This document shows, one piece after another, positions 1-64,000 of a stretch of 64,000 bases of DNA. The stretch comes from Thermodesulfobacteriota bacterium. Lineage in GTDB: Bacteria; Desulfobacterota; Anaeroferrophillalia; Anaeroferrophillales; Tharpellaceae. The position numbers and the translations under genes are program-made. The notes beneath the pieces were generated by a model. The model was not told where the DNA came from. It was given only the letters and a program-made list of their open reading frames with translations, and ran no database searches. Location: NCBI GenBank assembly GCA_024763535.1, contig JANTFH010000007.1, positions 1 through 64,000 of the forward strand, given 5' to 3'. Every line of letters starts with the position of its first letter. Position 1 is the stretch's first letter.

Positions 1-2
1 TC

Positions 3-239
3 GACCGCCACATCCCGATCAAGGATGTCATGCGGACCCAGATAGCGACCACTACTGAAGAGACCAGTTTAATTGAGGCGATAAGGCTGATGATGAAGAA
101 TAAATTCGGCTGTCTGCCGGTAGTAGACAAAGAAAACAATCTGGTCGGTATCATCACGGAAGAGGATATCAGCCGACTGGCAATCAGGCTCCTGGAAAAG
201 GATGAAGAACGACAAAAACTTCTTCAGCTGAAACCTTGA
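3..239 (+). CDS. CBS domain-containing protein, C-terminal part (5' end outside window)
   Basis: Frame open from base 3 (DRHIPIKDVMRTQIATTTEETSLIEAIRLMMKNKFGCLPVVDKENNLVGIITEEDI), a typical CBS motif. Confidence 0.85.
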   Translation, partial: DRHIPIKDVMRTQIATTTEETSLIEAIRLMMKNKFGCLPVVDKENNLVGIITEEDISRLAIRLLEKDEERQKLLQLKP

Positions 240-353
240 GAGGACTTGACAAAACAGCTGACCGTAAATATCTTCAATGCTGCGAACTGACGGAAATTGT
301 CAACTGACGATGGCAAGCAAAGAAGTATAAACGATGTAAAGGAGAAAATAACT

Positions 354-1040
354 ATGCAAACCTTAAGCGCACAAAACAGCCGAGAGAGTGCCGTAGTCAA
401 TGAGTTTATCTACAGCGTCTACAACTGGATGGCAGTCGGCCTGGCTTTAACCGGCTTTGTCGCCTATTTTGTCGCCAACAGCCAGACCATGCTGCAACTT
501 ATCCTGGGCAACAAACTGGTCTTCTACGGACTTATCTTCGGTGAACTCGGCCTGGTCTTCACTTTAGCGGCCAGAATCAACAAACTCCAGCGCAGTACGG
601 CCATAACCCTCTACATTCTCTATGCGATTCTCAACGGGGCGACCCTTTCCACTATTTTTCTGATCTACGCCCGCTCGACCATAACCTCAACCTTCTTCAT
701 CTGCTCGGCGACCTTTATCGTCAGCAGCGGCTACGGGATGTTGACCAAGCGGGATCTGACCTCGATGGGAAGTTTTCTTTTCATGGGACTGATCGGCATC
801 GTCATCGCTTCGGTCGTTAACATGTTCGTGCAGAGCTCACAAATGAGCATGATGATCAGCTACATCGGGGTTCTGGTCTTTGTCGGTCTAACGGTTTATG
901 ATACCCAGCGCTTAAAACAGATGGCACTTACCCAGGAAGCCAACAGTAAAGGCGCGATCATGGGCGCGTTAGCTCTCTATCTTGATTTTATCAATCTCTT
1001 TTTAATGATGCTCAGAATCGTCGGCGGCGGCCGGGATTAG
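354..1040 (+). CDS. Bax inhibitor-1/YccA family membrane protein
   Basis: Multi-TM protein with BI-1 signatures (YDTQRLKQM, ALALYLDFINLFLMMLRIVG); ATG at 354 preceded by aaggag; the ORF-track start at 297 is TTG. Confidence 0.88.
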   Translation: MQTLSAQNSRESAVVNEFIYSVYNWMAVGLALTGFVAYFVANSQTMLQLILGNKLVFYGLIFGELGLVFTLAARINKLQRSTAITLYILYAILNGATLSTIFLIYARSTITSTFFICSATFIVSSGYGMLTKRDLTSMGSFLFMGLIGIVIASVVNMFVQSSQMSMMISYIGVLVFVGLTVYDTQRLKQMALTQEANSKGAIMGALALYLDFINLFLMMLRIVGGGRD

Positions 1041-1729
1041 AGCGCCGGATCTTTGAGTGCCGCCTCGCGAAAGGCATTTTCGCGCAGGCGGCAGCTGTCG
1101 CAGAAACCGCAGGGTTTACCTTCAGAATCCGGATCATAACAGCTTATGGTCATCCCGTAATCAACCCCTAAAGCCACTCCCCGCTGAATAATCTCGCACT
1201 TTTTCAACGCCAGCAGCGGCGCCTGCAAACGAAAGTAGTCACTGCCTTCAACCCCGCTGCGGGTACCCAGATTAATCGTTTTCCGCATCGACTCAAGATA
1301 TTCCGGGCGACAGTCAGGGTAACCACTGTAATCCAGGGAATTGACCCCGATAAAGATATCCCGTGCCCCGATAACTTCGGCCCAGGAAGCGGCATAAGCA
1401 AGGAAAATGGTGTTGCGGGCCGGCACATAGGTAACCGGGATAACCTCGTCAGAGCCCAAATCGGCCCCCGATTTCGGAACCTCCAGATTTTTATCGGTCA
1501 GGGCCGAGCCGCCGATCCGGCCCAAATCCAGATTGAGCACAAGATGTTCGCAAGCCTCGAAAAACAGTGCCAGCTGCCGGGCCTTCTCAACTTCAATTTC
1601 CTGACGCTGGCCATAACTGAAACTTAAACAGAAAAGTGCAAAACCCTGATCTTTGGCGATTGCGGCAACGGTTGCCGAATCCAGCCCGCCACTTAATAAA
1701 ACTACTGCTTTTTTACTCTCAGATTTCAT
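1037..1729 (-). CDS. queC: 7-cyano-7-deazaguanine synthase QueC
   Basis: AVVLLSGGLDSAT PP-loop and C-terminal Zn motif CYDPDSEGKPCGFCDSCRLRENAF. Confidence 0.95.
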   Translation of the reverse strand: MKSESKKAVVLLSGGLDSATVAAIAKDQGFALFCLSFSYGQRQEIEVEKARQLALFFEACEHLVLNLDLGRIGGSALTDKNLEVPKSGADLGSDEVIPVTYVPARNTIFLAYAASWAEVIGARDIFIGVNSLDYSGYPDCRPEYLESMRKTINLGTRSGVEGSDYFRLQAPLLALKKCEIIQRGVALGVDYGMTISCYDPDSEGKPCGFCDSCRLRENAFREAALKDPAL

Positions 1730-1755
1730 TATAAACCCCAAAAAATATTCCAGAT

Positions 1756-2403
1756 CTAGCGACCCCGATCAGCTTCCGGCCAGAGGAGAGTGTGGAGTTG
1801 CAACTGAAGACGGACTCTAACCCGATTTTCAAGCATTAACTCCGCCAGCCGAGACGGTGCGAAAGTAGCCGTGACCGGGCTGAAGATAATCTCCTTAGGC
1901 TTGATACCTGTCAAATGTTGCTTGATAAAATCCAGACTCCAGAAGAAATCATTCTCATCGACCAGGACAAATTTTAACTGGTGGTGCGGCTGCAGCTGTT
2001 TAAGATTGTTAAGATTGAAACTTGCAGACATTCCGCTGCCCGGGGTTTTCACATCAATAATGATATGAGCCCGGGAGTCGATCAGGTCTATATTCTGCGA
2101 GCCGTTGGTCTCAATCAGAACCGTAAAATCACGAACCAGAAGCTCCCGCACAAGACGCGGAGCGGCTTCCTGCAACAACGGCTCTCCCCCGGTAATTTCG
2201 ACCAGTGGGATTTGATACTCCAGCAGCCGGGCCACCACCTCGGCGACGGCAACCGCCTCACCGTCTGCCTCCGACCGGGCGTAACCGGTATCGCAATAGG
2301 AGCACTCAAGGTTGCAGCCGGCCAGGCGTACAAACAGACAGGGGAGTCCCGCAAATGTGGACTCCCCTTGAAGAGAATAGAAAATTTCGCTCAGTTTGAG
2401 CAT
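1756..2403 (-). CDS. queE: 7-carboxy-7-deazaguanine synthase QueE (radical SAM)
   Basis: MLKLSEIFYSLQGESTFAGLPCLFVRLAGCNLECSYCDT; CX3CX2C motif; start chosen at MLKLSEIF. Confidence 0.93.
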   Translation of the reverse strand: MLKLSEIFYSLQGESTFAGLPCLFVRLAGCNLECSYCDTGYARSEADGEAVAVAEVVARLLEYQIPLVEITGGEPLLQEAAPRLVRELLVRDFTVLIETNGSQNIDLIDSRAHIIIDVKTPGSGMSASFNLNNLKQLQPHHQLKFVLVDENDFFWSLDFIKQHLTGIKPKEIIFSPVTATFAPSRLAELMLENRVRVRLQLQLHTLLWPEADRGR

Positions 2404-2407
2404 AAGG

Positions 2408-3310
2408 TCAGCCTTTTTTGGGCTGCATAAAGATAACCACCGGACTGGCGATAAAAATCGAAGAATAGGTTCCGACGGTAACCCCGACAATCATGGCGAA
2501 AGCGAAATCGTGGATAACCCCGCCGCCGAGAAAAAAGAGGCTGATCAAAACCAGCATGGTGGTCAGTGAGGTCAGGATTGTCCGGCTTAAGGTCTCGTTG
2601 ATCGAGTCGTTAATCGTCTTGATAAAACCCGATTTGCCGGAACCTTTCATATTTTCGCGAATCCGGTCATAAACAACGATCGTATCATTCAATGAATAAC
2701 CGACTATCGCCAGCAGGGCCGCGACGATCGGCAGAGAGAACTCTTTGTCCAGCATAGCGAAAACCCCGACGGTAATCATCACATCATGAGCCAGAGCGAC
2801 AATCGCGCCGATCGCGAAACGCAATTCGAAACGTACCGTGACATAGATCAGGATACCAATCAAAGCATAAATGATTGCCAGCATTCCCTGTCGCCGCAAA
2901 TCCTTACCCACTTTCGGTCCGACCATCTCAACCCGCCGGATATCAACATTCTCAGCCCCGAAAGCTTTATTCAGCACGACCTTGATCCGGTCGGAGAGAC
3001 CGACCAGGTTGGAGTCCGACTTCTCCACCCGGATCAGAAACTCATGGGTTGCTTCACCCTCAAACTGCTGAATCGAGGCATCACCCATGTCGATCTCAGC
3101 CAGGGCTTTACGAATCTGATCAGAATCCAGCTCCTTGGTAAAACGAACCTGAACCATGGTCCCCCCGGCAAAGTCAATACCGTAATTAAGGCCGCCGCGA
3201 AACACCAGGGCGCCGATACCGATAATAATGACGACGATGGAAGCTATAATGAAAAAATAACGCTTGCCGACAAAATCGACATGCATTCGGTCTGAATTTA
3301 AAAACTCCAT
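2408..3310 (-). CDS. secF: Protein translocase subunit SecF
   Basis: GIDFAGGTMVQVRF; GYSLNDTIVVYDRIREN; adjacent to secD. Confidence 0.95.
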   Translation of the reverse strand: MEFLNSDRMHVDFVGKRYFFIIASIVVIIIGIGALVFRGGLNYGIDFAGGTMVQVRFTKELDSDQIRKALAEIDMGDASIQQFEGEATHEFLIRVEKSDSNLVGLSDRIKVVLNKAFGAENVDIRRVEMVGPKVGKDLRRQGMLAIIYALIGILIYVTVRFELRFAIGAIVALAHDVMITVGVFAMLDKEFSLPIVAALLAIVGYSLNDTIVVYDRIRENMKGSGKSGFIKTINDSINETLSRTILTSLTTMLVLISLFFLGGGVIHDFAFAMIVGVTVGTYSSIFIASPVVIFMQPKKG

Positions 3311-3416
3311 AAAGTTACTCTCCGAAAAATTAGTGACTTACAAAACATCTTCCCATTTATAAAATTATGGAAAGATGCTGATAAAGCGACTTAGCTGCAG
3401 GCTTTAAAACCTCGCG

Positions 3417-5009
3417 TTAGATACTTAATTTTTTCAAATGCCGATGCTCAGCGACCCAATCAAAGACCAGATGCGTCACAAAAATGGCGGTGTAAAGACT
3501 TGAGATTATCCCCAGAGAGAGAGTAACCGCGAAACCTTTAATCGGCCCGGTACCGTACTGGTAGAGAACCACCGCAGCAATCAGGGTCGTAATATTGGCA
3601 TCCATAATCGTCAGAAAGGCCTTGCCGTAACCACTGTCAAGACTTGCTCTGGGGGTTTTACCCAGGCGCAGCTCCTCTCGGATACGCTCGAAGATAAGCA
3701 CGTTGGCATCGACCGCCATACCGATCGTCAATACGATCCCGGCAATCCCCGGCAGGGTCAGGGTTGCCTGCACCAGAGCCAGAATACTCATGATGAAAAG
3801 GATATTCAAGATCAGGGCCAAATTCGCCACCAGACCGCTTAAACGGTAGTAGAGCACCATAAAGACAACCACCAGCAGAAAACCGACCACCATGGAGATA
3901 AACCCGTTCCGGATCGAATCCCGACCCAGGGAGGGTCCTACCGCCCGCTGTTCCAGGATTCTAATCGGGGCCGGCAGCGCTCCGGCCCGTAAGACGATCG
4001 CTAAATCGTGAGCCTCTTTAGCCGTAAAACGGCCGCTGACCTGGGCCTGGCCGCCGGAGATGCGCTCCTGAATCACCGGTGCGGAGTAGACATTATGATC
4101 GAGAATAATTGCCAGCCGCCGCTTGACATTGGCCGCAGTTATCTGATCAAAAAGCTTGGCTCCCTGTGCGTTGAATTCCAGAGCGACGTAAGGCTCACCG
4201 AACTGGCTGTTGAAACGAACGTTGGCATTGGAGATATATTCGCCCGTCATCAAGCTCTTTTTTTCGACTACATAGGGACGCTTGCTGAGCAGTACCCGGG
4301 TTTCCGGATCCCGCCGCTGTTCATAGAGAACCTCAAGGTTTTTACCGAGTTGCGCCTTAGTTACCTTGGCGGGATCAAACTGATCGTTAACCAGTTTGAA
4401 CTCTAAGAGAGCGGTTTTGCCGATCAAATCGATGGCCCGGCGGGAATCCTTGACTCCGGGCAGCTGCACCAAAATCCGGTTTTCCGCCTGAACCCTGATC
4501 TCCGGCTCGGAAACACCGAACTGGTCAATCCGGTTACGCATGGTTTCAACCGCCTGATCAAGAGCCAGTTTTTCCGTCCGCTGGCGTTCTTTATCACTCA
4601 CCTTGTAGAGAACAATCGAGCCTTGCGTCGACATATTCTCCCAAATTGGAAAATGATCGTTCATGTAAGCCGTAAGCCGATCAACATCGGCCTCACTTTC
4701 GAGTTTGATCCGGATAATTCCATTATCGGTCTGGGTTACTTCCTGAACCCTGATATTATCATCCAGCAATGATTTTTTGACACTGGTCGTCATACGGTCG
4801 GTCGCAGCCTGCATCGCCTTTTCAACATCGACTTCCATCAGCAGATGGACGCCGCCCTGCAGATCCAGACCCAAATGAATTTTTTCCGTCGGAAAGATAT
4901 TACCCCACCACTTCGGCACATTACTGCTCATCGTCGGGAACAGGTAGATCAGGGCTAAAACAACCGTCACCAGAACAATTGCCAGCCTCAATTTCACACT
5001 CTTAATCAT
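3417..5009 (-). CDS. secD: Protein translocase subunit SecD
   Basis: LGLDLQGGVHLLMEVD; GMAVDANVLIFERIREEL. Confidence 0.96.
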   Translation of the reverse strand: MIKSVKLRLAIVLVTVVLALIYLFPTMSSNVPKWWGNIFPTEKIHLGLDLQGGVHLLMEVDVEKAMQAATDRMTTSVKKSLLDDNIRVQEVTQTDNGIIRIKLESEADVDRLTAYMNDHFPIWENMSTQGSIVLYKVSDKERQRTEKLALDQAVETMRNRIDQFGVSEPEIRVQAENRILVQLPGVKDSRRAIDLIGKTALLEFKLVNDQFDPAKVTKAQLGKNLEVLYEQRRDPETRVLLSKRPYVVEKKSLMTGEYISNANVRFNSQFGEPYVALEFNAQGAKLFDQITAANVKRRLAIILDHNVYSAPVIQERISGGQAQVSGRFTAKEAHDLAIVLRAGALPAPIRILEQRAVGPSLGRDSIRNGFISMVVGFLLVVVFMVLYYRLSGLVANLALILNILFIMSILALVQATLTLPGIAGIVLTIGMAVDANVLIFERIREELRLGKTPRASLDSGYGKAFLTIMDANITTLIAAVVLYQYGTGPIKGFAVTLSLGIISSLYTAIFVTHLVFDWVAEHRHLKKLSI

Positions 5010-5129
5010 CAGTTAACACTCCAAATCGAAAAACGGCACTCCCTTATCTCTGGCTCCAGCCCCGACCGGGGACATAAAAGGAACTCTCTGCAGACCGTTT
5101 TTCAACACATTAAAATCAAAGTTTAAAAA

Positions 5130-5459
5130 TTAGTTTTCGTTTTCTCCGGTAACCACCGACATAATTTGACCACGAGCGATTTTGATTCTAACCTTCTCCG
5201 CCACTTCGACAGTCACAAATTTTTCTGAGACATTGGTAATTCTTCCGAGAATCCCGCCGGCAGTCACCACTTCATCACCCCGTTTGAGGCCGCTCAACAG
5301 CGCCTTATGCTCTTTCTGACGCTTCTGCTGCGGTCTAATAAGCAGAAAATAGAAGATAACAAACATCAAAATCAGCGGGATAAAAGATTTCATACCTTCC
5401 AGACCTCCCGCAGCCCCGGCCGCACCACCTTGAGCCATTGCATACGCTACACTAGACAT
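5130..5459 (-). CDS. yajC: Preprotein translocase subunit YajC
   Basis: PLILMFVIFYFLLIRPQQKRQKEH...GDEVVTAGGILGRI. Confidence 0.95.
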   Translation of the reverse strand: MSSVAYAMAQGGAAGAAGGLEGMKSFIPLILMFVIFYFLLIRPQQKRQKEHKALLSGLKRGDEVVTAGGILGRITNVSEKFVTVEVAEKVRIKIARGQIMSVVTGENEN

Positions 5460-5530
5460 AAGATTCCCCTTCTTTGCAAAAAATATTTAAAGATAACTGA
5501 AAAAATTAAACCCTCGATTAATATATATTT

Positions 5531-7697
<2,167 letters not shown>

Positions 7698-7979
7698 ATT
7701 AATTTAAGGTCGTTGTAAATCTCAAAAACCAGCAAGCACAGGATTCACGATATAATTTACCAAAGATCGTGGTCGTATAAACACAAAAAAAACCTTTTAC
7801 CGGTTTTTCTTAAAACAGCTCGAAAGCTTCGTTTGCGCCACTTACCAAAGCGACCCGCTTATAAAGCACAACTGCCGGTTTAAGTCAACCGGAATTCCGG
7901 TTAAATGGAAGCTTTAGCGGGGTGTTCTTGACAAAACTTGAGGGTTTCTTGAAAAATTAGGTTTTTATTAAATGACAAG

Positions 7980-8168
7980 TCAGAAGATATTCACCAGATA
8001 GAGCAGCGCCACTCCCGCCAGCATGGCTGTTAAACCGAACCCGCGCAAAAATTTTTCCGGCTGATCTTTAATCATCGCCAGGGTTTTCTTGATCGCCCCC
8101 GGAGCCAGAAAATAGGGCATACCTTCAAGAATCAGCGCCAGTCCCAAAGCCGTGAGAAAATATTTCAT
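7980..8168 (-). CDS. Small membrane protein, DUF2065-like
   Basis: 62 aa, two hydrophobic segments: LGLALILEGMPYFLAPGAIKKTLAMIKDQPEKFLRGFGLTAMLAGVALLYLV. Confidence 0.75.
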   Translation of the reverse strand: MKYFLTALGLALILEGMPYFLAPGAIKKTLAMIKDQPEKFLRGFGLTAMLAGVALLYLVNIF

Positions 8169-10081
8169 CGTTCTCCCTTGACCTGCAAATCCTTCAATTT
8201 ACGCTCAAGCTCACGCTTAAGTTCAGGATTCGTCTCCCACTTGAGAATATCCCGATAGAGTTTTTCCAGTTTTCCCGGAGCCACATATCTCTTGTTCGCC
8301 TGCCCCAGAGATTCATAAATGGTTACCAGACGCAGCGCCGCCAGGTGATGAAACTGCCGGCTGCCGCCGTCATAAAGCTTTTCAAAACGAACCAGAGCTT
8401 CAGCCGGCTCCCCGCTCCGATAATAGGACTCCGCCAACAAAAAGGTGATCCGTTCACTGAGCGGTCCCTCAAGTTCAAGTTTTTCAAGCCAGAGAAGTGA
8501 GGGCAGAGCTTTAAGATATGACTGCGAGGCAAAAAGGGATTCGGCCACCAGCATCACCAGTTCCGGAGCCTGACGCAGCAGTTTCTCATCTTCACGCCGG
8601 TCGAGAGAAAAATGCGTCATAACCTCACGGCAAATCCACTCGTCAAGCACCTTGGGCTCGGCCGTTTTCCCGGCCAGATCGCTGAGCATAAGCAGCAATT
8701 TCACCCGCACCACCGGATCTTTATAGTGATCGTAAAGTGAGCGGTAAAAGGTTACGGCTCCGGCATAACGACCCAGCTTCACCCGGCAGCTGCCGGCCAG
8801 CAGATCCAGTGTCAGACGCCGCGGGTTGAAGGAAGCATTTTCCCGCACCTTATAGGCCGGCAGGGCGGCCGGCACAAATTTGACTATATCGACACATTTA
8901 TTAAGCCGGCCAAGAGCTATCAGGAACGGGAAATAGAGCTTTTCCTGCTGCCAGAATTGCGGCTGCTCCCGGATCAGCTGATAGCCGCAGCTTACGGTCT
9001 CCGGATAATTTTCACTCTCGTAATCAAGCTGCAGCAGGGTTCCAAGATAAACGCTGCGGTTTGTATCCTTGGCCGGCAGCAGGGCAATCAGAGCCTTAAG
9101 CCATTTTTTTAACGCCGGCCGATCATCGCGGCCCCGGTCAATCTCCAGCAACAGTTCATAAACCGCCTGTTTATCCGTCTGCGGCAGGGCGAAAGCGGTA
9201 AGTTTAATCAATTCACTACGAATCTCAGACAGATCTCTGGTGGCCCGGAGCGAGCCTGCGGTCAAAAGCACCGCGGAAGCAAATCTCGTCGTATTCAAAT
9301 CGGCCGCCGGAGTCTGCAGCCAGCGTTTGACGGTATCCGTCATCAGTTTGCTGTCGCCGACATGCCAGGCGGATTCGACCAGGATGGCATAAAGATCCTG
9401 ACGCTCGGCGGTCGTCAGCGAAAACTCATTCGCATTACGGCTGATTTTTAACAGCAGCGGCAGCGCCGCTTTATAGTCCTGCTGATGGTAGGCTGAAAAC
9501 GCCGCCATCCAGTAGATCGCCTGACGATCGAGTTGCAGCGATTTGAGCCGCTGCGAATCAGCAATCTTCAACAACGGCGCAATCTGCTGTCCGGCGGCGG
9601 CAAAATCATCGCGGGCGAAATATATCCGGGAAAGCTTAAAAGCCGCCTTCAAGGCGGCATCTCCGCCGTCATAATCCCGGGTAACCCGGGTAAAATATTC
9701 AAGCGCCGCCGCGGGCTCACCGGCAGCCAGAAAACAGTCGCCCAGACGCAGCAGCAGATCCGCCGGATCGAATTTCAGACCGCTAACCGGGGCCGGCAGT
9801 TCCAATTTGGCGAATTCGCGGGAGGCGCTACTGCAGTCGCCGGTTTTAAGCGAGCAAAGAATCAAGGCCAGACGAGCCCGGGGAACCATTTTTGAATCGG
9901 GATAGTCGGCCAGAAACCGGGTCAGCTCGGCCCCGGCGAAATCATAGAGGCCGTCCGCGAAAGCCCCGAAAGCGACCTTGGCATCGTCATATTCTCCGGC
10001 GGCCGCCGGAGAGGGCCCGACACCTGCCGCAAACAGGGCGAAAAAGATCAAAAACAGCGTAATTATTAAAAGTCGGCGCAC
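8165..10081 (-). CDS. TPR-repeat protein with signal peptide
   Basis: N-terminal signal peptide, repeated alpha-helical TPR-like units (ADYPDSKMVPRARLALILCSLKTGD; DCFLAAGEPAAALEYFTRV). Confidence 0.8.
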   Translation of the reverse strand: MRRLLIITLFLIFFALFAAGVGPSPAAAGEYDDAKVAFGAFADGLYDFAGAELTRFLADYPDSKMVPRARLALILCSLKTGDCSSASREFAKLELPAPVSGLKFDPADLLLRLGDCFLAAGEPAAALEYFTRVTRDYDGGDAALKAAFKLSRIYFARDDFAAAGQQIAPLLKIADSQRLKSLQLDRQAIYWMAAFSAYHQQDYKAALPLLLKISRNANEFSLTTAERQDLYAILVESAWHVGDSKLMTDTVKRWLQTPAADLNTTRFASAVLLTAGSLRATRDLSEIRSELIKLTAFALPQTDKQAVYELLLEIDRGRDDRPALKKWLKALIALLPAKDTNRSVYLGTLLQLDYESENYPETVSCGYQLIREQPQFWQQEKLYFPFLIALGRLNKCVDIVKFVPAALPAYKVRENASFNPRRLTLDLLAGSCRVKLGRYAGAVTFYRSLYDHYKDPVVRVKLLLMLSDLAGKTAEPKVLDEWICREVMTHFSLDRREDEKLLRQAPELVMLVAESLFASQSYLKALPSLLWLEKLELEGPLSERITFLLAESYYRSGEPAEALVRFEKLYDGGSRQFHHLAALRLVTIYESLGQANKRYVAPGKLEKLYRDILKWETNPELKRELERKLKDLQVKGER

Positions 10082-10229
10082 CGGTAATCAACCTGCAATA
10101 AATTTAAAGAACAAACCGTAAAATGTCTGATCCCGGAAAGAATATCCTCACTGTGCAAAACAGCCAATCTTTGAATCTACCCTGAAACCGACTTTTCTTC
10201 AAGTCAAATTATTCTCCGGGCCGCCGGAC

Positions 10230-10258
10230 TTGACAACTCTACCTCGAATGAATTAGTA
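10230..10258 (+). promoter_or_regulatory. Putative sigma70 promoter of crcB
   Basis: TTGACA (10230-10235), 17-bp spacer, TTAGTA (10253-10258); preceded by IR tccgg-gccg-ccgga at 10215-10228. Confidence 0.45.
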
Positions 10259-10265
10259 AGGCGCC

Positions 10266-10643
10266 ATGCTGAATCTTCTCATTATCGGCTGCGGCGGTTT
10301 TCTCGGTGCCATCAGCCGCTTTCTTGTCTCGGAGCTGGTCTACAGTTTTATCGGTGCGGGCATGCCTTACGGCACCCTGGCGGTTAATCTGGGAGGCTCT
10401 TTTCTCCTCGGCATCGTGGCCCAGATCGGACTCACCGGCACCCTTTTTTCGGAGAGTGTCAACTCATTTGTCGGCATCGGTTTTCTCGGGGCCTTCACCA
10501 CCTTTTCCACCTTCAGCGTCCAGACCCTTGAACTCCTGGAAAGCGGCAGCCTCTTAAAAGCCTTTCTCAATATCTTTCTCAATATCACCCTCTGCCTGCT
10601 CGGAGCCTGGGGAGGATTCACCGCCGGGCGGCTCTTAACCTGA
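10266..10643 (+). CDS. crcB: Fluoride channel CrcB/FluC
   Basis: GGFLGAISRFLVSELV; GTLAVNLGGSFLLG; GFLGAFTTFSTFSVQTLELLE. Confidence 0.95.
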   Translation: MLNLLIIGCGGFLGAISRFLVSELVYSFIGAGMPYGTLAVNLGGSFLLGIVAQIGLTGTLFSESVNSFVGIGFLGAFTTFSTFSVQTLELLESGSLLKAFLNIFLNITLCLLGAWGGFTAGRLLT

Positions 10644-10786
10644 AACCAGCCCCGTCCGGCCAAACAATAAAACTTTTTTCTCTCTTTTCCACATCTTTTT
10701 TTAATCCGCTAAGCCCCCTCCTCTTACTATATGTAACAACGACTCCTCAAAGACTTTTAAAGAGATAAAAAAAATTATATACCCCC

Positions 10787-10816
10787 TTGACATTTACTAT
10801 ATATTGTGGTTTATAT
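10787..10816 (+). promoter_or_regulatory. Putative nrdJ promoter overlapped by NrdR-box-like site 1
   Basis: TTGACA at 10787-10792; AT-rich -10-like ttatat at 10811-10816; spacer contains box 1. Confidence 0.55.
10794..10809 (+). promoter_or_regulatory. NrdR-box-like operator 1
   Basis: ttaCTATATATTGtgg matches remembered consensus acaCwATATaTwGtgt. Confidence 0.7.
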
Positions 10817-10825
10817 GCTCTCCAA

Positions 10826-10841
10826 ACACTACATATAGTGT
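10826..10841 (+). promoter_or_regulatory. NrdR-box-like operator 2
   Basis: acaCTACATATAGtgt; near-perfect dyad, 32 bp downstream of box 1. Confidence 0.78.
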
Positions 10842-10925
10842 TTTCGTCAAACAATCAACGCTCAAGCAAAACTGCTTAAAATCATTAACCATTAACTCAT
10901 ATCCCCGGCGAAAAAGGAGTATTTA

Positions 10926-13178
10926 ATGAAAAAATCAGACGCAATTCCGGCCCTGCCGAAATCGGCAACCAAACCATTTTTCAGTGAAAATGCGATCACG
11001 GTTCTAAAACGCCGATACTTGAAAAAAAGCGAATCCGGTGAGGTTGTCGAGGAGCCGCAGGATATGCTCTGGCGGGTTGCCTGGACGATTGCTGAAGGGG
11101 AAAAAGAGTTTGATAAAAAGGCTGATGTCAAAAAAATCGCCCGGGAATTTTACGAGATGATGGCGAAATTGGAATTTCTGCCCAACTCGCCGACCCTGAT
11201 GAATGCCGGCCGCGAGCTGGGCCAGCTCTCCGCCTGCTTTGTCCTGCCGATAGAAGATTCGATGGAGAGCATCTTCGAAGCCGTAAAACAGACCGCCTTA
11301 ATCCATAAGAGCGGCGGCGGCACCGGTTTCTCCTTCTCCCGGATTCGCCCCGGTAATGATCTGGTTCACTCGACCAGCGGTATCTCCAGCGGCCCGCTAT
11401 CGTTTATGTCGGTTTTCGACTGCGCCACCGAAACCATCAAGCAGGGCGGCACCCGGCGCGGAGCCAATATGGCCATATTAAGGGTCGACCACCCCGACAT
11501 TATGGATTTCATCAAGGTTAAAGCCGACCTGACGAAGTTGCAGAATTTCAACCTCTCGGTAGCCTTGACCGATACATTTATGGCCGCTCTGGAGAGTGAC
11601 GGCGACTACGATTTGATTAATCCCCGCAACGGCGAAGTCGTAAAACGGCAGAACGCGCGCAAAGTCTTCAAACAGATCGTCAAACAGGCCTGGCTTTCAG
11701 GCGAGCCCGGAATCATTTTTATCGATCGTCTCAACGCCGATAACCCGACCCCGAAAGTGGGCGCCATTGAAAGCACCAATCCCTGCGGTGAACAACCCCT
11801 GCTTCCCCACGAATCATGTAATCTCGGCTCCATCAATCTGGCCAAGATGGTCGATGACGGCAAGATCAACTTCGACCGACTCGGCGCCACGGTAACCCGG
11901 GCGGTTCATTTTTTAGATAACGTCGTCGACATCAACAACTATCCGCTGCCGATCATCGCGGAACAGACCAAAGCCAACCGGAAAATCGGTCTCGGAGTCA
12001 TGGGATTTGCGGATCTGCTGCTGATGCTGGAGGTCCCCTACTCCTCCGAGAAAGCCCGGGAGCTGGCGGCTGAAGTAATGTCCTTTGTCGACCGCACAGC
12101 TTATGAGGCCTCAATTTCCCTGGCCGAAAAACGGGGCTCCTTCCCCAACTTTCCGGAGAGTACCTACGGCACCGCCAATCCGACAATCCCGCTGCGCAAC
12201 GCCACCCGGACCACTATCGCTCCGACCGGCACGATCAGCATCCTGGCCGGCTGTTCCAGCGGTGTCGAACCGATCTTTGCTCTGGCTTTTCTGCGGCGAG
12301 TCATGGATGATGACGAACTCTTCGAGGTTAACCCGATATTTGCCGAAATCGCCCACAAAAACAATTTTTACAGTCAGTCGGTCATCAAAAAAATTGCCTA
12401 CAACGGCAGTTGTCGCAACCTTGATGAGATCCCGGAAAAATTCCGTCTCTTTTTCGAAAGCGCCCACGATATCGCCCCGCATGATCATATCGAGATTCAG
12501 GCCGCATTTCAAAAATACACCAATAACGCGGTCAGCAAAACTATAAATTTCGCCCACGATGCCACGATCGAACAGGTCGAAAAAGCCTACCTCCTGGCCT
12601 ATGAAAGCGGCTGTAAAGGGGTAACTATCTATCGTGACGGCTGCCGCGACAATCAGGTTCTAAATATCGGCAAAACCGATTCCAAACCGGCCGAGGAGGC
12701 CGCCAAACCGATCAAAAGAGACCGGCCCCAGTCGCTGGTCGGCCGCACCTATCAGATGACCACCGGCTGCGGCCCGCTCTATGTCACCATCAATGATGAC
12801 GACCGCGGCCTCTCGTTCGAGCTTTTCAACACCATCGGTAAAGCCGGAGGCTGCGCCGCCAGCCAGAGCGAAGCCATCGGCCGTCTGGTCTCCTTAGCCT
12901 GGCGCAGCGGCCAGCAACCGGAACCGATCATTAAACAGCTCATCGGTATCAGCTGTCACAAACCGGCCGGCTTCGGTGAAAACCGGGTCACCTCATGTGC
13001 CGATGCCATCGCCCAGGCAATCCGCGAACATACCGAGCACAACAATGGCAAACGCAACCAGGAACTTCATAACGAAAACAACATGGCCTTCGGCGCCTGC
13101 CCCGAGTGCGGCGGCGCCGTCGAACACGAAGGCGGCTGCATGGTCTGCCACACCTGCGGCTATTCCGAATGCGCCTAG
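10926..13178 (+). CDS. nrdJ: Adenosylcobalamin-dependent (class II) ribonucleoside-diphosphate reductase
   Basis: NSPTLMNAGRELGQLSACFVLP; NPCGEQPLLPHESCNLGSINL; TIAPTGTISILAGCSSGVEP; C-terminal Zn-ribbon-like CPECGG...CHTCGYSEC. Confidence 0.95.
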   Translation: MKKSDAIPALPKSATKPFFSENAITVLKRRYLKKSESGEVVEEPQDMLWRVAWTIAEGEKEFDKKADVKKIAREFYEMMAKLEFLPNSPTLMNAGRELGQLSACFVLPIEDSMESIFEAVKQTALIHKSGGGTGFSFSRIRPGNDLVHSTSGISSGPLSFMSVFDCATETIKQGGTRRGANMAILRVDHPDIMDFIKVKADLTKLQNFNLSVALTDTFMAALESDGDYDLINPRNGEVVKRQNARKVFKQIVKQAWLSGEPGIIFIDRLNADNPTPKVGAIESTNPCGEQPLLPHESCNLGSINLAKMVDDGKINFDRLGATVTRAVHFLDNVVDINNYPLPIIAEQTKANRKIGLGVMGFADLLLMLEVPYSSEKARELAAEVMSFVDRTAYEASISLAEKRGSFPNFPESTYGTANPTIPLRNATRTTIAPTGTISILAGCSSGVEPIFALAFLRRVMDDDELFEVNPIFAEIAHKNNFYSQSVIKKIAYNGSCRNLDEIPEKFRLFFESAHDIAPHDHIEIQAAFQKYTNNAVSKTINFAHDATIEQVEKAYLLAYESGCKGVTIYRDGCRDNQVLNIGKTDSKPAEEAAKPIKRDRPQSLVGRTYQMTTGCGPLYVTINDDDRGLSFELFNTIGKAGGCAASQSEAIGRLVSLAWRSGQQPEPIIKQLIGISCHKPAGFGENRVTSCADAIAQAIREHTEHNNGKRNQELHNENNMAFGACPECGGAVEHEGGCMVCHTCGYSECA

Positions 13179-13356
13179 AATCGCCTGAGAATAAGTTTAA
13201 GCTGACGTAGATCAAGCGGGGATATCCCTCTTGGTCTAACGTCCAGTTGGTGAAGATAGTCCAAGCCCGCAAAAGAAAAACTTGTAATAGTCGAGTCGAA
13301 CTTAGTCTCAACCGGCAGTGGACAGGCGCTGAAACGGGTCAACTAAATCTGTATTT

Positions 13357-14220
13357 TTATTGAGTTTCCAGAACCAGATCGTAAATCCGGCGGCGTTTTA
13401 AGAAGGGAAATTCGGCCTGGAGAAGATCGACCAGGTCTCGGTTGCTGTGATTTTTGCTGAAATCGGGATCGGCCAGAAGGGTGCGGATCTGATTTTCAGC
13501 AGCAGCCCGGGCTTGAGGATCGCGGGCTAGGCTTTCGCGGTCGCAGCCGGCAACCAGGAGGGTGATTTCGCCGCGCCACTCTCTTTCAGCACCCAGAAGT
13601 CTGAGTTGACTTAAAGGCCGACGCAGAAACTCTTCATAAACCTTGCTCAGTTCACGGGCGATACAGGCGGGACGGTCGCCTAAAATTTCTTCCAGAGCTT
13701 CCAGAGTGGCATTGAGGCGCCGGGGAGATTCGTAGAAGATCAAAGTCGCGGTAATCTCTTTTAACTCTTCGAGGCGGCGCTGACGCGGCCCCGGACGATT
13801 AGGGAGAAAACCGGCAAAATAGAAGGAGTCAAGCGGCAGGGCGCTGGCGCAAAGGGCGGAGATCGCGGCACAGGCTCCGGGCAGGGGGGTAATCCTGATT
13901 TCGGCCGCCGCCGCCATTTGAATCAAACGGTAACCGGGGTCGGAAATTCCCGGGGTCCCGGCCTCGGAGATAACTCCGATTTGAGCTCCGGATTTAAGTT
14001 TATCAAGGAGATCGTCAAGGCGTTTGGCCGACGAATTATCGTGCAGAGAGATTAACCGGGCCGTAATCTGATAATGGTTGAATAGTTTTCTCGCGGTCCG
14101 CGTATCTTCCGCCGCAACCAGATCAACCCGGCGCAGCGTCTCCAAAGCCCGCAGCGTAATATCGGCCAGATTGCCGATCGGCGTCGCGATCAGAAAAAGT
14201 TCACCGGCGGCAGACTCCAC
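13357..14220 (-). CDS. rsmI: 16S rRNA (cytidine-2'-O)-methyltransferase RsmI
   Basis: GELFLIATPIGNLADITLRALETLRRVDLVAAEDTR; ISEAGTPGISDPGYRL. Confidence 0.96.
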   Translation of the reverse strand: MESAAGELFLIATPIGNLADITLRALETLRRVDLVAAEDTRTARKLFNHYQITARLISLHDNSSAKRLDDLLDKLKSGAQIGVISEAGTPGISDPGYRLIQMAAAAEIRITPLPGACAAISALCASALPLDSFYFAGFLPNRPGPRQRRLEELKEITATLIFYESPRRLNATLEALEEILGDRPACIARELSKVYEEFLRRPLSQLRLLGAEREWRGEITLLVAGCDRESLARDPQARAAAENQIRTLLADPDFSKNHSNRDLVDLLQAEFPFLKRRRIYDLVLETQ

Positions 14221-14738
14221 TAAACCTTCTCCCGGGATCGTTTTCGGGCTTCACTGTGGCAGCGCATCCGGCGCAAAAGATCACAAAGTTCCGGATCTTC
14301 AACCAGCGTCGCGATCTCCTCCTGCCATTGCCGAGCCTCGGTTTCAGAAACCAGTTCTTCATCAATATCGCCGGCGGCAGTTACGTTTTCACTCTCTCCG
14401 GCTTTAAGCTCCCGCTTCTTGACGGCCCGGCAGTGGATCGAAGCGATGAGCAGGGTTCCGGCCAGCTTATTGACCCGACTGATAATCTCCTCCTGAAGAT
14501 AGATCAATTGATGGGCCCAGGAACTGCTGGAGACATCAAGATAGAGGGTATGCCCCTTAATCCGGCGCGGCCGGCATTTATCGGTAAGCGCCCGGCCGAC
14601 GATTTTATGCCACTGACTAAAGATGTCTTCGTGCAGCAGACGCATCCTCAACGGCCGCACATTCAGCACTCCGCCGATAATTTCGGCGACCGGAAGCGCA
14701 TGTTTATTATAGCGCAATTTTTTTGCTTCAGGTGACAT
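14220..14738 (-). CDS. DUF721 (DciA-like) protein
   Basis: W-x-K-x-VG...A...C-P-x-x-I-x-G-x-T-L-Y-L-D-V-x-S-S-x-W-A-H-Q-L pattern (IVGRALTDKCRPRRIKGHTLYLDVSSSSWAHQLIYLQEEI). Confidence 0.75.
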   Translation of the reverse strand: MSPEAKKLRYNKHALPVAEIIGGVLNVRPLRMRLLHEDIFSQWHKIVGRALTDKCRPRRIKGHTLYLDVSSSSWAHQLIYLQEEIISRVNKLAGTLLIASIHCRAVKKRELKAGESENVTAAGDIDEELVSETEARQWQEEIATLVEDPELCDLLRRMRCHSEARKRSREKV

Positions 14739-14814
14739 AAGCCTTCAAAAATCAGGATAATGCGGCCCCGACCCACACTAAAAAAGTGCAAAACGATCTT
14801 ATTTTAAGACAGCC

Positions 14815-16362
14815 TTAATCCAATCTCGGGAAAAGCGACTTTCCTTTTACTACTTCCACCCCGGTTTCAAGCCCGCCCCAGGCAAAAACTTCAGGACCGG
14901 CTGAAGCCGTCGGTTCCGGCTGTCCCAGCTGAATCGCCATTTGGGCGGTTCTCTCCGGCATAACCGGGTAGAGATAAAGACTCAAAAGCCTGAGACTCTC
15001 GAGCACACAGTAGAGAACCTGGTCAAGTTCCGCCGCTTTGGCCTCGTCTTTAGCCAGCGCCCAGGGAGCCTGCTCGTCGATAAAATGATTGCATTTTTCA
15101 ACCAGGCGCCAGGCGGCGGCCAGCATTTTATTAAAGGTCAGATCATCAACCGCCTGCGCGACTTCAGCCCGAACCTCTTCATTGAGAGCCGCAAATTCCT
15201 GATAGTGGGAACTGTTGGTGTCGGCCGCCGGAATGATTCGCTGCCGATATTTTTTCACCATCGAGACCGTCCGACTCAAAAGATTCCCCAGATCGTTGGC
15301 CAACTCACTGTTGATCCGGCCCTTTAAGGCACTTTCAGAAAAATCCCCGTCCAGACCGAACGGCACTTCCCGCAGCAGAAAATAGCGGAAGGCGTCAACT
15401 CCGAATTCATTGGCCACGACTTCAGGGTCGACCACATTACCGAGCGATTTAGACATCTTTTCGCCCTCAACCGTCCACCAGCCGTGGGCAAAAACCTTGC
15501 CCGGCAGCGGCAGATTGGCGGCAAAAAGAAAGGTCGGCCAGTAGACGGCGTGAAAACGCAGAATATCTTTGCCGATCAGATGGATATCGGCCGGCCATAA
15601 CTTTTCGAAACGCTCCATATCATCGGGGAAACCGGCCGCCGTCAGATAGTTGATCAGGGCGTCAAACCAGACATAGATAACATGACGTTCATCATCCGGC
15701 ACCGGGATTCCCCAACTGAAGCTGCTGCGGCTGATGCTCAGATCACGCAGATTCTCGCGCAGAAAACCTAGGATTTCATTCATTTTACTCTGCGGCCGGA
15801 CAAATTTTTCATTCTCTCCAAGGAAGTCGAACAGACGCTGCTGAAAGGCCGACATCTTGAAGAAATAGCTCTCTTCCTTAACCCGCTCCGCCGGGCGTCT
15901 GCATTCGGGACAGTTACCGTCATCAAGCTGTGCTTCAGTCCAGAAGGTTTCGCAGGGCACGCAGTACCAGTCCTCATAATGGCCGAGATAGATATTGTCG
16001 GCCCCGTGTTCCTTGACCCGGGCATAAAAGGCGTGCACGGCCCGGTGATGGCGCTCCTCGCTGGTGCGGATAAAATCATCATTGGAGATATTCAAGACCT
16101 GCCAGAGATGAATATAGCGCTTAACGACATCGTCCACCAGCTCCTGGGCCGTCATGCCTTTAGAAGTCGCCGTCTTCTCAATCTTTAAACCGTGCTCATC
16201 CGTGCCGGTAAGAAAGAAGACCTTTTTCCCGGTTAAACGCTGATAACGGGCCACGACATCGGCGGCAATCGTAGTGTAGGCATGGCCGATATGCGGTACA
16301 TCATTGACATAATATATCGGGGTCGTAATATAAAAAGTTTTACTCTCTGACGAAACACTCAT
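14815..16362 (-). CDS. metG: Methionyl-tRNA synthetase
   Basis: TTPIYYVNDVPHIGHAYTTIAADV; GTDEHGLKIEKTA; EGEKMSKSLGNVVDP. Confidence 0.96.
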   Translation of the reverse strand: MSVSSESKTFYITTPIYYVNDVPHIGHAYTTIAADVVARYQRLTGKKVFFLTGTDEHGLKIEKTATSKGMTAQELVDDVVKRYIHLWQVLNISNDDFIRTSEERHHRAVHAFYARVKEHGADNIYLGHYEDWYCVPCETFWTEAQLDDGNCPECRRPAERVKEESYFFKMSAFQQRLFDFLGENEKFVRPQSKMNEILGFLRENLRDLSISRSSFSWGIPVPDDERHVIYVWFDALINYLTAAGFPDDMERFEKLWPADIHLIGKDILRFHAVYWPTFLFAANLPLPGKVFAHGWWTVEGEKMSKSLGNVVDPEVVANEFGVDAFRYFLLREVPFGLDGDFSESALKGRINSELANDLGNLLSRTVSMVKKYRQRIIPAADTNSSHYQEFAALNEEVRAEVAQAVDDLTFNKMLAAAWRLVEKCNHFIDEQAPWALAKDEAKAAELDQVLYCVLESLRLLSLYLYPVMPERTAQMAIQLGQPEPTASAGPEVFAWGGLETGVEVVKGKSLFPRLD

Positions 16363-16367
16363 AATCT

Positions 16368-17459
16368 TTAATTTTTCCTTTTTTCGCGGTTTTTATCACG
16401 TCCGGAACCCTTGCCGGAACGCTCCCCTTTTTTCCCCTGGTTCCGGTCGCCGGAGTTTCCGGAGCCGGAGTTTTTCTGATTTGAATTTTTTTGGCCGGAG
16501 TTATTTTGGCCCGAATTTTTTTGACTGGAACTTCTTCTGCCGGCATTGCCGCCGCCGGATTTACCGGAACCGGCTTTCCGGGAGCCGGAATCTTTTCTCT
16601 TCTCCCGACCGTTCGCCGCAACCTCCGCCGGTTGGGCACCGCCCTCTGCCGGTTTCGCGTTTTTCCCTAGATTGCGGGAAGCTTTCTTTTCACCTTCAGA
16701 CTTACTCTTTTCCCCGCCGTCCTTAACTTCCTTAACGTTTTTATTCTCCTGGCCCGAACCTTTACCACCCCGGCGATTGCGACCGCCGCCTTTGCCGGAG
16801 CCGGCGGCTTTGCGGTAATTTTCGTATTCGTAACCTAAACAACACATCAGCCGGCCGCAGATACCGGAAATCTTCATCGGATTCAAGGCCAGATTCTGCT
16901 CCTTGGCCATCTTCACGGTAACCGGCTCAAAGGTCGAGAGGAAAGCGGCGCAACAGAGCTCACGGCCGCAGATACCGACTCCCCCCAGCATTCCGGCGGC
17001 ATCCCGGATGCCGATCTGGCGCATCTCAACCCGAACGTGCAGGGTATGAGCCAGATCCTTAACCAGCTCCCGGAAATCGACCCGGTTTTCGGCGGTAAAA
17101 TAGAAGATTACCCGGTTGCCGTCGTGCATGAATTCAGCCCGTACAAGCTTCATCTTCAATTTGCTTAGCTCAATCTTCTCCTGGCAGATCCGGGCCGCTT
17201 CAAGCTCGCGTTTGCAGTTATCCTGCAAGCGCGCAAAATCGTCATCACGGGCTTTACGCAGAACCTTCTTGACACTCTCGGGCGGCACCCCGTCGGGAAG
17301 CACGGAGTCCTCCGGCGAAACTACCACCTGGCCGATATTGACCCCGCGATCGGTCTCAACCACCACATCATCGTTGACCTTGAGATGTAAAGCCCCGACC
17401 TCGAAACAGTAGACCCTACGGGAACAGCGGAAGGAGATCCCGGCATAACGTTTAACCAT
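16368..17459 (-). CDS. PSP1 domain protein (RicT/YaaT-like) with long low-complexity basic C-terminal tail
   Basis: Cys motifs GGVGICGRELCCAAFL and ISGICGRLMCCLGYEYE; residues ~218-363 are Gly/Ser/Asn/Lys-rich. Confidence 0.88.
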   Translation of the reverse strand: MVKRYAGISFRCSRRVYCFEVGALHLKVNDDVVVETDRGVNIGQVVVSPEDSVLPDGVPPESVKKVLRKARDDDFARLQDNCKRELEAARICQEKIELSKLKMKLVRAEFMHDGNRVIFYFTAENRVDFRELVKDLAHTLHVRVEMRQIGIRDAAGMLGGVGICGRELCCAAFLSTFEPVTVKMAKEQNLALNPMKISGICGRLMCCLGYEYENYRKAAGSGKGGGRNRRGGKGSGQENKNVKEVKDGGEKSKSEGEKKASRNLGKNAKPAEGGAQPAEVAANGREKRKDSGSRKAGSGKSGGGNAGRRSSSQKNSGQNNSGQKNSNQKNSGSGNSGDRNQGKKGERSGKGSGRDKNREKRKN

Positions 17460-17566
17460 CGAAAAACCTCTATTTCAGTACCGAATATGAAATTTTTTAT
17501 CAATCTTCACGATACTTATCTGATCCGGCAACCCCGGAAATTATGTTAAAAAATCACTTTGAATAA

Positions 17567-18586
17567 CTAGATCCTGTCGGATACGGTTACAATGGCGGTA
17601 AATAACGCCTCAAAAGCCAGTTTCATATTGACATTAACCGCCTGCGCCTTCTCGACCTCCAGCAGCCGCTGACGAATCGACCGGATTTCAATCTCCGGCA
17701 GACCGGCGAAGAGACGCACCGCTTCCCTCCAGGCCGGGGTCGATATATGCATATCACCTTCGCCGGCGCCCTCAAGACCGTGTTTCGCCAGCAGGGTATC
17801 GTGGAGAAAACTGCGCAGGATAAAAAAGAGTACCTCACGTTCATCAAACTCTGCCGCAGTCTCAGCCAGATCCAGAGCCTGAGCCAGGGTTGACTGAGGC
17901 AGACGGCTGAACCTGCCGATAAAATCACTGAACCATAAAAGGTTCTCACTCTCTAAAAAAAAGAGCGCCCGTCCCATACTACCGCCGGACCAGGCCGCAG
18001 CCGCGTCAATCCCGGCTATGGCATCCGCGCCCTTCTCCGTATCCGCTTCCAGCCGCTGCAAGATTTCAACCACAACCGCCGGCTTTAACGAGATAAAGGA
18101 GATAAGCAGACAGCGGGATAAAATTGTCGGCGGCAGCAAACTGTGACGATGGCTTAAAAGGATAAACAGCACCGCCGAAGAGGGCTCCTCCAAGGTTTTC
18201 AACAGCGCATTCGCGGCGTATTGATTGAGTTTATGAGCATCCTCAATAATGACAATGCGCCGCTCTCCCACCAGCGGCGCGTAGCTGATAAATTCCTGAA
18301 TTTCAGCTACCTGATCAAGTTTGATCTGCTGTTTCTCGGCCGCAACCGTCAGCAAATCGGGATAGAGCCCGCGCTCAATCTGAATACAGGCCGGACAATG
18401 ACCGCAGGCATCACCGTCTTGCAGTTCACGACAGCTTAAAGCCTGAGCAAACAGGCGGGCCGCCAGATTTTTACCGACACCCTCGGGTCCGGCAAAAAGC
18501 AGCGTCTGCGGCACCCGGTTGCGGGATATCATGTTATAAAGGAGCTCCCGCGCTCTAACCTGTCCTGAAAGCTCAGCTAAGGGCAT
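17567..18586 (-). CDS. holB: DNA polymerase III subunit delta'
   Basis: RVPQTLLFAGPEGVGKNLAARLFAQAL; CGHCPACIQIERGLYPDL; NQYAANALLKTLEEPS. Confidence 0.93.
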   Translation of the reverse strand: MPLAELSGQVRARELLYNMISRNRVPQTLLFAGPEGVGKNLAARLFAQALSCRELQDGDACGHCPACIQIERGLYPDLLTVAAEKQQIKLDQVAEIQEFISYAPLVGERRIVIIEDAHKLNQYAANALLKTLEEPSSAVLFILLSHRHSLLPPTILSRCLLISFISLKPAVVVEILQRLEADTEKGADAIAGIDAAAAWSGGSMGRALFFLESENLLWFSDFIGRFSRLPQSTLAQALDLAETAAEFDEREVLFFILRSFLHDTLLAKHGLEGAGEGDMHISTPAWREAVRLFAGLPEIEIRSIRQRLLEVEKAQAVNVNMKLAFEALFTAIVTVSDRI

Positions 18587-18589
18587 ACA

Positions 18590-19273
18590 CTATCCGAGAA
18601 TCCGGCCGGAAAACTCCTGCCAGATACAATCATGAATATAATCAATCTCCTGCTGCGCGTCAATCACTCGAAAACGCTCTCTCTCAATCTCCGCCAGATG
18701 CAGAAAACCGGCCCGCACCTGCTCATGAAAATCGAGATGGCGCTGCTCAAAACGATCGGCAATACCCACCGCCCCGGTCTCCTGATTACGCCGCCGGGCG
18801 CGTTCCAGACCGATGCGCGCGGGACAGTCGAGAAGAAAAGTCAACTGGGGCCAGTCGGGACCGACAACCAGCCGGTTCAAGTTATCGATAATCTTCGCCG
18901 AAACCGCTTCCCGGCTGCCGGCATCCGCCGCCGAAGCGGCAAAACCCTGATAGACCCAGGTCGAATCGATGAAACGATCGATTAAAACCAGCGCTCCCCG
19001 GATTCTGGCCGGACGAATTACCCGTAAACAGTGTTCCCGGCGATCCGCCAGATAGAGTAAAAGCTCCGTTAAAGCATCAGGATTATGGGCCGGATCTAAA
19101 AGCAGATGCCGAAGTTCCTGTCCCAACGCCGTAGCTCCGGGTTCGCGGGAGATAACCACCTCCAAACCCTGCCGACGCAGGCGCTCGGCGAGCATGACAA
19201 TCTGGGTCGATTTACCGCACCCTTCGATTCCTTCAAACGAGATCAAACTTCCTTGTTTCAAGTTTTCAGCCAT
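18590..19273 (-). CDS. tmk: Thymidylate kinase
   Basis: LISFEGIEGCGKSTQIVMLAERL; SREPGATALGQELR; DRFIDSTWVYQG. Confidence 0.95.
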   Translation of the reverse strand: MAENLKQGSLISFEGIEGCGKSTQIVMLAERLRRQGLEVVISREPGATALGQELRHLLLDPAHNPDALTELLLYLADRREHCLRVIRPARIRGALVLIDRFIDSTWVYQGFAASAADAGSREAVSAKIIDNLNRLVVGPDWPQLTFLLDCPARIGLERARRRNQETGAVGIADRFEQRHLDFHEQVRAGFLHLAEIERERFRVIDAQQEIDYIHDCIWQEFSGRILG

Positions 19274-19276
19274 AAA

Positions 19277-20143
19277 CTATTTTAATTTACCCGCCAGGGC
19301 CACCACCGTTTCACAATAGAGACGGCTGTGATTGTAACTTAAGACCACCTTCTCCTTCTGCTTGACGGTAAGGCCCGGACGCCAGCCGTGAGCCTTTAAG
19401 TAGTTGGCGACACTGGCGGCGGCATCCTGAAAATCATAGAGATCGATGCGTTTGTCACCATTGCCGTCGACGGCGTAACGCAGACAGCTGCTGGGAATAA
19501 ACTGGCAGATGCCGAAGGCTCCGGCCCAGGAACCTTTAACCTCTTCAACATCGAGCCGGTCGTCCATTTGCAGCAGGGCTACCAGTTCAGTGTAACCCCA
19601 GGCCGATTTTTTTTGGGCCCGACGTTTAAGCCAGGCATAGTCGAGATCAGGAAATTTCGGTTTAAGCTCACTGTAGACCCGGCGCAGATATTTCTCCTGG
19701 TTGCAGGATGCCAAAGAGACGAACACCTTTAACAAAGGATAACGCCCCGGGTAGCGCCCGATATCGGACTCGACCAGAAAAATGGCGGTTATAACCTCCG
19801 CCTCAACCTTGAATTTTCCCTCTGTTTTAACCAGCCATTGCCGGTTTTCATCCAGAAACTTCTGCGCTTTCCGGACTGATGCCGGAGCCACAAAACGATC
19901 GTAAGTTGCTTTATATTCAACCTGTTTAAGATTTTTACCGATTATCGAGGTATCGACCGCAACCTTCTTCCCCTCAACACAGTAGCGGGCAACCAGAGAT
20001 TTATCAAGGCCCTTTTCCGCCGCCAGACGTCGGCAGAGCGAAGTTTCCGCACCCGCAACCGCGGCCCCGGGGAAAATCGATCCGGCTACCGGCAGCAGCA
20101 GTCCCAACAACAGCAGCTGAAAAATTTTTCTCACGCGAAGCAC
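19277..20143 (-). CDS. Lytic murein transglycosylase, MltB-like
   Basis: VITAIFLVESDIGRYPGRYPLLKVFVSLA; GSWAGAFGICQFIPSSCLRYAVDGNGDKRIDLYD; GTG at 20143 with aaggagg just upstream. Confidence 0.9.
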   Translation of the reverse strand: MLRVRKIFQLLLLGLLLPVAGSIFPGAAVAGAETSLCRRLAAEKGLDKSLVARYCVEGKKVAVDTSIIGKNLKQVEYKATYDRFVAPASVRKAQKFLDENRQWLVKTEGKFKVEAEVITAIFLVESDIGRYPGRYPLLKVFVSLASCNQEKYLRRVYSELKPKFPDLDYAWLKRRAQKKSAWGYTELVALLQMDDRLDVEEVKGSWAGAFGICQFIPSSCLRYAVDGNGDKRIDLYDFQDAAASVANYLKAHGWRPGLTVKQKEKVVLSYNHSRLYCETVVALAGKLK

Positions 20144-20287
20144 AAACTCCTCCTTAAAAGGGCATTTTCTCAAACGGTTTCGGCGCAAGCTTTCAAGGCT
20201 AACGTAAACGCTGAATATTTTTCACCAGGCTCCCATAAAGCTACTACCAATAAGCCGGGGAAAAATCTATAAAAAATACGCCGGCAA

Positions 20288-21370
20288 CTAAGTTTCCGGC
20301 TCTAACTCAATCTCCGAAATGGTTTCGCCGGCAGTCTCCGCGGCCCGCAGCTGGCCGCAGGCGGCACTGATATCCGCCCCTTTGCTGCGCCGGGTCATAA
20401 CCGACACTTTATGATCCTGTAAAAAATTGACAAAATCGACAATCTGCTGATGATCCGGCCGCTTAAAGGGTAACTCCGGATGTTCATTAAAGGGAATCAG
20501 GTTAACCTTGACCGGCAGATCCCCGACCAGTTCAACCAGCCGCGCGGCATCCTCAAGCGAGTCATTTAATCCGGCAAAAAGAATATATTCAAAGGTTATC
20601 CGCCGCTGGTTGGTGGCCGGATAACGACGACAGGCGGCCAGCAGCTGCGCCAGATTGTAACGACGGTTAATCGGCATCAATTGACTGCGCCGGGTATCAT
20701 CAACCGCGTTTAAAGAAACCGCCAGAGAGACGTTTACCAGCTCCCCCAACTCGACAATCCGCGGCGCCAGACCGCAGGTTGAAAGTGTCAGCCGGCGCCG
20801 GGAAAACTGCATCCCGTCATCATACATAAAAATTTCCAGGGCCTTTATGACCTCAGCGAAATTATCGAGCGGCTCCCCCATCCCCATCATAACAATATTG
20901 GAGATCGTACCCCGGGCCAGACTCTCAGGATCGATAATTTCCGCCACCTGAATAACCTGGTCCACAATTTCAGCCGCACTCAGCTGACGTTCGAAACCGG
21001 ATCTCCCGGTCAGACAGAAACGGCAGCCCATGCGGCAGCCGACCTGGGTCGATATGCAGAGCGTCAGCCGGTTCTTATCGGCAATCAGAACCGTCTCGAT
21101 CGTATGTCCATCCTCGAGGCGGAAAAGAAATTTACGGGTACCGTCCTGAGAGAGCTCCTCCTTGACAAGTTCAAGCTGACCGATAAAAGCGAACGTCTTG
21201 AGGTGTTCGCGGCAGGCCCGGGAGAGATTGCTCATCCGATCAATCTCCCGCACCCGCTGCAGATAGAGCCAGCGAATAACCTGATCCGCGCGATAGCGCT
21301 CCTTGCCGATGCCGGCCAGTTTATCGACCAGCTGCGCCCGGGTCATACCTTTAAGATTAAGTTTACTCAT
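20288..21370 (-). CDS. rlmN: 23S rRNA/tRNA adenine-C2 methyltransferase RlmN
   Basis: STQVGCRMGCRFCLTGRSGFERQLSAAEIVDQV; NIVMMGMGEPLDNF. Confidence 0.96.
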   Translation of the reverse strand: MSKLNLKGMTRAQLVDKLAGIGKERYRADQVIRWLYLQRVREIDRMSNLSRACREHLKTFAFIGQLELVKEELSQDGTRKFLFRLEDGHTIETVLIADKNRLTLCISTQVGCRMGCRFCLTGRSGFERQLSAAEIVDQVIQVAEIIDPESLARGTISNIVMMGMGEPLDNFAEVIKALEIFMYDDGMQFSRRRLTLSTCGLAPRIVELGELVNVSLAVSLNAVDDTRRSQLMPINRRYNLAQLLAACRRYPATNQRRITFEYILFAGLNDSLEDAARLVELVGDLPVKVNLIPFNEHPELPFKRPDHQQIVDFVNFLQDHKVSVMTRRSKGADISAACGQLRAAETAGETISEIELEPET

Positions 21371-21469
21371 TGAGAAAATAGACTCACCCGGAAAAGAGAA
21401 AGGGCCCAAAGAGCAAGCCGCACTTTTACTCTTCGTGCCCTCTGAAATTACTTGTAAACGCTCTTTTGG

Positions 21470-22870
21470 TCACTTATTTTTAAGCCAGCGGGAATTTGCC
21501 AGACCCAGCTGTTTGACCTTGTAATTCATTACCCGTTTACTGATGCCCAGCATCTCGGCCGCATCCTTCTGGACCCAGTTGCAGGCCTCCAGGGTCTCAA
21601 CGATCAAAGCCTTTTCGACCTCATCAAGTTTCAGGCCCTGTGACGGCAGCTTGAACATCGACCCCATTTCACAGCCGCACTCACCCTTTCTCATATCACA
21701 CATAAAGAGCAGATCGTTTAAGAGAATCTCCGGCCCGTCACTCATCAAAACCGCTCTTTCGATACAGTTCTGCAGTTCCCGGACATTGCCCGACCAGTGG
21801 TGTTTCTGAAGAAAACGGGCCGCGTCGGGATGAAGCCTGTTGACATTCTTCTTTAAATCAGCCGCAAATTTACGAATAAAGGCCTCCGCCAGCAGCGGGA
21901 TATCCTCACGTCTCTCCCGAAGCGGCGGCAGATGAACGTTGATCACGTTGATCCGGTAGAAAAGATCCTCGCGAAAATCGCCGTCCTGAATAATCTTGGC
22001 CATATCCTTGTTCGAAGCGGAGATGATCCGGGCATCAACCTTGATGGTCTTATCGCCGCCCAGCCGTTCAAACTCCTTCTCCTGCAGAACCCGGAGCAGT
22101 TTGGCCTGGGTTCCCAGGCTCATATCCCCGATTTCATCGAGAAACAGCGTTCCCTGATCAGCCTGTTCGAAACGACCGATACGCTGCCGGCTGGCCCCGG
22201 TATAAGCACCCTTCTCATGGCCGAAGAGCTCACTTTCAAGCAGGTTATCATGGAGGGCGGCACAGTTGACCTTGATAAAACTTTTCGAAGACCGCGGGCT
22301 ACTGTAGTGAATCGCCCCGGCAACCAGCTCTTTGCCGGTTCCGGTTTCACCCGAGATCAGGATACTGGCGTTACTGGCCGACACTTTCTGCAGCAGCGTG
22401 AAAACCTGCTTGATCGCTTCACTCTCACCGATAAAATTATCAAAGCGGTAGATAATGTCGCGCTCATGACGCAGATAGGTCAACTCATGCTCGTAGAAAC
22501 GTACCTTGAGCGCTTTTTCAACCCGGAGACAAAGCTCCTCTATTCCGTAGGGCCGCTGAATAAAATCAGCCGCACCGGCCCGCATGACAGCCGCCACTTC
22601 ATCAACTGAAATCTCCTCCGACATAAGGATGACAGCCGTGGAGGAGAGAATCGCGTCCTCTCCCAGCAGAAACTCCGCTCCGCCACCCGGCAGCAGATCC
22701 GCCTCCGCCAGCAGCAGCCTACATGAATTTTTTTTAAGCCGGGCCCGAACCTCTTCACCACAGTCAAAAACCTCAACCAGGAATCCGAGTTTCCTTAAAG
22801 CTTCAGCCGTCTCCTCCCGGATCCGGCTCTTACGATCAACTATGAAAATATGCCCCGCATGTGTCATCAT
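21470..22870 (-). CDS. Sigma-54-dependent enhancer-binding protein, NtrC family, degenerate receiver
   Basis: AAA+ core (ISGETGTGKELVAGAIHYSSPRS, ESELFGHEKGAYTGA, GTLFLDEIGDM) and Fis-type HTH; receiver-like N-terminus. Confidence 0.92.
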   Translation of the reverse strand: MMTHAGHIFIVDRKSRIREETAEALRKLGFLVEVFDCGEEVRARLKKNSCRLLLAEADLLPGGGAEFLLGEDAILSSTAVILMSEEISVDEVAAVMRAGAADFIQRPYGIEELCLRVEKALKVRFYEHELTYLRHERDIIYRFDNFIGESEAIKQVFTLLQKVSASNASILISGETGTGKELVAGAIHYSSPRSSKSFIKVNCAALHDNLLESELFGHEKGAYTGASRQRIGRFEQADQGTLFLDEIGDMSLGTQAKLLRVLQEKEFERLGGDKTIKVDARIISASNKDMAKIIQDGDFREDLFYRINVINVHLPPLRERREDIPLLAEAFIRKFAADLKKNVNRLHPDAARFLQKHHWSGNVRELQNCIERAVLMSDGPEILLNDLLFMCDMRKGECGCEMGSMFKLPSQGLKLDEVEKALIVETLEACNWVQKDAAEMLGISKRVMNYKVKQLGLANSRWLKNK

Positions 22871-22881
22871 AGCATCACCCT

Positions 22882-24435
22882 CTACTCCCACTCAATGGTT
22901 CCCGGAGGTTTGGAGGAGATATCGTAAACCACCCGGTTTACACCCCGAACCTCGTTGATAATCCGATTGGCAATCCGCCCCAGAAGATCATAAGGCAGCC
23001 TCACCCAGTCGGCGGTCATGCCGTCCCGGCTGTTAACCGCCCGCAGAGCTATAACCTTCTCATAGGTACGTTCATCGCCCATAACTCCGACGGTTTTGAC
23101 CGGAATCAGGACGGCAAATGACTGCCATATCTCATTGTAAAGCCCGGCAGCACGTATCTCTTCGAGAAGAACAGCGTCCGCCTGACGCAGAATCTTGAGA
23201 CGATTTTCGGTCACCTCACCCAGCACCCGAATAGCCAGTCCCGGCCCCGGGAACGGCTGCCGGTCTACCACCTCGGAGGGCAGGCCGAGTTCACGGCCGA
23301 CCTCCCGCACCTCATCCTTGAAAAGCTCACGCAGAGGCTCCACCAGCTCCAGTTTCATATGCTCCGGCAAACCGCCGACATTATGGTGGCTTTTGATGAC
23401 CGCCGAGGGGCCTTTGAAGGAGACGCTCTCGATGACATCCGGATAGAGGGTTCCCTGGGCCAGGAAATCAACATCTTCAATCTTATGGGCCTCGTCTTCA
23501 AAAACCCGGATAAACTCATTGCCGATAATTTTACGTTTTTTCTCCGGATCGGTAACCCCGGCCAGAAGATCAAGAAAACTGCGGCTGGCATCGACATAAC
23601 GCAGATTCATCTGGAAATGCCGGCCGTACATCTCCTGCACCTGTTCGGCTTCATCGTGACGCAGTACCCCGTTGTTGACAAAGATGCAGGTCAGCTGACT
23701 GCCTAAAGCCTTGTGCAGCAGTAGCGCCGCGACCGAAGAGTCGACCCCGCCGCTTAAACCTAAAATAACCTTGCCGGAGCCGACCTGAGCCCGGATATTA
23801 GCGATTGTCGTCTCAATAAATGAGTGCATGGTCCAGAGTCCGCCGCAGCCGCAGATGGTATCGACAAAGTTTTTCAGAACCTTGTAACCATGTTCGGTAT
23901 GCACCACCTCGGGATGAAACTGCAGACCCCAGACCTTTTTCCCCGGGCTGGCAAAGGCGGCGATCGCGGCATTTTCGGTAGCCCCGATGGCGGCAAAACC
24001 GTCCGGAAGTTTCAGGACCTTGTCTCCGTGACTCATCCAGACCCGTTCCGGAAAGTTCAGCCCGGCCCACAGGGGATCGTCACTTAAAGAGTTCAGGCTG
24101 GCCATGCCGAACTCACGCTGCTCTGAGTATCCGACCTCGCCGCCAAGTTGCTCCGCGATCTCCTGCATGCCGTAGCAGATTCCCAAAATCGGAATATTCA
24201 GACTGAAAACTCCGGCATCGACATGCGGGGCCAGGCTGCCGTAGGTGCTGGAGGGACCGCCGGAGAGGATAATCCCCCGTGGGGCAAATTGACGAATCTT
24301 CTCAAGCTCAAGATTGAAGGGATGGATCTCGCAATAGACCTTCTGTTCACGCACCCGGCGGGCAATCAGCTGGGTATACTGTGAACCGAAATCGAGAACC
24401 AGAATCTTCTCCTCATGGATATCATGCTGCTGCAT
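22882..24435 (-). CDS. guaA: GMP synthase (glutamine-hydrolysing)
   Basis: [35 protein letters not shown]-terminal PPGTIEWE. Confidence 0.98.
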
Positions 24436-24468
24436 ATTCTTCTTTCCTTAAGTAGGCTACCTTTATAA

Positions 24469-26905
<2,437 letters not shown>

Positions 26906-26949
26906 ACGTGTCTTCTCCCTGCTCCGGAATAACCCTCCAGCTAATATCT

Positions 26950-28632
26950 CTATTTCTCCCCGGCGATGGTTTCACAGATATTGAAACAGTGATCGCCGAT
27001 CTTTTCAAAATTGGTCAGGATGTCGATAAAAACCAGTCCCGGTACCACCGAACAACAGTTTGCACTGAGACGTTCGATATGCCGGTTACGATAGCGGTCT
27101 TCAAGATTATTGATACTGCCTTCCAGAGTTTTTGCCTTCAACATGAAGTTATCACTCATACCATGCTCCAGGCCATTGACAACGTGGCGGCAGAATTCTC
27201 GAGTTTTCTCGGTAATGTCAGCGATCTCGGTCATGGCTTCATCACTGAACTCGATCCTGTCTTCATGTTTACGGTCAATCAGATGAATCAGATTTTCACA
27301 GTGATCCCCCAGACGTTCCAGGTTATTGACCATATACATGATGGAGTTGACTTCGCGAGAGAGTTCTGGTGTGGTCGAAGACTGGCTGACATTAACCAGA
27401 AAATCGGTAATCTCTTTCTGCAACATGTCAATCGTCTCTTCCTTTCGGTAGACCTTGTCAACCAGCTTCTGGGAAAAGTTGTCAAAACACTCCATCGTCT
27501 GCTCAAACATGCGAAAACAGATATTCGCCATCCAGGCGGTCTCTTTACGGGCCTGAGCCAGAGCCAGAGGCGGGGTATCCAGCAACCGGTTGTCAAGATA
27601 ACGCAGATGATAGGTATCCTCTTCATCATCACCGGCCGGCACCATCCAGATACAGATCTTGGCCAGAATACCAACCAGAGGCAGAAAGATCATACAGTTG
27701 AATACATTAAAGAAGGTATGCGCGTTAGCCAGATGTCTGGCGATAAAGGGTTTATCACCGACCGACATCGCGTACTGAACGGCCTGCTGGCTTGTGGCAA
27801 TCACCATATCCGGATTGCCGGGGGTAAAGCTATCGACAATTTTGGCAAAAAGCGGAAACAGCAGCAGAACATATGCCACCCCGAGGACATTAATCATCAT
27901 ATGGGCCCGGGCCGCTCGTTTAGCTGGAACATTGGTGCCGATACTGGCAATCAAAGCGGTTATCGTAGTACCGATATTCTCTCCCAGGATCAGTCCTAAG
28001 CCACCGGTAAAGGTCAGCGCCCCACTGGCGGCCAGGGTCATGGTGATACCGACGGTCGCACTGGAACTCTGCAGGATTATGGTCAACAGGGCCCCGGCCA
28101 CTACGGCCATAATATGATTCTGGCTGAAGGTCACAAAGGCATTTTGAAAAAAGGGCTGGGTTTTAATCACGGCAAAGCCGTCTTTCATCACATCCAGACC
28201 ATAGAAGAGCATACCGAAACCGAGCAGAATTTCGCCGATGTACTGCCAGCGGCGATTACGGCTGAAAAACTTGAGGGCCACACCGATACCAATTGCCGGC
28301 AGGGCGTACTGAGTCACCTTGAAAGCGATCATCTGGGCGGTCACCGTGGTCCCGATATTGGCCCCGAGAATAACCCCGATCGCCTGCATCAGATTCATCA
28401 ACCCGGCGTTGACAAAACCGACCACCATAACGGTAGTGGCGCTGCTGCTCTGAACAATAGCGGTCACCGTGGTTCCCACCAGAAATGCGGCAATCCGGTT
28501 GGTCGTCAATTTTTCCAAGACCTGCTGCAGACGATTTCCGGCGACCTTCTGCAATCCTTCAGACATGATCCGCATGCCGTAAAGGAAAAGTCCAAGTCCA
28601 CCGAGAAAAGCGAACACCATTCCCTGCACCAT
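26950..28632 (-). CDS. Na/Pi cotransporter family protein with PhoU-like C-terminus
   Basis: GLGLFLYGMRIMSEGLQ; repeated QSSSATT motifs; GANIGTT; PhoU-like helical tail. Confidence 0.92.
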   Translation of the reverse strand: MVQGMVFAFLGGLGLFLYGMRIMSEGLQKVAGNRLQQVLEKLTTNRIAAFLVGTTVTAIVQSSSATTVMVVGFVNAGLMNLMQAIGVILGANIGTTVTAQMIAFKVTQYALPAIGIGVALKFFSRNRRWQYIGEILLGFGMLFYGLDVMKDGFAVIKTQPFFQNAFVTFSQNHIMAVVAGALLTIILQSSSATVGITMTLAASGALTFTGGLGLILGENIGTTITALIASIGTNVPAKRAARAHMMINVLGVAYVLLLFPLFAKIVDSFTPGNPDMVIATSQQAVQYAMSVGDKPFIARHLANAHTFFNVFNCMIFLPLVGILAKICIWMVPAGDDEEDTYHLRYLDNRLLDTPPLALAQARKETAWMANICFRMFEQTMECFDNFSQKLVDKVYRKEETIDMLQKEITDFLVNVSQSSTTPELSREVNSIMYMVNNLERLGDHCENLIHLIDRKHEDRIEFSDEAMTEIADITEKTREFCRHVVNGLEHGMSDNFMLKAKTLEGSINNLEDRYRNRHIERLSANCCSVVPGLVFIDILTNFEKIGDHCFNICETIAGEK

Positions 28633-28720
28633 TTTAGCTGTAACTCCCTTAGTTATTTAGTTGAATTAAAGATAAAAATAAATTAACCGATAAAATATTC
28701 TGCCGGTGAATCTATCCCGA

Positions 28721-29947
28721 TCAATGCAAAGCGGCCAATTCATAAGCCGGCAGCAACTTGCGGATGGCAACAATTTCAACTCCGGCAGATGCGGCGATTT
28801 CGGGAAAACGCGCTAAAGCAGTAAGTGTCTCAGGATAAGGGTGACCAATCCCGACGGCACTCTTTTTAATCCGGGCAATCTCAATCAGAACCTGTAACTG
28901 TTCGATAATTTTAGCCACATCCCGCTCATTATCGAGAAACACATCCCGCTGGAGAGCGGGAATGCCGGCGGCCTGTGCCTGCCGGTAAGCTACGCTGCCG
29001 GCAATCGTCAGACTGTCAAGAAAAAAGAGATGCCACCCTTTAAGGACGTCCATAACCTGAGCCATTTTCTGCGGGTCCGTCGTTAAACGCGACCCCATAT
29101 GGTTATTGACTCCGATAATCCCCGGCAGATATTTCAGACAGGCCGTGAATTCCTTTTTCAACTGAGCCTCATTCATGCTCATGAGAAGTGCCCCGGGACC
29201 TGGATTCTGCGCCGGATAAGCGCGCGGCTCCATCGGCATGTGCAACATAATGTCACGGTTCCGGTCGATAAAATAGCGGGCCACTTTACGTGAATTATGG
29301 AGTTTGGGAAACACCGCAAAAGTCAGTGGTAACGGCAGGGCGGCAAAGCGTGCGGCATTTTCCAGACTGCGCCCGAGATCGTCAATAACTATCGCCAATC
29401 GCGGACGTTTAGATCCCGGCCGCGGTTCAGGCTCCGGAGTGGCGGCGGTAAAACTTGCCACCACCACAACCTCAAGTCCATCCAGAACGAGAAAATTTAA
29501 GTTACCCCGACTCGCATCAGAACTGAACAGCAGACGATAATTAAAGTTCCAGCTGAAGTTTTCCCGGGCTCGTTCCAGAAAACCGGCCAGAGCCTCAGGT
29601 TTGCCGGCAACTCCTTTAAGCCATATTCTCTTCCACGAAAGTCGGCCGTTATGCATAACCCGGGAGGATCGATTGAAAACCAACTGCGGGTCAACCGCAG
29701 CCAAGCCGTCAAGCAGCCAGCTTAAAGCCGGTTCCGGGCTCCGGGTCTCCAGTTTCTCAGTCTGCGGCCGGGACTTTACCGCCACCTCTGCCACATTTGC
29801 TGAGGGCTGAGCCGCAAAGGAAATTGAAATCCGGCTACCGCCGAACCCCGGACAACCTGAGAAGAGCAGGATAATTGCGACGCTTAAATATCCGGCGGAT
29901 TTAAGCAGGAAATATTTAAGTGCCGACCGTCTCTGCTTACATGCCAT
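28721..29947 (-). CDS. Divergent polysaccharide deacetylase family protein (YibQ-like)
   Basis: RLAIVIDDLGRSLENAARFAALPLPLTFAVFP; MLHMPMEPRAYP; NNHMGSRLTTD. Confidence 0.88.
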   Translation of the reverse strand: MACKQRRSALKYFLLKSAGYLSVAIILLFSGCPGFGGSRISISFAAQPSANVAEVAVKSRPQTEKLETRSPEPALSWLLDGLAAVDPQLVFNRSSRVMHNGRLSWKRIWLKGVAGKPEALAGFLERARENFSWNFNYRLLFSSDASRGNLNFLVLDGLEVVVVASFTAATPEPEPRPGSKRPRLAIVIDDLGRSLENAARFAALPLPLTFAVFPKLHNSRKVARYFIDRNRDIMLHMPMEPRAYPAQNPGPGALLMSMNEAQLKKEFTACLKYLPGIIGVNNHMGSRLTTDPQKMAQVMDVLKGWHLFFLDSLTIAGSVAYRQAQAAGIPALQRDVFLDNERDVAKIIEQLQVLIEIARIKKSAVGIGHPYPETLTALARFPEIAASAGVEIVAIRKLLPAYELAALH

Positions 29948-29956
29948 CAGGACTGT

Positions 29957-31348
29957 CTACTTCACCTCAAGCTGTTTGAAAACATTTAAACCTTTAAGTA
30001 ACTCGACCGCGCGTAAAACCTGAATATCATCACGCCATTTATTTTCGTCTAAGTTGTCCGCCGCAGCTTTCGGCTCCGCAGATTTCTGCTCACTATTTTT
30101 GCTGTCAACTTCAGGCTTCTCAGTTTTTTTATCGATCCCGTTATTACCGGTTTCGAAATGACCTTTGAGATCTTTTTCCTTGATCTTTCCCATAAAACTA
30201 TTAGTGCCGTTACGAACCACCTCTCCGGCTTCAACCTGAACGTCGGGCTCAATACCTTTAGCCTGAATCGAACGACCGGAAGGGGTATAGTAAAGCGCGG
30301 TGGTCAAACGCACAGCTGAGCCATCTTCCAGCGGAACAATGGTCTGGACCGAGCCTTTTCCGAAACTCGGAGTTCCCATAATCAGGGCCCGCTTGTGATC
30401 CTGCAGAGCCCCGGCAACGATCTCGGAAGCACTGGCACTGCCGCCGTTAACCAGAACGACAATCGGATAATCCCCCTCGGTACCGTCATCATAAGCCAGA
30501 TAACGCATATTCTGCTTGCTGATCCGCCCATCGGTATAGACGATCAGGCCGGATTTCAGAAAATAGTCGGAAACTTTAACCGCCTGCTGCAGCAGGCCGC
30601 CGGGATTGTTACGCAGGTCAAGAACCAGACCGGAGATTTTGTTATCTTTTTTCAACTCTTTCATCTTACTGTTCAGATCCGCGTAAGTCCGCGACTGAAA
30701 CTGGGTCAGACGAACATAAGCAATATCATCGGTCAACATCCTGCTTTTAACACTTACAACCTTGATCGTATCTCGAACAATCTTAACATCAAGCAGAGAA
30801 TTCAAACCTTTCCGCATCACCGAGATGGTAATCTCGGTACCCTTCGGGCCGCGCATCTTCTTAACCGCTTCCATCAGGGTCATATCTTTACTGAGTTCAC
30901 CGTTAATTTTAATAATACGGTCACCGGCCTGGATCCCGGCCCGAAAAGCCGGAGTATCTTCGATCGGGGAGACCACAGTCAAAACCCCGTCTCGAATGGT
31001 AATCTCAATCCCCAGACCGCCGAAAGAACCGGTTGTCTCGACCTGCATCTCCTTAAACATCTCCGGCGGCATAAAGCTCGAATGCGGATCAAGGTCGGCC
31101 AGCATACCTTTGATTGAGCCGTAAACCAACTTCTTGACGGTAACCTCTTCGACATAATTCTTCTTAACCAGAGACAGGGTGTCGGTAAAAAGTTTAATGT
31201 ATTCATAGGGACTTTTCTCATCAACCGTTTTGACTTCCTCCTTGGCTCTTGAGTCTCCCGGCAAAATTCCTAAGTGAACAATAAAAAATGCCGCCAGAGC
31301 AATCAGAACGCCGAAAATCAGTGATTTTCCCTTATTTCTTTCAACCAT
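29957..31348 (-). CDS. S41 family C-terminal processing peptidase
   Basis: PDZ domain; VVLVNGGSASASEIVAGALQDHKRALIMGTPSFGKGSVQTI; start chosen at MVERNKGK. Confidence 0.94.
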   Translation of the reverse strand: MVERNKGKSLIFGVLIALAAFFIVHLGILPGDSRAKEEVKTVDEKSPYEYIKLFTDTLSLVKKNYVEEVTVKKLVYGSIKGMLADLDPHSSFMPPEMFKEMQVETTGSFGGLGIEITIRDGVLTVVSPIEDTPAFRAGIQAGDRIIKINGELSKDMTLMEAVKKMRGPKGTEITISVMRKGLNSLLDVKIVRDTIKVVSVKSRMLTDDIAYVRLTQFQSRTYADLNSKMKELKKDNKISGLVLDLRNNPGGLLQQAVKVSDYFLKSGLIVYTDGRISKQNMRYLAYDDGTEGDYPIVVLVNGGSASASEIVAGALQDHKRALIMGTPSFGKGSVQTIVPLEDGSAVRLTTALYYTPSGRSIQAKGIEPDVQVEAGEVVRNGTNSFMGKIKEKDLKGHFETGNNGIDKKTEKPEVDSKNSEQKSAEPKAAADNLDENKWRDDIQVLRAVELLKGLNVFKQLEVK

Positions 31349-31487
31349 CCCTAAAAACCTCCAAAAAATTGAGCCACCTATATTAGAATCCGTAGAAACA
31401 GACAATTTACAGTACCCTTATCCGAGCCATGCAGAACGCCAAAAAGGTAACTTGGATTTACCGCCACCCAGACTGAAACTTATACGC

Positions 31488-32648
31488 TTAAATCTGTGAG
31501 ATCCAGATCAGAGGATCTTCCGGAACCCCGTCTTTACGGATCTCAAAGTAGAGTGAAGGCGTATCGGAAAACTGCCCCGATCCGACATTGCCGACCACAT
31601 CCTGAGCCTGGAGATGGTCATTGACAGTGCAGTTAAATTTTTCCAGATGAGCGTAGACTGAATAGTAACCACCACCGTGATTAACCACCAGCAGGTTACC
31701 ATAACCCTTCATCCAGGAGGCAAAAACTACATCCCCCTGATAGACCACCCGTACCGGAGAATCCTTCTCGGTCTCGATTTCAATCCCTTTATTGCGAGTT
31801 ACCGTAGCGAAACGAGAATCTTTTTCAATACCGAAGAAACTGACTACAGAGCCGTTCACCGGCATCGGCAGACTGCCCTTAAGCGCGGCGAAGCCGCTGG
31901 TGGTTGAGGCACTCTCCAAGGTCATACGCTTTAATTTAGCCGCCACCTCTTCAAGTTCGGCCACCAGTTTCTTATGCTCTTCAACCTGATGCTTGATTTT
32001 ATACAGCAACTCATTTTTTTTGGCAATATTTTCTTCCAGCGCGGCTATTTTATCTGCCTGCTCCTGCTGCAGGCGGGCGAGAAAAAGATGCCTCTTTTCG
32101 AGTTCCTTATTCCGATTCTGAATCCCGCGCAGAAGATTCAGATACTCACTCTGAAGTTTCTTGTCAGCCTCCAGTACCCGACGACAGTAGACCAGGGAGT
32201 TGAGATTGTCCGTCAGGTCGGCATCCCGATCAAGGAAATCGAGCCATTTACCGGGAGGCTGGCAATAACGGATCCTGAGACGCTGATAAAATTTCTGCTG
32301 GAGTTCATCAAGACTGTCTTCAAAACGGGCCGCCTCAATCTTCTGCTCGCCAATCTGCATTTTTGCAAGTTCTGTCTCTTCAGTCAAACGCTGAATATCC
32401 CGCTTCAGATCGATCCGCCAGCGGTTGAGTTCATCAATCTTTTTAAGCACCGAATCGTGCCGCCGTTGGGCCCGTTTCTCCTGCTTGCGGTTCTGATTGA
32501 TCTCTCGTTTGATAGTCTGCAGGTCGCGGGCGACCTCCTTGTCACGATCGGCCCGGCTCAAATTCAGTCCCGGCCCGAGAATAGAGATCATAAATCCCAA
32601 CAAAACCAGAATAAAACACGTAAAAAGCTTTTTGGGATTAGGCGTCAT
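31488..32648 (-). CDS. Murein hydrolase activator EnvC-like (coiled coil + M23)
   Basis: Long coiled coil then degenerate LytM domain (GDVVFASWMKGYGNLLVVNHGGGYYSVYAHL); next to ftsEX; start chosen at MTPNPKK. Confidence 0.88.
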   Translation of the reverse strand: MTPNPKKLFTCFILVLLGFMISILGPGLNLSRADRDKEVARDLQTIKREINQNRKQEKRAQRRHDSVLKKIDELNRWRIDLKRDIQRLTEETELAKMQIGEQKIEAARFEDSLDELQQKFYQRLRIRYCQPPGKWLDFLDRDADLTDNLNSLVYCRRVLEADKKLQSEYLNLLRGIQNRNKELEKRHLFLARLQQEQADKIAALEENIAKKNELLYKIKHQVEEHKKLVAELEEVAAKLKRMTLESASTTSGFAALKGSLPMPVNGSVVSFFGIEKDSRFATVTRNKGIEIETEKDSPVRVVYQGDVVFASWMKGYGNLLVVNHGGGYYSVYAHLEKFNCTVNDHLQAQDVVGNVGSGQFSDTPSLYFEIRKDGVPEDPLIWISQI

Positions 32649-32659
32649 CTTAAAAAAAA

Positions 32660-33565
32660 TCAGTCCCGACTGAGCCAGCGTGAGGAGATCAGAAAACCGG
32701 CAATCCCAAGCAGGGTGCCGAGCAGCAGGAAGGTCAACAGTGAAGAGAGGTCGAAGAATTTCAGCATCGGAGCAATTGACCACTGCGGCACCTGCTCCTG
32801 AAGCCATATCTTAAAATAGTAAAACCCGCCATAGGAGAGGCCTAAAGCGATAGAAGAAGCCACGGCCCCCTGAAAAATCCCCTCAAAAAGGTAGGGCATA
32901 ACAATAAAACGCCGGGTGGCACCGACCAGATAGAGTACCCGAATAGTCTCACGCCGGGCAAAAAGTGAAAGCCTGATAGTACTGGCCACGACAAAGACAG
33001 TCACTGCCGAAAGAAAACTGGCGAATATAAAACCTAAATATTTCACCATTTTCAGCAGCGAAAAGAGCTGCCGCAACCAATAGCTGCCGTAGGCAACCTC
33101 ATCGACCCCGGTTTGCCGCCGGAGCTGCCGGGCCAGATGCTCAACCGTATCGATATCGGCAACCTCGGCATCGAGCAGCAGTTCCAGGGAGGCCGGCAGA
33201 GGGTTCTCCGGAAGATCTGAAAGAAAGCTTGAATCTTTGCCCAAGATCACCTTAAAACGCTTCAGAGCTTCCTCCTTGGAGATATAATCAAGATGAATAA
33301 CCTCATCCAGATCAAGGCAGAAACTCTTCAACAGAATCAGACCTTCAGGACTGAGATCATCATCCAGATAGACCGCTACCTTAAGGTCGCTGCGCCAGGT
33401 CGAGACCACCCGGTCGGCATTCATATAGGCAAGGAAATAGAGAGCCAGCATCAACATGGCTATCGATATAATCATGATCGAAATCAGGTTGATTATCGGA
33501 TGACGGCGAATATTGTTAACCGTCAGTTTGAAAACAGGATAGAGGTGATCATAGATTCTGGGCAT
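32660..33565 (-). CDS. ftsX: Cell division protein FtsX
   Basis: VYLDDDLSPEG...LSLFARRETIRVLYLVGATRRFIVMPYLFEGIFQG. Confidence 0.92.
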   Translation of the reverse strand: MPRIYDHLYPVFKLTVNNIRRHPIINLISIMIISIAMLMLALYFLAYMNADRVVSTWRSDLKVAVYLDDDLSPEGLILLKSFCLDLDEVIHLDYISKEEALKRFKVILGKDSSFLSDLPENPLPASLELLLDAEVADIDTVEHLARQLRRQTGVDEVAYGSYWLRQLFSLLKMVKYLGFIFASFLSAVTVFVVASTIRLSLFARRETIRVLYLVGATRRFIVMPYLFEGIFQGAVASSIALGLSYGGFYYFKIWLQEQVPQWSIAPMLKFFDLSSLLTFLLLGTLLGIAGFLISSRWLSRD

Positions 33566-33579
33566 GGGGACTTTTTCTC

Positions 33580-34248
33580 TCAGTTGAGCCAGTCGTAGGC
33601 CTGTAGAGAACCGTGATTCAGGTAAAAAACCTTTCTCTTAAACTTCTGCAGTAGAGCCCGGTTATGGGTAACCATCACCACAGTTGTCCCGCGGCCGTTG
33701 ATTGAGTGCAGAATATGCATGATATCATTGGCGATCTCGGCATCAAGGTTGCCGGTCGGTTCATCGGCAAAAATGATTCGGGGATCATTAACCAGAGCCC
33801 GGGCGATCGCCACCCGCTGCTGTTCACCGCCGGAGAGCTGCAGTGGCAAGCGCTCAACCTGCCGTTCAATTCCGACTACCTTGAGTACCCGCCAGACCTT
33901 CTTCTGAATAAAACGGCGGGGGGTACCCGAGATCTCAAGAGCTAAAGCTATATTATCAAAAACCGTATAATTGGGAATCAGTTTATAATCCTGAAAGACA
34001 AATCCCAATCGACGCCGCAATTGAGCTACGCGGTTGGCACTGGCCCGGGCCAGATCAAGGCCGTCGATTATAATCTGCCCGCTATCCGGTTTCAAATCGG
34101 AAAAAAGCAGCCGAAAAAGTGTCGTTTTCCCAGCCCCGCTGGGTCCGGAGAGATAGACAAACTCACCCTTTTTGACTCTAAAGGAGATATCCTTTAAGAC
34201 CATATTGGGATAGTTATAACTTTTACTTAAATTAGATACGCGTATCAT
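33580..34248 (-). CDS. ftsE: Cell division ATP-binding protein FtsE
   Basis: [59 protein letters not shown]. Confidence 0.94.
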
Positions 34249-35962
34249 CGGCCTGCAGCTCGCTGAAAAGTGACCATAGCGGTTCAAGATCATCCAGGGG
34301 AAACTCCTGAGACGTGGATGAATCTCTCAATTTAACCTCGATTATCCCCCTTTTGAAGCCCTTGCGGCCCAGCGTCAGGCGCACCGGCATACCGAGCAGA
34401 TCGGCATCTTTAAACTTAACCCCCGGACGCTCGTTACGATCATCATAGAGAACCGCAATGCCCCGCTCTAAAAACTCCTGATAAAGTTTCTCACAAAAGG
34501 CCGTTACCTCTTCCGATTTCATATCCAGATTGAGCAGAGCCGCCTTAAACGGAGCGATAGCATAAGGAAATTTGATGCCGTTCTCATCATGGTTCTGCTC
34601 AATCGCCGCCGCCACAGTACGACCGACGCCGATACCATAGCACCCCATAACCAGCTCTTTCTCTTTGCCGTCCTGATCGAGAAAGGTGGCATTCAACTTT
34701 TCACTGTACTTGGTGCCGAGCTTAAATATATGGCCGACCTCGATTCCCCGGTCGATCTGCAGGGCCGCACCGCAGCGCGGACACAACTCTCCGGCATTGA
34801 CAACAACCAGATCGGCAATCTCTTTGCTGCTGAAATCCCGCTCCCAGCAAACTCCCTTAAGGTGATAGCCGGCGCGATTGGCACCGCAGACCATAACCCC
34901 CATTTGCGGTACTTCCCGATCCACCAGAACCGGAATATCGACCCCCAGAGGCCCTAAATAACCAACCGGCAGGCCGAGTTCATCCGCGACCCGGCCCGGA
35001 GCCGGGATTTCAAGCCAATTCGCCTTAAGCTCCGCTTTCACTTTGAACTCATTCACCTCACGATCACCGGGAACGACTACCATGCAGAAACCCAGATCGC
35101 TCTCAAAAATCATGCTCTTGGCAATTTTCGCGGGACTTACCTTGAAGAAGGCGGCAACCTCATCAACACTTTGACAGTCCGGTGTGGCCACGGTTTCCGC
35201 GGCCGCTGAGTCGCTCTTAACTTCAGGCACGGCGGTTTCCACGAATTTACTTTGCGCTTTTTCAATGTTGGCCGCATAATCACATTTTTCACAGCTGGCA
35301 ATTGCATCTTCACCGGAATCGGCAAGCACCACAAACTCATGTGAAAAATTGCCGCCGATAGCTCCGGAATCGGCTTCGACGGCGCGAAAATCGAGCCCGC
35401 AGCGGGAAAAGATCCGACCGTAGGCCGCCCGCATACTCTGGTAACTTATGGTCGCCGCGGCATCGTCAACATCAAAGCTGTAACCATCCTTCATGATAAA
35501 CTCACGGCCCCGCATGAGCCCGAACCGGGGCCGGATCTCGTCGCGAAATTTGGTCTGTATCTGGTAGAGGTTAAGCGGCAGCTGCCGGTAGGAGCGAACC
35601 TCGTGGCGGATCAGATCGGTAATCACCTCTTCATGGGTCGGGCCGAAGCAGAAATCCCGCTGGTGCCGATCCTTGAACCGCAACAACTCCTTGCCGTAAA
35701 AATCCCAGCGTTCACTCTCCTGCCAGAGTTCAGCCGGCTGAACTGCCGGCAGCAAAACCTCCTGAGCCCCGGCCCGGTTCATCTCCTGGCGTACTATCTC
35801 TTCGACATTGCGCAGGGCCAGCAGCCCGAACGGGAGATAGGAGTAGATCCCGGCGGCCAGGCGCCGAATCATGCCCGCCCTGAGCATCAAACGGTGACTG
35901 GCAACCTCGGCTTCAGCCGGAACCTCTTTCAAGGTCGGCAGGTGCATCCTGGAAAAACGCAT
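34232..35962 (-). CDS. proS: Prolyl-tRNA synthetase (bacterial type with YbaK-like insertion)
   Basis: MRFSRMHLPTLKEVPAEAEVASHRLMLRAGMIRRLAAGIYSYLPFGLLAL; GPTHEEVITDL; ELVMGCYGIGVGRTVAAAIEQ. Confidence 0.97.
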   Translation of the reverse strand: MRFSRMHLPTLKEVPAEAEVASHRLMLRAGMIRRLAAGIYSYLPFGLLALRNVEEIVRQEMNRAGAQEVLLPAVQPAELWQESERWDFYGKELLRFKDRHQRDFCFGPTHEEVITDLIRHEVRSYRQLPLNLYQIQTKFRDEIRPRFGLMRGREFIMKDGYSFDVDDAAATISYQSMRAAYGRIFSRCGLDFRAVEADSGAIGGNFSHEFVVLADSGEDAIASCEKCDYAANIEKAQSKFVETAVPEVKSDSAAAETVATPDCQSVDEVAAFFKVSPAKIAKSMIFESDLGFCMVVVPGDREVNEFKVKAELKANWLEIPAPGRVADELGLPVGYLGPLGVDIPVLVDREVPQMGVMVCGANRAGYHLKGVCWERDFSSKEIADLVVVNAGELCPRCGAALQIDRGIEVGHIFKLGTKYSEKLNATFLDQDGKEKELVMGCYGIGVGRTVAAAIEQNHDENGIKFPYAIAPFKAALLNLDMKSEEVTAFCEKLYQEFLERGIAVLYDDRNERPGVKFKDADLLGMPVRLTLGRKGFKRGIIEVKLRDSSTSQEFPLDDLEPLWSLFSELQADDTRI

Positions 35963-36051
35963 AAAATCCTCTTTTTATGAAATTTTACTGAAAATTATCT
36001 TTTCGAAACAGTTAGCCGTCAAATTAAGCCCCATTACAAAATTGTTATGGC

Positions 36052-36080
36052 CTTGTAGAAATTTAGCAACATATTGTCAA
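36052..36080 (-). promoter_or_regulatory. Putative sigma70 promoter for proS
   Basis: Minus strand TTGACA, 17 bp, TACAAG; immediately downstream of the cooS terminator. Confidence 0.4.
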
Positions 36081-36084
36081 GCAT

Positions 36085-36120
36085 AAAAAAACCCCGACTC
36101 AAACGAGCCGGGGTTTTTTT
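36085..36120 (-). terminator. Rho-independent terminator downstream of cooS
   Basis: aaaaaaaccccg-actc-aaac-gag-ccggggttttttt hairpin with A/T tracts. Confidence 0.88.
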
Positions 36121-36156
36121 ACAACTACATTACTGCAAACAATTCAACTAACAGAC

Positions 36157-38127
36157 CTACAGTTCACGACGGTCGGCCATATCGAAGAGTTTACGTTCCT
36201 GCTTAACGTTGATGCCTAAGGCTTCACGTTTTTTATCAATGTGGGCAATCATCTTGGCAGCATGTTCATAAGGATCTACTGCGAAATCCCAGGAAGCGCC
36301 AACTTCTTCATTCAAACCATTGAAAAGATGCTCTTTGAACTTGGAACCTTCAGTAACCGGAAAAGCAGCACCGAATACAGTGTAAACACCTGAAGAAACA
36401 AAGTACTGACCGATGGAGATCGCTTTTTCACTCATCCACTCAGGAGCAGATCCGGCAACCGGCAAGTCAGAAATCTTATCACCCAAACCACCGGTTTTAA
36501 CCATCTCGGCACAAGCAATCAGGATCCGGCTGTTATCAACACAGGAACCAACGCTCAATACCGGCGGGATACCAACGGTTTCACAAACTTCAGCCAGACC
36601 GGCACCGGCAAATTTAGCGGCTTCCGGAACCAAAAGACCGGCTTTACCAACAGCAATCGTAGAACAACCGGTCTGGACAACGAGAACGTCGTTCTTGATC
36701 AGTTCTTTAACAACTTCAGTATGAACCCAGTCATGCTTGACCCGCGGGTTGGTACAACCGACAACCCCGGCAACCCCGCGAATGCGGCCGTTTATAATGT
36801 TGTCATTCAGCGGCACATAAGAGCCACGGAAGGAACCACCGAGATTATAGATAATGTTCTCATGGCTAAATCCATGGATACCGATATGTTTGTTCTGCGG
36901 AATCTCGATCGGTTTAGTACGATTTTTGAAACGCTCGATCGCCAGTTCGACAACTTTGTCAACACATTCGCGCGGATTGGTTTCATCCAGCTGAATGTGG
37001 GTGGCGCCTTCAATGTGAGCGCGATAGTTGGTCGTAATGAAAGGCGTACCGTAACATTCGGCAACCGGGGAGAGACCCTGTTTAATACACTGAACGTCAA
37101 CCGCCATGGCATCAACCGCACCGGTTACGAGCAGAGCTTCCGTTGACATGAAGTTACCGGCATGAGGTACACCGTGACGCGCCAGAACCTCAGCCCCGGA
37201 GCAACACATACCGGCCAGGTTCAGACCTTCAGCACCGGCGGCTTTGGCTTTTTCAATCATCTTCGGATCGTTGACCGAATCGATCATCGCTTCAAACATG
37301 ATCGGCTCATGACCGTTGATGACAACGTTAACCTGCTTCTCTTCCAGACAGCCCATATCCACATAAGCAGCGATCGGCTGCGGAGTATTGAAAAGGATAT
37401 CGGAAATCTCGGTGGCAACCATGGAGCCGCCCCAACCATCGGAAAGCGCCGTACGCTGGAACTGACGGGCGATATTAACATATTCCTGGTCAACCCCGAT
37501 ATGCGTACGATGCATCATCTCCATCAACTCACGCATCGCGCCGCGGGGAACGATACCAAGCTCACGCCAGCGCTCCAGAGTTTTCTCCGGAACCCGTTTG
37601 GCAAAAGGAATTTCACCTTCAACCTGGGTGTAGGTTTTTTCCAGCTCTTCAGCCAGTTCGGAAGCCAGTTCCAGGATATCACGATCTTTAACTTCACCAT
37701 CAACTTCAACCGTGGTCGAGATATCGAGATAGCCGCAAACCTCTTTCAGTTTCTTTTCATCTTTGATCCGGAAACCATCAACCTTGCCGTGCGCAACTTC
37801 CTTGAAGCAGTCAAGCATTCCCATACCGTGATCGGTATGAGCGGCGGCCCCGGCAACCACCATACGGGCAAAGTTACGGGCGCCGATAGTATCGATTGTC
37901 GCTCCACATACGCCCTGTTTGGCATACGGATCTTTGGGACTCAGACGACAGGGACCCATCGAACAGTTTTTACAACAGGCGGAAACCGCACCGATCGGGC
38001 ATACGGACATATCGTTGGCGCGATCAAACGCAATCTTGACACCGTCTCTTTTCGCTTTTTCCAGCATCTGAATGGTGCTGGGGCAGATTGAAGCTGCCTG
38101 AATATCTAACACTTTTTCCTTGGCCAT
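36157..38127 (-). CDS. cooS: Anaerobic Ni-containing carbon monoxide dehydrogenase catalytic subunit
   Basis: CPIGAVSACCKNCSMGPCRL; NGHEPIMFEAM; GMCCSGAEVLARHG; GVVGCTNPRVKHD; VVQTGCSTIAVGKAG; SVGSCVDNSRIL. Confidence 0.96.
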   Translation of the reverse strand: MAKEKVLDIQAASICPSTIQMLEKAKRDGVKIAFDRANDMSVCPIGAVSACCKNCSMGPCRLSPKDPYAKQGVCGATIDTIGARNFARMVVAGAAAHTDHGMGMLDCFKEVAHGKVDGFRIKDEKKLKEVCGYLDISTTVEVDGEVKDRDILELASELAEELEKTYTQVEGEIPFAKRVPEKTLERWRELGIVPRGAMRELMEMMHRTHIGVDQEYVNIARQFQRTALSDGWGGSMVATEISDILFNTPQPIAAYVDMGCLEEKQVNVVINGHEPIMFEAMIDSVNDPKMIEKAKAAGAEGLNLAGMCCSGAEVLARHGVPHAGNFMSTEALLVTGAVDAMAVDVQCIKQGLSPVAECYGTPFITTNYRAHIEGATHIQLDETNPRECVDKVVELAIERFKNRTKPIEIPQNKHIGIHGFSHENIIYNLGGSFRGSYVPLNDNIINGRIRGVAGVVGCTNPRVKHDWVHTEVVKELIKNDVLVVQTGCSTIAVGKAGLLVPEAAKFAGAGLAEVCETVGIPPVLSVGSCVDNSRILIACAEMVKTGGLGDKISDLPVAGSAPEWMSEKAISIGQYFVSSGVYTVFGAAFPVTEGSKFKEHLFNGLNEEVGASWDFAVDPYEHAAKMIAHIDKKREALGINVKQERKLFDMADRREL

Positions 38128-38327
38128 GGTTACTACCTCCTATGATAGCGTTAAATTGGCATTAAAGAACTTTTAATTTTCACCTAAAGTTTGCAAAACA
38201 TAAATAGATGTAGATGAACACCTCCAATCTGCCGGCGCTCAACGCGGGCATAAATAAGCAATGAGCGTGCCATACCTAAGTGACCCTCATCAATAACCCC
38301 CGACTAAAAATTACACTCGGAGCATAT

Positions 38328-38361
38328 GCGAATTTTTTTCGTATATACGAAATTTTTTCGC
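38328..38361. promoter_or_regulatory. Nested palindrome upstream of cooS, candidate operator
   Basis: GCGAA-tttt-TTTCGTATATACGAAA-tttt-TTCGC; 16-bp perfect palindrome with concentric 5-bp outer arms. Confidence 0.5.
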
Positions 38362-38408
38362 GATTTTTTTTCGGGATTTAATAACGCAATCGATATTTAA
38401 TCACATTG

Positions 38409-38858
38409 TCAAAAACGCTTTTCACTGTCCAGCAGGATGGTTACCGGGCCGTCATTAATCAATTCAACCTCCATCGCCTCCCGGAAACGACCGCCGCCGA
38501 CTTCAAGCCCGGCGCCCTCAAGTTTCCGCATAACCTCCTCATAAAGAGTGCGTCCGATCTCAGGCGGTGCCGCCCCGGCAAAGGAGGGGCGATTACCTTT
38601 ACGGGCGTCACCATACAAGGTAAACTGCGGCACCACCAGCACCGCCCCGGAAACCTCATGCAGACTTAAGCGCATGCGTTCGTCCTGATCATAAAAAATA
38701 CGCAGACCGCTGATCTTGCGAACCATATAATCGACATCGGCCTGATCATCGTCCGCCCCGACCCCGAGCAGCACCAGAAAGCCTGGGCCAATGGCCGAGA
38801 TCTCCCGGCCCGCCACCCGGACCGCTGCCGACTGAACCCGCTGCACCACCGCTCTCAT
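38409..38858 (-). CDS. dtd: D-aminoacyl-tRNA deacylase
   Basis: MRAVVQRVQSAAVRVAGREISAIGPGFLVLLGV; VVPQFTLYGDARKGNRPSF; NDGPVTILLDS. Confidence 0.96.
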   Translation of the reverse strand: MRAVVQRVQSAAVRVAGREISAIGPGFLVLLGVGADDDQADVDYMVRKISGLRIFYDQDERMRLSLHEVSGAVLVVPQFTLYGDARKGNRPSFAGAAPPEIGRTLYEEVMRKLEGAGLEVGGGRFREAMEVELINDGPVTILLDSEKRF

Positions 38859-39068
38859 AAACAGATCTCCTTCAATAATATGCTCATCCGTCCGGAACCG
38901 GACATCGACCGAATCAGTTTCCGCAAGGCTGCGATATAAGCAAAAAAACCTTCCCCAACGCAAAAGCCGGAAACCTCCAAGAAAGTCCATACGGCTTGAC
39001 TTACCGCCGATTTTCGACTAATCAGGGATTGCGTCAAGTGAACCTATCCTCAGGGAACTTAGCTTACA

Positions 39069-39353
39069 ATGGACAACCTCAACAACGAAAGCTCCTCTCC
39101 GCCGATTCAGACCGAGACCATGGCGCAACTGCTGCTCAACCAGAGACACTGGCGGGAAGCGATCGATATTTACCATATGCTGGGGCAACAGAACCCGGAA
39201 AAAGCCGCAGAATACCAGAAAAAAATCATTGAGATCAAGGAATATTTCAAACCGCAGCTCAGCCCCGAATCGAGCCGGAAGATTGAGCAGACTAAAGACC
39301 AGATTGATCACCTGAAAAAAATGCTGCGGATGGTCAGAAGCCAACGAGATTGA
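39069..39353 (+). CDS. Hypothetical protein, helical/TPR-like, upstream of aroQ
   Basis: 94-aa ORF ending just before aroQ, same strand; MAQLLLNQRHWREAIDIYHMLGQQNPEKAAEYQKKI. Confidence 0.7.
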   Translation: MDNLNNESSSPPIQTETMAQLLLNQRHWREAIDIYHMLGQQNPEKAAEYQKKIIEIKEYFKPQLSPESSRKIEQTKDQIDHLKKMLRMVRSQRD

Positions 39354-39366
39354 AGGTAAAAGAATC

Positions 39367-39804
39367 ATGAAAATACTTATCATCCACGGCCCCAATTTAA
39401 ACCTTTTGGGCCTGCGCGAACCCGACATCTACGGCAATGAGAGCCTGAATGATATCAATCTTAAAATCCGGGCCCGGGCCGAACAGCTTAAACTCGAGCC
39501 GGTCTGTCGGCAGAGCAATCATGAAGGGGTGATTATCGACTGGCTGCAGGCGGCCGCGACGGAAAAATTTTCCGCTATTGTCATAAATCCGGCCGCCTTT
39601 ACCCATACCAGCGTGGCGATTCGGGATGCGATCGCCGCTATTTCTCTGCCGGTTATCGAGGTTCATCTGAGCAATATCTATAAGCGGGAAGAGTTCCGAC
39701 AAAAATCCCTGACCGCGCCAGCCTGCCAGGGCTCAATCAGCGGTTTCGGCAGCAATTCATATCTGCTTGCGCTTGAGGCCTGCAAACTGCAGACAAACCC
39801 TTAA
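39367..39804 (+). CDS. aroQ: Type II 3-dehydroquinate dehydratase
   Basis: MKILIIHGPNLNLLGLREPDIYG; QSNHEGVIIDWLQ; INPAAFTHTSVAIRDA. Confidence 0.96.
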   Translation: MKILIIHGPNLNLLGLREPDIYGNESLNDINLKIRARAEQLKLEPVCRQSNHEGVIIDWLQAAATEKFSAIVINPAAFTHTSVAIRDAIAAISLPVIEVHLSNIYKREEFRQKSLTAPACQGSISGFGSNSYLLALEACKLQTNP

Positions 39805-39820
39805 ACCCGGAACAGAATCC

Positions 39821-40909
39821 ATGAGCCCCCATCTGCAACGCCTGGAAAAACTCCGCCTCCTGCTCTCTGCGGCCGAGTGCGACGCCTTTCTCATCAATCA
39901 TCCGGCGAATCTGAACTATTACACCGGTTACAGCGGCGACAGCGCATATCTGCTGATCAGTGCTGAAAAAAACCAATTTTTTACGGACGGACGCTACACT
40001 ACTCAGGCTCTGGCTGAGATTCCCGGCACCATCGACCTGATACAGATTACTAAATTTCAAGATCTCTGCCATCATATCAGAGATGATCGCTCTATCAAAC
40101 AGCTGGGAATCGATGAAAATCAGCTCAGTGCCGGCAGCTGGTTCAAGCTGGAAGAGGAGATCGCGCCCGGCAAACTCAAGGCCGCCGCAGCTCATCTTTC
40201 CCGACCCCGGCTGCATAAAGATAAGTCGGAGCTGAAACTTTTACGACAGGCGGTCGAGATTGCGGAAAACGCCCTGCATAGCAGCCTGAAGCTGCTCCAG
40301 GCCGGCACCCGAGAGAGTGATCTGGCGGCGGAGATCGAATATCAGATTCGTTTAGGCGGCGGTCAACGGGCGGCGTTTCCTCTGATTGTCGCCAGCGGCC
40401 CCCGTTCGGCTCTGCCCCACGGAGTCGCCTCCGACCGGCTGATCAACCACGGCGATATAGTCACCATCGATTTTGGAGCCTGTTACCAAGGCTACCACAG
40501 TGACCAGACCTGCACTTTTTTTCTGAAGGAGCCGGAAAGCGCCAAGCAAAAGGCATATACTACCATTTACCAGGCCCAGCAACTCGGCTTTGCCGCCCTT
40601 ACCGAAAAGATTACCGGCCCGGAGCTTGACCGGGTTGTCCGGGAGTACATTACCGGAGCCGGAATGGGCCGGGAATTTTCGCACGGCACCGGACACGGTA
40701 TCGGTCTGGAGATTCATGAAGCGCCCTCAATCTCACAACATTCGCAGGCCGGAGAACTGGAGGAAGATATGGTCTTCACCATCGAGCCGGGCTGCTATTT
40801 CCCCAACCGCTGGGGTATCAGAATAGAGGATACCGTTCACTTGACCGCTCATGGAGCAAAAAAACTGACCACCATTGACAAACGCCTTGAAAATATGATT
40901 GTCGGCTGA
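39821..40909 (+). CDS. M24 family Xaa-Pro aminopeptidase
   Basis: VTIDFGACYQGYHSDQTCTF; FSHGTGHGIGLEIHEAP; EEDMVFTIEPGCYFPNRWGIRIEDTVHLT. Confidence 0.94.
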   Translation: MSPHLQRLEKLRLLLSAAECDAFLINHPANLNYYTGYSGDSAYLLISAEKNQFFTDGRYTTQALAEIPGTIDLIQITKFQDLCHHIRDDRSIKQLGIDENQLSAGSWFKLEEEIAPGKLKAAAAHLSRPRLHKDKSELKLLRQAVEIAENALHSSLKLLQAGTRESDLAAEIEYQIRLGGGQRAAFPLIVASGPRSALPHGVASDRLINHGDIVTIDFGACYQGYHSDQTCTFFLKEPESAKQKAYTTIYQAQQLGFAALTEKITGPELDRVVREYITGAGMGREFSHGTGHGIGLEIHEAPSISQHSQAGELEEDMVFTIEPGCYFPNRWGIRIEDTVHLTAHGAKKLTTIDKRLENMIVG

Positions 40910-40993
40910 CGTGACCCCTGAAATTTGATAGTTATAACGAAATATAACGAAGCTAAAAACAACCCTTAGAATCTAAAACGAAAGGAAAACAGC

Positions 40994-41554
40994 ATGTACT
41001 CAACCCCAGATTTTCGCCGCGGCCTCAAGATTGAAATTAACGATGAGCCTTTTACAATTGTCAGTTTCCAGCATGTCAAACCGGGTAAAGGCGGCGCCTT
41101 CGTCAGAACCAAATTAAAAAACCTGCTGAACGGCAATGTCGTTGACCGCACCTTCCGCTCCGGCGAGAAGGTCGGCAAGCCCGATATTGAAGAGAAAGAG
41201 ATGCAGTATCTCTATACCGACGGCGATTTTCATTTCATGGACAACGAGACCTACGAACAGACGGCTCTGGGCGCCGATCTCGTCGGCAATGACAAGGATT
41301 TTCTCCAGGAAAACAGCCAGGTTACGGTTCTATTCTACAAAGGCCGGGTCGTAAACCTCGAGCTGCCGACCTTCGTTATCCTCGAGGTCACCGAAGCCGA
41401 ACCGGGCCTCAAAGGCGATACCGCCAGCAGTGTTACCAAACCGGTTACCGTCGAAACCGGTGCCCGGATCAATGTCCCCCTCTTTATCAATCCCGGCGAC
41501 CGCTTAAAGATCGATACCCGCACCGGTGAATACATGGAACGAGTCAAATCCTAA
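40994..41554 (+). CDS. efp: Elongation factor P
   Basis: [52 protein letters not shown]. Confidence 0.97.
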
Positions 41555-41555
41555 A

Positions 41556-42263
41556 ATGGGCATTGCGAAAAAGAATTTCATCATCACCGTAGACGGGCCT
41601 TCGGGGGCCGGCAAAAGTACGATCAGCAAAAAAATCGCGGCCCGGCTCAAGCTTATCTATATCGATACCGGAGCCATGTACCGGGCCGTTGCCTGGGCGG
41701 CCCGGGAGCAGGGAGTTGAGCTTGCGGATACGTCCGCCCTGGAACAGCTGCTGCAAAATATCAAGATAAGATTTCAGGCCGCGGGTGAGAAAAACCTGGT
41801 ATTTTGTAACCATCAGGAGATCACGACCGCCATCAGAACTCCGCAGATGGACAAGCTCGCATCGGCCGTATCCGCGATTCCGATCGTCCGCAAAGCCCTT
41901 TTACCCCTGCAGAGGGAAGTAGCTAAAGGATGTTCCGCCATTATCGACGGCCGCGATGCCGGCACCGTCATCTTCCCTCAAGCCGATCTTAAGATCTACC
42001 TTGATGCCGATATCTCCGCCCGGGCCCGGCGGCGCCTTAAGGATCAGAGCGAATCTAGGGCGATCGATCTTAAGAGTGTAACTCAGGCCATCGCCGACCG
42101 GGATGCGGCCGACAGCTCCCGCTCCCACGCGCCCCTGCGCATGGCCGATGATGCCATTCTTATCGACTCTACCGAACTCACCATTGATGAAGTCTGCGAG
42201 AAAATCATGGAGCTTGTCCGCACCCGTTTTGAGATTTGTTCCGACGAGGCCGATAATGAGTGA
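41556..42263 (+). CDS. cmk: Cytidylate kinase
   Basis: ITVDGPSGAGKSTISKKIAARLKLIYIDTGAMYRAVAW; IIDGRDAGTVIFPQADLKIYLDA. Confidence 0.95.
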   Translation: MGIAKKNFIITVDGPSGAGKSTISKKIAARLKLIYIDTGAMYRAVAWAAREQGVELADTSALEQLLQNIKIRFQAAGEKNLVFCNHQEITTAIRTPQMDKLASAVSAIPIVRKALLPLQREVAKGCSAIIDGRDAGTVIFPQADLKIYLDADISARARRRLKDQSESRAIDLKSVTQAIADRDAADSSRSHAPLRMADDAILIDSTELTIDEVCEKIMELVRTRFEICSDEADNE

Positions 42264-43140
42264 ATCACCCCGGATCAAGGTTGCCGATACCGCCGGATTC
42301 TGTTTCGGCGTCAGACGGGCGGTCAAACTGGCCAATGAAGCCCCGGAGAAATATCCGGATAAGAAGATTTCTACCCTGGGACCGATTATTCATAATCCCC
42401 AGGTAGTGGAACAGCTATCCAGACTCGGGGTTGAGCCTGCCGACTTAAACCGTGACCCGGAACCCGGGGTCGTAATTATCAGATCACACGGTATCACCCG
42501 GAAGCTGGCGGAAGAGCTAAAAGAGCGCCCGGACCTGACCCTGATTGATGCCACCTGCCCCTTTGTCCGCCGGGCCCAGGAGATTGTCGCCAAGATGAGT
42601 TCGGCCGGTTATCAGGTTATCATTATCGGCGAACCGGATCACCCCGAGGTCGCCGGCCTCATCAGCTATGGAGAGCCGCAGAATACCCGGGTTGTAACCT
42701 CCCTTAACGATATCCCGGACACTTTTTTTAACAATCGACGGCCCTCACGCATCGCTCTGCTGGCCCAGACCACACAGTCGCAACAGCTCTACAACGAGAT
42801 CGCGGCAGCTCTTTTGACCATCAAGGGTGAGTTACGCTGTTTCAATACCATCTGCAATGCCACCAGTGACCGCCAGAGCGAGGCCTTGCAACTGGCGAAA
42901 GAGTGTGACTGCATGCTGATTATCGGCGGCCGCAACAGTGCCAACACCAATCGCCTGCATGAACTCAGCCTGGAGAAACAGCCCAACTCATATCATGTTG
43001 AAACGGCAGAGGATCTCCACCCCGAATGGTTCTCACAGAAAAAGAGCATCGGCATCAGTGCCGGGGCCTCGACCCCGCAATGGCTGATTGATGAAATCGT
43101 CGCCCGGATTATAGAGATTACCGGGATCTCGAAGAGTTAA
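42256..43140 (+). CDS. ispH: 4-hydroxy-3-methylbut-2-enyl diphosphate reductase
   Basis: VADTAGFCFGVRRAVKLA; IIRSHGITRKL; DATCPFVRRAQEI; FNTICNATSDRQSEAL. Confidence 0.97.
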   Translation: MSESPRIKVADTAGFCFGVRRAVKLANEAPEKYPDKKISTLGPIIHNPQVVEQLSRLGVEPADLNRDPEPGVVIIRSHGITRKLAEELKERPDLTLIDATCPFVRRAQEIVAKMSSAGYQVIIIGEPDHPEVAGLISYGEPQNTRVVTSLNDIPDTFFNNRRPSRIALLAQTTQSQQLYNEIAAALLTIKGELRCFNTICNATSDRQSEALQLAKECDCMLIIGGRNSANTNRLHELSLEKQPNSYHVETAEDLHPEWFSQKKSIGISAGASTPQWLIDEIVARIIEITGISKS

Positions 43141-43201
43141 ACTTTTTTTGGCAAACTGGAAGATAACCGATAAGGATGTAGAATTGTCGGCTGAAAACAA
43201 C

Positions 43202-43234
43202 AGTGGCGGATCCGGCTCAGCCGGACCCGCCACT
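43202..43234. other. Strong GC-rich hairpin between convergent ispH and 43285-43728 gene
   Basis: agtggcgg-a-tccgg-ctcag-ccgga-c-ccgccact; no obvious U tract next to it. Confidence 0.6.
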
Positions 43235-43284
43235 ATCGTAAAAAGGGGGGGAGGAGAAAAGGAGTAAGAGAAAAGCTACTCCTG

Positions 43285-43728
43285 CTAAGCCGAAGCCTGG
43301 GCTTTACGCCAGCCGGCTTCGGTAAAAGCCTTCATTCGATCGATACTCCAGCTTTTCATAGTTTCAATATATTTTCTCTTGTCAACCTTGGCCAGAGCCA
43401 CAATGTCCTGACGTTCGCGGATACTCTCAGCCATATCGGTCGGAGACATCCCCTGCCAGGTTGAATAGCGGTTGTCGAAGATAAATTCCGGAGTTACCAG
43501 CTCTTTTTCAATACCGTGCTTACCTAAAAGATAGACGGCCAGTTCCATATCATAATCGATAATCCAGCCATTATCAGCCAGCATGGTTGAAGCATCAAAT
43601 TCAGGTTTATCCTGACACTCCGGGCAGTAGACCTTATTGATCACTGTCGCCGGAAGAATATTATCCAGATTACTGAACTGAGCATCCTGATGACCACCCT
43701 GACAACGAAATTTAATTTCTACGCACAT
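43285..43728 (-). CDS. Conserved-looking hypothetical protein with CPEC Zn-knuckle-like motif
   Basis: MCVEIKFRCQGG...VYCPECQDKPEFD; own promoter-like sequence upstream. Confidence 0.7.
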   Translation of the reverse strand: MCVEIKFRCQGGHQDAQFSNLDNILPATVINKVYCPECQDKPEFDASTMLADNGWIIDYDMELAVYLLGKHGIEKELVTPEFIFDNRYSTWQGMSPTDMAESIRERQDIVALAKVDKRKYIETMKSWSIDRMKAFTEAGWRKAQASA

Positions 43729-43785
43729 GACAAAACTCCTCTTAAAAAATAAAGTTAAAGATGATTAACTGTATGCTTTTCATCC

Positions 43786-43814
43786 TATTTAACAGACAAA
43801 GCCGCTCTTGTCAA
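43786..43814 (-). promoter_or_regulatory. Putative sigma70 promoter for the 43285-43728 gene
   Basis: Minus strand TTGACA - 17 bp - TAAATA. Confidence 0.55.
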
Positions 43815-43865
43815 GCATAAAAACAGCTTTTTCTTAAAAAAAATAAAAAAGTTTTCTTTACGCTT

Positions 43866-44909
43866 TCACTCGCTATAGGTTGATTCGGCATACTGCTGTT
43901 TAATCCGGATTATTTCCGGCAGGACCTCGTGAAACAGCGGCACCAGACCGGGATCGAAATGACGACCGGCACTGTCGTCGATCAATTTAACCGCATCCTC
44001 AAGCGGCCAGGCTTTTTTATAGGGGCGCTCGGTCGTCAAAGCATCAAAAACATCGGCAATCGCCACAATCCGGGACGGCAGATTGATGGCCTCCCCTTTG
44101 AGCTGAAACGGGTATCCCGTTCCATCCCAGCGCTCATGATGAGCCAGCGCAATCTCCCGTGACATCTTCAATAGTTCAGAGTCATGTTCGCCGATAATCG
44201 CCGCCCCGAACTCGGGATGTTTATGCATCAGCTTCCACTCTTCATCATCGAGTTTTCCCGGTTTCAACAAAATCTTGTCGGGGATTCCGATTTTTCCGAT
44301 ATCGTGCATGGGAGCCGCATTAAAAACCAGATCAGACCACTCATGACCCCGCTCGACCGCTTCGGCTATCAGGCGGGTATAGTGACTCATGCGGATAACA
44401 TGCAGACCGGTTTCATTATCCCTGAACTCCGCTGCCCGGCCCAGACGCCGGATGATCTCTAAGCGGGTCTGCTGCAACTCCCGCGTGCGCTCACGCACCC
44501 TCTCCTCCAGCACCCGGTTCTGGTCATAGAGGGCCAGATGGGTATGCACCCGGGCTGAAACCAGCGGTGGGCTGACCGGTTTGGTTATATAATCCACCGC
44601 CCCGAGTTCCAGCCCCAGAGTCTCATCCGCCTCCTGGTCCTTCGCCGTAATAAAAATTACCGGAATCTTTGCGGTTGCGGGATTGGCCTTAAGTCGACGG
44701 CAGACTTCATAACCGTCCATCCCCGGCATCATGATATCGAGCAGGATCATATCCGGCTTGGCTGCACCATCGGCAATCTTTAATGCCCGGGCACCGTTAA
44801 GCGCGGCTTTAACTTTATACCGAGGCCGCAAAATACCGCTTAACACATCAACGTTTTCCGGGATATCATCGACAATCAATATAGTCTGTTTTACTTTTTC
44901 AGACTCCAT
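43866..44909 (-). CDS. Response regulator with HD-GYP domain (predicted c-di-GMP phosphodiesterase)
   Basis: ILIVDDIPENVDVL / MILLDIMMPGMDGYEVCRR receiver; MHDIGKIGIPDKILLKPGKL; HHERWDGTGYP. Confidence 0.93.
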   Translation of the reverse strand: MESEKVKQTILIVDDIPENVDVLSGILRPRYKVKAALNGARALKIADGAAKPDMILLDIMMPGMDGYEVCRRLKANPATAKIPVIFITAKDQEADETLGLELGAVDYITKPVSPPLVSARVHTHLALYDQNRVLEERVRERTRELQQTRLEIIRRLGRAAEFRDNETGLHVIRMSHYTRLIAEAVERGHEWSDLVFNAAPMHDIGKIGIPDKILLKPGKLDDEEWKLMHKHPEFGAAIIGEHDSELLKMSREIALAHHERWDGTGYPFQLKGEAINLPSRIVAIADVFDALTTERPYKKAWPLEDAVKLIDDSAGRHFDPGLVPLFHEVLPEIIRIKQQYAESTYSE

Positions 44910-44940
44910 CCGAACTCTCCATCAAAACTTCATCGCGAGT

Positions 44941-47900
44941 TCAAGGCAAAGGTTCGACCGTGATCTTCGCAACTGTCAGAAAGGCATCCAGTTCGCTAAG
45001 TGCCGCCTCAAAATCGTAACGCCCGACGGTTTCGGCTATCTGCTTCAGGCTCCCGGTATACGCTGCGGCTCCGGGAAATTCAAGCAGTTCATCAATCATC
45101 TCAAGCGCATCGGTATCATCTTCCTGGAGAAGCTCCCGCAGCCGCATAAGCTGCAGCCTGAATGTTTCCACATCCAGCGAAACTGGAGTGGCCGTAATCT
45201 CAACCTCACTCTCCAGCAAGGACTCAAGGCCCGCCAACACCACTTCAAGAGCACCGGCAACCTCGACCAGCAGAGCGTCAATCCGGGCCGCCGGCAGATT
45301 ATCGCGGCAGGCGCTTTCCAGGGCCTGAGCTTTTTCCTGAATATCGGCCGCCCCGAGGTTACCGGCGACCCCTTTCAAAGAGTGCGCACACCGGATCGCG
45401 GCATCCGGGTCACTGCCGGTGCGGGCCTGTTGAAACCGAGACACAAAATCGGCTTCACTGAGTTTGAATTTAAGCAGTATTTTACGATAGAGTTTATGAT
45501 TCTGCTGGCAGACCGCCAGACCGGCCTTGACATTGATACCCGGCAGTTTGAAGATCTCGGCCGCCGGCAATTCAGCCTGAGGTTTTACAAGCGTCTCCAC
45601 AGCCGGTTGAGAAGGGGTAATCCAGCGGCCCATCGCGGCAAACATCTCTCTTACGTTAAGTGGTTTGGCGATGTGATCATTCATGCCCACCGCCAGGACC
45701 TTCTCCCGGTCGCCGGTCATGGCATTCGCGGTCATTGCCAGAATCGGCAGTTCCTTAAAACATTCCTGCTCGCGGATTCTGCGGGTCGCCGTATAGCCGT
45801 CCATCACCGGCATCTGGCAATCCATCAGGACTCCGTCAAATTTTTTCCGGCTGAGAATTTCCAGAGCTTCCTGACCGTTACCAGCGGTTTCAACGACAAT
45901 CCCTTTACTCGTCAGAAGTTCCAGTGCCAGTTCCATATTAATCTCATTATCCTCAACCAGTAAAATTTGGGCGCCGCGCAGTTTATCCGCTGTCGCCGCG
46001 ACCTCATCATAACGACTCCGAAGATGATCTCCGACAACTTCATAACCCATGGCAAGCATAATCGCATCCATCAGTGCCGACGGAGTTACCGGTTTAACGA
46101 GAAAACTCACAACCTTTATATCTGCCGCCGCCTGCCGAACATCTTCGCGGCCATAGGCCGTCATCATAATCACCTTCGGAACGACCTTCAGCGGAGTCGA
46201 TTCGATCTTCCGGATAGATTCAACCCCGTCCCGGCCCGGCATCTGCCAGTCCATCAGCACCAGCCGATAGGGATCACTCAAATCAGCCTCGATCAGCAGC
46301 GCAAGGGCCGCTTCACCGCTGCCGACCACATCAACCCGAAAGCCGAAACTGAGCAGCATAGCCTGGATAATCTCACGATTAGTCGCGTTGTCATCCACCA
46401 CCAGAGCCCGCACGTCACCCAGGATTCCGGGGATCAGGTGCCGGCTGGCATTCTCTCCCGGATGCCAGCCGAATTCAGCCGTAAACTTGAAGATACTGCC
46501 GACTCCCGGTTCACTCTCAACCCAGATTCGGCCGTGCATCATCTCAGTCAGCTTATGGGAGATGCTCAGGCCAAGTCCGGTACCGCCATACTTACGGGTA
46601 GTAGAACTATCGGCCTGACTGAACGACTGAAACAGTTTCTCCTGCTGGGCTTCGGTCATCCCGATACCGGAGTCCCGCACGGAAAACTGCAGCGTCACCC
46701 GGGTGTCATTTTTTTCGACAAGTGCGACCCCGATGACGATCTCTCCCCGCTCGGTAAACTTGACCGCGTTATTGCCGAGATTGACCAATATCTGCCCCAG
46801 CCGCAGTGGGTCTCCGACCAGGGAGGTCGGCACCTCGGCCGGCACATCAAACATCAGCTCAAGGCCTTTCTCCTCACTCTTCAGGCCAACCAGGTTGGCG
46901 AGACTCTCAAGTACATCTTCCAGACGAAAATCGACCTGCTCCATATCAAGTTTACCGGCCTCGATCTTGGAAAAATCCAGAATATCGTTGATAATGCCCA
47001 ACAGAGCGTCCGCCGAGCGGGAGACCTTGTCGATATAGTTGCGCTGTTTGCGAGTTAGTTCCGTCTGCAGCGCCAGTTGCGACATACCGATAATCGCATT
47101 CATCGGGGTTCTTATTTCATGCGACATATTCGCCAGGAAATCTGACTTGGCCCGGGTTGCCTCTTCCGCCCTCTCCTTGGCCCGGGCCAGCTCCTCCAGC
47201 AGCCGGTGACGCTCGGTCACATCCATCGCCACAACAATCTTCCGGTCACCGATGGTCACCGCGCTCCACTCCACGACCCGGTCCCGGCCGTCCTTACATC
47301 TGACCCTGGCCTCAAAGGGAACGATCAGAGTATTATGATTTTTCCGCGCCTCCTTCTCCCGTTCACTCCAGGTATCAATAACCTGCTGCCGGAGTTCAGG
47401 ATCGGGATAAGCCTTGATAAACCAGGTATCAAGATCGGGGATATCTTCCCGGGTCCAGCCGAAGAGTTCGATAAAGCGATGATTCAGATGATCAATACTA
47501 TTTGAACGATCCGAAACACTGTTCATGGAGATGGCAAACGGAGCAAACTCAATCAGTTTCTTAAGTTCCGCTTCAGCTGCCAACCGCTCCGTCAGATCGC
47601 GAAAGACCACCACGGCCCCGACAATGCTCCCGTCACGCCGCAGCGGGAGTGCGGAATACTCCACCGGGAAAGAGGAGCCGTCGCGGCACCACAAAACCTC
47701 ATTTTCGACCTGGTGAATCTCGCCGTCAGCATAAGCAGCCCGCATCGGGCAGAGGCTTTCATCATATTTAGAGCCGTCGGCGTGAGCATAGTGGATCGCC
47801 TCATGAATAGAGACCCCGATCAACTCTTTAACGCTGTAACCCAGTCGATTGGCGGCGGATCTATTATAGAAAGTTACCCGCCCCTCAGGATCAAGACCAA

Positions 47901-49827
47901 AGATTCCCTCGCCCACGGAATCAAACAGCAGACGGCTCCGCTCCTGAGCCTGCTGCAGAGCCTGCAAGACTTTATGCAGTTCATCCGTCCTCTTTTCAAT
48001 AGCGATTGCCATCGCATTGAAAACCTCGGTCAGCGATCCGAACTCATCATCAGCCTGAGGTTTGAGACACAGAGAGTAATCGCCTTGAGTCAGGGTGCGT
48101 GAGCCTTTTTCCAAATCGGAGAGGGGATAAATAATCCTCCGTCGAAAAAGAAAAAAGGCATAAAGCGAAAGACCGATAGTCATTGATATCAGGGCCACAA
48201 TAACCCATAGGATACTTACGTTCCGGGAGTGTTCACGATTCAATTCCCGGGTTGTACGGCGATCCATAAGAATAAAAAATTTATCGAGATTCCGCATGAT
48301 CTGCGATTTTATCTTAAGGTAACTGTCACCGTTTAAAATTTTACGGGCCAGATCCAGATCGGGCGAACCGGTAACGGAGAAATTACCGGACTCATCCTCG
48401 AAGCGGCCTTTAACAGCGTTTATGGCAACTCTTTCCAGGGCAACCAGAGCATCAGAGCGTTTTTTTGCCTCCTGGATAAGAAGTCGTTCTTCGGCGGAAA
48501 AATCCAGCCTCGCCATCTCCTCTTCAATGCTGTACATTTTGCCGCGATTATTCCTGGCTTTGGGATCGACCAGCACGTGATCCCAGTAGGAGAAGGTGTT
48601 CTCTTGCGGATGGGCATATTTGCCGTCCCGGATAGCAATAATTGTACGGAAATTCTCCTCAAACCGAGGATCTCCGGTCGCCGCGAAAAGACGAACCATC
48701 CGGGTCAGATCATCTGAGGACTGTTTCAGCTCCAACGCCAGTTTAAACGAGACAAACTTATTATTTTCAATGACAAACTGCTGCTGCACTCCATCCATAA
48801 GCAGCGAAACCATGACCCCGGCAAAAACCATCAACCCGGCAAAAACAGACAAAACAAGAAAGAGGAGCTTACGGATAGAGAGCCGCCGGGAATAGCCGAG
48901 AGCAAACCAGACAACCGCCATCAGGATTAAGATTATCAGAAAAGCTGCGGTAATCCGTTTAAACCAGGAAAAATCTTCCGCTTTCAGTATTTTATCCGAC
49001 AGCACAACGAACGGAGCAGAGGGCAAACTTTCACTTTGCACGGCAACTGAAACTTCGGCCCTGTCCGCCCGGGAAACCATCTGTGACCAGCGTTTGACAA
49101 TCTCCTCACGCTCATCCTGAGAGATAAGCTCCATCCCCTGATTCAAGGTCTTGAGCAATTCGCTATTGCCTTCGGCTACGGCCAGCCGCCAGGCATTGCG
49201 ATAGAGCAGATGGGTCGTAAAAGTCTTAAATTTCTTCAACAACCCATAACGTTTCAGTTGATAAATCCCGGTCGGGGTATCGGCCGCGAAGGCTTTCAAT
49301 TTTTCATCTTTGAGATCCGTCATCAGAGCCGCGTAGTCGCTGTAGGCAGCAACTGAATCCGGCGGCAGACGTTTTTTCAGGTAGGATTCCACATAATCTC
49401 CGGCGATAACCCCGACCCGATAACCGGCCAGATCGGCAATCGTTGTCAGCAGCGGAAGGTCACGACAGAGAAAAACATTGGTGTCGGTACGAGTCAGAAT
49501 CGCACCGTAATCTAAATAACGATCACGCTCTTTACTATAAAAGAGACCGGCGTGAACCTGAGATTCACCCTGCTTGACGCGGGTCAGAGTTTCACTCCAG
49601 GAGGCCGGCTGAAAATCGAGCTTGATCCCGGTTTTTTTAGACCACAAGCGCCATAAATCGATGATCATCCCGGCCGCTCGACCCTGCTCATTCTGAAATT
49701 GGAAAGGGACACAATCGACGCAGTAGGCAACACTTAGCGAGTTGCCGGCAGAAACTGCCGCCGGCCCGGCGAACAGGAAGAGCAAGATGATGACGGCAGA
49801 TAATTTCCCTAAACGAACATTGAACAT
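44941..49827 (-). CDS. Hybrid sensor histidine kinase: periplasmic SBP domain, TM, HAMP, two PAS, HisKA/HATPase, two receivers, Hpt
   Basis: [92 protein letters not shown]. Confidence 0.95.
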
Positions 49828-49940
49828 ATGTGTAATGTCCTTCTACCGCGGGCATTTCCCGCAGACAAGTAAGTCTAAGACCTTAATTTTACCGGTTTAA
49901 GGCCCGGAAATTATCTTGTGCACCCGCAAATCGGGCGGTG

Positions 49941-51677
49941 TTACTGTTCCGGGGCCGGAACCAGAGCGTTCTCGTTGTAGACATGAACATCACGCTGGGG
50001 AAAGGGAATCGAGATATTCGCGGCGTCAAATTTCAACTTAACCGCCCGGGTAACATCCCAGTACACATCCCAATAGTCCTCAACCCGAACCCAGGGGCGC
50101 ACAACAAAGTCCACGGAGGAAGCCCCCAGTTCGTGCAGCCGCACCACCGGTTCAGGATGTTTCAGCACCTTGTCATGGGATTGCAGGATCTCCTCCAGCA
50201 GAGCCTCGGCTTTGGGGATGTCGTCACTGTAGGAGATACCGAACACCATATCGATGCGGCGGGTCTCCTGAGCGGTTACATTTTTAATAACATCACCCCA
50301 GATCTTACTGTTGGGGATGACAATCACCTGATTATCCAGAGTCAACAACGTGGTCGAAACCAGATTCATCTTATTGACAACCCCGAAGACCCCGCCGACA
50401 TCGACCAGATCCCCGATATCATAGGGACGATAGACCAGAATCATCATCCCGGAGGCAAAATTACTCAGGGTATCCTGGAGGGCGAAACCAACAACAAAAC
50501 CGGCAACTCCAAGACCGGCCAGTAGCGGCCCCAAGCTGATACCGATTTGCGACAGGGCCAGAATAACCCCGAAGATCATAACCAACCGGGAAATCCAGGT
50601 AACAATCATATCCCGGGCCAGATGGGTAAATTTAAAATCCGGTCTATCGAACAATTTTATCAGACCGGAACGTAACAGACGCTTCATCAGGCTGAAGAAA
50701 TAGATAATGAGACAGAACAGCACTATTTTCATCAGGGCGGACGGACCATATTCGACCACCCCGTTAAACGCGGCATCCAGGGCCCGACGCGATAATCTCG
50801 TCAACACCCCGACACTGAGCAGCTGGGAGGCGAGATCCTGAGTGGTTGCCACCAGGCGGCTGCGATAATCTGCCGTATTGACATGCATCAGATCGAGTAG
50901 CTTCAGTGCCTTCTCCATGCTTTCTGAATTATTTTCCAGACATTTATTTGCCACAATCAGGAGTTTGGCCGCCTCGGCATCATCGGGAATAGATTTAAGC
51001 CGCTGTTTCAAATCATCCACTCGCACCAGCGACAAAGATATACGCCCGAAAAGCTCTTCCACCCGGCCGGTAAGCCGCCTTTGCAGAAGCTTATACTCGG
51101 ATTCAGTGTCCATGCCGATCTGACTCATCTTATCAAGAACATGAAGATTCATCTCCAGAAATCTATCCAGATAACCTGTCATCCGAGTCACCTGCAGTTG
51201 CAGGGCGTAGCTCTTTGCGGGAGGTGCCTCACGGCGCTGTTCACGAACGATATCTATCCGTTCACCCAAACGCTCGACTTCCGACTTTAAGTTTATCAAT
51301 ATCTGTTTGAAGACAGATTCAACCTGGTGCCGCAGTTCCACCTGCTTCTGCTTCTTTTCCAGTTCGATAAGATTATCCGCCAGCGGTAAAATAGTTTTCT
51401 CAGCCCGAAGCCAGAGTTGAGAAAGTTGCAAGATTATAACCAACCGCTCTTCAATGCTCTCATCTTGCATGGTGGCCTTAAGGCGTTTACTCTCAGCCGC
51501 AATCAGGTTGATCTGATGAAGCAAATTATTAGTATCCTGGTCGACAATTTCGACCGGCAGCTCCTTTACAACCTTAACAGATTTTTCCGCCGTAGGTTTG
51601 TCCGCCCGCACCGAACCGGGGAGAGTCAGGATCAAAGCAATCATTACAATCGTCGTGAGAATACGGCATACTTTCAT
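49941..51677 (-). CDS. MscS family mechanosensitive channel with long N-terminal extracytoplasmic domain
   Basis: LLAGLGVAGFVVGFALQDTLSNFASGMMILVYRPYDIGDLVDVGGVFGVV; VIVIPNSKIWGDVIKN. Confidence 0.93.
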   Translation of the reverse strand: MKVCRILTTIVMIALILTLPGSVRADKPTAEKSVKVVKELPVEIVDQDTNNLLHQINLIAAESKRLKATMQDESIEERLVIILQLSQLWLRAEKTILPLADNLIELEKKQKQVELRHQVESVFKQILINLKSEVERLGERIDIVREQRREAPPAKSYALQLQVTRMTGYLDRFLEMNLHVLDKMSQIGMDTESEYKLLQRRLTGRVEELFGRISLSLVRVDDLKQRLKSIPDDAEAAKLLIVANKCLENNSESMEKALKLLDLMHVNTADYRSRLVATTQDLASQLLSVGVLTRLSRRALDAAFNGVVEYGPSALMKIVLFCLIIYFFSLMKRLLRSGLIKLFDRPDFKFTHLARDMIVTWISRLVMIFGVILALSQIGISLGPLLAGLGVAGFVVGFALQDTLSNFASGMMILVYRPYDIGDLVDVGGVFGVVNKMNLVSTTLLTLDNQVIVIPNSKIWGDVIKNVTAQETRRIDMVFGISYSDDIPKAEALLEEILQSHDKVLKHPEPVVRLHELGASSVDFVVRPWVRVEDYWDVYWDVTRAVKLKFDAANISIPFPQRDVHVYNENALVPAPEQ

Positions 51678-51769
51678 AAATAAACCCTTTTCGCTAAAAA
51701 TTTTCTGATAAAAATATTTTCCTGCAGGTTACTTACCAAACGCAACCACACTATTTTCAATTTGCAAAA

Positions 51770-52033
51770 TCATCTGGCCCGGGGCATCGGCCGCGGCGTT
51801 GGTCGTGGCGTTGGTCGTGGCGGCCGCGGTTTATCCGGGCGCTCAGGCCGATCCGGTCGCGACGGCCGTCCCGGACGATAATCGTGATAATGTACATGAT
51901 GGTGTCCCCAACTCGGATACGGGTCATAGTAACCGCCATAGTAAGTGGTGGACGAACCACCACTACATCCCGATAAAAGAAAAATAATCAGCAAAGATAT
52001 ACCGGCCAGCCACAATCTTAGAGATTTAGTCAT
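51770..52033 (-). CDS. Small lipoprotein with His cluster and Arg/Pro-rich tail
   Basis: MTKSLRLWLAGISLLIIFLLSGC lipobox; HHHVHYHDYRPGRPSRPDRPERPDKPRPPRPTPRPTPRPMPRAR; start overlaps upstream gene's end. Confidence 0.7.
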   Translation of the reverse strand: MTKSLRLWLAGISLLIIFLLSGCSGGSSTTYYGGYYDPYPSWGHHHVHYHDYRPGRPSRPDRPERPDKPRPPRPTPRPTPRPMPRAR

Positions 52034-52976
52034 GATCTCCTCCTCCGGCCACCGGCTCTTTTTCCCACTGCTGCACCACAAAAAGAGCCCCGGCGGGATC
52101 TTTGATCAAAGCCGCACTCTCATTATTGGAGGCGTCACCCGGCTCAACCAGTACCTTGCCGCCCAGCATTTCGGCATACCTTGAGGTTACTATCGTATCC
52201 GCTACCCGGACGGTCGGAACCCAGCGGGCTTCAAGATCTTTCTCCGCAATCAGACGCACCCCGGCCCGCCAGCGGTCGGTTTCCAGCAGCCAGTAGTTAT
52301 CATTCCAGCCAAGCACATGATAGCCGCCGAGTTTTTTATAAAAGGCCAGAGATGATTCCGGGTCATTACTCCATAACTCAACCCAGAGCCAGGAACCTAT
52401 CGCTGCCTCTAGATCTTCCGGATCACCACTTGAGGCATGCATCAGCACCAGTTGGGCGCCTTGCGGGTCGCTGACCAGAGCCATCCGACCGCGCTCTGCT
52501 TTATCAACCGGTCCTTCATGAACAACGCCTCCGGCCTGACGCACAAAAGCTGCCGCCCGGTCGACATCCGCGACCGAAAGTGACGCCAGCCAACGGGCCG
52601 CATGTTTCTCCTTATCTTTAGACTTTACTTCAACCACACCGCCAATAGTCTGTTTATCGTTTGCGATAACCGTGTAACGGCCGCGGGTCGTAAAAGTCCA
52701 GCCCAGCAGATTTCCGTAAAAGTTTTTGGCCCCTTCGACATCATCCGTCAACAGATCATACCAGACAAACTTGCCCGGATGATAGACTCCGGTTGCGGGA
52801 GAGGCCACCGGGGTTAATTCCAGTTGAGCACACCCGGAAATCAGGAAAAACAGCAGACCGGCAAACAGCAGAAGCCAACCCGGCCCTGACTGCTTGAACA
52901 ATAAGCCGACACCGTCTCTTCCCTCCCCCGAAACCGGAGCGCCAGTTATAAACCGCCCCATATCTTCACGAATCAT
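52026..52976 (-). CDS. Lipoprotein with tandem VOC/glyoxalase-like domains
   Basis: LLFFLISGC lipobox; GKFVWYDLLTDDVEGAKNFYGNLLGWTF and WLWVELWSNDPESSLAFYKKLGGY repeats; start chosen at MIREDMGRF. Confidence 0.85.
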   Translation of the reverse strand: MIREDMGRFITGAPVSGEGRDGVGLLFKQSGPGWLLLFAGLLFFLISGCAQLELTPVASPATGVYHPGKFVWYDLLTDDVEGAKNFYGNLLGWTFTTRGRYTVIANDKQTIGGVVEVKSKDKEKHAARWLASLSVADVDRAAAFVRQAGGVVHEGPVDKAERGRMALVSDPQGAQLVLMHASSGDPEDLEAAIGSWLWVELWSNDPESSLAFYKKLGGYHVLGWNDNYWLLETDRWRAGVRLIAEKDLEARWVPTVRVADTIVTSRYAEMLGGKVLVEPGDASNNESAALIKDPAGALFVVQQWEKEPVAGGGDHD

Positions 52977-53062
52977 ACTTTCTCCTCCATATCTGCTTAT
53001 TCTAAATTTGAGGCAGCTTGTAAAAACATAAAAAGCCCGTAAAGCTGTATTGCCGTAAATCA

Positions 53063-54223
53063 TCAATAGACTTTAACCAGAACTTTTAATGACCCGTTCT
53101 TGATGGAATCGACATAAAGGGTTCTTTGGCTTTTGCCGCTGGCGGTTATCGAAATCCTTCCGGAGATACCGGGAAAATCTTTTGTCTGTTTCAGCTTATT
53201 GTTAATTTCGGAACGATCCCCGAGGTCACGGCTGCGATTAAACGCATCACACAAGACAGCGTAGGCTTCAGCTCCGAGACCGGAATAGGAGGTTGGCGGG
53301 TGATCAAAAAGAGAGTCATAGGCTCTTAGAAGTTCCCTTTCATAGTCCGTTTTAAGACTATCAAGCTTTCTCTCCCCAAAAAACTCGGTTGCCATCAAAC
53401 CTTCCAGCAAATGTACATCACCCTGAAAACGGCTTAATACCGTTGCCAGAAGACCATCGCTGCTCATCAGCTTAGGATGCCAGTGAATCTTGCGGATGGC
53501 CTTAACCAGTTTTATCAGGCTCTCAGCCTTAATCGGCATATATACAAGCTGAGTTTTTTTGATCTTGAGACTCTCCATAATGGCGGGGACATCGTCAACC
53601 CCGTCGGAAACATTGACAATCGCCGTAATTTGACCTCCTGTTGATTCGAATTTACGCCTGAATTCAGCCGCCAGGCGAATCGAATAGGGGTTGTCGGGAT
53701 TGTCCATAATCGCCACTCTTTCAATCAGCAGTTCATCGCGGACAAAAAGAGCGGCCACCGAGCCCTGAAAGATATCATCAAAACAGAGCTGAGTTGTATA
53801 TTCACTGTGTTTAGCCACCTCCGGGTGGGTCGCAAGAATAGCAACGACCGGAATTTTATATCTGTCCACAAAGGGTTCCATGGCCAGAACCGAAGCGCTG
53901 TCTGAGAAACATAATATCGCGGCAACCTTCTCGATTTCCGCCAATTTCCGTAGAGCCGATATTGTCTGGGTCGGCTCGTCACCATCATCCTCAATCACTA
54001 GTTCAAGGGCGTCGCCATTATGCAGAAGCGGCTGAACCTTCATGGCCGCTTTAATCCCTTCAACGCCATTCACTCCCTGAGCCAAAAACTTGCCGCTCAT
54101 GGGACCGATTATGCCGATTTTAATGGTCTTACCGCTGGGCGTGATCGACTCTTTTTGCTCACATCCAGAGATTAACAACATGATTGCACATAAAAGAGCT
54201 GCCAGGAAAATAATTTTTTTCAT
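53063..54223 (-). CDS. Branched-chain amino acid type (Peripla_BP_6-like) substrate-binding lipoprotein
   Basis: LLCAIMLLISGC lipobox; IKIGIIGPMSGKFLAQGVNGVEGIKAAM; VIEDDGDEPTQTISALRKLAE. Confidence 0.88.
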   Translation of the reverse strand: MKKIIFLAALLCAIMLLISGCEQKESITPSGKTIKIGIIGPMSGKFLAQGVNGVEGIKAAMKVQPLLHNGDALELVIEDDGDEPTQTISALRKLAEIEKVAAILCFSDSASVLAMEPFVDRYKIPVVAILATHPEVAKHSEYTTQLCFDDIFQGSVAALFVRDELLIERVAIMDNPDNPYSIRLAAEFRRKFESTGGQITAIVNVSDGVDDVPAIMESLKIKKTQLVYMPIKAESLIKLVKAIRKIHWHPKLMSSDGLLATVLSRFQGDVHLLEGLMATEFFGERKLDSLKTDYERELLRAYDSLFDHPPTSYSGLGAEAYAVLCDAFNRSRDLGDRSEINNKLKQTKDFPGISGRISITASGKSQRTLYVDSIKNGSLKVLVKVY

Positions 54224-56115
54224 AGGATGTATTCTATCTTTGCTCTGATAACAATTCTGTTGGGGAAATTACTTCTTATCTTCATTTTAAGCTGATTCAG
54301 ATCTTTGCGGGAGAGTGATTCACGGGCCAGGATATCCATAAAGATAACATCCACATCCTCCTGAGTACTCAAACGAATATTACGGATAATAATATATTTC
54401 CCGTTAACCAGAAAACGTTCAACCTGCCATCTTTTCTCCGCATGGTATTTGTTTAGAATTTTATTATATGAATAGTAGAGGGGCACGGTTATCAAAGCCA
54501 GAGCCAGAAGCACTGCCAGAACACTGCGCCGGGCCTTGACCGCAGGTGAAAAACCGAGAACCAGAAAGGTAAAAATAGACGCAAAAACGATGCCGAACAG
54601 ATTGGTTATAAAAAGGAGAAAGGCATGGCTGAAAAAGTATACATCACCGCGGCCGAGACCAATCCCGGCAACTGCCAGAGGCGGCACCAGAGCCACTGCA
54701 ATAGCAACCCCGGCCAGACCCTGCATGATCTCCTGAAATGACTTCGTATAGGCCGCGGCAACTCCGGCGATAACCGCGACACCTAGGTCAAGCAGCGTCG
54801 GATTAAGCCGCCCCTGCATCTCACTGGTAAGCGGTTTGTATGAAAAGAACAGTACCAGCAGAGCGGAAGCACTCAGAGCCAGAAGCACACCCAGGCCGAT
54901 TTTTTTCATGGAGTTTATCGTCAGCTCATCATCATAGCGCAAGAGACCCATGGCCAATGAGACAATCGGTGCCATCAGCGGAGCCAGCAGCATCGCTCCG
55001 ATAACCACTGCCGATGAGTTGAGATAGACCCCGATAGTCGCCAGCAAAGTACTGAGCAGCATCAAGACAATATAGGAAGTATCAATTTTCGCGTCACTGC
55101 GAAGAGCTATAAAGAGGGTTTTGAAACGATCTTCCGAAGCCACCGAGAAAAAGGGCAGGTGCTTTTGCTGCAGTTTAACCACCTCTTTCCCGCGGGGCAG
55201 ATTATCTATTTCAATTTTTTCCTCCGTCCCACTCTGACCCGAAACCTCTTCCCGGGCATTAATCCCGAGGTTGATCCGCACAGCCTGCTTCTCCACCCGG
55301 CAGGAGACAGGGGTTTTAGTAACTCCTTCACCATCGACAACAACATCCAGTTCAACCCCGGAATTGATAGTTATCTCAGGACTCTTGATATAACCGACCG
55401 TATGAGAAAGTTTTCTCTTCCGGCGGGAAAAACCGAGGCAAGAGAAGATAAACTGCAGATAGGAATAGATGGAAAAAGGGGCGGAAATCAGCAATGAAAC
55501 CTTGCCATCAACGCTGGAACTGTCAGTATTAATAACGGTTGCTGCCCGGGTTCCGTGATGATGCTGGATGATCATACAACCGCTGGCGCAGGTATCGACC
55601 TTTTTGCCGCTGCCGGTTGTAAAATTAAATGGCAGCAGCCTGAGCCCGGATAACTTTCTCACTCCATTCTTCAGCAGTTGCAGGCGGCTTGTATCTCCGA
55701 CCGCCTCCAGTAGCGGCAGACGCCCCACAGTCGCCTTAAAAAGCAGCATTTTATCGTTACAAAAGACCAGGTCAAACGGCTGGGCCACCCCTTCCTGCAG
55801 GGCCAGATCGATACCCGCAGACACCGTCGGCGAAAGGTCATAGCAGCTGATCAGATCTCTCTGCGACGGCAGGGCCACAATCCCGATACTGAAACCTGCA
55901 GTTTTCGCCAAACCAAAGACCTTTTTAATCAACTCGATTGATCCGGACACAACCACATGTCTTACCTTTTTCTCACGAGTTTGCAAAAGCTCTTCCAGAC
56001 CGTCTATCTCAACGCAGGTAACCTCAGTTTCAAAAGGATTATCCTGCATGGACTCACAGATATATTCACTCTCTTTATCATAAACAAAAATCGCTCTTTT
56101 TACGTAACCATCCAT
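54220..56115 (-). CDS. DUF389 / TIGR00341-type membrane protein with N-terminal degenerate diacylglycerol-kinase-like region
   Basis: LLSTLLATIGVYLNSSAVVIGAMLLAPLMAPIVSLAMGLLRYD; N-terminal VVVSGSIELIKKV...ELDVVVDGEGVTKTPVSCRV; start chosen at MDGYVKRA. Confidence 0.87.
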   Translation of the reverse strand: MDGYVKRAIFVYDKESEYICESMQDNPFETEVTCVEIDGLEELLQTREKKVRHVVVSGSIELIKKVFGLAKTAGFSIGIVALPSQRDLISCYDLSPTVSAGIDLALQEGVAQPFDLVFCNDKMLLFKATVGRLPLLEAVGDTSRLQLLKNGVRKLSGLRLLPFNFTTGSGKKVDTCASGCMIIQHHHGTRAATVINTDSSSVDGKVSLLISAPFSIYSYLQFIFSCLGFSRRKRKLSHTVGYIKSPEITINSGVELDVVVDGEGVTKTPVSCRVEKQAVRINLGINAREEVSGQSGTEEKIEIDNLPRGKEVVKLQQKHLPFFSVASEDRFKTLFIALRSDAKIDTSYIVLMLLSTLLATIGVYLNSSAVVIGAMLLAPLMAPIVSLAMGLLRYDDELTINSMKKIGLGVLLALSASALLVLFFSYKPLTSEMQGRLNPTLLDLGVAVIAGVAAAYTKSFQEIMQGLAGVAIAVALVPPLAVAGIGLGRGDVYFFSHAFLLFITNLFGIVFASIFTFLVLGFSPAVKARRSVLAVLLALALITVPLYYSYNKILNKYHAEKRWQVERFLVNGKYIIIRNIRLSTQEDVDVIFMDILARESLSRKDLNQLKMKIRSNFPNRIVIRAKIEYIL

Positions 56116-56191
56116 AAATCTACACAAACTCAAATTAAATGGGCAAAGCATTTATCCTCAGGGAAGAGCCCCTGAGGTTCAGATATCCATA

Positions 56192-56220
56192 ACTATACTT
56201 GTTAAGTATCCTATTGTCAA
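56192..56220 (-). promoter_or_regulatory. Near-consensus sigma70 promoter upstream of DUF389 gene with embedded inverted repeat
   Basis: Minus strand TTGACA - ataggatacttaacaag (17) - TATAGT; IR ATACTT-gtt-AAGTAT at 56195-56209. Confidence 0.72.
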
Positions 56221-56428
56221 GCAGCCGTCAAGCCTCTAAATTTATGAAGTATAATATAAAAGCACAGCAACCTGATAAAACTTGACTTTTTCGCAATGTT
56301 ACAGAGATAAAATTGAGGAGTGATGCTATTTAAAATGACACCGGCAGCCGAAAAGATTATTCGTCTGCCGGCCTGAACCGTAACAAAACAGTCAGCAAAG
56401 TAAGTCTCTCCTGGTTCAGGATAACCCT

Positions 56429-56809
56429 TTAACCAAAAATTTTTTCAGCTCCGGAGTAGACCTCTTCTACCTTTAAGGCCACGGCACCATGGCCGGGATG
56501 TTTTTCCGGATTCCAGGTCTTCATATCCTCAAAGATCTTGCCCTCCCGATGATATTCAATCGAGCCTTTAGCCTGATAAGCCTTACCATCCTTAGTAATA
56601 AAAAGAACCGAGCCCGAACTCCCGGAGAAAATATTCTTTTTGGTTTTGTCAAAATAGTTGTCGGCAATCACGATCAGGTCTTCACCATATCTGGCGGTAC
56701 AGGTAATGTAAACAGAGTTGGGAACACCATCCGCATTAACCGTAGTGAAGATACTGCGCTCATCACGATTTATCCAGGCTTCATTGACAACTTCCGGTAA
56801 TTTCGCCAT
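56429..56809 (-). CDS. Pyridoxamine 5'-phosphate oxidase family (FMN-binding split barrel) protein
   Basis: WINRDERSIFTTVNADGVPNSVYITCTARYGEDLIVIADNYFDKTKKNI. Confidence 0.85.
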   Translation of the reverse strand: MAKLPEVVNEAWINRDERSIFTTVNADGVPNSVYITCTARYGEDLIVIADNYFDKTKKNIFSGSSGSVLFITKDGKAYQAKGSIEYHREGKIFEDMKTWNPEKHPGHGAVALKVEEVYSGAEKIFG

Positions 56810-56886
56810 CTTTTAAGATCCTCTTACAGGTTTACGATTAAAAATCGGTCTATATTAAAAGTAAAATTCAATAGATCAGTCGCGTC

Positions 56887-57093
56887 TTAAAACCTTATAA
56901 AGTAAGGTACGCAAGCCAGGATAACCCCAGCCCCCACAGCCATCCAGACATTTGCAATCATATAGGGAAGAAGCGACAGGATGATCCCGACAACCAGCGG
57001 AACTATTGCTTTCTGTTTCCGGCCGTAAGTCAGAAAACCCAGACCCACGGCCCCGAACAGAACTCCCAGAAGCAATTTTGACGAGATATCCAT
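56887..57093 (-). CDS. Small hydrophobic membrane protein
   Basis: Two TM segments: LLLGVLFGAVGLGFLTYG and PLVVGIILSLLPYMIANVWMAVGAGVILACVPYFIRF. Confidence 0.65.
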   Translation of the reverse strand: MDISSKLLLGVLFGAVGLGFLTYGRKQKAIVPLVVGIILSLLPYMIANVWMAVGAGVILACVPYFIRF

Positions 57094-57286
57094 TGACCAT
57101 CCCAACCGGCAAAAATCATTATCGGCCCAAGATCAGGAAATCCCTCCATGACCGCCGAAAAACAATCCCAGACTAATTGTTAATAACATTAATAACAGAT
57201 TTTTTCAAATTGATTAATTCATAAGACCCGGCGGTGCCGACACCAAATTTCCCCGGCGATCAGGACACTTTGAAAATATCTTTTGC

Positions 57287-57979
57287 TTAAATATAACCCG
57301 GAAAGAGCTCCGCCAGGGCCGGACCGGCGGAACTTCTCATACAGCGCTGAAAAAGAGGTGAAATCGGAGTCTTCTCAGGGTTTATCTCAATCGTTTCCGC
57401 CCCGTTGTCAACCGCAATCTGGGGCATCCGGGCCGCCGGATACACCACCGCCGAGGTGCCGATACAGAGAAAAAGATCACATTGCCGCAGGGCTCTAAGA
57501 GCCGCATCTGTGGTCTCCTCCCGCAGAGCATCACCGAACCAGACGATATCGGGCCGCCACCAGGAGTTACGGCCGCAGCGCCGCTCCGCCAGAGGAACCT
57601 CAAAATTATCTTCAATAACGCCGCTTTCGGGACAGCGAAGCCGCCAGATACTGCCGTGCAGTTCTATCACTTTCCGGGCACTGGCCCGCTGATGCAGACC
57701 GTCGATATTCTGGGTGATGATAGTCGTCCGCGGGTGGCGCCGCTGAACTTCGGCAATGATTTTGTGGGCTATATTAGGCTGACAATCGGCAATCATGGCC
57801 CGGCGCTGATCATGAAAGTCCCAGACCTTCTCCGGATCCCGAATAAAGGCCTCCTCGCAGGCATACTCCTGATAATTGTACTGTTTCCAGACTCCGCCCG
57901 ACCCGCGATAGGTCGGAATCCCACTCTCGACCGAAAGCCCGGCCCCGGTAAAAAAGACAATACGCTTAAAATCTTTCAT
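57287..57979 (-). CDS. cobB: NAD-dependent sirtuin deacylase
   Basis: VFFTGAGLSVESGIPTYRGSGGVW; TQNIDGLHQRAS; VIELHGSIWRLRC. Confidence 0.94.
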   Translation of the reverse strand: MKDFKRIVFFTGAGLSVESGIPTYRGSGGVWKQYNYQEYACEEAFIRDPEKVWDFHDQRRAMIADCQPNIAHKIIAEVQRRHPRTTIITQNIDGLHQRASARKVIELHGSIWRLRCPESGVIEDNFEVPLAERRCGRNSWWRPDIVWFGDALREETTDAALRALRQCDLFLCIGTSAVVYPAARMPQIAVDNGAETIEINPEKTPISPLFQRCMRSSAGPALAELFPGYI

Positions 57980-58003
57980 TCGCTAACCTTATTATTAAAA
58001 AAT

Positions 58004-58558
58004 TTACTTCCCGCCCGTTTCGTACTCTCTCCTTCCCATCATTTTCAACCAGACTTTTGCCGTCAGGCGGGCGTCGTCCAGGGCCCGGTGCAGGTTCAAA
58101 TCGGCGATGGCGGCATCGCCTAAAAGATGACGGGCGACGTTTTCAAGTTTGTGGCTCTTAAGGGTTTGATTATATCTGCGGCTCAGTTTAAGGGTGCAGT
58201 GGTGGGGATTTTCCAGGGTCAGGCCGAGTTTTGCGAACTCATTTTCGAGAAAACGAAGATCGAAAGCGGCGTTGTGGGCGATAAGAGGGTCGGCGGCGAT
58301 AAAACGATGGAATGCAGGAAAGATTCGGGCCGCAGGAGGCTGGCCGGTCAGCATTTTGTTGCTTATACCGTGAACCCGGCGGGCGGCCCAGTGGATTTTT
58401 CTCTCGGTATGGATGAGGCTGTGAAACTCGTCGCTCAGGCGGCCGTTTTCGATGGCAACCGCCCCGATTTCGATAACCCGGTCGCCATTTTTCGGCGAGA
58501 GACCGGTAGTTTCAAAATCGAAGACAATCAGGCGGCGGCCGGGTTCAGTCTGAGACAA
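58004..58558 (-). CDS. DnaQ-like 3'-5' exonuclease
   Basis: LIVFDFETTGLSPKNGDRVIEIGAVAI; LIAHNAAFDLRFLENE; HRALDDARLTAKVWL. Confidence 0.92.
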   Translation of the reverse strand: MSQTEPGRRLIVFDFETTGLSPKNGDRVIEIGAVAIENGRLSDEFHSLIHTERKIHWAARRVHGISNKMLTGQPPAARIFPAFHRFIAADPLIAHNAAFDLRFLENEFAKLGLTLENPHHCTLKLSRRYNQTLKSHKLENVARHLLGDAAIADLNLHRALDDARLTAKVWLKMMGRREYETGGK

Positions 58559-58699
58559 ATTAGAGCACCTTATCCAGAGTAAAAAGAACGTAATTCCATA
58601 TAGCTCCTGCTGAAACAGCTATCATTCCGGAACTCAATTTGTCAATCGAATACTGCCATTAATTGTGGATTAATTACTTTCAGAAATCGTAAAATCAGC

Positions 58700-58728
58700 T
58701 TGACAAGGTTGGTTACAAGCCCTATTTA
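58700..58728 (+). promoter_or_regulatory. Putative promoter for the rhomboid-like gene
   Basis: TTGACA - 17 bp - TATTTA, about 57 bp before ATG at 58785. Confidence 0.45.
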
Positions 58729-58784
58729 GGGCGGCGTTCGGATAAAACAGACAGCAATGATTCTTGCCAAAGACGGGATTGTAC

Positions 58785-59357
58785 ATGAGGATTCGTTATA
58801 ACGCTCCGGTCACGCTGACGCTGGCCCTGCTCTGCTGTGCCGTAATGGCCGCCGACAAACTCACCAACGGAGCTACGACCCAGACTTTTTTTACGGCCTA
58901 TCCGGGACTTACCGGCTCGCCGCTCCACTATATTCAGTTTTTCACCTATATCCTGGGCCACGGCAGTATCGCGCATCTCACCGCCAACCTTTCCCTGCTC
59001 CTGTTGATCGGCCCGATTAATGAAGAGAAATTCGGCTCCGGCCTCATCTTCGAGATGATCATGGTCACGGCGTTGCTGACGGCAATCCTTAACGCGATTT
59101 TTTTCAATACCGGCCTGATGGGAGCCAGCGGCATAGTTTTTATGCTGATTCTCTTAAGCTCCTGCGCCAATATCCGGGCCGGAGAAGTGCCGCTGACACT
59201 TATTCTGGTCGCCTTTCTCTATCTCGGCAACGAAATTTACAGCTCTCTGGGAAACGACAACATCTCCCAGTTCGCCCACCTTACCGGGGGTGTAATCGGC
59301 GCCTTTTACGGCCTCCTGCGCGGCGGCAGCGGCAATCGACGTAAAATAAAAACATAA
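58785..59357 (+). CDS. Rhomboid family intramembrane serine protease-like protein
   Basis: HGSIAHLTANLSLLLLIGPINEEKFGS; GASG in MGASGIVFMLILLSS; QFAHLTGGVIGAFYGLL. Confidence 0.82.
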   Translation: MRIRYNAPVTLTLALLCCAVMAADKLTNGATTQTFFTAYPGLTGSPLHYIQFFTYILGHGSIAHLTANLSLLLLIGPINEEKFGSGLIFEMIMVTALLTAILNAIFFNTGLMGASGIVFMLILLSSCANIRAGEVPLTLILVAFLYLGNEIYSSLGNDNISQFAHLTGGVIGAFYGLLRGGSGNRRKIKT

Positions 59358-59421
59358 CAACTATTAAGATAGATACACAAGATAGCCAACTCTTTAACAA
59401 TAAAACAGGAGAGACAGGATA

Positions 59422-59700
59422 ATGGCGGAAACAATTGATGATATCACCCTTGATTATGAAGAGGACGGACAGCTTTTGGTCAAAGAACTCGACAAAGAGG
59501 TTCTGACCCGGGGTGCCTGGACGACGATCGTCTTTCACTATCAGAACTGGGATAAGAAAAATGAGGAATTCGGCAAGGATCTTTTTACCATTCGCCGCTA
59601 CCGCAAGGTCAACGGCAAATATATGCCGCAGTCAAAATTCAATATTTCAAATAAGGAACAGGCGGCAAAGATTATCGCCGCCCTGCAGAAATGGATCTAA
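59422..59700 (+). CDS. Conserved hypothetical protein, possible PC4-like ssDNA-binding fold
   Basis: 92-aa ORF, good spacing after purine-rich RBS; DLFTIRRYRKVNGKYMPQSKFNISNKEQAAKIIAALQKWI. Confidence 0.75.
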   Translation: MAETIDDITLDYEEDGQLLVKELDKEVLTRGAWTTIVFHYQNWDKKNEEFGKDLFTIRRYRKVNGKYMPQSKFNISNKEQAAKIIAALQKWI

Positions 59701-59719
59701 TTTATTTTAAGGAGAAACT

Positions 59720-60304
59720 ATGATGTTTACTAAATTTTTATTACTGGCAGGACTTTGCCTGGCGTTAACCCTGGGATGTGTAACCAACACAAAAGCAGCT
59801 GATAATCCGCGCGTTGTCATGGAGACCAGCCTGGGAACTATGGTTATCGAGCTCTACCCGGAAAAGGCCCCGGTTACCGTCAAAAACTTTCTTAACTACG
59901 TTGATGCCGGTTTCTACGACGGCACCATTTTTCATCGGGTCATCCCCGGTTTTGTCATTCAGGGCGGCGGCTTTGATGCCAAAATGGAGAAGAAAAGCAA
60001 CAACCCGCCAATCAAGAATGAAGCTGCTAACGGCCTGCGAAACTTGAGGGCGACCCTGTCGATGGCCCGGACCTCGGACATCAACAGCGCCACCAGCCAG
60101 TTCTTTATCAACCTGAAGAACAACAGTAACCTTGATCATAACAGCAACAGTTTCGGTTACGCGGTGTTTGCCAAGGTGGTCAAAGGGGTCGGCACGATCG
60201 ACAAGATTGCCGCGGTCAAAACCACGACCAAAGGCCACTACCGGGATGTCCCGGCGGAGCCGGTGCTGATCATCTCGGCCAAACGGGAAGAGAGCAAAAA
60301 ATAG
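59720..60304 (+). CDS. Cyclophilin-type peptidyl-prolyl cis-trans isomerase, exported
   Basis: PVTVKNFLNYVDAGFYDGTIFHRVIPGFVIQGGGF; SMARTSDINSATSQFFINL; signal/lipobox-like N-terminus. Confidence 0.94.
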   Translation: MMFTKFLLLAGLCLALTLGCVTNTKAADNPRVVMETSLGTMVIELYPEKAPVTVKNFLNYVDAGFYDGTIFHRVIPGFVIQGGGFDAKMEKKSNNPPIKNEAANGLRNLRATLSMARTSDINSATSQFFINLKNNSNLDHNSNSFGYAVFAKVVKGVGTIDKIAAVKTTTKGHYRDVPAEPVLIISAKREESKK

Positions 60305-60342
60305 ATCGATACCGGATTTACCAAACCGGTCACCGATAAACC

Positions 60343-60388
60343 AAAAAAAAGGGGGCGCTCAATCATATTTGAGCGCCCCCCTTTTTTT
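60343..60388. terminator. Bidirectional rho-independent terminator between cyclophilin and trkH
   Basis: aaaaaaaagggggcgctcaa-tcatat-ttgagcgcccccctttttttt-type perfect IR with A/T tracts both sides. Confidence 0.93.
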
Positions 60389-60408
60389 ACAGCTAATTTG
60401 AGTATAAC

Positions 60409-61863
60409 TTAACGCTTCCAGAACATCGGCGTAAACAGCACCAGCACGGTATATAGCTCAAGGCGTCCGGCGAGCATGGCGAAGCTTAAGAGCCATTTGA
60501 TCGGATCAATGAAATGGGCGTAGTTTTTAGTCGGCCCGACCAGGCCGAAGCCGGGCCCGATATTACCGACGGTGGCCAGGGCCGCAGTCAGTGAACTTAA
60601 CAGATCAACCCCGGAGAGACAGACCGCAAAGGTCACCAGCAGAACAATGGCAATATAGAGAAAAAAGAAACCGGAGATCGCATAAACAGTATTTTTCGGT
60701 ACCACCTTGCCGGAGATACGCAGCGGGAAAATCGCCTTAGGATGAAGCAGATACTTCATCTCATTAACTGCCTGTTTGAAAAGGGTAACCAAGCGAACCA
60801 CTTTGATTCCGCCGCCGGTCGAACCGGAACAGCCGCCGATGAACATTAACAGAAACAGAATCGCCTGGGCAACATGGGGCCAGGTCTCATAATCAGCACT
60901 GACAAAGCCGGTAGTTGTTAAAATTGACGCAACCTGAAAGGCGGCATAACGCAGAGAATCCTTAAAGGCGGGATAGACTTCATGCAGGCTGAGAATTACA
61001 GCGACCGTAAGGGTTGCGGCCGCAAATATCAGGAGGTAGGCTTTCAATTCGGAATTTTTCAACAGCGATCGGGCCTGGCCCGTCAAGAGCCGGAAATGGA
61101 GAACGAAGTTCATCCCCGCCGCGACCATGAAGAAGGTGATCACCCAATCGATGTAAGCCGAGTTAAAATGCTCGACACTGCCGTTTTTGGTTGAAAAACC
61201 ACCGGTTGCCAGGGTGCCGAAGGTATGAATCAGAGAGTCGATGAAACTCATGCCGCCGAACATCAGCATCAGGGTTTCAACCACCGTCATGCCGAGATAG
61301 ATATACCAGAGATATTTTGCCGTTTCCGTAATCCGCGGAGTTATTTTATCTACCGTCGGCCCCGGCGCCTCGGCCTTTACCAGCTGCAGGCCGCCGACCC
61401 CGAGCAGCGGCAGGATAGCAACCGTCAGAACGACAATTCCCATGCCGCCGAGCCAGTGGGTCAGGGAGCGCCAGTAGAGAATCGAATGGGGCAGGCTCTG
61501 AATTTCGGTCAGGATTGATGCCCCGGTCGTGGTAAAACCGGAGATCGTCTCAAAATAGGCGTCGCAGAACGAGGGAATCGCCCCGGAGAGATAGAAGGGC
61601 AGGGCCCCGAACAGAGCAACAATCACCCAACTGCCGGTAACAAAGAGAAAACCGTCCTTGAATGAAGGATTAGAGTGCGGTGATGAACGCACCCAGAGAA
61701 GAAAGCCCCCGGCCAGAAAAACGGTTACCCCCACAACTGAAGCAAAGGTTTTAGCCTCCGCCATTTCATTGAAGGAGATAGCCACGGCCACCGCCGTCAG
61801 CATAAAAGCACAGACGATCAGAAGCAGGTAGGATATTATCCGTAAAACAATTTTAGGATTCAT
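60409..61863 (-). CDS. trkH: Trk potassium uptake membrane component
   Basis: ISGFTTTGASILTEIQSLP; LATGGFSTKNGSV; FIGGCSGSTGGGIKVVRL; TVGNIGPGFG. Confidence 0.95.
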   Translation of the reverse strand: MNPKIVLRIISYLLLIVCAFMLTAVAVAISFNEMAEAKTFASVVGVTVFLAGGFLLWVRSSPHSNPSFKDGFLFVTGSWVIVALFGALPFYLSGAIPSFCDAYFETISGFTTTGASILTEIQSLPHSILYWRSLTHWLGGMGIVVLTVAILPLLGVGGLQLVKAEAPGPTVDKITPRITETAKYLWYIYLGMTVVETLMLMFGGMSFIDSLIHTFGTLATGGFSTKNGSVEHFNSAYIDWVITFFMVAAGMNFVLHFRLLTGQARSLLKNSELKAYLLIFAAATLTVAVILSLHEVYPAFKDSLRYAAFQVASILTTTGFVSADYETWPHVAQAILFLLMFIGGCSGSTGGGIKVVRLVTLFKQAVNEMKYLLHPKAIFPLRISGKVVPKNTVYAISGFFFLYIAIVLLVTFAVCLSGVDLLSSLTAALATVGNIGPGFGLVGPTKNYAHFIDPIKWLLSFAMLAGRLELYTVLVLFTPMFWKR

Positions 61864-61874
61864 GGATTTTGCGA

Positions 61875-63230
61875 TCAACTCAGGAAAAGTTCTTCCAGAG
61901 CGTCAACCTGCTCCGCTTTGGCAAAGGTAACCACATTATCCCCGGCTTCAATAACAAACTCGCCGTTGGGAACAAAATTCTTGCTCTCTCCGTTCCGGCT
62001 CCGGTTGACCGCCACCACCAGGGTTCCATTCGGCAGCTGCATCTCTTTAACCATCTTGCCGGCTATACGGCTTAAGGGGCTGATCGCAAACTCGATCGCT
62101 TCAGCCTTACCGTCAAAGATTGAATAGATCCGTTTAATATTTCCCCGCCGGACATATTTCAAAATCGCGCTGACGGAACTGGCCTTGGGACTGACGATCG
62201 CGTCGATCTTCAATTTATCGGCAATATTGATATAGCTCGATTTGTTGACTACCGGCACCACCCGTTTGATCCCCAGACTCTTGGCGTAGAGTGCAGTGAG
62301 CATGTTCAGGGCTTCATCCGGGGTGGTAGTTACCAGCAGGTCGGAGGTGTAGAGCTGCTCATCCTCGAACAGTTTATCATCGGAGATATCCTCGTTGATC
62401 ACCAGCGCCTCGGGAAAACGCTCCGCGAGGTACTTGCAGTGCTGATAATTTTTTTCGACAATCTTGACACTGCGTCCGCTGCCTAAAAGGAATTCAGTTA
62501 CATAACAGCCGATCTTACCCCCGCCGACGACCACGACATTATGCAACTCCTGCCGCTTCAAGCCGGTGCGGGCAAAGATTCGTTCCATATTTTGCCGGCT
62601 GGCGACAATGTAGACCCTGTCTCCCGGGAGAATTCGGGTATCACCGTAGGGTATGAGGAGCTCCTCATCCCGGCTGATGCCGGCAATAATGAAATTGTGA
62701 CTCATCGCAACCCGGGCCTCACGCAGGGTTTTATCACGAAAGATTGAATTCTCGTCAACAAAGATGCTGCGCAACTGAATATCGGTATCATCGAAAACCA
62801 GCACCTCACCGGTGGCTCCGTAAGCGACGATGTTCATGATGGCCCGAGCGGCCTCGATTTCGGGATTGACGACATAATCGATACCGAGACTGGTATTGTT
62901 CAGGATACCACTGCGGCGGTACTGGATACTGCGTACCCGGGCGATCTTGGTTTTCACATCGAATTCGTTCGCGACCACAAGACAGGAGACGATATTGACC
63001 TCATCCAGATTGGAGACCGCGATAAAGGTATTGGCCTCGTCGACTCCGGCTTCGGCCAGGGTTGCCGGGTCACTGCATTCTCCCTGAACTACCATACAGT
63101 CAAGATGGTCGGCCACAAACTTGGCCCGCTGCGGATCCTTTTCGATCAGCACCACATCCTGATGACTGGTAACCAGTTGTTCGGCCAGATGAAATCCGAC
63201 TTCTCCGGAACCGGCGATAACTATTCTCAT
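61875..63230 (-). CDS. trkA: Trk system K+ regulatory NAD-binding protein
   Basis: MRIVIAGSGEVGFHLAEQLV; VVVGGGKIGCYVTEFLL; two RCK_N/RCK_C repeats. Confidence 0.95.
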   Translation of the reverse strand: MRIVIAGSGEVGFHLAEQLVTSHQDVVLIEKDPQRAKFVADHLDCMVVQGECSDPATLAEAGVDEANTFIAVSNLDEVNIVSCLVVANEFDVKTKIARVRSIQYRRSGILNNTSLGIDYVVNPEIEAARAIMNIVAYGATGEVLVFDDTDIQLRSIFVDENSIFRDKTLREARVAMSHNFIIAGISRDEELLIPYGDTRILPGDRVYIVASRQNMERIFARTGLKRQELHNVVVVGGGKIGCYVTEFLLGSGRSVKIVEKNYQHCKYLAERFPEALVINEDISDDKLFEDEQLYTSDLLVTTTPDEALNMLTALYAKSLGIKRVVPVVNKSSYINIADKLKIDAIVSPKASSVSAILKYVRRGNIKRIYSIFDGKAEAIEFAISPLSRIAGKMVKEMQLPNGTLVVAVNRSRNGESKNFVPNGEFVIEAGDNVVTFAKAEQVDALEELFLS

Positions 63231-63505
63231 TGATACTCCGTCAGTTTAAATCCGGCGGCAGTCTCACCACCTTATGTCATGATTATCGATTACTTGAACA
63301 GTCGGCAACTGATATTTGTCTAACAGACCCCTCAATTAATGTCAAATCCGCCAACTCCATGACCGCAGTCTGAACTCCGGGTCGAACGGAAACTAATAAA
63401 AACGAACCTGTTTGCTATTGACAAGTATGATAAATCCCAATAGTAGGGAAGCGAAACTTAAACCTGACAATTACCGAAAAAAGAGCTCTGCTCCGGGAAA
63501 AAACA

Positions 63506-63560
63506 AAAAACCCGAAGCCAAACCAGATGTTTTCCAAGAGGTTCTACTTCGGGTTTTTAA
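63506..63560 (-). terminator. Terminator-like hairpin downstream of tRNA-His (could act on both strands)
   Basis: aaaaaacccgaag...cttcgggttttt with inner aacc/ggtt pairing. Confidence 0.7.
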
Positions 63561-63564
63561 TTTT

Positions 63565-63642
63565 TGGGGTGAGTAGAGGGATTCGAACCCTCGGCCTCAG
63601 GAGCCACAATCCTGCGCTCTAACCAACTGAGCTACACCCACC
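63565..63642 (-). tRNA. tRNA-His (GTG anticodon), encoded G-1 and CCA
   Basis: Minus strand GGTGGGTGTAGCTCAGTTGGTTAGAGCGCAGGATTGTGGCTCCTGAGGCCGAGGGTTCGAATCCCTCTACTCACCCCA; folds as cloverleaf, anticodon GTG, G-1:C73. Confidence 0.96.
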
Positions 63643-63779
63643 ATAGGAGAAACGGTCACGAAAAACCGCGACCGAATGAACCGACGGAAAAAAACAAGCC
63701 TTAAAGCTCAGGATTTTCCGAAGGGCTGTAACTAATGCAAAAGAGCTGATCTGTCAACCTGATTTTTTGAAACATTTTA

Positions 63780-64000
63780 ATGCCTATGAAAATTCTTCTG
63801 CACTGCTGCTGCGGCCCCTGCGCCGTCTACCCGGTCAAGCAATTACGACAGCAGAACCATAGCCTGCGCGCCTTTTTCTACAACCATATTCACCCCTACA
63901 CGGAGTGGCAAAAACGGCGGGAAACCCTTGCTGACTGGGCTGACAAAATCGATCTGCCGCTGATTGTCGATGAACGTTATGAACTGGTAAATTTCCTGCA
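63780..64000 (+). CDS. queH: Epoxyqueuosine reductase QueH, N-terminal part (truncated by window edge)
   Basis: MPMKILLHCCCGPCAVYPVKQLRQQNHSLRAFFYNHIHPYTEWQKRRETLADW; HCCCGPC motif; not in ORF track because no stop in window; start 63780 or 63786. Confidence 0.88.
   Translation, partial: MPMKILLHCCCGPCAVYPVKQLRQQNHSLRAFFYNHIHPYTEWQKRRETLADWADKIDLPLIVDERYELVNFL

Follow-up and report, generated by a model that had tools for sequence, protein, structure and literature searches.

A lipid-kinase-headed DUF389 membrane protein and the orphan binding lipoprotein encoded beside it in a Thermodesulfobacteriota genome: a possible link to ion and osmotic balance

Introduction

What does a solute-binding lipoprotein serve when the gene beside it encodes a DUF389 membrane protein and no ABC permease is near? 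The question is raised by a 64,000-nucleotide stretch of a Thermodesulfobacteriota contig (hereafter the window), where such a gene pair lies next to genes for a second lipoprotein and a very small third one. In the literature we searched, from which subscription journals were mostly absent, no function was found for DUF389 or TIGR00341, and some papers there list DUF389 just as a gene of unknown function; matches to DUF3892 and DUF3893 proved to be false matches. The family itself is widespread, with members in five of 14 named control genomes. Here we ask whether the genes of the window form one system, which of them belong together, and what the DUF389 protein and its neighbour might do.

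Layout of the locus

Four minus-strand genes encode, in order of transcription, a DUF389 membrane protein with an N-terminal lipid-kinase-like domain (54220-56151, 643 aa; ORF and Pfam PF04087), an orphan LivK-type binding lipoprotein of the Peripla_BP_6 type, here called the SBP (53063-54223, 386 aa; ORF and PF13458, E 1e-35), a two-domain VOC (glyoxalase-superfamily) lipoprotein (52026-52976, 316 aa; PF00903, E 1.1e-15, in two stretches), and a His/Tyr- and Arg-Pro-rich mini-lipoprotein (51770-52033, 87 aa; ORF). ORFs, sequence and Pfam confirm the four genes as a sequence-only reading of this DNA had described them. The two overlaps it reported are likewise present: the DUF389 stop and the SBP start share an ATGA, and the mini-lipoprotein start overlaps the VOC stop by 8 bases. 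A strong Shine-Dalgarno sequence, GGAGGAGAAAGTATG, precedes the VOC gene. Lipoboxes (LISGC, LISGC and LLSGC) occur in the SBP, VOC and mini-lipoprotein products, that of the SBP at 54161-54175 (minus strand) with its Cys kept in five of five SBPs; the fourth product, the DUF389 protein, has 6-7 predicted membrane segments.

The same reading took these genes as one compact module, for envelope sensing or for lipids or metals, behind a single strong promoter. Several features of the window speak for a joint unit: all four genes are on the same strand with short gaps, no terminator-like site was found in the 86-bp gap between the SBP and VOC genes or in the 92-bp gap after the mini-lipoprotein gene, and a sigma-70-like promoter (TTGACA-17-TATAGT, 56192-56220, minus strand) matches the consensus at 11 of 12 positions. 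The promoter is a consensus match only, and no equivalent was seen by eye before the genes of relatives. The boundary drawn for the module also missed a gene for an MscS-family mechanosensitive channel (49941-51677, minus strand; PF00924, E 6.6e-20), which lies 92 bp past the mini-lipoprotein gene, probably extends the run, and follows a mini-lipoprotein gene in G004 as well. The DUF389 gene has TrkH and TrkA potassium-uptake genes some 4 kb upstream (60409-63230, minus strand). After the MscS gene comes a very large hybrid histidine kinase (44941-49827), which combines an N-terminal SBP_bac_3 sensor with HAMP and PAS domains, two receivers and Hpt, and then an HD-domain response regulator (43866-44909); a hybrid histidine kinase also directly follows MscS in G002 (L123).

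Two gene pairs across genomes

The subfamily of DUF389 proteins with the kinase-like head was found in six genomes from two classes (G000, G004, G010, G017, G032 and G069), and in all six it occurs together with the SBP. In five the SBP gene is the next one downstream, at -4 to +8 bp from the DUF389 gene. The sixth case, G069, is split between contigs: its DUF389 gene is cut off where the contig ends, and an SBP C-terminus lies at the edge of a different contig, ahead of IleRS. IleRS also follows in G032, where the order is DUF389-SBP, then AsmA and IleRS. The G017 locus, like that of G069, is cut by contig ends. Full-length SBP orthologues were confined to genomes with this subfamily among the 79 related genomes searched, and they stand well apart from other proteins (43-65% identity, E <1e-98, against next best matches at no more than 29%, E 4e-42). 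Since G032 belongs to another class and its proteins are 43-45% identical, the pairing is either old or has been transferred as a unit. No SBP was found beside the more distant kinase-headed DUF389 proteins of G209, G333 and G350.

The DUF389-SBP pairing is thus well supported, within a subfamily that is rare and patchy (six of 79 nearby genomes, three of 13 searched genomes of the genus), so that the sample is small. A longer match to the kinase-headed protein was seen in 10 of 395 genomes of the phylum, including a shorter one in G353, and a contig scan returned a single relative with a layout identical to that of G010. Most relatives are fragmented MAGs, and the deep search covered one phylum. 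In G004, a gene for a 1303-aa secreted protein with LVIVD repeats and fn3 domains lies upstream of the PNPOx-DUF389-SBP run (L064:3944-7855), and one like it precedes PNPOx in G002 (L201).

The VOC and mini-lipoprotein genes follow a distribution of their own. They occur together at nine loci (G000, G007, G008, G011, G013, G015, G017, G022 and G375), eight of which have no DUF389 or SBP gene alongside, and base-level comparison of seven loci places the mini-lipoprotein start at the VOC stop or within a few bases of it. The VOC lipoprotein matches Rv0577 (PDB 3oxh) at E 8e-21, its paired VOC modules scoring above the cut-off for PF00903 (58.6 bits, two stretches). The mini-lipoproteins are rich in Tyr, Gly and His in the middle and in Arg-Pro in the tail, and none of those tested has a Pfam family. 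The two genes are a conserved coupled pair, the smaller of which represents an unnamed family of small lipoproteins. The double VOC domain is shared with Rv0577 and KbpA; the window protein differs in having a lipid anchor and a coupled mini-lipoprotein that belongs to no known family.

Recurrence of the neighbourhood in related genomes, which the sequence-only reading had named as its check, fails for the set of four and holds strongly for each pair. At least five genomes have the VOC-mini pair without a kinase-headed DUF389 protein, and in two of the six DUF389-SBP genomes that pair stands without the VOC and mini-lipoprotein genes. G017 has both pairs, on different contigs; in G004 the DUF389-SBP run is closed by a convergent RND gene, and the mini-lipoprotein gene, cut by a contig edge and followed by MscS, is on a different contig. 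The one arrangement in a sister genome that favours the four-gene model is that of G010, in the order DUF389-SBP-K+ channel-VOC up to the contig end. These neighbourhoods rule out a conserved module of all four genes, and we regard an envelope sensing or lipid/metal module of four genes as improbable. With the two pairs mostly apart across genomes, the set in the window is a local assembly of the two. No cleanly empty counterpart of the region between PNPOx and MscS was found in sister genomes, where synteny is too fluid and contigs are too short.

The binding lipoprotein

The SBP has the Peripla_BP_6 fold, export signal and amino-acid site of LivK-type HAAT binding proteins, and by profile it matches PDB 3td9 (E 2e-57). 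When it is aligned with LivJ and LivK of E. coli (compare 1z15 and 2liv), S109, T132 and P134 are invariant and Y180 nearly so, and D256 stands where LivJ has its acidic residue. The aligned positions of LivJ contact the alpha-amino and carboxylate groups of the ligand. Tyr202, the aromatic lid position of LivJ, is not retained. From the positions kept, the ligand site is apparently in working order. The structure model of the SBP (pLDDT 47) was too poor to use.

The fold and the Ser, Thr and acidic positions of the amino-acid site are thus common to the SBP and LivJ/LivK. The SBP differs in being a lipoprotein that adjoins a DUF389 gene and has no LivHMGF. Neither a LivH/LivM permease nor a LivG/LivF ATPase is encoded beside it, as had been noted from the window alone. 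The assembly as a whole, about 95% complete, has five LivH/LivM permease pairs, each adjoined by its own Peripla_BP_6 protein, and no unpaired one; every pair being served already, the SBP of the window is an orphan. An ABC permease elsewhere that was specific for the SBP, the finding that the sequence-only reading had said would count against it, is therefore not left over in the assembly. No DctQM or TctAB subunits were found as a membrane partner of the SBP, which leaves DUF389 as the sole one, and no sequence link from the SBP to MscS or Trk was detected.

The DUF389 protein

The head of the DUF389 protein (residues ~14-300; 55252-56112, minus strand) has the DAGK/NAD-kinase-like fold of the YegS/DgkB lipid kinases, matching PDB 4wer both by a profile of nine homologues (E 4.1e-13) and by Foldseek with the predicted model (E 1.2e-13; mean pLDDT 75). 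The start Met lies at about 56115 in most relatives. The head shares the fold and several conserved positions with YegS, DgkB and BmrU (4wer, 2qv7, 2bon), but scores far below the lipid-kinase cut-offs and lacks the GGDGT nucleotide loop. This loop is absent from all eight sequences that cover the motif columns, that of the window included, and is replaced by VSGSIE, VAGSLA, ISGDLT, YLGDRE and other variants, which makes ordinary kinase activity unlikely. Judged by these residues, the head is probably catalytically degenerate and unlikely to bind ATP in the normal manner. Its initial description as a pseudo-lipid-kinase fused to DUF389 is borne out.

Of the NDG-type motif the head keeps the DG, and of the DGE-type motif the Asp. 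Together with the YegS/DgkB fold, this could fit a membrane-lipid sensor that binds a diacylglycerol-like lipid without phosphorylating it, so that bilayer composition would control DUF389, with the SBP as a second input or a structural part. Other DUF389 proteins have a Usp domain or only short termini at this place; that argues for an exchangeable head, which might have any specificity, and we think the lipid-sensor explanation quite unlikely. The variety of heads in the phylum points to a regulatory input that can be swapped. In one DUF389 protein, that of G152 (L073:7526-9388), the N-terminal head is a Usp domain rather than a lipid-kinase-like one.

The hydrophobic region (residues ~354-566; 54454-55092, minus strand), delimited by Pfam, TIGR00271 and TIGR00341, hydropathy and the model, contains the predicted membrane segments. 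It scores above the cut-offs of Pfam PF04087 (E 3.5e-36; 124.7 bits against 23.9) and TIGR00341 (98 against 94.75 bits). This membrane domain is what the window protein shares with the PF04087, TIGR00341 and TIGR00271 proteins, from which it differs by its head. Two Pro/Gly-rich membrane motifs, GAMLLAPLMAPI and AVALVPPLAVAGIG, are conserved. Among the matches listed for Foldseek with the full model, almost all have the lipid-kinase/NAD-kinase fold, and none is a solved structure homologous to the membrane domain. A small alpha/beta domain is predicted at the C-terminus (54223-54423, minus strand), whose charge (17 K+R against 9 D+E) is ambiguous as to the side of the membrane.

Could the pair be a transporter in its own right? 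DUF389 might carry an amino-acid-like solute delivered by the SBP, with no ATPase, in the manner of TRAP and TTT secondary transporters, which likewise join a binding protein to a membrane protein without an ATPase. The strict two-gene pairing, the retained amino-acid-site positions, the two conserved membrane motifs and the lack of a spare ABC permease in the assembly all fit such a system, which would be built from unrelated parts: TRAP and TTT share neither the SBP family nor the membrane family with DUF389 and its SBP. Against it, most DUF389 genes of the phylum have no SBP gene next to them, whereas the subfamily of the window has one after it in every genome; the pseudo-kinase head is left unexplained; no internal repeat like that of inverted-repeat transporters was found in the membrane domain (HHalign probability 0.2%); and the neighbours of DUF389 genes, described below, are ion and osmotic genes. 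We consider this explanation rather unlikely.

Ion and osmotic context

In G010 a K+ channel gene (Ion_trans_2, TLGYGD filter; L065:4930-5640) lies between the SBP and VOC genes; no remnant of it was found in the window. In G017 a TrkH gene is near the VOC-mini pair (L120:918-2456). Across the phylum, 50 operon-like or near neighbours of other DUF389 genes include five with an MscS beta domain, three E1-E2 ATPases, two matches to sodium/proton antiporter families, two trehalose-phosphate synthases/phosphatases, one Kup and one TrkH; because two of the MscS loci were included by hand, these numbers do not by themselves give an unbiased count. A second set, picked solely for distance and length, takes in 100 neighbours no more than 1 kb away; four of these are MscS genes, two of them from one family. 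At a background of roughly 1.9 MscS genes in about 2800 genes, an estimated gene number, about 0.07 would be expected. A distal control of 100 neighbours, taken from the loci of this set, contains one (fewer than two), so that against this control alone the enrichment is weak or not significant.

Four loci from three other families (L076, L132, L133 and L157) have DUF389 beside MscS or two genes from it, and in L133 the two genes overlap by 4 bases. Genes beside DUF389 at L081, L125, L132, L124, L145 and L126 include trehalase/GH15, NhaA-like, Na+/H+ exchanger, Kup and cation P-type ATPase genes.

These neighbourhoods suggest an osmotic or ion-related role for the family, and an ion/osmotic theme of its context is likely, if not proven. 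The MscS and TrkHA genes of the window, the K+ channel of the relative and the NhaA, Kup and trehalose genes elsewhere favour ion or osmotic homeostasis over the sensing of lipids or metals initially proposed. That the locus lies at the envelope, is no ABC transporter and corresponds to no named system was rightly seen from the start.

Proposed function

The window juxtaposes two independent conserved pairs and an MscS gene, and we see about an even chance that the SBP acts as the extracytoplasmic ligand partner of DUF389 in ion or osmotic homeostasis. The SBP, anchored by its lipid outside the inner membrane, would bind an amino-acid-like solute; having lost an ABC transporter, or never having had one, it would serve DUF389 instead. 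Most likely the loaded SBP would then change the state of the DUF389 membrane domain, either its gate or its activity, while the pseudo-kinase head, presumably cytoplasmic, would be a control point that binds a ligand, a lipid or a partner protein. The output would be a flux of ions or solutes in osmotic balance, alongside MscS and Trk. We infer the contact between SBP and DUF389, the direction of signalling, the ligand, and the role of DUF389 as channel/transporter or as regulator; as DUF389 has no known activity, its part as a transporter or channel is drawn from the neighbourhoods.

More tentatively, and with somewhat less confidence than an even chance would imply, we propose that DUF389 and a LivK-type lipoprotein form an undescribed, ABC-independent system under binding-protein control, in which the membrane protein would be a channel or transporter gated by a solute, have the pseudo-lipid-kinase head as its regulatory domain and act in osmotic or ion balance. 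Such a system would add to the few cases of a periplasmic binding protein that serves a partner other than an ABC transporter. For the DUF389 family, the fixed partnership with the SBP, together with the MscS, NhaA, Kup and trehalose neighbourhoods, offers a first concrete and testable idea of what these proteins may do.
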